From: Bryobacteraceae bacterium
Lineage (GTDB): Bacteria > Acidobacteriota > Terriglobia > Bryobacterales > Bryobacteraceae
Reading direction: 5' to 3'
Length of the DNA stretch: 44,724 nt
NCBI GenBank assembly: GCA_023511855.1
Contig: JAIMAR010000005.1
Coordinates: forward strand, 1-44,724
Position numbers and translations under genes: made by a program. This document shows, piece after piece, positions 1 through 44,724 of the stretch. A model generated the notes under the pieces. It was not told where the DNA came from, did not search any database, and saw only the letters and a list, made by a program, of their open reading frames with translations. Each line of letters starts with the position of its first letter. Within the stretch, counting starts at the first letter, position 1.

Positions 1-507
1 TCGGTGGCGGTCACGGCGGGCTTGTTGGAGCTGATGGATGACCGTGAGCTGGAAGGGGTGCTGGCGCACGAGTTGGGGCATATCCGCAACCGCGACATTC
101 TGATTCAGTCGGTGGCGGCGACCATCGGCGCAGCCATCACCATGCTGGCGCGGATGGCCTTCTTTTTCGGCGGCCGGCACGACGAGGACCACCGCGGAAA
201 CGCCTTCGGGATGCTATTCATGCTGATTCTGGCGCCGATTGCGGCGCTGCTCATCCAGATGGCCATTTCGCGGACTAGGGAATACTCGGCCGACGCCTCT
301 GCGGCGCGCTTCACCGGCTCGCCGGAGGGACTGATCCGGGCCTTGCAAAAGCTGGAGCATTACTCCAAGCGGATCCCCATGGACGCTTCGCCGGCCACGG
401 CCCACATGTTCATCATTCAACCCTTCAGCGGGCAGGCTCTGATGCGCTTGTTCTCCACGCATCCAGCCACGGAGCAGCGCATCGCCCGTCTGCGCAAACT
501 AGCGTGA
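1..507 (+). CDS. htpX: HtpX-type membrane zinc metalloprotease, C-terminal part (5' end outside window)
   Basis: Partial gene: the frame is open to the first base of the window, so the N-terminal membrane segments are missing. HtpX is an M48 zinc endoprotease of the cytoplasmic membrane that degrades damaged membrane proteins. Visible residues show the zinc motif HELGH (residues 23-27 of the fragment, His23 and His27 as ligands, Glu24 catalytic). They are followed by two hydrophobic segments (about residues 34-56 and 68-88) and the downstream TREYSADA motif, whose Glu is the usual third zinc ligand. The stop overlaps the rlmI start by 4 nt (GTGA), so the two are probably co-transcribed and translationally coupled. 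Family assignment is firm; M48B HtpX versus a close M48 relative cannot be settled without the N-terminus. Confidence 0.9.
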   Translation, partial: SVAVTAGLLELMDDRELEGVLAHELGHIRNRDILIQSVAATIGAAITMLARMAFFFGGRHDEDHRGNAFGMLFMLILAPIAALLIQMAISRTREYSADASAARFTGSPEGLIRALQKLEHYSKRIPMDASPATAHMFIIQPFSGQALMRLFSTHPATEQRIARLRKLA

Positions 508-1673
508 AACAGCCGCCGGCAGTCCGTGTCAGCCAGAAGGGGGCGGCGCGCCTTTTGGCCGGACATCCCTGGGTTTACTCCAGCGATGTGCTCGACCGCG
601 GCGGCGCCGAGCCGGGCGACACGGTGACGGTCGAAGGTCCGCAGCGGCGCCCGCTGGGCACCGCAGATTACAGCGCCTCAAGCCAGATCTGCCTGCGGCT
701 TTTGAGCCGCAGGGTGGAGTCGATTGACCGGGCCTGGCTGATGGGCAAGCTGCGGGCGGCCCTTGATCTCCGGCTACGTCTGGTCGACAACAGCGAGGCC
801 TACCGGCTCGTCTACAGCGAGGCGGACGGACTGCCGGGCCTTGTGGTGGACCGCTACGGCGGCTACCTGGTGCTCCAAGCCCTGGACCAAGCCATGGACC
901 GGCGTTTGCCGGACGTGGCTAGTTGTCTGGAGGAGCTGCTTGCGCCCGCGGGGATCGTGGTCCGCAATGATGCGCCGGTTCGCCAGAAAGAGAACCTGCC
1001 GCTCGAGACGCGAGTGCTGAAGGGCGAGACGCCGGAGGTGGTGAGCTTCCGCATGAACGGCCTGACGCTTCACGCCGACCTGCTGCGGGGTCAAAAGACG
1101 GGAGCCTACCTGGACCAGCGCGAGAACTACCGGGCGGCGGAGCGATACGCACGGGGGCGGGTGCTGGACTGTTTCACCTCGGCGGGAGGTTTTGCGCTGC
1201 ACGCGGCCCGCAAGGCCGAGTCGGTCGAGGGGGTGGACAGTTCCGCGGCGGCGTTGCGCATGGCCGAGCTCAATCGGGCAGCCAACGGCCTGGAAAACGT
1301 GCGCTGGGTGGAAGCGGATGTGTTCCAGCTCTTGCCCGCCTATGTGAGCGCCGGGCGCAAGTTCGAAATGGTGATCCTGGATCCGCCCGCCTTCGCCAAA
1401 TCGCGTGGGGCGCTGGAGGGAGCGGCCCGCGGATACAAGGAGATCAACGTCCGCGCTTTGCGGCTGCTGGAGCCCGGCGGGGTGCTGGTGACCTGCTCCT
1501 GCTCGCACCATTTGAGCGAGGCGAGTTTTCTGGAGATCGTGGCCGAGGCGTCGTTGGATGCCGGGCGCACGCTGCGCGTGCTCGAGCGCAGGACGCAAGC
1601 CCAGGACCATCCCATCTTGCTGACAGTGCCTGAGACGCACTATCTGAAGTGCCTCATCCTCGAGGTGATGTGA
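504..1673 (+). CDS. rlmI: RlmI-family 23S rRNA (cytosine-C5) methyltransferase
   Basis: 389 aa, normal family length, GTG start overlapping the htpX stop. An N-terminal PUA-type RNA-binding domain (about residues 5-75) is followed by a linker domain and a Rossmann SAM-dependent methyltransferase domain (about 195-389). SAM motif I is at residues 220-230 (VLDCFTSAGGF), the DPPAF motif at 293-297, and the cysteine motif TCSCSHH at 330-336, which supplies the nucleophile typical of m5C methyltransferases. Known members of this family (RlmI, formerly YccW) methylate one cytosine of 23S rRNA; the exact target here is inferred. It has no apparent relationship to htpX beyond the shared transcript. 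Confidence 0.9.
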   Translation: MKQPPAVRVSQKGAARLLAGHPWVYSSDVLDRGGAEPGDTVTVEGPQRRPLGTADYSASSQICLRLLSRRVESIDRAWLMGKLRAALDLRLRLVDNSEAYRLVYSEADGLPGLVVDRYGGYLVLQALDQAMDRRLPDVASCLEELLAPAGIVVRNDAPVRQKENLPLETRVLKGETPEVVSFRMNGLTLHADLLRGQKTGAYLDQRENYRAAERYARGRVLDCFTSAGGFALHAARKAESVEGVDSSAAALRMAELNRAANGLENVRWVEADVFQLLPAYVSAGRKFEMVILDPPAFAKSRGALEGAARGYKEINVRALRLLEPGGVLVTCSCSHHLSEASFLEIVAEASLDAGRTLRVLERRTQAQDHPILLTVPETHYLKCLILEVM

Positions 1674-1685
1674 GTGCAGCGATAG

Positions 1686-1712
1686 TGGGTCCGGCGCTCG
1701 CCGGGATCCACC
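1686..1712 (+). terminator. Hairpin after rlmI, terminator- or REP-like
   Basis: An imperfect inverted repeat lies just downstream of the rlmI stop. The arms GTGGGTCCGGC and GCCGGGATCCAC pair with one G-T wobble and one bulge around a short loop. There is no T-run behind it, so it may stabilise or end the message by another route, or it may be a degenerate copy of a dispersed palindromic repeat. Only one copy was noticed in the window. Confidence 0.35.
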
Positions 1713-1766
1713 GCGCGTTTCGCTCCACACGAGGAAGTTTACATTTCATCCGGCCTTCTGCGGGCC

Positions 1767-1775
1767 TTGCTAGAA
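1767..1775 (+). promoter_or_regulatory. Extended -10 promoter of the ferredoxin gene
   Basis: TGCTAGAAT matches an extended -10 element (TGn plus TAGAAT). No good -35 sits at 17 nt, as expected for extended -10 promoters. The predicted leader is about 30 nt before the ATG at 1813, which is preceded by an AGGAG ribosome binding site at 1802-1806. Confidence 0.5.
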
Positions 1776-1812
1776 TAGGGTTCTGCTGGAAAGCAGAGTT
1801 CAGGAGACATTT

Positions 1813-2067
<255 letters not shown>

Positions 2068-2122
2068 CGACACCGGGCGCGGCCAGGCCTCGGGCTGGGA
2101 TCCGCGGCGTGCCGCGCCGTTG

Positions 2123-2326
2123 TCAGGGGGCAAAGAGTCTGCGAGCCAAATCCAGCCGCCCAAGCGCGGAATAGCGGTAGAGAATCTCTTGCAGCACCTC
2201 GGTGCTCGTGCAAGCCGCCAGCGTGCCCTTGCGCACGCGCTCCAGAAGTCTCCAGGCCGGCTCGCGGTTGGCGTGCCCGGCTCCCGCCACAACCATGGGA
2301 ATGTTTGAGCCGACGAGAACCTTCAC
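2123..2326 (-). pseudogene. Truncated VapC-like PIN-domain toxin remnant
   Basis: 67 aa, GTG start overlapping the antitoxin stop by 4 nt (GTGA), the usual vapBC arrangement. The residues match the first half of a PIN ribonuclease: the start resembles the LVDSN motif and CTSTEVLQEILYRYSALGR is typical of the family. Two defects are visible. The first catalytic aspartate is Gly (LVGSNIP, residue 6, codon GGC, one base from Asp). The frame also ends near the middle of the domain (family length about 130 aa), losing the later acidic residues. No continuation is visible in other frames before the ferredoxin gene, so this looks like a 3' deletion. A working nuclease is very unlikely. Confidence 0.75.
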
Positions 2327-2559
2327 GAGCGGCCGGCCGCGACTTCCGTGAGAATCTGCTGGATGTCCCCGGTAGGAGCCCGCAAGGACGAGAGCTGCTC
2401 CAACGGGTCCGAGGCCCCATTATCAGCGACGGCCTGACGCAGAGATTCCTCAAGCACGCGGCGGACGAACTCTGCCTTGGAAATGCGCCGCCGCTGCGCA
2501 GCTTTGCGTAGGCGCGCGTCCAACTCCACCGGGACCAAGACTTGGAGTCGGCGGCTCAT
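2323..2559 (-). CDS. VapB-like ribbon-helix-helix antitoxin
   Basis: 78 aa with an ATG start. The N-terminal half (residues 3-42) is a ribbon-helix-helix DNA-binding domain: a beta strand with LQVLVPVEL, then two helices containing ISKAEFVRRVLEESL. The C-terminal half, with DPLEQL and DIQQILTEVAAGR, is the flexible toxin-binding tail typical of VapB partners of PIN toxins. Antitoxins of this kind bind their own promoter. The reading frame is complete although the partner toxin is decayed, so it may survive as a solo regulator or as an antidote to a related toxin elsewhere; that is inference. Confidence 0.75.
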   Translation of the reverse strand: MSRRLQVLVPVELDARLRKAAQRRRISKAEFVRRVLEESLRQAVADNGASDPLEQLSSLRAPTGDIQQILTEVAAGRS

Positions 2560-2563
2560 ATTC

Positions 2564-2577
2564 GTATACTGCCATAC
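2564..2577. promoter_or_regulatory. Candidate autoregulatory operator of the vapBC remnant
   Basis: GTAT-N6-ATAC is a short inverted repeat directly upstream of the antitoxin start, overlapping its probable -10 region. Ribbon-helix-helix antitoxins usually bind such sites. Only position and symmetry support this. Confidence 0.35.
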
Positions 2578-2616
2578 TCACAAGCCCCAGCCCAGCCACC
2601 GACGGACCAGCCGCGC

Positions 2617-4581
2617 TCATTGCAGCTCCACGAGTTCATAATCCCCCAAAGAAGGCAGAACGAAAACCGCGTAGCGGCCCTGGCGCTCCACGCGGAGGTC
2701 GGTTCCCTTGGAAACGGCGCGGGCTGAGCGGAACAGCCCCGCAATCTCCACTCGGATCTGCGCCAGCGGAAGCGGATCGAAGTAGCCGGTCTGGGAGTGC
2801 CCGGTGAGATTCACAAAGTGCAGCAGGTGGCGGCTGCCCTGCCGCATAAAGGTGATCTCGACGAGCGGGTGGGCGTTGGTGCGGAGCTGCCGCTCGGGCA
2901 ACAAGCGGTCGATCACTCCGCGCAGGACGCCGGCGTGAGCCGGCAGGCTGTGGCGATAGTAGAGTCCGCCCACGTCCCAAGGCAGCCAGGCGGCGCGGCC
3001 CGAGGCGAACCAGACCAGCCCGGTTTTGTCCGTATCTTTCATGTCAACGTGGATCTTCTCGGGCGGCCCGATCATGGAGGGCGGCACGTAGGTGAGGGGC
3101 GGCGCCCCGCTCGCTTCAACCTCCGTGTAGTCGCCGTCGAGCATGACGAGATTGGTGAGGCGCAGGGAAGGGAAGAGTTCCCGGTCGCGGATGCGGAAAT
3201 AACCGCGCGTGCCGCTGTGCGTGGCCAGGACGCGCGGGGCGGGGATCTCCGGCGGCCGGGGGCTGGCGATGAGCAGCCGTCCGCCCGCCTCCAGATAACG
3301 CGCCAGCTCCGGCGGCGCCCAGTCGGAGGCGATCACCAGATCGAATTCGCGGCTGCCGAGCCACTTCAGACTGTCGGCCACGGCGAAGGGGATGTGCTCC
3401 TCGCTCAGGAAACGGAACAGGCCGCGGTAGGATGCTTGGCTGTAGGAGCGGCCGGTGGAAGCCGGCCGGCCGAGCAGCAGGACGCGGGCGGCGCTTTGCT
3501 GCCCGGCGTAGTACTGCTCGTGCTCAGCCGCCCAGCGGAAGATCGGGCGCGCGGCTTCGATCGCCTGGCGGTCCTCATGATCGAAGGTTCCGTTGACGGC
3601 CAGCGTCAGCGCGCCGCCGTGAGCCAGGTTCTGCCAGGCGCGGAGAGTGATCTCGCGCTGGGGCACGGTGGCGAAGCGCCAGTCGTAGTCGATGAACTGC
3701 ATATTGAGGTTGACGGACATCTTGTCCGGCTCGCTGTTGCGGGCGCGGTTGACGTTGTCGCTGGCCGAGTACGGCCACAGCGGAAGCGGCCGGTTGACCG
3801 CGGTGTTGGATTCGCTCATGATGCCGTCGGTGTCCTCCTGAATGTAGTTGAAGTAGCCGGCATTGGGGCGCTTGGAGCGAATCAGTTTTCCGATTTCGGC
3901 CGAGACCTCGCGCGAGCAGCGGAACATGAACTGGCGGTATTGCTCATCCTCCTTCTCCGGCAGATCCTTGCCGTAGAGCTGGCGGTATAGCCGCTTGCAG
4001 TTGTCGCAATGGCAGTAGCCCACGAAGTTGCCGCTATAGTCGCGCGACTGGTTGCCGAACATGTTGAAGAACAGGCCGTCCACTTCGTAGCGCTCCAATG
4101 CCTCGGCCAGGATCTTCAGCGCGTGATCGCGGTAGTAGCCGCCGTTGATGCAAGTCGAGTACAGGCCGTTGTAGACCACCGGCTCGCCGTTGGCTTTGCG
4201 GAAGAACCATTCGGGATGGGCGTCGTAGACCGGCTTCTGGGTCTTGCTCAAATCGAAGCGCCCGACGAGGCGGATGCCATGGGCGTGCGCCAGGGCGATG
4301 ACTTCGCCGACCAAATCCTTGCCCGGCGGCAGGTACGGACTGGCGTAATGGAAGGGCACTTTGGGATGGTAGTGCGCAACGATGCCGCCCATGCTGAAGT
4401 GCAGCACGTTGGCGCGGTATTCAACCATTTGGGCGATGAGGCGTTTGGGGTCGAGCGTGGAGTCCGTCTCGCGCAGGTTGGTTTGCACCCAGCGGATCGG
4501 TTCGCGCATCCACCAGCCCTGCTGGGCCGAGACCAGCGCGGAGAAAGTCAAAAGCGAAAACAGAACGCGGCGCAGCTTCAT
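2617..4581 (-). CDS. Secreted glycoside-hydrolase-like protein (GHL6 type, TIM barrel)
   Basis: 654 aa when started at the ATG that gives a clean signal peptide (hydrophobic residues 4-20, cleavage near SAQQ). The open frame runs 56 codons further upstream but across the promoter. Residues about 25-390 resemble the hypothetical glycosyl hydrolase 6 family (alpha-amylase/beta-galactosidase-like barrel), with WMREPIRWVQTNLRE at the start and GLFFNMFGNQ near strand 4. A CHCDNCKRLY segment around residue 190 is likely a structural metal or disulfide site. The C-terminal part (about 400-560) resembles the beta-galactosidase trimerisation (glutamine-amidotransferase-like) fold, followed by a beta-rich tail. 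The substrate is unknown. No transporter or regulator sits alongside. Confidence 0.7.
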   Translation of the reverse strand: MKLRRVLFSLLTFSALVSAQQGWWMREPIRWVQTNLRETDSTLDPKRLIAQMVEYRANVLHFSMGGIVAHYHPKVPFHYASPYLPPGKDLVGEVIALAHAHGIRLVGRFDLSKTQKPVYDAHPEWFFRKANGEPVVYNGLYSTCINGGYYRDHALKILAEALERYEVDGLFFNMFGNQSRDYSGNFVGYCHCDNCKRLYRQLYGKDLPEKEDEQYRQFMFRCSREVSAEIGKLIRSKRPNAGYFNYIQEDTDGIMSESNTAVNRPLPLWPYSASDNVNRARNSEPDKMSVNLNMQFIDYDWRFATVPQREITLRAWQNLAHGGALTLAVNGTFDHEDRQAIEAARPIFRWAAEHEQYYAGQQSAARVLLLGRPASTGRSYSQASYRGLFRFLSEEHIPFAVADSLKWLGSREFDLVIASDWAPPELARYLEAGGRLLIASPRPPEIPAPRVLATHSGTRGYFRIRDRELFPSLRLTNLVMLDGDYTEVEASGAPPLTYVPPSMIGPPEKIHVDMKDTDKTGLVWFASGRAAWLPWDVGGLYYRHSLPAHAGVLRGVIDRLLPERQLRTNAHPLVEITFMRQGSRHLLHFVNLTGHSQTGYFDPLPLAQIRVEIAGLFRSARAVSKGTDLRVERQGRYAVFVLPSLGDYELVELQ

Positions 4582-4588
4582 AGCCGCG

Positions 4589-4616
4589 AGTATAACTTGC
4601 CGCCCACTCGCTTCAA
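4589..4616 (-). promoter_or_regulatory. Sigma70 promoter of the GHL6 gene, nearly leaderless
   Basis: On the minus strand TTGAAG (4616-4611), a 16-nt spacer, then TATACT (4594-4589). Only 7 nt separate the -10 from the ATG ending at 4581, so the transcript should start at or beside the start codon. Confidence 0.6.
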
Positions 4617-4751
4617 TCCCCAAGTCTCGCCGGGCTGCCCTCCATCTGCGGTGGGCCAGGCGCGGCTCACATCGCATCTCTCCGGCGGAGGCCACGCCGG
4701 AAGGCGGCTTTCCGCTCCCACCTGTTGCGTTCAACCCTGGCCCGGTCATCG

Positions 4752-4760
4752 TGCTATGCT
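4752..4760 (+). promoter_or_regulatory. Extended -10 element upstream of the LolA-like gene
   Basis: TGCTATGCT fits an extended -10 (TGn plus TATGCT). It lies in the 304-nt divergent gap 4582-4885, which otherwise holds only the minus-strand promoter of the GHL6 gene and no recognisable gene. Confidence 0.4.
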
Positions 4761-4885
4761 TAGGCAGGCGTCGGGACAGAAGTTAGCTCGGAGTATTTCC
4801 GCCGGGGATGCCTGGAGGAGAAATGCTCCGCTTACAAGAGAATGCCCACGGCCGGCGCATAGCCGGAACCCCACGACAAACTGCG

Positions 4886-5596
4886 ATGCGCGCCGCGCTG
4901 TTGCTCGCCGCGCTGACTGCGTTTCCCTGGCACGGCCTGAAGGCCGCAGATCCGGACCAGATCCTCGGCTGCATGGAACGCGCCGGAGAAGAAAACCGTA
5001 CTCTGACGCAGGCCTACACCAGCGCCCGGATCTACCGGGCCGAAAACGTCAAGCTTCACAAGGCGGGCTCCGTCAGCGTCGAAGTCGTCTACACTCCGCC
5101 AGGGCAGAAGAATTACAGCATCATCAGCAAGACTGGATCCGGCATCGTCCACAAACGCGTGATTGAACCGGCGCTGGAGGAAGAGCGCCGCAACGCGCCG
5201 CCCGAGGCGCGCGTTCACACCGACATCCACCGGCGCAACTACGACTTCGCGTTTTTGGAATTCGATGCCGAAGCCGGAGCCAATGTGTTCCAGGCGGCGC
5301 CTAAGTCCCGCGACAAGCGTTTATTCAAAGGCAAGGTGTGGATCGACGAGGCCACCTGCGCCGTGCTGCGCATCGAAGGAGAACCGGCCGTATCGCCCTC
5401 CTTTTGGGTGAAGAAGACCAAGTTCCGACACGATTACGCGCGCGTGGAAGGCGTCTGGTTGCCGGTGCGCCACCACACCGAGGTCCAACTGCGTTTGTTC
5501 GGCCGCTCGACCTTCGACATCGAATATGTCCGCTACTCCTTCGAGGCGCCGGCCGAAACCGCCACGCGGATGCCATCCGCTGCTGGGGCGGAATAG
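4886..5596 (+). CDS. Secreted LolA-like protein of unknown function
   Basis: 236 aa when started at the ATG that begins a clear signal peptide (residues 1-20, cleavage after GLKA). An in-frame ATG at 4823 and another at 4808 would bury that signal peptide. The mature protein is beta-rich, with pairs such as GKVWIDEATCAVLRIEGEP and a late WLPVRHHTEVQLRLFG strand. This resembles outer-membrane lipoprotein-sorting (LolA-fold) proteins, which carry lipids or lipoproteins in the periplasm. It is not a canonical LolA and lies far from lolCDE. It may be a periplasmic carrier or a stand-alone secreted protein; the function is not known. Confidence 0.65.
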   Translation: MRAALLLAALTAFPWHGLKAADPDQILGCMERAGEENRTLTQAYTSARIYRAENVKLHKAGSVSVEVVYTPPGQKNYSIISKTGSGIVHKRVIEPALEEERRNAPPEARVHTDIHRRNYDFAFLEFDAEAGANVFQAAPKSRDKRLFKGKVWIDEATCAVLRIEGEPAVSPSFWVKKTKFRHDYARVEGVWLPVRHHTEVQLRLFGRSTFDIEYVRYSFEAPAETATRMPSAAGAE

Positions 5597-5688
5597 CTGA
5601 CGCCGCGGATCACCGCAACGACGGCCCATGCCTCCAGGCTTGCGCATCCCCCGGCCGCCGCCTGAGCGTGGCGCGGGCTCAGCGCAGC

Positions 5689-6840
5689 TCAGCTTTCGGC
5701 GCTCCAGACCTCGCGGCCGCTGAGATAAGTCTTCTCGATGCGGATCTTTTTCTGACGGGGGTCGAAACGCAACTGCACGATATCGGCGCGGTCTCCCGGG
5801 GCCAAGCCGCGCTGCCGTCCGGCGATGCGGGCCACGCGCGCCGGGTTGCGATTGGCCATAGTGACGGCTTCGCGCAAGGACAGGCCGGCGATCTGCATCA
5901 GGTTCTCGATGCCGCGGTCCATGGTGAGAGCGGAACCCGCGAGAGTTTCTTGCCCGGCCAGACGGACACGCTGGTCGGCGGTGAGCTCCACTTCCAGCTC
6001 CCCCAGACGGTAGCGGCCCGGCGGGCAGCCGGCCGGCGCGACCGCGTCGGTGACGAGCACGGAACGCTCCACGCCCTTGGCCCGCAGCGCGATCTTCAAG
6101 AACGCCGGCTCCAGGTGAATTCCATCGACGATGAAGGCCGCCGCCAGGCGGTCTTCGGCAAGTTGGTCCCAGAGGTAATTCGAGCGCCGCGGCAGCACAG
6201 CGTGCGCGGCGTTGCCCAAATGCGTCGACAGCGTGGCGCCGGCTTGGACGGCGGCGGCGATCTGAGCGCTGCTGGCCGCTGTGTGGCCGATGCTGACCAC
6301 GACGCCCCGGCTGGTCAAGGCCTCGATGAACTCCGCTGCGCCGGGCCATTCGGGCGCCACGGTTACCAGACGGATCAGGCCCTGCGCGGCATCCTGCAAC
6401 CGCTCGAACTCGGCCAGGTCGGGCGGACGGACCCACTGCCGGGGATGCGCGCCCCGGGGGCCGTCTTCCGGAGAGATCCAGGGGCCCTCCACGTGGAAGC
6501 CCTCAATCGTTTCGCCCGTGGGAAGCGACTCACGCGCTTGAGCCAGCTTGCGCAAAGCGCCGGCCATGCGCTCATGCGGACCGGTGATGACGGTGGCCAG
6601 GATCCTCGTGACCCCGCAGGCGTGGAGCGCGGACAGGGAACGGCCGACCTGCTCGGGCGTGATGGAGGGATCGTTGTAATCCACCCCGGCGAAGCCGTTC
6701 ACCTGGAGGTCCACCCATCCCGGAGTGAGCAGCGGCGGGTTGACCAGCTCGCCGAGCCACGGCTCCACCCACTCGATGGAGGAATTGAAGGAAACCCCCA
6801 CGGGCTCGTCCGTTGCAAGATGGATGCCATAACATTTCAT
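5689..6840 (-). CDS. nagA: N-acetylglucosamine-6-phosphate deacetylase
   Basis: 383 aa, usual length. It removes acetate from GlcNAc-6-phosphate in amino-sugar recycling and chitin use. Amidohydrolase features: DLQVNG at 44-49 (the one-metal type, as in the E. coli enzyme, rather than an HxH pair), metal ligand Glu118 in HVEGP, His186 in GHT, His207 in THLGN, substrate His242 in DGIH, and catalytic Asp265 in TDA. All expected residues are present. ATG start. The gene is alone: no nagB, PTS gene or GntR/NagC regulator is adjacent. The 220 nt upstream are AT-rich compared with the neighbourhood and contain a TTGTG direct repeat (TTGTGA/TTGTGC), a possible operator. Confidence 0.95.
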   Translation of the reverse strand: MKCYGIHLATDEPVGVSFNSSIEWVEPWLGELVNPPLLTPGWVDLQVNGFAGVDYNDPSITPEQVGRSLSALHACGVTRILATVITGPHERMAGALRKLAQARESLPTGETIEGFHVEGPWISPEDGPRGAHPRQWVRPPDLAEFERLQDAAQGLIRLVTVAPEWPGAAEFIEALTSRGVVVSIGHTAASSAQIAAAVQAGATLSTHLGNAAHAVLPRRSNYLWDQLAEDRLAAAFIVDGIHLEPAFLKIALRAKGVERSVLVTDAVAPAGCPPGRYRLGELEVELTADQRVRLAGQETLAGSALTMDRGIENLMQIAGLSLREAVTMANRNPARVARIAGRQRGLAPGDRADIVQLRFDPRQKKIRIEKTYLSGREVWSAES

Positions 6841-7061
6841 CGCAGTGCTGCTTTATGCACAATTTTCTCACAACGTCTGACGTTCAACCTGCACAAAAGG
6901 GAAGCACATATAGTTGTTGAAAACGGCCCAAAAATCGCGCTCTGACTCTGGCGGTTTCGCGGTGCGGCTGCTACAACAGACTCATAGATTGCGAGCGCGC
7001 CTCCGGGCGGATGATCTCGGGGGAGGTGGCCGCCCGGGGCCGCGCTCCGATTTATCCCGCC

Positions 7062-8006
7062 TTATCGCGCCTGGCTGGGTTCCGCAACCGGCACAGGGGT
7101 CAGCCATCCGTGTCGGTCCGGTTTCCGGCCTTCGATGATGGCGAAAAACTCGTGCTGCAACTTCTCCGCCACAGGACCGCGGCGCCCCTGCCCGATGACG
7201 ATCTTGTCGATCGAGCGGATGGGCGTGATCTCAGCCGCGGTGCCGGAGAAGAAGACCTCATCGGCGATGTAGAGCATCTCCCGGGGAACCAAGGTCTCGA
7301 TGAGCGGAATGCCGAGGTCCTCGGCCAGTTGGATGACCGTGGCGCGGGTGATCCCGGGAAGGACGCTCGCCCCCAGCGGCGGCGTGTAGATCTTGCCGTC
7401 TCGCACGACGTAGATGTTCTCGCCCGAGCCTTCGCTGACATAGCCGCTGACGTCCAGCGCGATGCCTTCGGCGTAGCCGTTGGCGACGGCCTCCATCTTG
7501 ATGAGCTGCGAGTTCATGTAGTTGGCGCCGGCTTTCGCCAGAGCCGGCAGCGTGTTGGGGGCCATGCGGTTCCAACTGGAAACGCAGACGTCCACGCCCT
7601 GCGCCAGCGCTTCCTCGCCGAGGTACTTGCCCCACTCCCAGCAGGCCACAAAAACCTCCACCGGATTCTTCAGCGAGTACACGCCCATCTCGCCGTAGCC
7701 CCGCAGCGCGATGGGGCGGATGTAGCAAGAGCGCATCTTGTTGATCCGCACCAGCTCCACCATCGCCTCGGCCAGCTCCTCCAGCGAGTATGGAATCTCC
7801 ATGCGGTAGATCTTGGCCGAATCGAGCATGCGCCGGATGTGCTCCCGCAGGCGGAAGATGGACGGTCCGGTGGGGGTCTCGTAACAGCGGATCCCTTCAA
7901 AGACCGAAGTGCCGTAGCTCACCACGTGCGAAAGAACATGAATCCGGGCCTCGTCCCAAGCGATGAAGCGGCCGTTGTGCCAAATCTTTTCGGTGGGGGT
8001 CAGCAT
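7062..8006 (-). CDS. ilvE: Branched-chain amino acid aminotransferase
   Basis: 314 aa, class IV fold PLP enzyme that makes leucine, isoleucine and valine from their 2-keto acids with glutamate as donor. Key motifs: SVFEGIRCY (34-42), [13 protein letters not shown] (97-109), the PLP lysine Lys158 in LAKAGANY, then [20 protein letters not shown] (180-199) and the PLP-phosphate segment PGITRATV. These favour IlvE over D-amino-acid or 4-amino-4-deoxychorismate enzymes. It is not next to other ilv or leu genes. A perfect TATAAT lies 9 nt before the ATG, so the message is almost leaderless. Confidence 0.95.
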
Positions 8007-8015
8007 AATAGATCG

Positions 8016-8021
8016 ATTATA
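8016..8021 (-). promoter_or_regulatory. -10 box of ilvE
   Basis: Consensus TATAAT on the minus strand with 9 nt to the ilvE ATG. No good -35 is seen. The place where it should be is occupied by the GC palindrome at 8040-8053. Confidence 0.55.
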
Positions 8022-8039
8022 CCGTAGAGGTTACGGCTT

Positions 8040-8053
8040 CCCGCCGCGGCGGG
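8040..8053. promoter_or_regulatory. Perfect 14-nt palindrome overlapping the ilvE -35 region
   Basis: CCCGCCGCGGCGGG is identical to its reverse complement and begins about 18 nt upstream of the ilvE -10, where the -35 would sit. Position and symmetry suggest an operator, but GC-rich palindromes of this size also arise by chance here. Confidence 0.3.
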
Positions 8054-8123
8054 CCGCACGGAAGCACCCGAAGCGCGCCGGAATAGCCGCGCCCATGCGC
8101 CGAGCCGCCGCCCCTGTTTGCTG

Positions 8124-8153
8124 TTGACCCTGCTCGGCCCGGTTTCCTAGAAT
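8124..8153 (+). promoter_or_regulatory. Sigma70 promoter of hrcA-grpE-dnaJ
   Basis: TTGACC (8124-8129), 18-nt spacer, TAGAAT (8148-8153). No CIRCE inverted repeat (TTAGCACTC-N9-GAGTGCTAA) is visible around it, although HrcA commonly regulates its own operon through that element. Confidence 0.65.
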
Positions 8154-8188
8154 ACGAATCGAGGGGTTCTCCCTTGGGTGAAAGCGCT

Positions 8189-9229
8189 ATGGTGGAACCC
8201 AGCCCGCTGACGGGACGAAAAGCCGAACTGCTGCACTCGATCGTCCGCGAGTACATCGAGACGGGTCAGCCGGTCGCCTCGCGCACCATCGCCCGGCGCC
8301 GGCGCGGCAAGCACGCGCTTAGTGCGGCCACCATCCGCAACGTCATGGCGGATTTGTCCGAGGAAGGTTTTCTTTCGCAACCCCACACCTCGGCGGGCCG
8401 GATCCCCACCGAGAAAGCCTTTCAGGTCTTCGTCCGGGATCTGTGCGTGCGGCTGCGGCCTTCGGATTTGGAGCGGGTCGGCGCGCAGTTTAGCGGCGTC
8501 GAAACCCTGGAAGACGGCATCGAGCGTTCCTCGCGAGTCCTCAGGGACCTGACTCACAACGTCGGCATCGCCGCCGCCATTCCGGCCAGCAGCCAGACGC
8601 TCGATCAGATCGAGCTGGTGCCGCTGCCGGACCGGCGAGTGCTGGTCGTGGTGGTCACCAGGGACCGGATGGTGCGGGACAAGGTCGTGGTGCTGGATGA
8701 GGCCTTGACGCCCGAAGAGTTGGTCTCGATCCGCAACTACATCAACGTGAATTTCGGCGGCTGGGTGTTAAACGAGGCCCGGCAGGAGCTGGCCCGCCGC
8801 CTCGAGGCCGAAGCCGCCTACTACGACTCCTTGCTGAGACGCCTGCGGGCGCTGTACTCGCGCGGACTGCTGGACGTAGAGTTCGATCCGGAGATCCACA
8901 TGGAGGGTGCCTCTTACCTGATGGCTCTGGATCTGAGGCTGACGCGGGAGAAACTGCGCGAGCTGCTCCGCGCTCTGGAGGAAAAGAAACGCATTCTTCA
9001 GCTTCTGGACCGCTTCCTGGAGCAACCCGCCGGCGAGGTCCACGTGCAGGTGGGCCTGGGCGAGATGCACAGCGCCATGCGCGATCTTTCTTTGATCGGC
9101 ATCAAAATTGTCCCCCCCGGCGGAATGGCGGTCAAGTTGGCCGTGCTGGGGCCGATGCGCATGCATTACGAGCGGGTCATGGCGGCGGTGCTGGGCGTCG
9201 GCCGCACGCTCGAACAGTTGCCTGCGTGA
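8189..9229 (+). CDS. hrcA: Heat-inducible transcription repressor HrcA
   Basis: 346 aa from the ATG; an in-frame TTG at 8174 with a GAGGGG ribosome site would add five residues and is a real alternative. HrcA represses chaperone genes by binding CIRCE, and needs GroEL to stay folded. The N-terminal winged helix (about residues 5-75) shows the family's REYIETGQPVASRTIA and LSAATIRNVMADL segments and TSAGRIPTEKAFQVFV. The central GAF-like domain and the C-terminal LSLIGIKIVPPGG region are complete. It is first in the gene order hrcA-grpE-dnaJ. Confidence 0.95.
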   Translation: MVEPSPLTGRKAELLHSIVREYIETGQPVASRTIARRRRGKHALSAATIRNVMADLSEEGFLSQPHTSAGRIPTEKAFQVFVRDLCVRLRPSDLERVGAQFSGVETLEDGIERSSRVLRDLTHNVGIAAAIPASSQTLDQIELVPLPDRRVLVVVVTRDRMVRDKVVVLDEALTPEELVSIRNYINVNFGGWVLNEARQELARRLEAEAAYYDSLLRRLRALYSRGLLDVEFDPEIHMEGASYLMALDLRLTREKLRELLRALEEKKRILQLLDRFLEQPAGEVHVQVGLGEMHSAMRDLSLIGIKIVPPGGMAVKLAVLGPMRMHYERVMAAVLGVGRTLEQLPA

Positions 9230-9272
9230 AACCGCGAGCGGCTCGCCGGTGGGCGGCCCAGCGGCTCACTTT

Positions 9273-9281
9273 TGCTAACCT
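9273..9281 (+). promoter_or_regulatory. Possible internal extended -10 before grpE
   Basis: TGCTAACCT lies in the 64-nt hrcA-grpE gap, 12 nt before the grpE ATG. It repeats the TGCTAnnnT pattern seen elsewhere in the window and could allow grpE-dnaJ transcription apart from hrcA. Confidence 0.35.
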
Positions 9282-9293
9282 GAGATTATCCGC

Positions 9294-10981
<1,688 letters not shown>

Positions 10982-11078
10982 GCGTGGAATCTTTCCGGCC
11001 CGGCGTGTGGGCGGAGGGGCAAAGACGGGAGGGGCGGGGATCTGCAACAGCAGGCATGCGCGTGGGCGGGCCCGATTA

Positions 11079-11087
11079 TGCTAACAT
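11079..11087 (+). promoter_or_regulatory. Extended -10 upstream of the EF-G-like gene
   Basis: TGCTAACAT in the 173-nt gap after dnaJ gives a predicted leader of about 60 nt. That leader carries an inverted repeat AGCGGT-N9-ACCGCT (11097-11117), and GGAG at 11143-11146 is the ribosome site of the GTG start at 11155. Confidence 0.4.
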
Positions 11088-11154
11088 CCTGATTTCAGCG
11101 GTTCTTTCCGGACCGCTAGGGGCCTGCCCAAGCCTCCAAGACGGAGTCATTTCA

Positions 11155-13251
11155 GTGAAGATCTACGAAGGTAAAGACATACGCAATGTTGGCCTGACCG
11201 GACACGGCAACTCAGGCAAGACCTCCCTCACGGCCGGGATCCTGTACTTGACGGGAGTCACCAACCGGCTCACCCGGGTGGATGAGGGCAATACCGTCAC
11301 CGATTACGACGAAGAGGAGATTCAGCGCAAGATCACCATCTCCACCTCGCTGGTCCACGTCGAGTGGAACAAGACCAAGCTGAATCTGCTCGACACGCCG
11401 GGCTTCAATATCTTCATCAGCGACACCCGCGCGGCGCTGGCGGCGGCCGACTCCTCGCTGGTGCTGGTCGACGGCGTGGCCGGCGTGGAGGTCCAGACGG
11501 AGAAGGTCTGGAGTTTCGCCGTGGAATTCAAGCTGCCGCGCGCGCTGGTCGTCAACAAGCTCGATCGCGAGAACGCCAGCTTCGACCGCGCGCTGGAGAG
11601 CATCCACGAGAACTTCGGCCGCGGCGCAGTGCCGGTCCAGTTGCCCGTGGGCGCGGAGCGCGACTTCCGCGGGGTCGTGGATCTGGTGCGCATGAAGGCC
11701 TACCTCTATGAGCCCGACGGCAACGGCCGTGGCAAAGAGGCCCCCATCCCGGACGATCTGGCCGAAGCGGCGCAGAAAGCCCATGAGGCGCTGGTCGAAA
11801 TGGTCGCCGAGGGCAACGACGCTCTGCTCGAGGAATTCTTCGACAAAGGGACCCTGCCTCCCGACAAGCTGAAGGAAGGACTGCGCGCCGCGGTGGTGGA
11901 GATGCGCTTGTTCCCCGTGCTGTGCGCCTCCGGCCTCCGCAATATCGGAACGGACTTGATCCTGGATTTCATGGCGGACTACTTCCCGGCGCCGACCGAG
12001 CGGGGTCCGGTCACTGGCCACCTCAACGGCGAGGAGGTCCAGCGCAAGGTCTCCGACTCTGAGCCGTTGTCCGTATTCGTCTTCAAGACCGTGGCCGACC
12101 CGTTCGCCGGGCGGGTGTCCTATTTCAAGGTCATATCCGGGATCCTCAAAAACGACGCCAACCTGCTGAACGTCAGCACCGGCGCCACCGAACGGCTTTC
12201 CCATATCGGTTGCCTGATGGGCAAGACCATTCAGCCGGTCACCGAGATCCACGCGGGCGACATCGGCGCCGTCGCCAAACTGAAAGACACGCTGACCGGC
12301 GACACTCTGACCGATAAGAGCTCCCCGATCAGCTACCCGAAGGTGAAACTGCCCGAACCCTCCATCGCCTTCGCCATTGAAGCCAAAACGCGGCAGGACG
12401 AGGACCGCATGGGCGCGGCGCTGCAAAAGATCCTGGAGGAGGACCAGTCCCTCCGTTTCTACCGGGATCCTCAGACCAAGGAATTCCTCCTGGCAGGCAG
12501 CGGGCAGCAGCATGTCGAGGTCATCGTCAGCCGCCTCAAGAACCGCTACGGCGTCGACGTGACCCTGAAGGCGCCCAAGGTCCCCTACCGCGAGACCATC
12601 CGCGGCACCGCCGACGTGCAGGGACGCCACAAGAAGCAGACCGGCGGCCACGGCCAGTTCGGCGACTGCTGGATCCGCATGGAGCCGCTGCCGCGCGGCG
12701 CGAACTTCGAATTTGTCAACGAGATCTTCGGCGGCGCCATTCCTCGGCAATACATACCGGCCGTCGAAAAGGGCATCCTGGAGGCGGCCGCACAGGGCTA
12801 CCTGGCCGGCTACCCGGTCGTCGACTTCAAGGTGACCCTCTACGACGGCTCCTATCACGACGTCGACTCCTCCGAGCTTTCCTTCAAGCTGGCGGCTCGC
12901 AAGGCCTTCAAGGCGGCCATGGCCCAGGCCAAGCCGGCTCTGCTCGAGCCGATCATGAACGTGGAGGTGCACGCCCCGGTCGAGTTCGCCGGCGATCTGA
13001 TGGGCGACTTGAACAGCCGCCGCGGCCGCATCCAGGGCATGGACACGCGCGGCAATACACAGATCATCCGGGCCCAGGTCCCCATGGCCGAGATGCTGAA
13101 CTACCAAAACGACCTCATCTCCATGACTCAGGGCCGGGCCACCTTCACCATGGAATTCGATCACTACGACTTCGTGCCGCAGCAGCAGGCCGAGAAGATC
13201 ATCGCCGCCGCCAAGGCCGCGCGCGAAGGCGTCGAGGAGGAAGAGGAATAG
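11155..13251 (+). CDS. EF-G-like translational GTPase (EF-G paralogue)
   Basis: 698 aa from a GTG with a GGAG ribosome site 8 nt upstream; the frame is open 57 codons further but across the promoter. Domain order follows EF-G: G domain with P-loop GHGNSGKT (16-23), RKITIST switch region, DTPGF (80) and NKLD (134), then domains II-V. Domain IV carries RHKKQTGGHGQFGDCW and domain V ends YDFVPQQQAEKI. The G-domain sequence (KDIRNVGLTGHG) is that of the EF-G-like/EF-G2 branch rather than canonical FusA, which normally sits with rpsL-rpsG-tuf. Known members have roles in translation that remain poorly defined. The C-terminus ends in a run of glutamates. Confidence 0.85.
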   Translation: MKIYEGKDIRNVGLTGHGNSGKTSLTAGILYLTGVTNRLTRVDEGNTVTDYDEEEIQRKITISTSLVHVEWNKTKLNLLDTPGFNIFISDTRAALAAADSSLVLVDGVAGVEVQTEKVWSFAVEFKLPRALVVNKLDRENASFDRALESIHENFGRGAVPVQLPVGAERDFRGVVDLVRMKAYLYEPDGNGRGKEAPIPDDLAEAAQKAHEALVEMVAEGNDALLEEFFDKGTLPPDKLKEGLRAAVVEMRLFPVLCASGLRNIGTDLILDFMADYFPAPTERGPVTGHLNGEEVQRKVSDSEPLSVFVFKTVADPFAGRVSYFKVISGILKNDANLLNVSTGATERLSHIGCLMGKTIQPVTEIHAGDIGAVAKLKDTLTGDTLTDKSSPISYPKVKLPEPSIAFAIEAKTRQDEDRMGAALQKILEEDQSLRFYRDPQTKEFLLAGSGQQHVEVIVSRLKNRYGVDVTLKAPKVPYRETIRGTADVQGRHKKQTGGHGQFGDCWIRMEPLPRGANFEFVNEIFGGAIPRQYIPAVEKGILEAAAQGYLAGYPVVDFKVTLYDGSYHDVDSSELSFKLAARKAFKAAMAQAKPALLEPIMNVEVHAPVEFAGDLMGDLNSRRGRIQGMDTRGNTQIIRAQVPMAEMLNYQNDLISMTQGRATFTMEFDHYDFVPQQQAEKIIAAAKAAREGVEEEEE

Positions 13252-14007
13252 ATGCGCCGGCTCTTTATCGGCCTGCTCGCCTTGGCGAGCTCTGGCGGCC
13301 TGCTCCAGGCCCAGCGCGCGGTCGAGTTCGAGGGCCGTTACTGGATGCCCGCGGCCCACTCCCGGGTAAGCATTAAGGGGGCGGGGACCGATATCCGCTT
13401 CAAAGAAGACCTCGGCCTTCAAGACGCCAACTTCCCCGAAGGACGCTTCAGCTATTACGGCAGAGGCGGCAGCCACCTCCACTTCTCCTACACGCCCATC
13501 GATTACGCGGGCGAGGCCACCATCAACCGCACGTTGGTCCTCGGCGGTCGGCAGTACACGGCGGGCGCACGGGTCCTCTCGGAGTTTGAACTCCAGCATC
13601 TGCAACTCGGCTGGGCCTGGCAGTTCATTAACGTCCGCGACGGGGCCTTCAAGCTAGGACCTGTGCTGGCCGGACAGGGGTTCCTGTTCCGCGGGCGGCT
13701 GCGCGCGCCGGATTTGCAACCCGCCGTGGACCAGCAGGAAGAGCTCATGGGCGGTCTGCCTACCGTGGGGCTGGCCATGGACATCAACCCGCACCGGCGG
13801 GTCAACCTCTTTGCGGACGTCTCCGGCATCAAACTGGGCAAGTACGGCTACTTCGTCACCAGCGACGCGGGCGTGAAGATCATGCCCGCCCGGGTCGGTT
13901 TCTTCACCGTCGGCTACCGAAATTTCAACCTGGACCTGAAAAACGAGCCGGATTTTGCGCGGGTCATCCTGCGGGGAGTATTTGTCGGCGGCGGGGCCCG
14001 CTTCTAG
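13252..14007 (+). CDS. Putative outer-membrane beta-barrel protein
   Basis: 251 aa; the ATG follows the EF-G-like stop directly (TAGATG), so it is probably translated from the same message. Signal peptide at residues 1-20 (cleavage near LQAQ). The rest consists of alternating amphipathic strands rich in Tyr, Phe and Gly, and the chain ends in Phe, as many outer-membrane barrels do. About eight to ten strands can be imagined, which fits a small barrel. No enzymatic motif is seen. Its linkage to a translation GTPase is unexplained and may be only positional. Confidence 0.6.
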   Translation: MRRLFIGLLALASSGGLLQAQRAVEFEGRYWMPAAHSRVSIKGAGTDIRFKEDLGLQDANFPEGRFSYYGRGGSHLHFSYTPIDYAGEATINRTLVLGGRQYTAGARVLSEFELQHLQLGWAWQFINVRDGAFKLGPVLAGQGFLFRGRLRAPDLQPAVDQQEELMGGLPTVGLAMDINPHRRVNLFADVSGIKLGKYGYFVTSDAGVKIMPARVGFFTVGYRNFNLDLKNEPDFARVILRGVFVGGGARF

Positions 14008-14150
14008 TCGGCGCCGCCGGCGCCGGTGGGTGAACGTGCCAGGCCTGTCGGCGATGCCGCGGACGAGCTATAGGCCCCAGCGCCGCGCGAAGATCCTCAC
14101 CGGCGACGAAGGCGGCGGCGGCTCCACGCTAGAATGAAGGAACACTTCTC

Positions 14151-15170
14151 ATGCGCGCCTGGAACCGGGCCAAGCTGCTGTGGGGGTACTTCAGGGGCAA
14201 CAGCATCCTGAGCGGCCTGCCCGTCGAGCATATCGTCGAAACCACCGCCAAGTGCAACCTCTATTGTCCGATGTGCCCGCGCGAAACGATCAAGCAGCCC
14301 AAAGAGGACATGCCCGCCGAAATCTTCGACCGGCTCGTTCAGGAAACCGGCCGCTCGGCGGAACACATGATGCTGATCGGGCTGGGCGAACCGTTCCTGG
14401 ATCCGCTGATCTTCGACCGCATCGAATACTGCGCCCGCCATAACATCTCGACCCTGCTTTCCACCAACGGCACCCTGCTGGACGAGAAGGCCTCCGCTCG
14501 CTTGCTCAGCACCCCCATCCGGCACGTCACGCTGAGCTTCGACGGGGCCACCAAGGAAACCTTCGAGTTCTACCGCAAGGGCGCGCGATTCGAGGCCGTA
14601 CGGGACAACTTCGTCCGCTTTGCCCGGATGAAGCACGAGCGGCGCGCCAAAGTACAGGTCGTCGTCCAGATGGTCCGCATGAACGGAAACGCCGCGGAGG
14701 TGGATGAATTCATCCGGTTTTGGAGCGCCGTGCCCGGCGTGGATCAGGTGCGCATCAAGGAGGACGAAACGAACCTCCTGCGTCCGGACGCGCGCCACAA
14801 CCCCTCCGACTGGCGGCATCCCTGCCACTACCTCTGGCGCGGGCCGCTCTACGTCAAGCACAACGGCGACGTCTACCCCTGCTGCCAGAGCTACATGCTC
14901 GGCGGCAAACCCGTAGGCCGCATCGGCGAGCAGCCCCTGGTCCGGATCTGGAATTCGGATGAAATGCGACGCATGCGGCGCTTGCACGTGGAGGGACGCG
15001 CCGGCGAAATCGACGTCTGTTCCCGCTGCTGCACGGTGATTCCGCACCCGCTGCTGGTGGTCGGCAGCCTCCTGTTTCACGGAAGCACTGTCTGCCGCTT
15101 TCTTCCCGCCGTGGAGCGGCTGGCGTATTTCTCGCGCTGGGCTTCGCGCCTGCTGCGGCCCGCGCGTTGA
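14151..15170 (+). CDS. Radical SAM/SPASM-domain protein, function unknown
   Basis: 339 aa. The radical SAM cluster motif is C35-x3-C39-x2-C42 (CNLYCPMC), followed by the GLGEPFLDP glycine motif and a TIM-barrel core (LSTNGTLL, LSFDGATKETFEFYRKG). The C-terminal half (about 222-305) has the cysteine-rich SPASM pattern HPCHYLW, DVYPCCQSY and CSRCC, which would bind one or two extra 4Fe-4S clusters. Such enzymes modify peptides or other substrates. No precursor-peptide gene is visible next door, so the substrate is unknown. TAGAAT at 14130-14135 lies 15 nt before the ATG and is the likely -10. Confidence 0.8.
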   Translation: MRAWNRAKLLWGYFRGNSILSGLPVEHIVETTAKCNLYCPMCPRETIKQPKEDMPAEIFDRLVQETGRSAEHMMLIGLGEPFLDPLIFDRIEYCARHNISTLLSTNGTLLDEKASARLLSTPIRHVTLSFDGATKETFEFYRKGARFEAVRDNFVRFARMKHERRAKVQVVVQMVRMNGNAAEVDEFIRFWSAVPGVDQVRIKEDETNLLRPDARHNPSDWRHPCHYLWRGPLYVKHNGDVYPCCQSYMLGGKPVGRIGEQPLVRIWNSDEMRRMRRLHVEGRAGEIDVCSRCCTVIPHPLLVVGSLLFHGSTVCRFLPAVERLAYFSRWASRLLRPAR

Positions 15171-15253
15171 GCGCGAAACGGGCGCCATATCCAGAAACAC
15201 TTAGGCCTCGTGGGCGCCAAGGACGAACGCCCGTGAATCGGCCCGGGATGCCT

Positions 15254-15574
15254 CTACCCTGCCGGCTCCAGAATGGCCGTCATCGATCCTTTGCAGCGCG
15301 GAATGCGCCAGTCCGGACCATAAGCGTGAATCTGATCCCGCGCGAACTCGGCTTCCGGCAGCTCGCAGGTGATCACAATGGTCCGGCCCGTCAAATCCAC
15401 CTCGCGCGCGTGCGCGAACGCCTCCGCTTCGGAAAACAAGAACAGCTTGCGCAGCATCTCAATGACGTAGTCGTAGGTGTGCTCGTCGTCATCCAGCAGC
15501 ACAACGTGGTAGAGAGGCGTGCGCTCTTCCTGTTCTTGCTTCTCAATGTCCGGGATGACGGTCGGCTGTCCCAT
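15254..15574 (-). CDS. clpS: ATP-dependent Clp protease adaptor ClpS
   Basis: 106 aa. ClpS binds the ClpA/ClpC N-domain and delivers N-degron substrates while limiting degradation of SsrA-tagged proteins. After a charged flexible N-terminus (1-20) the core shows YHVVLLDDDEHTYDYVIEML (22-41), the family's acidic substrate-binding segment, then FLFSEAEAFAHAREVDLTGRTIV (45-67) and the closing CELPEAEFARDQI helix. It is transcribed divergently from ssrA, the tmRNA gene, whose tag it helps regulate in known systems. No clpA is in the window. Confidence 0.92.
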   Translation of the reverse strand: MGQPTVIPDIEKQEQEERTPLYHVVLLDDDEHTYDYVIEMLRKLFLFSEAEAFAHAREVDLTGRTIVITCELPEAEFARDQIHAYGPDWRIPRCKGSMTAILEPAG

Positions 15575-15604
15575 CGATTCATACAGATTAGCCCAAATCG
15601 CCCG

Positions 15605-15632
15605 CTCTTGAGCGACCGGTTTGCCGTAAAAT
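15605..15632 (+). promoter_or_regulatory. Candidate promoter of the tmRNA gene
   Basis: TAAAAT at 15627-15632 with a weak -35, CTCTTG at 15605-15610 (16-nt spacer). This places the start a few bases before the mature 5' end at 15648, so the precursor leader would be very short. Confidence 0.45.
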
Positions 15633-15647
15633 AGAAGGTGGAAAGGA

Positions 15648-16000
15648 GGGGGCGTAACGGATTCGACGGGATTGAACTGAGGTAAAGAGGCGTGCCGGGT
15701 TCCGAGCTCCCGTAAAACGATCGGAAAACCAAAACTGCCAACACGCAGTTTGCTTACGCTGCTTAATTCGTTAAGCGGCCGCCCCGGCAGCTGCTCCCGC
15801 GCGGCTGCCGTCCGGCGTCATCCCGCGGGATAGGGTGAGGGCTTCTGTCCGGAGCCGTAGGCCGAAACCCAATCGGACTAGGCCGTGGAAGTCATTGCTG
15901 GTACCCGACGCCGCGGCTGAACCTTAGGAACCAGCTACGCACGTAGGCTCTTTGCCGCAGACTTTCTCGGACGCGGGTTCGACTCCCGCCGCCTCCACCA
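15648..16000 (+). ncRNA. ssrA: Transfer-messenger RNA (tmRNA)
   Basis: 353 nt. The 5' end GGGGGCG pairs with the 3' CGCCTCC (one G-T wobble), followed by discriminator A and an encoded CCA, giving a tRNA-like acceptor stem. The start contains the conserved GTAACGGATTCGAC segment, and the T-arm CGGGTTCGACTCCCG lies near 15974-15989. The tag frame reads GCC AAC ACG CAG TTT GCT TAC GCT GCT TAA (15737-15766), giving ANTQFAYAA after the charged alanine and ending in the AA degradation signal. GC-rich inverted repeats after the tag would form the pseudoknots. It rescues ribosomes stalled on broken messages and marks the product for Clp proteolysis. The RNA is one-piece and not permuted. Confidence 0.97.
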
Positions 16001-16078
16001 ATTCCCCAGAACTCCCTCCGGCTCATCCAACGGACCGCTGAATCTTCCAGGCGTGTTAGACTCAGCCAAAGAGACCCT

Positions 16079-16933
16079 ATGAAAATCCGTTTTCTGCTCC
16101 TGGCGACTCTGGCCGCGGCGCTGGTTGCCCAACAGCCCGCGCAGCCCCCCAAACCCAAAGCCCCTGGCGAGCCACCTCCCGAAGCCGGCGACGACGTCCG
16201 CGGCTACAACGACACCCCCCGCATCCCTGGACAGAAGTGGCGCGTTCATGACATGGAGCGGCCCCGGCCTCCCAAAGTCGCTCCGGGCGTCTCCCCCTTT
16301 AGCACTCCTCCCTCGGACGCCATCGTACTGTTCGACGGCAAGGATCTGTCGCAGTGGCAGTCCATCGGCCGCGGAGGCGTGGCGCAGGAGCCCCGCTGGA
16401 AAGTCGAAAACGGCTACGTCGAAATCGTGCCGCGCACCGGGCGCCTGGTCACCAAAGAGCGCTTCGGGGATTGCCAGCTTCACGTCGAATGGATGATCCC
16501 CAAAGAGACCCGCGGGACAGGACAAAGCCCCGGCAACAGCGGCATCGAGTTGATGACCCGCTACGAGATTCAGGTCCTGGAGTCCTACGAGAACCTGACC
16601 TACGCCGACGGCATGGCCGGCGCCATCTACGGTGTCTGGCCGCCCATGGTCAATCCGGCCCGCCCCCCGGGCGAATGGAACGTCTACGACATCTTCTTCG
16701 AGGCGCCTCGATTCGAGGATGGCAAGCTGGTCAAGCCGGCCTACGTGACCCTGCTTTGGAATGGCGTGCTGGTCCATCACCACCGGGCCTACGTCGGCCG
16801 CACCGTGTGGCGGCAGGTGGGAACCTATGCCCCGCACGCGCCCGAGGAGCCGCTGAGCTTGCAGGATCATAACCAGGCCGTCCGCTTCCGCAACATCTGG
16901 ATCCGGCGGATCCACCAGGACGAGGGACGCTAG
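16079..16933 (+). CDS. Secreted DUF1080 (3-keto-disaccharide hydrolase-like) protein
   Basis: 284 aa. Signal peptide at residues 1-18 (MKIRFLLLATLAAALVAQ), then a proline-rich spacer (20-80) and the DUF1080 beta-sandwich (about 82-280). Signature stretches are VLFDGKDLSQWQ, GNSGIELMTRYEIQVLES and WNVYDIFFEAPRF, and the domain closes with VRFRNIWIR. Characterised members are concanavalin-like hydrolases acting on keto-sugars. Such proteins are highly expanded in Acidobacteriota and Planctomycetota. The substrate here is unknown. It stands alone just after the tmRNA gene. Confidence 0.85.
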   Translation: MKIRFLLLATLAAALVAQQPAQPPKPKAPGEPPPEAGDDVRGYNDTPRIPGQKWRVHDMERPRPPKVAPGVSPFSTPPSDAIVLFDGKDLSQWQSIGRGGVAQEPRWKVENGYVEIVPRTGRLVTKERFGDCQLHVEWMIPKETRGTGQSPGNSGIELMTRYEIQVLESYENLTYADGMAGAIYGVWPPMVNPARPPGEWNVYDIFFEAPRFEDGKLVKPAYVTLLWNGVLVHHHRAYVGRTVWRQVGTYAPHAPEEPLSLQDHNQAVRFRNIWIRRIHQDEGR

Positions 16934-16987
16934 CGCCCTAAGCCATCGCCGCGCCGCGGCCCGCGGAACGGCTACGATGGAAGAAGT

Positions 16988-18112
16988 ATGCCCAGGGGCT
17001 TGTGGATCGCCGCCATCCTCGCCGTCTTGTTCCTCATCGTCTACACTTGGCACTACTTCCTATACGCCTCCACGGTGCACTTCTTCGCCATCGGCGGCCG
17101 CACGGGCCGCAGGCTGCTGGCGCTGCTGTTCGTGCTGCTGCCCGCCGGCTTCTTTCTCACCGCATTTCTGGCCCGGCGCGCCGAACTGGGTCCGCTGCGT
17201 CCGCTTACCCTGGCCTCCCATCTCTGGCTCGGCGTGGGCCTCGCGCTGTTGCTCGGCTACGGGCTGGCTTGGCTGGGCTGGGGGCTCAGCCGCTGGCATA
17301 ACCCGCGCCCCGCGCCCGTGGCCTTTGGAATCGCCGCGCTGATCTTCGCCGCCGGTTACTCCGCCTACGGCGTCTGGAATGCCACCCATCCGAGCGTCCG
17401 CTTCGTCACCGTCCCTATGCGCGGCCTGCCGCCCCAATGGGAGAACCGGACCCTGGTCCAGATCTCCGACGTGCACCTGGGCCCCATCCTCGGTAAGGCT
17501 TTCCTGCAACGTGTCGTCGAAACCGTGAACGCCCAGCATCCGGCTGTGGTCTTTATCACGGGGGACTTGTACGACGGCGAGGACCACGACCTCGTGCAGT
17601 TCAACCCCTTACTCGACCGCATCCAGGCCCCTCTTGGGGTCTACTTCGTTACAGGCAATCACGAAACCTTCCTCGGCCCCAACCGCGCATTCGAAACGCT
17701 TCGCAAGACCCAGGTCCGCGCGCTCGACGACGCCATGGTGGTCGTCGACGGCCTACAAATCATTGGCCTGAGCTACCCCGCCGGCGCTTTCAGCCGCCCG
17801 ATGAAGCCGGCCATAGAAGCGATTCCCGGCTTCGACCCGTCCATGCCTTCCATCCTCCTCTACCATGCGCCCGTTCAACTGGAGGAAGTCAAAACGGCCG
17901 GCATCCGCCTCCAATTGTCGGGACATACGCACCGGGGGCAGCTTTTCCCGATCAACGCCATAACCCGCCTGATTTACGGAAAGCACCACATCGGACTTCA
18001 CCAGGAGGATGGATTCGCCGTCTACACCTCCCACGGCACCGGCGTATGGGGGCCGCTCATGCGCACCAGCGGGCGCTCGGAGATCACGGTGCTCCGGCTC
18101 AAGCGGCTTTGA
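16988..18112 (+). CDS. Membrane-anchored metallophosphoesterase (YkuE-like)
   Basis: 374 aa. About four hydrophobic segments occupy residues 5-130, followed by a calcineurin-like phosphoesterase domain with the full dimetal set: D161-x-H163 (SDVHLG), GD193, GNHE 223-226, and GHTH 312-315. Proteins of this arrangement include YkuE-type enzymes, some of which act on lipid-linked or nucleotide pyrophosphates. The substrate is not predictable here. TACGAT (16973-16978) lies 9 nt before the ATG and is the likely -10. Confidence 0.85.
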   Translation: MPRGLWIAAILAVLFLIVYTWHYFLYASTVHFFAIGGRTGRRLLALLFVLLPAGFFLTAFLARRAELGPLRPLTLASHLWLGVGLALLLGYGLAWLGWGLSRWHNPRPAPVAFGIAALIFAAGYSAYGVWNATHPSVRFVTVPMRGLPPQWENRTLVQISDVHLGPILGKAFLQRVVETVNAQHPAVVFITGDLYDGEDHDLVQFNPLLDRIQAPLGVYFVTGNHETFLGPNRAFETLRKTQVRALDDAMVVVDGLQIIGLSYPAGAFSRPMKPAIEAIPGFDPSMPSILLYHAPVQLEEVKTAGIRLQLSGHTHRGQLFPINAITRLIYGKHHIGLHQEDGFAVYTSHGTGVWGPLMRTSGRSEITVLRLKRL

Positions 18113-18208
18113 CGCCACGGCCATCCCCCATTCACACGCTTGACTCTGGCTCCTTTCGTTTCGCTAGTCCGCTGAATCCTCGCAAGTTATCGTCGTTCCC
18201 GAAGCCTT

Positions 18209-18224
18209 CCGCCGAGGCGGTTTT
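18209..18224 (+). terminator. Short hairpin with T-run after the phosphoesterase gene
   Basis: CCGCC and GGCGG arms with a tiny loop (effective 4-bp stem and 4-nt loop), followed by TTTT, within the 196-nt gap before the patatin gene. It is small, so only a tentative rho-independent terminator. Confidence 0.35.
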
Positions 18225-18246
18225 AGCGTGGTTCTCCCACCGGCGC

Positions 18247-18255
18247 TGCTACAAT
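18247..18255 (+). promoter_or_regulatory. Extended -10 promoter of the patatin gene
   Basis: TGCTACAAT fits an extended -10. The predicted leader is about 45 nt, and a GGAGGGGG ribosome site lies upstream of the ATG at 18309. Confidence 0.45.
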
Positions 18256-18308
18256 CCCGGTGGAGCCGCGGGGCGCAACCAGCCCCGTGCGGAGGGGGCA
18301 TAACTTCC

Positions 18309-19310
18309 ATGGTTCAGCGGCATAATTCAAAGCGTGTGCACATTCTGGCGATCGACGGGGGCGGCATCCGGGGACTCATCCCGGCGATGGTGCTGGCCGA
18401 GCTCGAACGCCGGACCGGACGGCCCGTGTGCCGCCTGTTCGATCTGATCGCTGGAACCTCCACCGGCGCGATCCTCGCCCTGGCGCTGGCCAAACCCGGC
18501 CCGGACGGCGAACCGCACTATGCCGCCGAGCAAATCGTCCGCTTCTACGAAACCGAGGGACCGCGGATCTTCCGCCGGACGCAGCTCGGCCGCTGGTTCG
18601 CCGCAGGCTGGCTGGCCGAAGAAAAGTACCCTGACGCCGGGCTGGAGGCGGCTCTCGGCCGCTGCTTCGGCGAAACCCCGCTCCGCCAGGCCCTATGCGA
18701 CGTCATCGTCACCAGCTACGAAACCGAGCGCCGGTTCCCGTTCTTCTTCAAGAGCCGCCATGCCCGAATCCGCCCGGATTACGATTTTCCGATGAGGCTT
18801 GTGGCGCGCGCCGCCTGCGCCGCTCCCACCTATTTCGAACCTCTGCGCCTGTTCACGGACGGGCCCCGAGAATACTACTCGCTCATCGACGGCGGCGTCT
18901 ACGCCAACAACCCCGCCTTGTGCGCCTACGCGGAGGCCCGCGTGGCTTGGCCCGAATGTGAGGACGTGCTGCTGGTCTCGCTCGGCACAGGCGAACTGAC
19001 TCAGCCGCTGCTCTACTCTCAGGCCCGCCGCTGGGGGCTGGCCGGATGGGCACGGCGCATCCTTCAGGTGGTACAGGACGGGGTCAGCGCCACGGTGGAT
19101 TATCAGCTCCAACAATTGCTCCCACCCGGAGCGGACGGCGCCCGGCGCTACTGGCGCTTCCAGGTCCGTCTCAAGCGGGGCAATGAAGCCCTGGACAACG
19201 TCCGGCCTGAGAATCTGCGCGAGCTGAAGCTGCTGGCTGAAACGCTGATCCGGGACCGCGGCGGGGAATTGGACCAGCTCGTCCAAGCCCTTGCGCCTCA
19301 TTCCCAATAG
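18309..19310 (+). CDS. Patatin-like phospholipase
   Basis: 333 aa cytosolic lipid acyl hydrolase with no signal peptide. The oxyanion loop DGGGIRG is at 16-22, the nucleophile Ser51 in GTSTG (49-53), and the catalytic Asp194 in DGGVYANNP, so the Ser-Asp dyad is intact. The start was chosen for its purine-rich ribosome site; the frame is open further upstream but through the promoter. The sequence resembles the soluble bacterial patatins that include CBASS effectors, but no cyclic-nucleotide synthase is present next door, so a household lipid role is more likely. Confidence 0.88.
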   Translation: MVQRHNSKRVHILAIDGGGIRGLIPAMVLAELERRTGRPVCRLFDLIAGTSTGAILALALAKPGPDGEPHYAAEQIVRFYETEGPRIFRRTQLGRWFAAGWLAEEKYPDAGLEAALGRCFGETPLRQALCDVIVTSYETERRFPFFFKSRHARIRPDYDFPMRLVARAACAAPTYFEPLRLFTDGPREYYSLIDGGVYANNPALCAYAEARVAWPECEDVLLVSLGTGELTQPLLYSQARRWGLAGWARRILQVVQDGVSATVDYQLQQLLPPGADGARRYWRFQVRLKRGNEALDNVRPENLRELKLLAETLIRDRGGELDQLVQALAPHSQ

Positions 19311-19363
19311 CCTGCCCTCGCCGCCCCGCGCCCGTTTGCAATCCGCGCCGGGCCCGCTTGACC

Positions 19364-20551
19364 CTACGCTGCTCCGGCTTTGTTCCAGGGCCTGTGTCTG
19401 GCGCCTCCCAGGAACTCCAGGAGCCGCTCGGCAAGGCCCTCCTGGCCGGCTAGCAGCCGCGCCACCACGTCCGCCGAGCGCGGGCAAGCCAGGATCCGCT
19501 GGATGAGGCTCTGAACAGCGTAGCGTAAACCCAGTTGCTGATTGCGCCGGCGCGCGTGCCGCCGCAGCAACTCTTGCGTGAGCCCGCCTTGCCTCAGGGC
19601 CGCTTCGATGGTTCGAGCCGCCAGCCGTGCATCCAGCAGCGCCATGTACACGCCCTCGCCCGTGAAAGGGTCATAAAACTTCGCCGCATCGCCCACCAGC
19701 AACACCCCCGGCGCACCGGGGCGGACCGCTTCATGAGCCAGCGGTCCCAGGGCATGAACCCGCTCCGCAGGCCTGGCGCCTTCCAGGCGATCGCGCAAGC
19801 GCGGTAACTCATTCATCAAAGCTTTTAAGCCATTCTCCAGGTTGCCCTTCCATATTCCTACGCGCTCTTGGCCGCAGACGATGCTCAGGTTGGCCCGTCC
19901 GTGGCCCTGCTGGTTCAGAATTCCATACAGCCCGCGCCCGGCGTAGATTTCGCCGTAAGCGCTGGCCGGGTTTACATCCTCCCAGTGCAGCCCCACGGAG
20001 AACCGCCGATGGCCGCCGTTCCAGCGGAATAGCCCCAGACGCCGGGCGAGAACCGAATTGCGCCCATCCGCCCCGACGACGACCCGGGCCCGCAAGACCA
20101 CGGGCTTCCCGCCACCCTGCCGCGCCACGACCCCGCAAGCCACGCCGTCCTCGACCACCGGAGCCTCGACACGCAGACCTTCCCGAACGGTCACCGGCGG
20201 CTGGCGCCGGGCGCGTTCCAAAAGAATCGAGTCCAGCTCTTCTCTCGGCAGCGAGAAGGCTGGTTCCGCCTGCCGGTAAGCCGCGCTAAACTCCACCCCG
20301 CCCGGCGAGACGGCTCTGATCCCCAGGCTGCGGTGCGCCCGCCGAAGCACTTCTGCGGCCGCGCCGATCTCCTCCAACAGCGGCAAGCAGCCCGGCCCGA
20401 AATACTCGCCGCAGATCTTCCTTCGAGGGAACCGCGCCTGATCCAGCAAGAGTACGGACCACCCGCGCGCCGCCAGACGGGCCGCCAGAGTGCTTCCCGC
20501 CGGCCCCGCGCCCACCACCACGATGTCCCACGCTTCCGGCACGCCGCTCAC
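19364..20551 (-). CDS. FAD-dependent oxidoreductase, third gene of the type III PKS operon
   Basis: 395 aa, geranylgeranyl-reductase/aromatic-hydroxylase (PHBH) fold. The FAD motif GAGPAG is at 14-19, followed by a KICGEYFGPG segment typical of the reductase-like subgroup, a second FAD motif VGADGRNS around 175, and GDAAKFYDPFTGEGVYMAL near 290. The start is the GTG that overlaps the methyltransferase stop by 4 nt; a GTG three codons later is possible. In the operon it probably hydroxylates or reduces the polyketide product, as the SrsC flavoprotein does for alkylresorcinols. That role is inference from gene order, and a prenyl reductase is the alternative. Confidence 0.8.
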   Translation of the reverse strand: MSGVPEAWDIVVVGAGPAGSTLAARLAARGWSVLLLDQARFPRRKICGEYFGPGCLPLLEEIGAAAEVLRRAHRSLGIRAVSPGGVEFSAAYRQAEPAFSLPREELDSILLERARRQPPVTVREGLRVEAPVVEDGVACGVVARQGGGKPVVLRARVVVGADGRNSVLARRLGLFRWNGGHRRFSVGLHWEDVNPASAYGEIYAGRGLYGILNQQGHGRANLSIVCGQERVGIWKGNLENGLKALMNELPRLRDRLEGARPAERVHALGPLAHEAVRPGAPGVLLVGDAAKFYDPFTGEGVYMALLDARLAARTIEAALRQGGLTQELLRRHARRRNQQLGLRYAVQSLIQRILACPRSADVVARLLAGQEGLAERLLEFLGGARHRPWNKAGAA

Positions 20552-21255
20552 ACCTCCAGTACGCCCGAAATTCGGAACAACGGGCCGCGCCACCACCGCA
20601 TCCGCGCACAACCGGCCCGCTCGCTGAGCACCCGCAACTCTTCCAGCGTGTAGGCGCGCCGCACGCTGAGCGGCCCGTCGTGGCGAGTCCACGGGCTGCG
20701 GCAAACCACCCGCGTCGCCAGCCAAACGCCCGCCCAGGCCGCCCGGCTCCGCTCCAGGTCGTTGACGATCAGCGCATGGCGGGCCACAGTGCGCAGGGAG
20801 CTTAGCAACGCTGTCACCTCATCCGGGTTCAAATGGTGGAGCAATAAAGAACAGGTCACAAAATCGAAACTGCCAGCCCGGAACGGAGGCCGCACACCAT
20901 CGGCGTTCACCAGCCGGATTCCATAGCGCGAGTCCGAAAGCCCCGCCGCCACCGCGAGCACCTGTGCGTTCCGGTCGCAGCCCACGCCGCAGACCCGCAG
21001 CCCGCTTCGCGCGCCCCATCGCGTCAAGGCCCGGAGAATGTCTCCGCCGCCGCATCCCACGTCCAACACGGAAATGATTCCGGACAGCGTCCGCGCAGCC
21101 GCCAGCCGCAGGATGAGGTCAGCCACAGCGCGTGTGCCTCCGAACCAGCGGTTCAGCCGGGCTACGTCAAGCAGGCTTCTCCGCAATTCATCCGCATCCA
21201 GCCCGGCTTGATCCAGGATTTCGATCCCCGCTTCCTGGATTCGCTTCAAACTCAT
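20548..21255 (-). CDS. Class I SAM-dependent methyltransferase, second gene of the type III PKS operon
   Basis: 235 aa. The ATG overlaps the PKS stop (ATGA) and its own stop overlaps the flavoprotein start, so translation is coupled on both sides. The Rossmann core starts at VLDVGCGGGDILRAL (about 63-77) and continues with DFVTCSLLLHHLNPDEV, the post-I motif seen in UbiE/small-molecule methyltransferases. The N-terminal 60 residues are helical and include LNRWFGGTRAVADLI. It most likely O- or C-methylates the aromatic product of the PKS; the atom modified cannot be told. The frame is open far upstream across the PKS gene, but that is a shadow. Confidence 0.82.
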   Translation of the reverse strand: MSLKRIQEAGIEILDQAGLDADELRRSLLDVARLNRWFGGTRAVADLILRLAAARTLSGIISVLDVGCGGGDILRALTRWGARSGLRVCGVGCDRNAQVLAVAAGLSDSRYGIRLVNADGVRPPFRAGSFDFVTCSLLLHHLNPDEVTALLSSLRTVARHALIVNDLERSRAAWAGVWLATRVVCRSPWTRHDGPLSVRRAYTLEELRVLSERAGCARMRWWRGPLFRISGVLEV

Positions 21256-22268
21256 TCCACCCAGCGCAGCAGCGCCCCCTCCGCCGAAAAGCCCGCTCCC
21301 ATGGCCGCCATCAGCGCCAGATCCCCCGCGCGCGGTTCCCCGCTCGACATCACGTGCTCCAGAACAAACAGCACCGTCGCCGAGGACATGTTCCCGAAGT
21401 TCCGGAAAATGTGCCGCGACGGGCGCAGCGCCTCCTCGCTCAGGCCCAGCCGCCGCCCGGCGATATCCAAAACCTTTCTGCCCGCCGAGTGGAGGATCCA
21501 GAAGCGGATGTCGGATCTTCGGAGGCCATGCGCGGCCAGAATCCCGTCCGTCAACTCCTCCAAGACCTCCGCGCCAATCTCGGGCAGCTCCTTCTTCAGA
21601 ACCAGACGCCGGCGCCCTTGGGGAAACTCGAAGCCGGTCAGCCCCATGTGCTCGGTGCGCATCAGCGTGCGGTGCCCCAAGATCTCGAAGCCGCGGCCCG
21701 AGTTGGCCAGGCAAACCGCTGCCGCTCCGTCGGCGAAGATCGCCTCTCCCAGTGCCGCTTCCGCCGTCCCGTCGCGGTACAAGGCGGCCGAGCAGATCTC
21801 GACCGCGGAAGCCAGCGCCCAACCGCCCGGGTTGGCGCGCAGATAATTCGTGGCGCTTTGCAGGGCGACCATGGCCGCCGCGCAGCCCGTGTCTCCAATG
21901 TGCGCCCGCTGGGTGTCCGGCCGCAGCGGCACGTCGCGAATGAACCAGGCGTCCAACTGAGGGCAGAGGCTGACGGTGCAGGTCGCCGTGCTCAGGAACC
22001 GGACCTCTCCGGCGGCGACGTGAGCCCGCTCTAAACAACTCTGTATCGCCTGTACCCCGAGTTCGGCCGCGCCCCGCCGCGCCCGCGCCAGCATTTCGTC
22101 CACGGTCTCCGTGCCGTCGAAGCCGGGAGGAAAATACAAGTGCCGGAATTCAATGTCGCTGTTCAGAAAGAAGGTTTCGCGCAGCCGGTCCCGGCCGCCC
22201 ATTTCGAGCAGTTGCGTCTGCGTGTAACGGTGCTTTGGAGTGGCTGTCGCGGCTGCGATGATAGTCAA
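21252..22268 (-). CDS. Type III polyketide synthase (chalcone/alkylresorcinol synthase family)
   Basis: 338 aa homodimeric thiolase-fold condensing enzyme. The Cys-His-Asn triad is complete: Cys129 in GDTGCAAAMVAL, His260 in WILHSAGRKVLD, and Asn293 in GNMSSATVLFVLE; the late GAGFSAEGALLRW loop is also typical. The GNMSSATV motif separates it from FabH. It would extend an acyl-CoA starter with malonyl units and cyclise the chain to a resorcinol or pyrone; the starter is unknown. It is first in a three-gene operon with 4-nt overlaps. It is slightly shorter than plant chalcone synthases, as bacterial members are. Confidence 0.88.
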   Translation of the reverse strand: MTIIAAATATPKHRYTQTQLLEMGGRDRLRETFFLNSDIEFRHLYFPPGFDGTETVDEMLARARRGAAELGVQAIQSCLERAHVAAGEVRFLSTATCTVSLCPQLDAWFIRDVPLRPDTQRAHIGDTGCAAAMVALQSATNYLRANPGGWALASAVEICSAALYRDGTAEAALGEAIFADGAAAVCLANSGRGFEILGHRTLMRTEHMGLTGFEFPQGRRRLVLKKELPEIGAEVLEELTDGILAAHGLRRSDIRFWILHSAGRKVLDIAGRRLGLSEEALRPSRHIFRNFGNMSSATVLFVLEHVMSSGEPRAGDLALMAAMGAGFSAEGALLRWVE

Positions 22269-22423
22269 CTGGTCTCCCCGGCCTGTCGGCCCCTCAGAAC
22301 CTATTGTAGGCGGGAACGCATCCGCGCCATTCCGCGAACCGGTTTCCTGAAATTCGTGGCGCTGCGTTGCCAGCCGGCGCGGCCCCGCTTTTGGCGCGTC
22401 TCGTGCTCCTATCCGTCAGCGAT

Positions 22424-22429
22424 TACACT
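22424..22429 (+). promoter_or_regulatory. Candidate -10 box of the DUF5060 gene
   Basis: TACACT lies 9 nt before the ATG in the 170-nt gap divergent from the PKS operon. No clear -35 is seen. The promoter of the PKS operon was not identified in this gap. Confidence 0.3.
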
Positions 22430-22438
22430 GAAAGTGAG

Positions 22439-24250
22439 ATGAAGGGACTTTGCTTGTCCGGCGCCCTGTGGCTCGCCTCCGGCCTGCTGGCGCAGACGCA
22501 GTGCCCGCCCACGCCGATTTACACGTCCTGCGAGATCCTCATCGAGCTTACCTCCGAAGAGATGCAGGCCCATCCCAATCCTTACCAGAGCGTGACCATC
22601 GACGTGGAGTTCCGCTCGCCTCGCTTCCGCACCCTGCGCCTGCCCGCCTTCTGGGACGGCGGCAACCGCATGGTAGTGCGGTTCGCCCCCACCGAACCGG
22701 GCAATTGGGATTACCGCATCACCAGCAACCTCCCGCGCGTGGCCGGAATGACCGGCAGCCTGCAAGCCACCGCCGGCAGCTCGCCCGGCTTTGTTCGCGT
22801 CCGCAATGTGCACCACTGGGGCCACACCGAGACCGACGCGCCGCACCTATGGATGGGCGCCACCAGTTTGCGTTTCGCGTTCCTGGACGCGGCCGAGTTC
22901 GGCCGCCTTGTGAGCACGCTGCGGCCGTCGAAATTCAACCATCTCCGGGGTTTGGCCATAGGCGGCATCGATGACGCGCCCCGCGTCTTTCCGGGCGGCA
23001 AACCCGACCCCGAGTTTTTCCGCAACTTGGATCAGCGCATCCGCGCCCTGAATGAGGCCGGCATCGTGGCCGACCTGATTCTGGCCGGCGGCGGCAATCA
23101 TCTTTCGAAACTGTTCCCTTCTGCCGCTGACCGGGAGCGCTACCTGCGTTTCATGGTGGGGCGCTACGCCGCCCTCCACGTCACTTGGCTTCTGGTGGAA
23201 TCCTTCGAGGACTACGACAACGGGCGCGGGCTGCTGCGCGAAACCGGGACCCTTCTCCGAAAGCTGGATCCTTACGATCACCCGCGCTCCACCGGCGCCG
23301 CCGTGACCTCCTCTCCGCTGCTGGGCGACGGCTGGATGAGCTACATCGTCCACAACTCGGCCGATGTCCAGCTCGGTTCGATCGAGCATCAACTCTACCC
23401 GGTTCCGTTCGTCAACACGGCGGTGGGTGCGGCCTCCGGCCCGGCGCCCGACGCCGCCACGCTGCTGAGCCATCTTTGGAACGCAGCGATGAACGGCCAG
23501 TATCCTACGCTTTCGGAAGCGGCGCTGCCGCTGCTCAACGGGGAAGGAGGGAAGATCGCAGCCAACTGGTTTGAATTTTTCGCGCAGACCCGCTACTGGG
23601 ACCTGGAACCCTACTTCGATGTCGACGGCGGACGCGCCGTGGCCCTGGAGATTCCCGAAGACGAGGAGATGCGGGGCATCGAATACATCGTCTACGCCGA
23701 AAAACCCGGCGCGGTGGAGGCCGTGGTCCAGAAGCACGGCTACGACGTCTCCTGGTACAACCCGCGAACCGGCGAGCGGCGCAAACAGAAGCAGTTCCGC
23801 GGCGACCGGGTGAAGATGACCGCGCCCGACTCCAGCCAGAGCTGGGTGCTCCACATCTCGCGCGAAGCCGAAAAGCAGCGCATGCTGCGGCGCTATAAGT
23901 TCGAATCCCGGCGGCCGCTCATGCAGGAGGTGGAGCAGAACGTTCAGCGCATCCCCTTCGAAATCGTTCAGCCGGACCAGCCGGCTCTTCCTCTGGACGT
24001 CCCCATCCCATATCAGGCCAAAGTGACGCGTGAGACCCGGGCCACCCGTTCCATGATGTGGCTCTGGACCGGCGAGGTCAGCGTCGAGCAGCAGGGCTTC
24101 CGGGTGCTCGGCACGGGGGCGGAAGGCCAGATGCGGATTCCAGCGGGCATGGCCCGGCAAACGCCCGCGGTGATGAACCTCCGGCTCACCGGCATGAACG
24201 CCAACGGCAAGGTCTATTTCCTCGACCGCATCTACAGGCTTACCCGCTGA
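22439..24250 (+). CDS. Secreted DUF5060/apiosidase-like glycoside hydrolase
   Basis: 603 aa. Signal peptide at residues 1-19 (cleavage near LLAQ). An N-terminal beta-sandwich (about 30-125) resembles DUF5060, with the PGNWDYRITSNL segment. The central TIM barrel (about 130-430) resembles the DUF4038/GH140 apiosidase group; HLWMGATSLRFAF begins strand 1. The acidic residues usually needed could include the Glu in LVESFEDY and the Glu in LNGEGGK, but this is uncertain. A C-terminal beta domain follows. Sugar specificity is unknown. Its stop overlaps the tsaB start (TGATG), an odd pairing of a secreted hydrolase with a tRNA-modification gene. Confidence 0.72.
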   Translation: MKGLCLSGALWLASGLLAQTQCPPTPIYTSCEILIELTSEEMQAHPNPYQSVTIDVEFRSPRFRTLRLPAFWDGGNRMVVRFAPTEPGNWDYRITSNLPRVAGMTGSLQATAGSSPGFVRVRNVHHWGHTETDAPHLWMGATSLRFAFLDAAEFGRLVSTLRPSKFNHLRGLAIGGIDDAPRVFPGGKPDPEFFRNLDQRIRALNEAGIVADLILAGGGNHLSKLFPSAADRERYLRFMVGRYAALHVTWLLVESFEDYDNGRGLLRETGTLLRKLDPYDHPRSTGAAVTSSPLLGDGWMSYIVHNSADVQLGSIEHQLYPVPFVNTAVGAASGPAPDAATLLSHLWNAAMNGQYPTLSEAALPLLNGEGGKIAANWFEFFAQTRYWDLEPYFDVDGGRAVALEIPEDEEMRGIEYIVYAEKPGAVEAVVQKHGYDVSWYNPRTGERRKQKQFRGDRVKMTAPDSSQSWVLHISREAEKQRMLRRYKFESRRPLMQEVEQNVQRIPFEIVQPDQPALPLDVPIPYQAKVTRETRATRSMMWLWTGEVSVEQQGFRVLGTGAEGQMRIPAGMARQTPAVMNLRLTGMNANGKVYFLDRIYRLTR

Positions 24251-24921
24251 TGACGCGCATCCTGGCGATCGACACCACCTCGGAGCATGGCAGCATGGCT
24301 CTTCTCGAAGCTGGGCGCGTGCTGGAAGAACGTCCCATGCCTTCTGCGGACGGCTACGGCCATGTCTTGTTCCCGCAGATGGAAGACCTTCTTGCTTCGC
24401 ACGGCTGGGAGCTGCACAGCGTGGATTGCTTTGCGGCTGCGGCCGGTCCCGGCTCTTTCACCGGCATTCGCGTGGGGCTGGCGGCTGTGAAGGGCTTGGG
24501 CGAAGCCCTGGGAAAACCGGTGTGCGCCGTTTCCAACTTGCAAGCGCTGGCCCTGTTTGGGACGGCCCCTCTACGCGCGCCCTTCATTGATGCCCGGCGC
24601 GGCGAGGTTTATGGAGGGTTGTACACGGCGGAACTGGTCCCCGTGATGCCGGAGGCGGTTCTTCCTCCGGAGCGGTGGCTGGCGTCTTTGCCGGAAGCCG
24701 CCATCGAATTGATTGCAGCCGGCTTCGGCTGCCTTGAGGCAGCCCTGGCCGCCTGCGGCCGTCCGAACTGGCTCCGCAGCACGGCCCCGCGCTGGCTTGC
24801 TTCCGCGATCGGCCGCATTGCTGCCCGCCGTTTGGCCGCCGGACAGGCGGGCGATGCGATCAGGGCGGAAGCCAATTACGTGCGGCTGTCTGACGCGGAA
24901 CTGTTCTCAAAACCGCTCTGA
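24250..24921 (+). CDS. tsaB: tRNA threonylcarbamoyladenosine synthesis protein TsaB
   Basis: 223 aa, usual length. TsaB is the inactive Kae1-like partner that scaffolds TsaD and TsaE when making t6A37 in ANN-decoding tRNAs. The start ILAIDTTSEHGSMALLE (4-20) and AAAGPGSFTGIRVGLAAVKGL are the family's signature. The ATG shares an A with the upstream stop (TGATG). A frame open for 64 codons upstream is only the end of the preceding gene read out of phase. tsaD and tsaE are not in the window. Confidence 0.93.
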   Translation: MTRILAIDTTSEHGSMALLEAGRVLEERPMPSADGYGHVLFPQMEDLLASHGWELHSVDCFAAAAGPGSFTGIRVGLAAVKGLGEALGKPVCAVSNLQALALFGTAPLRAPFIDARRGEVYGGLYTAELVPVMPEAVLPPERWLASLPEAAIELIAAGFGCLEAALAACGRPNWLRSTAPRWLASAIGRIAARRLAAGQAGDAIRAEANYVRLSDAELFSKPL

Positions 24922-24990
24922 AATGAACATTTTGGCGAGGTCTTCCCGAGGTCCAGTTCCAAGTTCATGTAATAAAAGAAGTTACTGTTG

Positions 24991-25019
24991 TTGACGGAGT
25001 ACTAGTTCGGCTATAAAAT
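24991..25019 (+). promoter_or_regulatory. Sigma70 promoter of the NarL-type regulator
   Basis: TTGACG (24991-24996), 17-nt spacer, TAAAAT (25014-25019), followed by the AAGGAG ribosome site before the ATG at 25043. This is the best consensus promoter in the window. Confidence 0.75.
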
Positions 25020-25042
25020 TGGTACATATAAGAAGGAGCGCC

Positions 25043-25780
25043 ATGATCGATTCGGCAGCCAGTACGAATGTGGAAGTTAAGTCCGAGCCTGTCCCGGAGC
25101 CGCCACGTAAGATCCGTGTTCTGTTGGCCGACGACCACCCCATCGTGCGAGATGGTTTGCGGAGGCTTATTGATCTCGAACCGGACATGGAGGTCGTAGG
25201 GGAGGCGGGTGACGGCGAAACCACGGTGCAGTTAATCGAAAGAACTTCCCCGGACATTGTGCTCTTAGATCTGCGCATGCCCGGTGTGGATGGTTTCGGG
25301 GCCTTGCAGCGCCTACAGCGGCTTCCCAATAAGCCGAAGATCCTGGTGGTAACCGCCTCGGAGGAAAAGAGCGAGTATCTCCAGGCCATGAAGATGGGCT
25401 GCTCGGGGATCGTACTGAAGCACACCAATTCGGAGTTGATCCTCAAGAGCATCCGTAAGGTGTACGAGGGCGAAATCTGGCTGGATTCGCATACCACGGC
25501 CGCGGTGATGAAGGAATTCGCCTCCGGTGGCGAACCGGGCTCACAAGGAACGGTGCGCGGCCGCGACCGCTCGCCTCTGAGCCAGCGGGAGCGCGAGATC
25601 GTGGCGCTGGTGGCGCAAGGCTACAAAAACAAAGAGATGGCCGAGAAGATGTTCATCAGCGAACAGACCGTCAAGAACCACCTGCACAACATCTTCGACA
25701 AGCTGGGCGTCTCCGACCGCCTGGAGCTCGCCTTGTACGCCATCCACAAGGGGTTGCACACCGAGGATTCCCGCGGCTGA
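25043..25780 (+). CDS. NarL/FixJ-family response regulator
   Basis: 245 aa from the ATG after AAGGAG; a second in-frame start at 25019 lies inside the promoter. The receiver domain (about 23-145) has the acidic pair Asp30-Asp31, phospho-acceptor Asp76 (LLDLRMP), Thr104 and Lys126, all conserved. The C-terminal LuxR-type helix-turn-helix (about 178-240) contains LSQREREIVALVAQGYKNKEMAEKM split over its first two helices. Twenty residues before the receiver are Pro/Glu rich. No histidine kinase is nearby, so it is an orphan, and its targets are unknown. The strong promoter suggests steady expression. Confidence 0.92.
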   Translation: MIDSAASTNVEVKSEPVPEPPRKIRVLLADDHPIVRDGLRRLIDLEPDMEVVGEAGDGETTVQLIERTSPDIVLLDLRMPGVDGFGALQRLQRLPNKPKILVVTASEEKSEYLQAMKMGCSGIVLKHTNSELILKSIRKVYEGEIWLDSHTTAAVMKEFASGGEPGSQGTVRGRDRSPLSQREREIVALVAQGYKNKEMAEKMFISEQTVKNHLHNIFDKLGVSDRLELALYAIHKGLHTEDSRG

Positions 25781-25810
25781 TCTGCGGCCCGCCGGTGCGC
25801 CGATTGCCTA

Positions 25811-25839
25811 TTGCTTTTTCAAACACTTGGCGATAGCAT
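25811..25839 (+). promoter_or_regulatory. Promoter of the TIG-domain gene
   Basis: TTGCTT (25811-25816), 17-nt spacer, TAGCAT (25834-25839), then GGAGG before the ATG at 25858. It implies the gene is not simply read through from the regulator upstream. Confidence 0.5.
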
Positions 25840-25857
25840 ACGGGTGGAGGACAGCAG

Positions 25858-26208
25858 ATGAGGTTGTCTTATATCGGGTTGGCGCTGGCTGTATTCCTGA
25901 TCTTCTCCTCTACCCTCAACGCGCAGGCCGTCTTTCCAAGAATGACCACGGTGGAGCCGACCACCACCAAGCCGGGCGGGGAAGTCACCGTCCACGGCGA
26001 GAACCTCGACAAGGCGAACGTGGCGGAGGTTTACCTGACCGACGGTCAGAACGACACCAAGGTTGAGGTGCTGGATCAGACAGCGACCGCCGTCAAAATC
26101 CGCGTTCCGACCTCGATGAAGGCGGGACGGTTCGGACTTGTGGTGCTGACCACGAGCAAGCCGCAGAGGCTGATCGAGCAGCCGGTCAAGCTGACGATCG
26201 CGGAGTAG
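25858..26208 (+). CDS. Small secreted IPT/TIG-domain protein
   Basis: 116 aa. Signal peptide at residues 1-22 (cleavage near LNAQA), followed by one Ig-like TIG domain (about 27-114): PRMTTVEPTTTKPGGEVTV opens the fold and AVKIRVPTSMKAG precedes the last strands. Such single-domain proteins may be binding or structural parts of the envelope. There is no catalytic motif. It follows the response regulator by 77 nt with its own promoter, so regulation by that protein is possible but unproven. Confidence 0.7.
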   Translation: MRLSYIGLALAVFLIFSSTLNAQAVFPRMTTVEPTTTKPGGEVTVHGENLDKANVAEVYLTDGQNDTKVEVLDQTATAVKIRVPTSMKAGRFGLVVLTTSKPQRLIEQPVKLTIAE

Positions 26209-26249
26209 CCGCCGTGTGCGGCGCTTCGCCGATGCCGGGGCCTTACGGG

Positions 26250-27428
26250 TCAGGAGGAAGGCCGCCGTTCATAGGGCGTGCGGAGGAAGGGTCGTGCTTG
26301 ATTCGCGGCATCGGAGCCAGGGGCCCGCTGCTGAAGCGTGCGGTAGGCTTGTAAGGCTAAAGATCGCTTTCCAGCCAAGTCATAGGCTTGCCCTAGCCGC
26401 AACCAGGCAAAGCTCTCCGTGTTGAGGTCCAAAAGCTCGGCCCGTGCGGTGACGCGCTTCAGGTTTTCGATGGCTTGGTCCAGGTCGTTGTACCAAAACT
26501 GGATGACCCCGCGGGCGAAAAGAATCTTCTCCAGAGGCAGCGTCGCATAGCCGGGCGCACCGGCGGCTCTCAATTTCTCCATTTCCTCCAGCACCGCCAG
26601 AGCCGCGCCTTTGTCGCCCAGATCCGAGTACATTTGGGCCAGCTCGAAACGCAGGAGATGATTACGGGGGAAGCGCCGGATTAGGTCCTGAAGCAGAGGC
26701 ACGGCTTTGGCCGCGCTGCGCTCCCGGCGGTAGATGGCGCACAGCAGCACTTCCGCGTCGACGTCGTTTAAGCGGCCTTTTTGCGCCACTTCCTCCAGGA
26801 TCCGGATCCCGCGCTCTTTATCTCCCCGGAACCCCACCAGGAAACCGAGCATGCGGATGTGCCAGGGCAGGCTCCCCACCACGTACTCGTGGACGCCCTG
26901 CACCAGGCGCGCGTCGTAGTTGGTCGGGTCCAGGTCGGTGACCTTGTTGTGCAGGCGGCGGGCGGCGGTGGCGTCCCGCAGTGAGTCCATATACGCTTTG
27001 CGGACCAGGAAGTTGTAGTTGGCCCGCAGGCCGTGGGCCACGCCTAGAGTGTAAAGCGCCTGGACATCGCGGGAGTTCTTCTCCAGGCGCGCCTGCGACA
27101 GGCTCATCGAACGCTGAATGGCGGCGAAGAACTCCTTCTCGTCCTCGGGCGCCGGGTTCATCTTGGGACGGCGCAGAAACGGGTTGCCGCCGCTGACCAG
27201 CTCGGTTTCAAGCGCGCCCGTGCGGTACATCTCCCGGTACAAGATGGCCATGGCCAGGTGATTGTAAGCGCTGGGCTGGTCCGGTGTAGCCGCGATCTGG
27301 CGGCGGAACTCGGCGATGGCCTCATCGTACTCCAGGTTGTAAAAATGCTCCAGTCCTTTGGACAGAGGCGCCCTCTGCCCTGCGGCGGTGAAGGCGCACA
27401 ACAGAAAGGCTGCCAGCAGCCGGATCAT
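26250..27428 (-). CDS. Secreted TPR-repeat protein
   Basis: 392 aa. Signal peptide at residues 1-17, then helical hairpins with TPR spacing. The clearest are EYDEAIAEFRRQIAATPDQPSAYNHLAMA (split across residues 33-61), a pair near 275-305 with DLGDKGAALAVLEEM, and the last near 350-375 with AWLRLGQAYDLAGKRSLALQAY. TPR proteins mediate protein contacts, here in the periplasm. It lies 14 nt downstream of queG and is probably co-transcribed with it. No partner can be named. Confidence 0.75.
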   Translation of the reverse strand: MIRLLAAFLLCAFTAAGQRAPLSKGLEHFYNLEYDEAIAEFRRQIAATPDQPSAYNHLAMAILYREMYRTGALETELVSGGNPFLRRPKMNPAPEDEKEFFAAIQRSMSLSQARLEKNSRDVQALYTLGVAHGLRANYNFLVRKAYMDSLRDATAARRLHNKVTDLDPTNYDARLVQGVHEYVVGSLPWHIRMLGFLVGFRGDKERGIRILEEVAQKGRLNDVDAEVLLCAIYRRERSAAKAVPLLQDLIRRFPRNHLLRFELAQMYSDLGDKGAALAVLEEMEKLRAAGAPGYATLPLEKILFARGVIQFWYNDLDQAIENLKRVTARAELLDLNTESFAWLRLGQAYDLAGKRSLALQAYRTLQQRAPGSDAANQARPFLRTPYERRPSS

Positions 27429-27442
27429 GCGCTGATTTCATT

Positions 27443-28408
27443 CTAGCGGGGGGATGGGCGGCCGGCGGCTTCGAGCACGGCTCCCAGGTTTCTGCGAAAT
27501 CCCTCCCAGCCGGTGCGCAGGACCGGTGTCCCGGCAAAACTCCGCCGGAAATCTTCGGCATCGAGCGCTTGCAGCCAGTCGAGCGGGGGCGCGAAATGGC
27601 GCGGCTGAAAAGCCGGCTCGCCGGTTGCCGGCGCGCGCCGGTTCCAGGGGCAAACATCCTGGCAGATGTCGCAGCCGAAAAGATGGAAGCCCAGTTCCGC
27701 CTTCAGGCTGGATGGCATGGGCCCGCGGAGTTCGATCGTCAGGTAGGAGATGCAGCGCCGTGAATCCACGGCGTAAGCGGGGCCTCCGACTTGTCCGGTG
27801 GGCACGATGGCGCCGGTGGGGCAAGCCTCGATGCAGCGCGTGCAGGAGCCGCAGCGGTCCGGCGCCGGCCGGTCCGGCTCGATGTCCAGCGAGACCAATA
27901 GCTCGCCCAGGAAATACCACGACCCGGAGCGCTCGTGGATCAAGCAAGAGTTCTTGCCGATCCAGCCCAGCCCCGCCTGCCGCGCCAGCGCCCGTTCCAA
28001 AAGCGGCGCGCTATCGCAGGCCGCGCGCCATTCAAAGGGCTCTCCCACAGCCTGCTGGAGCCGCTCAGCCAATCGCCGCAGGCCTCGGCGCATCACCTTG
28101 TGATAGTCGCGTCCCCAGGCGTAGCGGGAAATCCAGGCGCGCCCGGGCTCGTGAAACTCGGTGGAATACGGGTGTGGCGTGTTGTAGAGCTTGCCCACGC
28201 AGATCACCGAACGCGCCGAAGGCAGCAACGAGCGAGGATCGGCGCGGAGCGCCGCGCGGTGATCGGTGAGGTACTGCATTTCGCCGGCCATGCCGAGCCG
28301 GACCCAATCGAAGAACCACTCCGCCTCGGGCAAGGGTTGCGCCCGGGCCACGCCCGCCAGCTCGAAGCCGCACTCATAGGCCAGCCGCCGGACCGTCTTC
28401 CCCGTCAC
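27443..28408 (-). CDS. queG: Epoxyqueuosine reductase QueG
   Basis: 321 aa, GTG start. QueG performs the last step of queuosine synthesis in tRNA, reducing epoxyqueuosine with cobalamin and two 4Fe-4S clusters. The N-terminal cobalamin-binding region includes SRYAWGRDYHKVM and QAGLGWIGKNSCLI. Cluster motifs are CGSCTRCIEACP and CDICQDVCPWN, complete in their cysteines, around residues 188-245. The C-terminal HEAT-like extension of longer homologues is absent; the chain stops soon after the ferredoxin-like part, as in the short form. queA and tgt are not in the window. Confidence 0.93.
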   Translation of the reverse strand: MTGKTVRRLAYECGFELAGVARAQPLPEAEWFFDWVRLGMAGEMQYLTDHRAALRADPRSLLPSARSVICVGKLYNTPHPYSTEFHEPGRAWISRYAWGRDYHKVMRRGLRRLAERLQQAVGEPFEWRAACDSAPLLERALARQAGLGWIGKNSCLIHERSGSWYFLGELLVSLDIEPDRPAPDRCGSCTRCIEACPTGAIVPTGQVGGPAYAVDSRRCISYLTIELRGPMPSSLKAELGFHLFGCDICQDVCPWNRRAPATGEPAFQPRHFAPPLDWLQALDAEDFRRSFAGTPVLRTGWEGFRRNLGAVLEAAGRPSPR

Positions 28409-28512
28409 GCTTCCATGCTAGCGCAGCAGGACCGGCGCTCCGGGCCTCTCCGTTCAACCCCCAATATTCGCCGTACAACCGCCGGGCGGGGCCGTTCGGC
28501 CTATTTAAGTGG

Positions 28513-28532
28513 TTCAATCCGAAGGGTTTGAA
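28513..28532. promoter_or_regulatory. Inverted repeat upstream of the Tes-like gene
   Basis: TTCAA-N10-TTGAA lies 55 nt before the start codon in the 178-nt gap shared with queG. It could be an operator or overlap a -35 (TTGAAT), but no convincing -10 follows. Confidence 0.3.
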
Positions 28533-28572
28533 TAAACTGGAAATGCAGAGAATCGACCCGGAAATTCCCATT

Positions 28573-28578
28573 AGGAGG
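28573..28578 (+). promoter_or_regulatory. Consensus ribosome binding site of the Tes-like gene
   Basis: AGGAGG, 8 nt before the GTG at 28587. It is the strongest Shine-Dalgarno in the window and fixes this GTG as the start. Confidence 0.75.
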
Positions 28579-28586
28579 CAAGCAGC

Positions 28587-30218
28587 GTGAGTACGAGCAC
28601 CTTCGCCGCCGCCAAGCGCGAAACCTTCGAGATCCTTCAGCCTGCGGCGACCTACACCGGCTCGCCCATCCGGAGCATCCCCAAAGGCTTGCCCAAAATG
28701 ACCCTCTCGCTGTGCCCGGAGTGCACGCGCAAAATCGAGGCGGTGCTGTTCGAAGAGAACGGCAAGGTCTACATGGAGAAAACCTGCCCGGAGCACGGAC
28801 ACTACCGGGATGTGATCTACTCCGACGCCAAGCTCTACCTCAAAATGGAGGAATGGACCTTCGGCGACGGCCGCGGCGTCTCCAATCCGGCTGTGCCCAA
28901 CGCCACCGAGTGCCCCGATCAATGCGGCTTGTGCTCCATGCACACCAGCCACACCGTGCTGGCCAACGTCGATCTCACCAACCGCTGCAACCTCACCTGC
29001 CCCGTCTGCTTCGCCAACGCCAACACCGCGGGCTATCTTTATGAACCCACGCTAGAGCAGGTCCGGCTCATGTTGCAGACCCTCCGCAACCAGCAGCCGG
29101 TGGCGGGCCGCATCGTCCAGTTCTCGGGCGGAGAGCCGACGATCCATCCGAATTTCCTCGAAATCCTGGCCATGGCCCGCGATATGGGCTTCACCCAGAT
29201 CCAAATCGCCAGCAATGGGCTCAAGCTCACCGATCCGGAGTTCGCTTACGCTTGTAAGGAAGCCGGCCTGCACACGATCTATTTGCAGTTCGACGGGGTC
29301 AGCGACGACATCTACCTGCGCACCCGAGGCGAGCGGCTCATCGAGAAGAAGCTCCAGGCCATCGACAACGTGCGCAAGGCGGGCATGAAGATCTGCTTCG
29401 TGCCCACCATCGTGAAGGGCATCAACGACCATCAGATCGGCGACATCATCCGGCTGGCCATCGACAACATCGACGTGGTCAGCGCGATCAGCTTCCAGCC
29501 GGTCAGTTTCTGCGGCCGCATCTCCAAGGCGGAACTCGAAGCCAAGCGTTTCACCCAGGCGGACTTCGCCCAGGCGGTCATCGACCAGACCGGCATTTGC
29601 CGCCCCATGGAGGACTGGTTCCCGCTGTCGTTCGTGGCGCCCTTCTCCAAGCTGGTGGCCGCGTTGCGCGGCGTGCCCACTCCGACCCTCACCCCTCATC
29701 CGCACTGCTCCATGGGCACCTACCTGTTCGTGGACAAGAAGAAGCGCGCCACCCCGATCACCCGCTTCGTCGACGTCGGCGCCATGCTTCAGGAAATCGA
29801 CATGCTCAGCCGGAAGACCGGCGTGATGCATGTGAAGCTCTGGTCCAAGATCAAGGTCTGGAACTCGCTCCGCAAGCACTTCCATGAAGACCGGGCCCCC
29901 GAAGGCCTGACCTTCGAGCGATTCCTCCAGACCCTGCAAGGCCTGCTCGACAAGCGCTACGGCCGCGGCGAAATGGAAGCCAAGGAGTTCACCTACAAGA
30001 CGCTCATGGTGGCTTCCATGCACTTCATGGATTCCTACAATTACGACGTCGAGCGCGTGAAGCGCTGCGTTATCCACTACGCCGCGCCGGACGGGCGCCT
30101 GTATCCCTTCTGCGCTTACAACGCCGGCCCCACCTTCCGCGAGAAGATCGAGCGGCAGTTCTCGACGCCGCTGGATCAGCAGCCGGAGTTAGTGAAACTG
30201 GCGGGAATGGCGTCCTGA
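28587..30218 (+). CDS. Radical SAM protein of the tetraether lipid synthase (Tes) family
   Basis: 543 aa. A zinc/iron ribbon-like N-terminus, C43-x2-C46 with TCPEH (Cys67), is followed by CPDQCGLCSMHTSHT (Cys109, Cys113, Cys116), and then the radical SAM motif C134-x3-C138-x2-C141 (CNLTCPVC) with SGGEPTIHP. Later cysteines occur in HPHCSMGTYLF and PFCAYN. This order of cysteine motifs is that of the archaeal tetraether synthase family, which joins lipid tails by C-C bonds between sp3 carbons. In Acidobacteriota homologues are suspected to make membrane-spanning lipids such as iso-diabolic acid or branched GDGTs. Product and substrate here are inferred. It stands alone. Confidence 0.78.
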   Translation: MSTSTFAAAKRETFEILQPAATYTGSPIRSIPKGLPKMTLSLCPECTRKIEAVLFEENGKVYMEKTCPEHGHYRDVIYSDAKLYLKMEEWTFGDGRGVSNPAVPNATECPDQCGLCSMHTSHTVLANVDLTNRCNLTCPVCFANANTAGYLYEPTLEQVRLMLQTLRNQQPVAGRIVQFSGGEPTIHPNFLEILAMARDMGFTQIQIASNGLKLTDPEFAYACKEAGLHTIYLQFDGVSDDIYLRTRGERLIEKKLQAIDNVRKAGMKICFVPTIVKGINDHQIGDIIRLAIDNIDVVSAISFQPVSFCGRISKAELEAKRFTQADFAQAVIDQTGICRPMEDWFPLSFVAPFSKLVAALRGVPTPTLTPHPHCSMGTYLFVDKKKRATPITRFVDVGAMLQEIDMLSRKTGVMHVKLWSKIKVWNSLRKHFHEDRAPEGLTFERFLQTLQGLLDKRYGRGEMEAKEFTYKTLMVASMHFMDSYNYDVERVKRCVIHYAAPDGRLYPFCAYNAGPTFREKIERQFSTPLDQQPELVKLAGMAS

Positions 30219-30350
30219 GAAGGCAGCGCCCCCAAGCGGCGCCGGCCTGCCGGCTGCGAAACGCAGCGCGCGCCCTTTCGCTTCTGCGCTCCAGGCCCGG
30301 CGGAATCCACTCCCGCCGTGCTTCGGCGATAATAAGCGTGAGCGCGGGCC

Positions 30351-32099
30351 ATGGATTTCATCGAGCACCTGAAGTCCTCCGTCGACATCGTCAAAGTGGT
30401 CGGCGAGTACGTGCGCCTGAAGCGCGCCGGCGGCGGACCCCGCTGGGTGGGCCTGTGCCCCTTTCACACCGAAAAGACTCCGTCGTTTTCGGTCCACCAG
30501 ACGCACCAGTTCTACAAGTGTTTCGGATGCAACGCGGGCGGCGACGTCATCCGCTTCCTCATGGAGATCGAACGGCTGAGCTTCATGGAGGCCGTCAAGC
30601 TGCTGGCCGAGCGCCACGGCATCCCAATGCCCGAGCGCCGCGAACCGGCCGACGCCGAGAGCCGCCTGCGGGCTGCCGTCCTTGAGATGCATGAGATCGC
30701 CGGGCGGCTCTTCCGCGAGGCGCTCGCCGCTCCGGAGGGGGCCGCCGCGCGGGAGTACTTGGCGCGCCGGCGCGTCAGTCCCACGATCGCCGCGGAGTTC
30801 GGGCTGGGTTACGCCGACCGCTCCGGACAGGAACTGGTCCGCAGGCTTCAGCGCGAGGGGTTCAACGAGCAACAACTGGAGGCCTCCGGCCTCGTGCTTC
30901 GCCGCCAGGACGGCAGCGGCTTCTATGACCGCTTCCGCAACCGCCTGATGTTTCCCATCCACAGCGAGTCCGGCAAGATCATCGCCTTCGCCGGCCGCGC
31001 GCTTTCCGCCGAAGACGAGCCCAAGTATTTGAACTCGCCGGAAACGCCGGTCTACACCAAGAGCCGCGTCGTCTACAACCTGCACCGCGCCAAGGACGAG
31101 ATTCGCAAGTGCGGCTACTCGGTGCTGGTCGAAGGGTACATGGATGTGATCGGGCTGCACGCCGCCGGAATCCGTCCGGTGGTGGCCAGTTGCGGCACGG
31201 CGCTCACCAACTGGCAGGTCCGGTCTTTGAAGCGGCACGCGAGCGAGGTGATCGTGAATTTCGATCCGGACGAGGCGGGCGGCAATGCCGCCGAGCGTTC
31301 GATCCAGCTTCTGCTCGAGGAGTCCGCGCAAGTGCGGGTGCTGGAATTGGAAGGCGGCCTGGACCCGGACGAATACGTCAAGCACTCGGGCGTGGACGTA
31401 TACCGGCGGAAGCTGGAGCAAGCGCCGGGCTACTTTGTGTGGCTCGCGGACCGCGCCCAGCGCCGCTTTGACGTGCGCACGGCGCAAGGCCAGGTGGCGG
31501 CGCTTCAATTGCTGCTGCCGGCTATTCAGCGCGTCAGCGACAGGCTGGAACGCGCGGCCATTGCCAGCGAGGTGGCCGGGCGGCTCGGCGTAGCCCCGGG
31601 GCTGGTGTTGGACCACTTCCGGCGGGCCGCCACCGAACGCAAAGCAGGCGCGATGCGGCCTCCGGCGCAGCCGGTGCGTCCGGTGGAGAAAATCCTGCTG
31701 AATGCCGCGCTGCTGAGTCCCGAAGTGCGCGATGAGGTTTTGCCCAGGCTGGAGTCCATGCCGGAGTTCGATCAGTTTTTGACCCGCCGCATCTTTGAGA
31801 AACTGGCGCTGCTGCACAACACGCAGCGGGAGTTCACGTTCGCCGATCTGGATGCGCGGCTGGAGGAGGCGGACCGCGCGCTGGCGGCCTCGCTGGTTTT
31901 TGCCGATGAGTTGGATGAGGAGGTCTACACGCTGGAGCAAGCCCGGGCCTGCCTTGCCGCCATGGAGCGGGAGCGCCGGGAAGCGGAAAGGAGGGCTTTG
32001 CGGCAACGGGTAAAGGAGGCCGAGCAGGCCGGCGATTATGAAGCGGTGTTGCGCTTGACCCGGGAGCTGGCCCGGCTAAGCCGGCAGCGAGCAGGGTAA
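30351..32099 (+). CDS. dnaG: DNA primase DnaG
   Basis: 582 aa. It makes RNA primers at the replication fork. The N-terminal CHC2 zinc ribbon has C36, H39, C57 and C60. The primase core with YADRSGQEL and GRALS segments leads to the TOPRIM metal site: VLVEGYMDVIGLH near 262 and NFDPDEAG near 302. The C-terminal part (about 430-582) is the DnaB-interaction region, with a highly charged Arg/Glu helix at the end. GATAAT at 30328-30333 is a possible -10, 17 nt before the ATG. It forms the dnaG-rpoD pair of the macromolecular synthesis group; rpsU, often first, is absent. Confidence 0.96.
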   Translation: MDFIEHLKSSVDIVKVVGEYVRLKRAGGGPRWVGLCPFHTEKTPSFSVHQTHQFYKCFGCNAGGDVIRFLMEIERLSFMEAVKLLAERHGIPMPERREPADAESRLRAAVLEMHEIAGRLFREALAAPEGAAAREYLARRRVSPTIAAEFGLGYADRSGQELVRRLQREGFNEQQLEASGLVLRRQDGSGFYDRFRNRLMFPIHSESGKIIAFAGRALSAEDEPKYLNSPETPVYTKSRVVYNLHRAKDEIRKCGYSVLVEGYMDVIGLHAAGIRPVVASCGTALTNWQVRSLKRHASEVIVNFDPDEAGGNAAERSIQLLLEESAQVRVLELEGGLDPDEYVKHSGVDVYRRKLEQAPGYFVWLADRAQRRFDVRTAQGQVAALQLLLPAIQRVSDRLERAAIASEVAGRLGVAPGLVLDHFRRAATERKAGAMRPPAQPVRPVEKILLNAALLSPEVRDEVLPRLESMPEFDQFLTRRIFEKLALLHNTQREFTFADLDARLEEADRALAASLVFADELDEEVYTLEQARACLAAMERERREAERRALRQRVKEAEQAGDYEAVLRLTRELARLSRQRAG

Positions 32100-32110
32100 G
32101 GTTTATGTTG

Positions 32111-32116
32111 TAGAAT
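32111..32116 (+). promoter_or_regulatory. Possible -10 box before rpoD
   Basis: TAGAAT in the 39-nt dnaG-rpoD gap, 22 nt before the GTG start. There is no clear -35. It could let the sigma factor be made separately from primase. Confidence 0.35.
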
Positions 32117-32138
32117 GTGGTAAGTTACGCCGTCGGGC

Positions 32139-33845
<1,707 letters not shown>

Positions 33846-33846
33846 C

Positions 33847-34449
33847 CTAACCGCGGTAGATGCCCCGCGCCAGGGGCACGACTGCCTCCGGCACGAGATG
33901 TTCCCAAGGTTCACCTGCCGAGATTCGTCTGCGGATTTCTGAAGCGCACACGGGGTCATAATCAGGCGGCATGGGGATGGGCCGGACGCGGTCCCGCACC
34001 GCCTCGGGTGGCATGAACGGCCCGCCGCGGGGCGCCACCAGCAGCTCGAAAGCCTCCAACATCTCCCGCGCGGCGCCCGGGCGGCCGTAATCCCAATTCA
34101 GAAAACGCTCGGCGGCGTCGCGGCCGCATAAGATCTTGAGCGCCACAGCCGGGCCGTAAGCCTGGCGGCACTCGGCGGCGATTTCGGCGAACAAGCCGCC
34201 CTCGCTCACGCCCAGCGAAAACCGCGGGTTGGATTCGATGGAGGCTTGCACCATGCGCAGCCGGTCTTCCAGGCTCGCCCCTTCGTAGCGCTTGTGGGGG
34301 AAGAGGCGCGGCAGCACAAAGAGAACTTCGTCCGCATGCGCGAGTCCCGCCTCCGCCAGCGCCAGGTGGGCACGGGTGGGAGGGTTAAAGGATCCCGGCA
34401 ATATGGCGACCGAGCGCGGCTGGCCTGCCGCGCGGCGGATGAATTCCAC
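33847..34449 (-). CDS. nadD: Nicotinate-nucleotide adenylyltransferase (NadD-type)
   Basis: 200 aa, GTG start. It makes deamido-NAD from nicotinate mononucleotide and ATP. The nucleotidyltransferase motif GSFNPPTRAHL is at 19-29 (HxGH-like, here TRAH), PHKRY follows near 51, and the closing ASEIRRRIS near 169 is the ISSTxxR-like motif. Those fit NadD better than CoaD, although the first motif and the spacing after it deviate from textbook NadD, so a NadD-like paralogue is possible. TAAGAT lies 6 nt before the start. The usual neighbours (obgE, rsfS) are missing. Confidence 0.78.
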   Translation of the reverse strand: MEFIRRAAGQPRSVAILPGSFNPPTRAHLALAEAGLAHADEVLFVLPRLFPHKRYEGASLEDRLRMVQASIESNPRFSLGVSEGGLFAEIAAECRQAYGPAVALKILCGRDAAERFLNWDYGRPGAAREMLEAFELLVAPRGGPFMPPEAVRDRVRPIPMPPDYDPVCASEIRRRISAGEPWEHLVPEAVVPLARGIYRG

Positions 34450-34561
34450 AGAAGTATCTTAGCCTCCCCGCTGCGTGGCGCGCCGTTGGCCCCCGGCAGC
34501 CGCGCCAGCCTCGAAGGGGGCGGATTTGCGGCCTGGCCTGCTGCCCAAATGTCCGCCGGTC

Positions 34562-35605
34562 CTAGAAGTCGGCGCTGACCGAGGAGGAGCCTCCGTGGAC
34601 GTTCGACAAGGTCACCGACACGGAGGTGATATCGCCCAAATTCCCCTGCACGGTGAAGGGCTGCGTGTACACGAACGCGCTCCCGAACTGCTGAGACGCC
34701 TCGCCTTTGTACCACTGGTTAAAGGCGTTTTCCACATTCACGGTCGACGACAAGGTCTGGTAGCTGCCGGTCAAGTTCGTCTTAAATTCAAACTTCGCCT
34801 GCGTGACTTGACGCGGGGTGGAGAAGCCCGTGACTACGACCTGGAAACCGCCCCCGCCTTTGATCACCCGGACCGATCGGATCTGCGGCATGGAGCGGGA
34901 AACCGTGATGGTGCGCACCGGGGCGATGGCCGGAGTGAGATTCACTCCGCCCGCGGAGTATGCCAGCCGGAGCCGGATCTTGCCGGCTACCGTGCCGGTT
35001 TGCAGCGTGGGCGGGCTGAGCCAACGCGCACTCAACTCGCCCGCCGGGATCATGAAATCGATGGCGCGGCCCCCGGAGGAGAATTGCACGGAAGGATCAT
35101 CGCTGGGGTTGACAGCGTCCGGCTCGAACGTCAGCGTCACCGTGCCGGTGATGTCGAGCGGGTAGCTCGAGCTCAGCCTGATATCAAAGGCGAGCTGTTC
35201 GGCCGGAGAGACCGAATCGGCCACGCCGGTAATCGAGATCGCCGGCGTCGGCGGCAGCGCCACCACCAATCCGAAGCTCCTGGAGGCCGTAGCTCCGGCC
35301 GCGTCCTGAACGGACGCGGTGAAGTAGTACGCCCCCGCACGTTCCGGCGTGCCGCTGATCACTCCGCCGCTGCTCAAGGTGATCCCGGGAGGCAGCGAGC
35401 CGGAAACCAGCGCCCAGGCGTACGGCGGGGCGCCGCCGGAGGCGGACAATGCCTCGGAATAAGGCTGAGCCAGTGTCGCCCAGGGCAGGGAGGCCGCAGT
35501 TTCGATCACCAAGGCGGAGGACTCGTCCGCCAGGGAACTGGGGACCAGCCCATCGGCGGCTGCCACGAACAGCCAGAGGACCATCGCCAAGGCACAACGC
35601 CTCAC
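34562..35605 (-). CDS. Secreted Ig-like (He_PIG type) protein, third gene of a secreted-protein operon
   Basis: 347 aa, GTG start overlapping the stop of the gene upstream (GTGA). Signal peptide at residues 1-26. Residues about 32-116 form a putative Ig domain of the He_PIG type, recognisable by GGAPPYAWALVSGSLPPGI and GVISGTPERAG. The rest is two to three further beta-sandwich segments with no enzyme motif, ending in a Ser-rich strand and Phe. Secreted proteins of this kind are abundant in Solibacter relatives. It probably functions outside the membrane; the role is unknown. Confidence 0.68.
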   Translation of the reverse strand: MRRCALAMVLWLFVAAADGLVPSSLADESSALVIETAASLPWATLAQPYSEALSASGGAPPYAWALVSGSLPPGITLSSGGVISGTPERAGAYYFTASVQDAAGATASRSFGLVVALPPTPAISITGVADSVSPAEQLAFDIRLSSSYPLDITGTVTLTFEPDAVNPSDDPSVQFSSGGRAIDFMIPAGELSARWLSPPTLQTGTVAGKIRLRLAYSAGGVNLTPAIAPVRTITVSRSMPQIRSVRVIKGGGGFQVVVTGFSTPRQVTQAKFEFKTNLTGSYQTLSSTVNVENAFNQWYKGEASQQFGSAFVYTQPFTVQGNLGDITSVSVTLSNVHGGSSSVSADF

Positions 35606-36648
35606 CGCACACCTCCCGTTCTGCGAGGCGCGGGCCCTCGGCCAGTGTCGCGCTGAATTCTAACTGCCTCCGGGACAAACACAATCCTGGGCGCCGCCCC
35701 GCCGGCATCTAGCAACCACACGGGAGCGCTTGCTTCCTCCGAAAGGCGGAATGCGGCGCTTTCGCCCAGCCGATCGAGCGTTCCTGGCGTGCAGGGGCAT
35801 GCCAGCCGCAGCGTCTCTTCGCCCGTCAAACTCAGCCCCACTACGCCGGGCGGATCCTGCACCGCGACAAACACGCGGCGGTCTAGCGGATCGACCGCGA
35901 CCGCTGCCGGGCGCGAAATCTCCGGCATTGCGCCACCGAGCGGAGAAAACGACGGCTGATGTTTCAGGTCTTCGGCCAGCCACAGCTTGCCCGTTCCGCC
36001 ATCGGCGATCACCGCCGCCTCGCGCCGGTTCAGAAACGCCAGTTTCGCCTTCGCCTCCGTCCAGCGGATCAGCCGCTGGCCTTGCTCCGGGTCAATGATC
36101 CAGACGGGGCAAGGCTCACCGCTGCCCGCCGCCAGGATCATCCTGCCTCCGGCGCTCAGCGCCAACTCCTCCAGTTCCCCTTCCAGAGCAGAGAGCTCGC
36201 TGCTCCAGGCCAACTCCGGATTGTCCGGCAGCCCTTGATAAACTTCCACCCGCCCCAACGGCGCGTAGTAAAAGGCCGCTGCGCTCCCATCCGGGCTGAA
36301 AGCGATGCGCGTGGGCGAACTTGGCGCCTCCAGCACTGCCGCTTGGGGCGCATGGCTGAGGTTCCGCACCAGTGCCACCGTGCCGCCTTCGGACAGCACC
36401 GCGACGGCGTAATCGCCTCCCGGGGCTAGCCCGGCGGCCCGGATCCCGGACGGAGAGAGCACGGCCGCCCCGAGAGTAGCGGCGCCAGGAATGCCAAGCA
36501 CAGGCCGGATGCCCGTGTTGCGGTCGTAGAGGAACCCCATCACGGGTCCGCGGACCGTGCGGACCTCATTTTGGTCCTGCCCGCACAACCCGCCGCCCGG
36601 AATCAGCGCCAGTAAAACATAAATCGGAAGTAAGCCAAATCTCTTCAT
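35602..36648 (-). CDS. Secreted beta-propeller-like protein, second gene of the operon
   Basis: 348 aa from the ATG that begins a clean signal peptide (cleavage near LCGQ). An ATG at 36657 and a GTG at 36672 are also in frame, and no ribosome site decides between them. The chain has repeated strands of WD40/lactonase-type spacing: AFSPDGSAAAFYYAPLG near 125, an AVDPLDRRVFVAV repeat near 255, and similar blades between. The C-terminal 25 residues are Arg/Pro rich. The fold is inferred from repeat spacing. It may bind a ligand or act as a scaffold, and its function is not known. Confidence 0.62.
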   Translation of the reverse strand: MKRFGLLPIYVLLALIPGGGLCGQDQNEVRTVRGPVMGFLYDRNTGIRPVLGIPGAATLGAAVLSPSGIRAAGLAPGGDYAVAVLSEGGTVALVRNLSHAPQAAVLEAPSSPTRIAFSPDGSAAAFYYAPLGRVEVYQGLPDNPELAWSSELSALEGELEELALSAGGRMILAAGSGEPCPVWIIDPEQGQRLIRWTEAKAKLAFLNRREAAVIADGGTGKLWLAEDLKHQPSFSPLGGAMPEISRPAAVAVDPLDRRVFVAVQDPPGVVGLSLTGEETLRLACPCTPGTLDRLGESAAFRLSEEASAPVWLLDAGGAAPRIVFVPEAVRIQRDTGRGPAPRRTGGVR

Positions 36649-36675
36649 ATTCCGCATCTCAAAGTTTCCCACTGT

Positions 36676-37290
36676 CTACTGCGGCCCGCCCACGCTTGGC
36701 GAACCCGGGGTGATGGCAATCGGGGGCCCTTGCGCCGTTTCCTCGCTGCGGGTCAGCACTAGAGCCAACACGGCGCCTACGGCCACCCCGCCCGCAATGG
36801 ACAAGAATCGGGAGGAGAGCAAACCGCGCCGCGCCGTTTGCGTCTGAGCGGTGTTGATTTGCACCACCGTGGCTTTGGCGCTGGCGCCCTGGTAGGAGGC
36901 CTCGACTTCGATCTCAAACTTGCCCTGCACCCCGTTGGCGCGGAACCCTCTTACTTCGACTTGCCCGGTCCGGTCGGTCCGCAAAAGATAAACCCGCGCG
37001 CCGTTGGGGAAGACTACCCCCGGCCCGCTGTCCGGGCTTGTGAACTGGACCGCTGCGCCCATCAGCGGCCGGCGGTTCTCATCCTCCACCCGAACCACCA
37101 GCGGAGTCTTCGAGCGCTGGCCCACGCGGTGAAGGGCGCCTTGACCCTCCAGGATGACGACCTGGATCTTTGGGCCCTGGCGGCCGGCCTGCTGCGCCTC
37201 CAGCGGAGAAGCTGACGGCAGCGCCAGCAACCCGCAAAGCGCCAGCACAGGCAAGTCACGGCGCCACAGTTGCTGCCAATGAATTCTCAT
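36676..37290 (-). CDS. Secreted Ig-like protein with C-terminal membrane helix, first gene of the operon
   Basis: 204 aa. Signal peptide at residues 1-33, an Ig-like (Big-1/invasin-type) domain at about 40-145 (QVVILEGQGALHRVG, VRVEDENRRPLMGAAVQFTSP, LLRTDRTGQVEVRGF), then a membrane helix at about 162-182 (SIAGGVAVGAVLALVL) and a short Pro/Gly-rich tail. AGAGGTGG precedes the ATG as ribosome site. It is the lead gene of a three-gene set and would display its Ig domain outside the inner membrane. Confidence 0.65.
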   Translation of the reverse strand: MRIHWQQLWRRDLPVLALCGLLALPSASPLEAQQAGRQGPKIQVVILEGQGALHRVGQRSKTPLVVRVEDENRRPLMGAAVQFTSPDSGPGVVFPNGARVYLLRTDRTGQVEVRGFRANGVQGKFEIEVEASYQGASAKATVVQINTAQTQTARRGLLSSRFLSIAGGVAVGAVLALVLTRSEETAQGPPIAITPGSPSVGGPQ

Positions 37291-37513
37291 ATTCCACCTC
37301 TTATCATTTTGCGCGAATTGAACGCCTCAGGGTGCGTCCGGTCCCCCGGGACGAGCGAGCTGTGCGGAGCCGGGATATCCAATGAAACGCGTTGCAAGGT
37401 CTGCCGGTTTCAACCGGAGTGCGGAGGGCTCCGGTGCGAACTCCGCGGCGCGAATTCGTCTGTCTGTTATCCGCGGCAGAGAACGTTGCGGTAGAGTAAT
37501 GGGTGCAGAGGCA

Positions 37514-38185
37514 ATGTTTACCTGGATCTGTCCGAAGTGCGGCGCCGAAATTCCACCGTCGCTTTCCGAGTGTCCGAACTGCACGGGCCAGACGGCATCT
37601 GCTCCGGGCGAAGCTATCCCGGTTGCCTCGCCGCTCCAGCCTACCCCGCCGGCGGCCCCGCCGCCACGGGCTGCCGCCGCCCGCCCCCACCCCCCGATGT
37701 GGTTGATGGCGGCGGCCTCCGCGCTGGTCTTCGTCCTGCTGGCGGCCGGAGCTTATTTCGCCTACCGCCATTTCCGCGGTGAGGCCGCCACGGGCGTCTC
37801 CTTGAAACAGACGGCCGCGCCCGCACCGACGCCAGCGAGCGCCAGCGCCACGCCCGGCATGAAAGCTCTCCTGGACGCCGTCGAGGTGACCGGCATCCGT
37901 ATGTTCCAGGATAAGGCCAAGAAGACGGAAGTAGTCTTCATTGTCGTGAATCACTCGGCGGCCCCATTGACGGACCTTTCGGGAACGGTCACCCTGCGGC
38001 CGAGCACCTCCCAGCCCGGCAGAGAGATCGTCGGCATCTTTGGCTTCCGGAATCTCTCGCTGGGGCCGTTTGAGAGCCGGGAACTGCGGGCGCCGCTGAA
38101 CACCAGCCTGAGAATGTACGAGCTGCCGGACTGGCAGTTCCTGAAGACCGAGCTCAACCTCTCCTTGCCGTCGCTTAAAGAATGA
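37514..38185 (+). CDS. Zinc-ribbon membrane protein of unknown function
   Basis: 223 aa from the ATG with AGAGG before it; an ATG at 37499 and a longer open frame from 37382 lack a convincing ribosome site. The N-terminus is a zinc ribbon (CPKCGAEIPPSLSECPNC, residues 6-23), then a Pro/Ala-rich linker, one membrane helix (about 63-84, LMAAASALVFVLLAAGAYFAY) and a beta-rich domain (about 115-223). Cytoplasmic zinc ribbon and external domain are joined by one helix. Its stop overlaps the next gene's start (ATGA), implying a joint role. Confidence 0.65.
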   Translation: MFTWICPKCGAEIPPSLSECPNCTGQTASAPGEAIPVASPLQPTPPAAPPPRAAAARPHPPMWLMAAASALVFVLLAAGAYFAYRHFRGEAATGVSLKQTAAPAPTPASASATPGMKALLDAVEVTGIRMFQDKAKKTEVVFIVVNHSAAPLTDLSGTVTLRPSTSQPGREIVGIFGFRNLSLGPFESRELRAPLNTSLRMYELPDWQFLKTELNLSLPSLKE

Positions 38186-39966
38186 ACCCCGCGCGCGCCT
38201 TCACCTGGCTGGTGATCGCGGTGCACGCCTGTCTGCTGGTGTGGTCCTTTCCGGACTATTTCGCGGACAACGACCTGGGGTACCACATTTCTCTGGCGCG
38301 CCAGTACGGCGAACACGGGTCCTATTTTTGGGACAAGCTTAACTACGGCCCCAGCGGACGCCCGAATTTGCAGGGTCCGCTTCTGCACTACGGCGTGGGC
38401 TTTCTGGGCCACGCTCTGGGCGGCGAGGGTGATGATTACGTTCACGCATTCACCGTGTTCGCCCTCCTTCAATGGGCCGCGGCGGTGTTCACCGCCGTCT
38501 ACTTCGCCCGTAAGTACGGCGGAGACCTAGCGGGCCTGTTCGCCGGAGCGCTGCTCAGCGGCGGGATTTATTCGGCAGGGTCCTTCTTTGTGGGCGTGCC
38601 TTCGGGCTGGATCTTCATCCTGAGCGCGTGGGCCGTTTTCTTTCTCTTGGAGGGCAAGCTCCGGCTCTCCGCGCTCGCCACGGCGGCTGCGGTCTACGTG
38701 CATCTGGGCGGGATTACCACTGCGCCCTTTGGCATTCTGCTCGCGGCCCTGATAACGCGGCGCTGGCGGGCGCTCGTGAAAGTGGGCGCCATCACCGCGC
38801 TTTTGGCCTCGCCTTACATCTTCCACTTCCTGCGGAGTCTCGACTACTGGGTGGGGCGGCGCGGCCACGTGGCCGGATCCGTCAACCTGCTGCTCTACGC
38901 GCTGGCCGTGCCGGCCGTGGTCTGGCTGCTGCGGCGGCCGCGGGAGAACGCGATGCTGTTGTGCTGGGCGGCGGCGCCGCTGGCTTGGTTCTTTCAGGAC
39001 CGGCTGCGGTTTTTCCTGCAATCGAGCGTCGCGGGGGCGGCAGCGGCGGGGGTCTTCGTAGCATGGCTGCTCGAACGCTATGCCGGCCCGCGGGCCCGCG
39101 CCGGGCTGAGCGTTACGTTGGTCCTATTAGCCACTGCGTTTCCTTTGTCGATTCCGAGCCTCCCTGTGGAGATCCTATGGGCCTCGGGCCGAGGCTTCCC
39201 CAGAGAGCTGGACTGGAAGGAGGCGAAAATCCTGGCGGGCATTCTCCGCGATGAGGGTTTAGACAACAGGCTGCTATGGTCGTACTACCCGTCGTTGGGT
39301 TGCGCTGTGGCCGTCTATACGCCGGTTTGGCAAGAGGGCGGCCACTGGAACGAAGTGCGGCCTCAGGTGAATCCGGCAGCGAAGATGTCCGCCGGAGAGA
39401 AGGTTTACCTTCTTCCCATGCCCCCAGGGGACGACATCCTGGTGCAGTACCGCATCTACGGGCTGATTCGGATTCACGGCGGAACGGCGCAGACAAGCGT
39501 CGTGACCCTGACTCAGCCGGGGAGGCTGGATTTGGCCGCGCCGCTGGCGGCGGAGGTGCTGCGGAGGGAAGCATTGTGGCTGGCGGACCACGCGGTCAAC
39601 AACACGATGCCGCCGCTCGGAACGGTTCTAGATCCCGCCGGGCTGGAGGGGTGGCGCGCCGGCATGTGGCGGCAGCGAGTCCGCGCGGGACGCATGAGCC
39701 TGGCAGTGCTGGCCTATGCCCACGCTTTGGAGCCGCTCGACCCGGAAAGGGCCCGGGGAGCGCGCAACGCCGCCCGCGATTTCGGCACGCTCGCCAACTT
39801 CCTGGGCGACGAAACCGCGATGGATTACATCAGCGAGGAGCGATTTCAGCGCTTCCGGGAGAACCTCAGGACGGTAGCGCAACACGCGCCGGTGCTGCGG
39901 CGCCAGACGCTGCCTTCGCCGGAGCTGAGCGATGCGGTCGAGCGCTTGTTCCGGGAGTATTTTTGA
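38182..39966 (+). CDS. Polytopic membrane protein, GT-C glycosyltransferase-like
   Basis: 594 aa. About ten hydrophobic segments from residue 7 to 335, then a soluble C-terminal domain (about 340-594). After the first helix the sequence YFADNDLGYH (27-36) places an Asp-Asn-Asp in the first external loop, the position where GT-C glycosyltransferases bind a metal and lipid-phosphate sugar. The layout fits that superfamily, but no closer family was recognised. Translationally coupled to the zinc-ribbon protein upstream. Confidence 0.6.
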   Translation: MNPARAFTWLVIAVHACLLVWSFPDYFADNDLGYHISLARQYGEHGSYFWDKLNYGPSGRPNLQGPLLHYGVGFLGHALGGEGDDYVHAFTVFALLQWAAAVFTAVYFARKYGGDLAGLFAGALLSGGIYSAGSFFVGVPSGWIFILSAWAVFFLLEGKLRLSALATAAAVYVHLGGITTAPFGILLAALITRRWRALVKVGAITALLASPYIFHFLRSLDYWVGRRGHVAGSVNLLLYALAVPAVVWLLRRPRENAMLLCWAAAPLAWFFQDRLRFFLQSSVAGAAAAGVFVAWLLERYAGPRARAGLSVTLVLLATAFPLSIPSLPVEILWASGRGFPRELDWKEAKILAGILRDEGLDNRLLWSYYPSLGCAVAVYTPVWQEGGHWNEVRPQVNPAAKMSAGEKVYLLPMPPGDDILVQYRIYGLIRIHGGTAQTSVVTLTQPGRLDLAAPLAAEVLRREALWLADHAVNNTMPPLGTVLDPAGLEGWRAGMWRQRVRAGRMSLAVLAYAHALEPLDPERARGARNAARDFGTLANFLGDETAMDYISEERFQRFRENLRTVAQHAPVLRRQTLPSPELSDAVERLFREYF

Positions 39967-39978
39967 GAGGATAAGAGA

Positions 39979-41202
39979 GTGGAGCCGCATGCAGATGCCG
40001 CCGATCTGGATGCGAAGCGGCAGGCGGCCTTGTCCGCGCGGCACGCGCTGGGTTTCGTGGTTCTGCTCGGCGTGGTCAGCCTTCTCTCCGATGCCACTTA
40101 CGAGGGCGCCCGCAGCGTCACTGGGGCGTTCCTCGCTGCTCTCGGCGCGAGCGGCGCGGCGGTCGGCTTTGTAGCGGGCTTCGGCGAACTGGTGGGCTAC
40201 GGGTTGCGCCTGGTCTCTGGCGTACTGAGCGACCGCACGCGGCGCTACTGGCTGATCACCATCGCGGGCTACGCCGTCAACCTGCTGGCCGTGCCTCTGC
40301 TGGCGCTGGCCGGGCGCTGGGAAACGGCGGCCGCGTTGATGATCGCCGAGCGCGCCGGCAAAGCGCTCCGCACCCCCGCGCGGGACGCCATGCTTTCCCA
40401 TGCCACCTCGCGCATGGGCCGCGGGTGGGGTTTCGGCTTGCACGAGGCCATGGACCAGATTGGCGCGGCGGCTGGTCCTCTGATCGTGGCGATGGTGCTG
40501 CATGCCCGGGAAGGATTCCGGACGGCCTTCGCCATCCTGCTCGTTCCCGCGCTGCTGGCCCTGGGGACGCTGACGGTGGCGCGGTTCCTCTATCCCCGCC
40601 CGCAGGATCTGGAAGCCCGCCCGGCGCGGTTGGAGACGGCCGGATTCCCTCGCGTCTTCTGGCTGTACCTGGCGGCGGTGGCCCTGGTCGCGGCGGGCTA
40701 TGCGGATTTCCCGCTGATCGCTTATCACTTCCAGAAAAGCTCCGTGGTTTCGGCCGCCTGGATCCCGATTCTCTACGCGATCGCGATGGGGGTGGATGCG
40801 ATTGCGGCGCTCGTGTTCGGATGGGTTTTCGACCGCCTGGGTTTCGTCACGCTGGCGCTGGTCTCGCTTTTATCGGCGCTATTTGCGCCTCTGGTGTTCC
40901 TGGGGGGATTCCGCGCCGCGATGGCGGGCATGGCGCTGTGGGGCATCGGCATGGGCGCGCAGGAGTCCATCTTGCGGGCGGCGGTGGCGGAGATGGTTTC
41001 GCGCGAGAGGCGCGGCACGGCCTATGGAGTGTTCAACGCGGGCTGCGGGCTGGCGTGGTTTTTGGGAAGCGCCCTGATGGGGGTGTTGTACGACGTGTCT
41101 CTGCCGGCGTTGATTGCGTTTTCGGTGGCGGCGCAGGTGGGTTCCGCCCCCCTGTTTTTGTGGGTTGGCCGGAAGCCTCGCGACGCCGCTACCGGCAGGT
41201 GA
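39979..41202 (+). CDS. MFS transporter
   Basis: 407 aa, GTG start after GAGAGG. About twelve hydrophobic helices between 26 and 395. The DRTRRY motif lies in the loop between helices 2 and 3, and ERAGKALRTPARDAML between helices 4 and 5 is characteristic of a conserved bacterial MFS subgroup of unknown substrate. It begins 12 nt after the preceding gene and probably belongs to the same operon. Direction and cargo are not predictable. Confidence 0.82.
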   Translation: MEPHADAADLDAKRQAALSARHALGFVVLLGVVSLLSDATYEGARSVTGAFLAALGASGAAVGFVAGFGELVGYGLRLVSGVLSDRTRRYWLITIAGYAVNLLAVPLLALAGRWETAAALMIAERAGKALRTPARDAMLSHATSRMGRGWGFGLHEAMDQIGAAAGPLIVAMVLHAREGFRTAFAILLVPALLALGTLTVARFLYPRPQDLEARPARLETAGFPRVFWLYLAAVALVAAGYADFPLIAYHFQKSSVVSAAWIPILYAIAMGVDAIAALVFGWVFDRLGFVTLALVSLLSALFAPLVFLGGFRAAMAGMALWGIGMGAQESILRAAVAEMVSRERRGTAYGVFNAGCGLAWFLGSALMGVLYDVSLPALIAFSVAAQVGSAPLFLWVGRKPRDAATGR

Positions 41203-41259
41203 GATCTGGGCGGCTTCCCGGCGGCCGCGCGGACTGGGCCACGCGATCGCAGCCGCAGC

Positions 41260-41706
41260 TCAGGACAGGCGGGCGCGGACCAGATCGCTGAGCGTCTTGC
41301 CGTCCACGCGCTTGCCGGCGAGCTTGGCCTGCGCGGCCTTCATCACCACGCCCATCTGCTTGAGCGAGGTCACGCCCGTTTCGGCGATGGCTGCCGAAAT
41401 GGCGGCCTCCATTTCCTCGGCGGAGGGCGCCGCAGGGAGGAAAGATTCGATCAACCGGAGCTCGGCCTCTTCCTTTTCCGCCAGCTCGGGCCGGCCGCCT
41501 TTGCGGTACATCTCGGCCGCCTCGGCGCGCTGCTTGACGAGGGATTTCAGGACTTGCATCTCGGCCGCTTCGTCCATCGGCTTCATGGCGTCGACGGCTT
41601 GCTTTTTCAAGGCCGCCAGGACCATGCGCAAGGCGCTGAGACGGGCCTCGTCGCGGGCCTTCATGGCCTGGGTCATCTCAGACTGGATGCGCTCTGCTAA
41701 ACCCAT
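41260..41706 (-). CDS. GatB/YqeY domain protein
   Basis: 148 aa, full length for YqeY. The C-terminal domain resembles the tail of GatB, and is thought to bind tRNA or act in amidotransfer; function in the stand-alone form is not settled. Features: KARDEARLSALRMVLAALKK (16-35), LIESFLPAAPSAEEM and GVVMKAAQAKLAGKRVDG, the family core. TAGAAT on the minus strand (41722-41717) lies 10 nt before the ATG. Confidence 0.9.
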   Translation of the reverse strand: MGLAERIQSEMTQAMKARDEARLSALRMVLAALKKQAVDAMKPMDEAAEMQVLKSLVKQRAEAAEMYRKGGRPELAEKEEAELRLIESFLPAAPSAEEMEAAISAAIAETGVTSLKQMGVVMKAAQAKLAGKRVDGKTLSDLVRARLS

Positions 41707-41715
41707 GCTGTTTGC

Positions 41716-41722
41716 TATTCTA
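41716..41722. promoter_or_regulatory. Overlapping divergent -10 boxes of yqeY and the aminotransferase gene
   Basis: TATTCT on the plus strand (41716-41721) and TAGAAT on the minus strand (41722-41717) share bases in a 33-nt gap. Both fit -10 positions, 18 nt and 10 nt from their starts, so the genes may compete for polymerase. Confidence 0.4.
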
Positions 41723-41739
41723 AAGGACTAATCACTCCC

Positions 41740-42903
41740 ATGTACATCCGGAAAACACGACTCTTGACTCCCGGGCCGACGCCGCTGTACCCGCCGGCCC
41801 TCCACGCCATGATGGGTTCCGACATCCATCATCGAACCGAAGATTTCCGCAATCTTTACCGGGCCGCCCTCGCGGACCTCAAGGCGGTCATGGGCACTTC
41901 CAACGATGTGCTGATCATGGTCTGTTCCGGAACGGGCGCCATGGAATCGGCCGTGTCCAATCTGTTTTCAAGCGGCGACAAAGTGATCGTCATTTCGGCA
42001 GGAAAGTTCGGCGAGCGCTGGGTGGAGATGACCAAAGCCTTCGGGCTGGACGCTATCGTGCTCAAGGCCGAATACGGCAGCGCGGTCTCGCCCGCGGAGC
42101 TGGAGGCGGCGCTGGCCGCCAACCCCGGCGTACGCGGTGTCTTCGTGCAAGCCTCGGAAACCTCCACCGGCGTGCAGCACGACGTGGAAGCCATGGGGAA
42201 GGCGGTCGCCAAAACCGATGCCATCTTCGTGGTGGACGCTATCACGGGCTTGGGCACGATGCCCCTCGACATCGACGGCTGGGGGCTGGACGTGGTCGTC
42301 GGAGGTTCCCAAAAAGCCTTCATGATCCCGCCCGGTTTGGGATTCCTCTCGATCAGCCCCAAGGCTTGGGCGTTCGCCGAGCGAGCCAACCTGCCGCACT
42401 ATTACTTCGACCTGAAGAAGGAGAAGAAGAACGCGGCCGGAGGTGAATCGAGCTGGACGCCGAACACGTCGCTGCTCATCGCCCTCCACGCCGCTCTGCA
42501 ATACATCAAGAGCATCGGCATGGACAAGCTGGTGCGAAACGCGCAGCTTCTGGCGCGGGCCACGCGGGAGGCCGCCACGGCGCTGGGGCTGGAGCTATTC
42601 GCGCCCGCTTCGCCTTGCTCGTCGGTGACGGCGATCAAGGCGCCGGCGGGCTGGGACTCGGGCGTCATCGTCAAAGAGTTCCGCAACCGCTTCGGGGCCA
42701 TCATCGCCAACGGGCAAGGCTCGATGAAGGGCAAGATCTTCCGCATCGCGCATCTCGGCTACTTCGACTTTGCGGACCTGTTCGGGGTCATCGCTGAGCT
42801 GGAGCTGATCCTGGCCGCCAACGGCCTGCCCGTGACTTATGGAACCGGCGTGGCCGCTGTGCAGAGGGTCTATGCCGAAGCCGCCCTCCAGACGGGCAAG
42901 TAG
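41740..42903 (+). CDS. Class V PLP aminotransferase (alanine-glyoxylate/serine-pyruvate family)
   Basis: 387 aa. Core motifs: TPGPTPLYPPALHAM near the start, SGTGAMESAVSNLF (63-76), HDVEAMG, the pair VVDAITGLG with the PLP-binding Asp166, and the Schiff-base lysine Lys192 in GGSQKAFMIPPGL. These place it in the alanine-glyoxylate/serine-pyruvate branch rather than canonical SerC. Because serA follows after 8 nt, it most likely transaminates phosphohydroxypyruvate, or else moves serine to pyruvate or glyoxylate; the neighbourhood favours the first. Confidence 0.88.
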   Translation: MYIRKTRLLTPGPTPLYPPALHAMMGSDIHHRTEDFRNLYRAALADLKAVMGTSNDVLIMVCSGTGAMESAVSNLFSSGDKVIVISAGKFGERWVEMTKAFGLDAIVLKAEYGSAVSPAELEAALAANPGVRGVFVQASETSTGVQHDVEAMGKAVAKTDAIFVVDAITGLGTMPLDIDGWGLDVVVGGSQKAFMIPPGLGFLSISPKAWAFAERANLPHYYFDLKKEKKNAAGGESSWTPNTSLLIALHAALQYIKSIGMDKLVRNAQLLARATREAATALGLELFAPASPCSSVTAIKAPAGWDSGVIVKEFRNRFGAIIANGQGSMKGKIFRIAHLGYFDFADLFGVIAELELILAANGLPVTYGTGVAAVQRVYAEAALQTGK

Positions 42904-42911
42904 GAGGTCTC

Positions 42912-44501
42912 ATGAAAATCTTGGTTGCTGAGCCCATGGCTGCGGCCGGTTTGGAGCTGCTGCGCGCGCAGCCTGGCTGGGAGGTGATTGCTTCCAATCC
43001 CAAGGAGTACGAGCAGCATCTGGCGGACGCCGAGGCCCTGATCGTGCGGAGCGCCGTCAAGGTGACCAAGCAGGTGCTCGAGAAGGCGCCGAAGCTGCGC
43101 GTCATCGGGCGCGCCGGCGTGGGTGTCGACAACGTCGATCTGGCCGCGGCCACCGCCGCCGGGGTGCTGGTGATGAACACGCCGGGAGGCAACGCCGTCT
43201 CGGTGGCGGAGCACACTTTGGCCTTGATGCTGGCCATGGCGCGCTCCATCCCGCAGGCCAACGCCTCCACCAAAAGCGGCAAGTGGGAGAAGAAGAAGTT
43301 CTTGGGCAATGAGCTGCGCGGCAAGACGCTGGGGATCGTGGGGCTGGGCAGCATCGGGCGCGAAGTCGCCCGCCGCGCACGCGCTTTCGAGATGAAGATC
43401 ATCGCCAGCGATCCTTACGTCACCCGCGAAGCCATCGAGGACGTGACGGTGAATCTGGTAGACCTGGATACGCTCTACCGGACGAGCGACTACATTACGC
43501 TGCATGCCGCTCTGACCAACGAGACGCGGATGATGCTCAACCGCGAGGCCTTCGCCAAAATGAAGCCGGGCGTGCGCCTGGTGAACTGCTCGCGCGGGGA
43601 GCTGATTGACGTGGAGGCGCTGAAGGAAGCGATCGAGTCGGGCAAGGTCGCGGGCGCCGCTTTGGACGTCTTTGCGCCCGAGCCGCCGCCGCCGGACTTC
43701 CCGCTGTTTGCTCTCGAGAATGTGCTGGCCACGCCTCATATCGCCGGCTCCACTGAGGAAGCGCAGGAGATCGTGGGCGTGCGCATCGCCGAACAACTCG
43801 CGCAATACCTGTTGAGCGGCGTGGCTCTCAATGCCGTCAACATGCCGGCGCTTACGCCGGAGCAGTATAAGTCGATCGAGCCGTACATTACGCTGGCCGA
43901 GAAGCTCGGCGCTTTCGCGGCGCAGGTGGCCGCGGGCAGTCCCGAGGTGGTTCGCCTGGTGTATTTGCGGCGGCTGGCCGAAGATAACACGCACCTGATC
44001 CGCAACGCAGGGCTGGCGGGCGTGCTCAACCAGTGGCTGTCGCAAAGGGCGAATCTGGTGAACGCCATGCAGATCGCCGCGCAGCGCGGCCTGCGCGTGG
44101 AAGAGAAGCACGAGAAGCGCGCAGGACACATGGACGCCATCCGGCTGGAGCTGGAGACGGACAAGGGCGTCACGACCGTGGAAGGCGCGGTTGTGCTGGG
44201 CAAGGCGCGCCTACTGCATGTGGATGGCATCTATTGCGAGGTTCCGCTGTCGGGCAATTTGATCTACATGCGCAACGAGGACGTACCCGGGGTCATCGGA
44301 CACGTGGGCACGGTGCTGGGGCGCAACCGGATCAACATCGCGAACTTCGGTCTGGGGCGGCAGGATGCTCCGACCGAGGCGGGCAAGCCCTTGGAGGCGG
44401 TCGCGGTTGTGGAGACCGACGAGCCGGTGAGCGCCGATGTGCTCGCTCAGCTCTACGCAAACCCGGCAGTGAAATTGGCGCGCGCGGTCAAGCTGCCCTG
44501 A
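42912..44501 (+). CDS. serA: D-3-phosphoglycerate dehydrogenase
   Basis: 529 aa long-form enzyme, first step of serine synthesis. The substrate/NAD region (1-300) has the GRAGVGVDNVD segment, nucleotide motif GLGSIG, NCSRGELID with its catalytic Arg, and TPHIAGSTEEA with the catalytic His. An intervening domain (about 320-450) and a C-terminal ACT domain (about 455-529, MRNEDVPGVIGHVG) follow, as in serine-inhibited forms. An AGGAGG-like site (TAGGAGGTC) precedes the ATG. It shares an operon with the aminotransferase upstream. Confidence 0.97.
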   Translation: MKILVAEPMAAAGLELLRAQPGWEVIASNPKEYEQHLADAEALIVRSAVKVTKQVLEKAPKLRVIGRAGVGVDNVDLAAATAAGVLVMNTPGGNAVSVAEHTLALMLAMARSIPQANASTKSGKWEKKKFLGNELRGKTLGIVGLGSIGREVARRARAFEMKIIASDPYVTREAIEDVTVNLVDLDTLYRTSDYITLHAALTNETRMMLNREAFAKMKPGVRLVNCSRGELIDVEALKEAIESGKVAGAALDVFAPEPPPPDFPLFALENVLATPHIAGSTEEAQEIVGVRIAEQLAQYLLSGVALNAVNMPALTPEQYKSIEPYITLAEKLGAFAAQVAAGSPEVVRLVYLRRLAEDNTHLIRNAGLAGVLNQWLSQRANLVNAMQIAAQRGLRVEEKHEKRAGHMDAIRLELETDKGVTTVEGAVVLGKARLLHVDGIYCEVPLSGNLIYMRNEDVPGVIGHVGTVLGRNRINIANFGLGRQDAPTEAGKPLEAVAVVETDEPVSADVLAQLYANPAVKLARAVKLP

Positions 44502-44724
44502 CGCGCCCTCAGCACGCAGGCGTGAATTGCCGCGCAGCACAACCGCCGCGCGCATGGCGTTCAGCCTAGGGCCAAGCCGGGCTGAATGTGGCTGTGGGGC
44601 GGATGCTCACGTCGCCGGAGAGCAGAGTATGGGCGTGGTGCGAGCGCACGCTGGCAACCTGCCCCACGGGCGGGCGGAGTTGGGGTGTGGCTCGGGCTTT
44701 ACCTCTGCGGTTTGGTGGGGAATC
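44502..44724. other. Non-coding end of the window
   Basis: The last 223 nt hold no convincing coding frame, RNA gene or terminator. A short GC-rich segment with CGCGC repeats follows serA. If a gene begins here, its start is beyond the window. Confidence 0.5.

Follow-up and report, generated by a model that had tools for sequence, protein, structure and literature searches.

What does a protein resembling the archaeal tetraether lipid synthase (Tes) do in a bacterium, and on which lipid would it act? The window examined here, by which we mean the whole 44,724-nucleotide stretch of Bryobacteraceae DNA, carries a gene, tes1, that raises this question. The question matters because branched tetraethers (brGDGTs) are in wide use for reconstructing past temperature and soil pH, and their makers and pathway are unsettled. 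That Acidobacteriota have Tes proteins with a possible role in brGDGT synthesis is already published: Zeng et al. 2022 (PMC8941075) described 456 bacterial Tes homologues, with the best bacterial matches in Koribacter and Solibacter, and proposed brGDGT synthesis, and Halamka et al. 2022 (PMC10087280) proposed from one genome that PlsAR and then Tes act in S. usitatus, a brGDGT producer. Bacterial Tes activity has been stated to be unconfirmed (PMC11868695). What is added here is a genome-scale linkage between tes1 and gerAB, a putative ester-to-ether reductase module, by which the published hypothesis becomes a specific and testable two-module pathway. We propose that tes1 probably encodes a bacterial tetraether lipid synthase that would couple the tails of an iso-branched lipid etherified by way of gerAB, giving a brGDGT or its precursor.

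The tes1 gene and its product

A reading of this DNA from the sequence only had placed a Tes-family open reading frame here, and we find both the frame and all of the cysteines that it listed. The features of the gene are as follows.

28573 to 28578, plus strand: AGGAGG ribosome-binding site, 8 nt 5' of the GTG (sequence; duplex energy -9.5 kcal/mol)
28587 to 30218, plus strand: tes1, Tes-family radical SAM protein of 543 aa with a GTG start (open reading frame, family model, structure match)
28713 to 28796, plus strand: rubredoxin-like site C43, C46, C67 and H70, equivalent to MJ0619 C9, C12, C33 and H36, in Zn_ribbon_HMPTM (alignment)
28911 to 28943, plus strand: ligands C109, C113 and C116 of the N-terminal auxiliary [4Fe-4S] cluster, equivalent to MJ0619 C73, C77 and C80 (alignment)
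28986 to 29009, plus strand: radical SAM cluster motif C134-x3-C138-x2-C141, CX3CX2C (PF04055, alignment)
29496 to 29519, plus strand: SAM-loop residues Q304, S307 and R311, equivalent to MJ0619 Q268, S271 and R275 (alignment)
29706 to 29708, plus strand: C374 (HPHC), cysteine of the C-terminal auxiliary cluster (alignment; invariant)
30018 to 30113, plus strand: M478 (labile methionine ligand, MJ0619 M439), C494 and C509 (FCAYN), C-terminal auxiliary cluster (alignment; invariant)

By sequence comparison the match of Tes1 to the Tes family is far beyond chance. The NCBI curated Tes model NF045702 gives 598.8 bits against a cut-off of 450, PDB 7tol (M. jannaschii Tes) is matched with an E value of 1.5e-141, identity to M. 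jannaschii Tes (MJ0619) is 45% over 498 aligned residues, and the Pfam matches are PF23545 (Zn_ribbon_HMPTM, the HMPTM N-terminal zinc ribbon) and PF04055 (Radical_SAM, E 5.5e-27). All of the MJ0619 ligands numbered by Lloyd et al. 2022 (PMC9433317) are present in Tes1, namely those of the rubredoxin site, the N-cluster cysteines, the CX3CX2C motif and the labile methionine, while the C-terminal cluster cysteines C374, C494 and C509 were assigned by their position in the MJ0619 alignment. H119 (MJ0619 H83), again assigned by alignment, is a candidate for the N-cluster ligand that the same paper gives as 'a conserved histidine' without a number. The metal-site and SAM-loop positions are invariant across a 40-sequence homologue alignment. 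An AlphaFold model of Tes1 (pLDDT 86.5) superposes on 7tom with a Z score of 45.0 (2.2 A over 481 residues), and the next structural family is MoaA at Z 19; MoaA and viperin, which appear in the structure list with Z up to 19, were set aside as sharing the core only. The claim that the cysteine order follows the archaeal Tes family is borne out by the score, the identity, the retained ligands and the fold.

The ribosome-binding site is indeed very strong, although it is not the strongest in the window as had been claimed, and Shine-Dalgarno strength is no demonstration of the constitutive expression that had been read from it in support of an envelope role. Upstream of tes1, on the minus strand, lie a gene for a TPR protein and QueG, the latter divergent from tes1, and downstream on the same strand lie dnaG, 133 bp away, and rpoD. 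We found no terminator in the 133 bp between tes1 and dnaG, and no sigma-70 promoter-like site around tes1 in a search that is uninformative for Acidobacteriota. In L075, L174 and L175, which are among the relatives, QueG likewise has tes1 or the two genes tes2 and tes1 beside it, the neighbourhoods of relatives having been read by targeted tblastn. Elsewhere in the window there is a tmRNA gene (tag ANTQFAYAA; 15648-16000) and a second radical SAM domain protein at 14238-14717 (345-codon frame). The flanks of tes1 are bacterial chromosome genes, and with QueG, dnaG, rpoD and the tmRNA the earlier description of the surroundings as bacterial is upheld. The description of tes1 as a stand-alone gene holds for lipid genes within the window but not among relatives, where tes1 adjoins tes2 or gerAB.

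Linkage of tes1 with gerAB

Tes1 shows a tight linkage with a pair of genes that make up a putative reductase module of the Ger 'BB' type, one that would turn esters into ethers. The first gene of the module, gerA, codes for 1030 aa and combines two BcrAD_BadFG domains with DUF2229, the marker domain of PlsA/Ger-type reductases, and gerB, a gene for 430 aa, follows and overlaps it. We named the pair by domain make-up, 'BB' being, according to PMC13274423, the make-up of validated glycerol ester reductases.

Among 237 genomes of the window's family gerA is found in 45 of the 47 with Tes1 and in 4 of the 190 without it, counts that take in five fragments at contig edges, four of Tes1 and one of gerA. 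When only 90%-complete genomes of low contamination are considered, the figures are 27/28 and 2/120 respectively. We also surveyed a phylum sample of 297 Acidobacteriota genomes, in which Tes homologues fall into two score groups, and the higher of these, Tes1 (472-619 bits), occurs in 35 genomes; gerA accompanies it in 16 of these 35 against 5 of the 262 genomes lacking Tes1, and DUF2229 in 25 against 45. Among bacterial genomes that are named and have Tes1, 21 out of 25 carry a gerA-like gene at 1e-40, and of eight archaeal genomes none does. The raw Fisher p-values for these associations, 1e-12 to 1e-41, ignore kinship and overstate the linkage, because there have been few independent gains or losses in the family: the Tes2 tree of the window's family shows 5 to 7 changes, and the three independent pairs that are informative on it are all concordant (p 0.25, not significant alone).

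The two modules are also found side by side. One Acidobacteriota locus from a family other than the window's (L072, group f28) has tes1, gerA and gerB on one strand, and a Gemmatimonadales MAG (L107) has the same arrangement except that a single extra gene separates tes1 from gerA; as the Tes proteins of these two loci are sisters, the clustering there may be a single event. The extra gene (L107:6326-7360) is DHH-type phosphoesterase-like, judged by eye. Within the window's family, gerA and tes1 of genome G359 (L169) are divergent neighbours about 200 bp apart. The window genome itself carries gerAB, on a contig other than that of tes1, which we counted against our main reading. A group of six genomes (f4: G002, G018, G032, G100, G109, G118) has a divergent Tes that is over the cut-off (472-498 bits), and searches of all six for DUF2229 and for GGGPS found neither. 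In a literature search of incomplete coverage we met no earlier description of tes and gerAB as clustered or as co-occurring across genomes.

A proposed route and its alternatives

As a matter of gene content, the gerAB linkage supports a putative role for Tes1 in tail-joining on bacterial ether lipids. From the chemistry of M. jannaschii Tes we infer that of Tes1, and we propose a substrate, a product and an order of steps alongside it. SAM would be cleaved at the cluster held by C134, C138 and C141, and a hydrogen atom would be abstracted at the tip of a lipid tail. The resulting tail radical would be stored in a C-S bond to an [Fe4S4] cluster, for which the C-terminal cluster (C374, C494 and C509 with M478) is the most likely candidate, until it is coupled to the tip of another tail, so that an sp3-sp3 carbon bond would connect the two lipids. 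The most likely substrate is an iso-branched bacterial glycerolipid rather than an archaeal isoprenoid, its ester bonds having been converted to ether bonds via the gerA-gerB module, whose genes lie on another contig, and coupling would yield a brGDGT, which is a branched tetraether, or a precursor of one. It is the presence of gerAB together with the absence of GGGPS that makes an iso-branched bacterial ether lipid the likeliest substrate and brGDGT the likeliest product. On balance we lean towards Tes1 and GerAB together being the core of brGDGT synthesis in Acidobacteriota and in some Gemmatimonadota, a pathway in which Ger would make the diether and Tes1 would join the tails. The earlier suggestion that this gene class joins the chains of membrane-spanning lipids holds as a candidate role, with the emphasis shifted to a Ger-made ether lipid on the brGDGT route as the likeliest substrate, and not only ester-bound iso-diabolic acid.

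A different order of events is conceivable, although we consider it unlikely, in which Tes1 joins ester-bound fatty acids to give iso-diabolic acid and the ether reductase comes in afterwards or works on its own, so that an ether substrate is not needed. The pocket of crystallised MJ0619 held density that was interpreted as a pair of E. coli phosphatidic acids (PMC9433317), so that bacterial lipids fit the Tes fold, and Mss is described in PMC13274423 as indifferent to ester or ether. However, Tes1 closely tracks gerA, and it is missing from about four-fifths of the window's family; most sampled Acidobacteriaceae have Tes2 only. Moreover, the brGDGT producer S. usitatus is reported to make iso-C15 mono- and diethers, and the authors of that work favour a diether route (PMC10087280).

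The existence of the paralogue Tes2 complicates assignment of the coupling step to Tes1. Tes2 and other homologues score no higher than about 350 bits in the phylum sample, where at least one Tes homologue occurs in 172 of the 297 genomes, and the window genome has both proteins.

C200:19845-21401 (window genome; L002, L048): Tes2, 320 bits, below the Tes cut-off

Tes2 is 34% identical to Tes1 and keeps the residues of the rubredoxin site, of the radical SAM motif and of the C-terminal cluster, but it lacks the N-cluster cysteines, is longer at about 700 aa and is far more widespread. It occurs in almost every member of the window's family, which we counted against our main reading of Tes1, and is common across the phylum. 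In the window genome a longer BadFG-BadFG-DUF2229 protein of about 1250 aa (L048:7289-11035) is encoded within a few kb of tes2, and a protein of this kind lies within about 1-3 kb of tes2 in three relatives (G306:C22, G375:C71, G408:C195). It is possible to suppose that Tes2 is the main tail-joining enzyme and that Tes1 performs a related step on the same lipids, such as the second joining that takes GTGT to GDGT, a cross-link or some other C-C bond. The two genes are 0.6-6.2 kb apart in five of about 26 genomes that have both, a closeness for which our estimate of chance takes no account of shared ancestry, and are neighbours in L097 as well; the radical SAM and C-terminal cluster cysteines of Tes2 would suit such a role, and E. 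aggregans makes brGDGT with one distant Tes homologue (PMC8941075). Notwithstanding these points we regard this division of labour as improbable, as it is Tes1 and not Tes2 that retains the archaeal enzyme's full set of four metal sites and that tracks gerA.

The remaining question of substrate is whether Tes1 acts on isoprenoid ether lipids of the archaeal type, as Tes does in archaea. A search of 42 genomes with Tes1 for GGGPS (PF01884) found it below cut-off or absent in 40, the window genome among them, and present in two only, G264 and G296, each of which has it in an operon.

L060:8839-12154 (G264): tes-GGGPS-UbiA operon
L061:7635-10718 (G296): tes-GGGPS-UbiA operon, with polyprenyl synthase and IspH alongside

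The Tes proteins of these two genomes, unlike that of the window, fall inside the archaeal clade next to bathyarchaeal Tes, and a search of both genomes for DUF2229 gave no match. The operons were probably gained by transfer from archaea and, on their gene content, predict isoprenoid tetraether lipids in Acidobacteriota. Although they show that the archaeal arrangement can occur in the phylum, for the window genome, with no GGGPS match over the cut-off, we reject an archaeal-lipid substrate as very improbable and close to refuted. With the gerAB-linked and the tes-GGGPS-UbiA cases taken together, most Tes1 in the phylum accompany an ether-lipid module, whether bacterial or archaeal, group f4 being an exception.

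Finally, that an archaeal or otherwise foreign gene was binned into a bacterial genome is scarcely credible: the assembly has 394 contigs and 5.2% contamination, but tes1 has QueG on one side and dnaG-rpoD on the other, its 44.7-kb contig also carries a tmRNA, its closest relative (L075, 80% identity) keeps the QueG and TPR neighbours, and dozens of relatives have orthologues, so that an archaeal contaminant is rejected.

Family placement and comparison with known systems

In a tree rooted on Tes2, archaeal Tes proteins form one clade (100/97) with the window protein outside it, grouped with other Acidobacteriota in a bacterial clade (100/98), and bacterial Tes1 is split from Tes2 at 100/100. 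Bacterial Tes1 as a whole forms a grade, which fixes no direction for an ancient transfer, and the sampling, mostly seeded by searches with the window protein, limits how the deep branches may be read. By its position in this phylogeny, the window protein belongs to a bacterial Tes clade rather than being a recent archaeal copy. The placement in a different radical SAM family that the sequence-only reading had named as a refutation did not occur, and its three main claims, of Tes-family membership, a bacterial host and a candidate role in membrane-spanning lipids, all hold. From the nearest named relatives, which are Bryobacterales (80%) and Ca. Solibacter MAGs, we infer that the host is an acidobacterium of the Bryobacterales/Solibacter family.

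With its near-perfect co-occurrence and occasional clustering, the tes1 and gerAB pair offers a concrete genetic marker. If the proposal is right, the pair would predict brGDGT producers from genomes, apart from the Mss route and the transferred archaeal tes-GGGPS-UbiA operons.

Of the known systems, archaeal Tes (also GDGT-MAS; MJ0619, PDB 7tol and 7tom) is like Tes1 in its metal ligands, its SAM-loop residues, its fold over 481 residues and its curated family model, and is unlike it in that Tes1 is 45% identical, belongs to a bacterial clade, has an N-terminal extension of about 34 residues and occurs in a host without GGGPS. The Tes homologues of Ca. Koribacter and Ca. Solibacter usitatus (Zeng 2022, Halamka 2022) come from the same phylum with the same proposed role and are presumed orthologues, and proteins of Ca. 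Solibacter sp. MAGs are about 69-70% identical to Tes1. The membrane-spanning lipid synthase Mss of Thermotoga and Clostridia is a reported joiner of fatty-acid tails, and its model was superposed on Tes by its authors (PMC13274423); the Tes model gives a weak match to T. maritima that does not reach 1e-40. The contrast between gerAB-linked Tes1 and the archaeal tes-GGGPS-UbiA operons suggests that one family of coupling enzymes can serve two lipid worlds.
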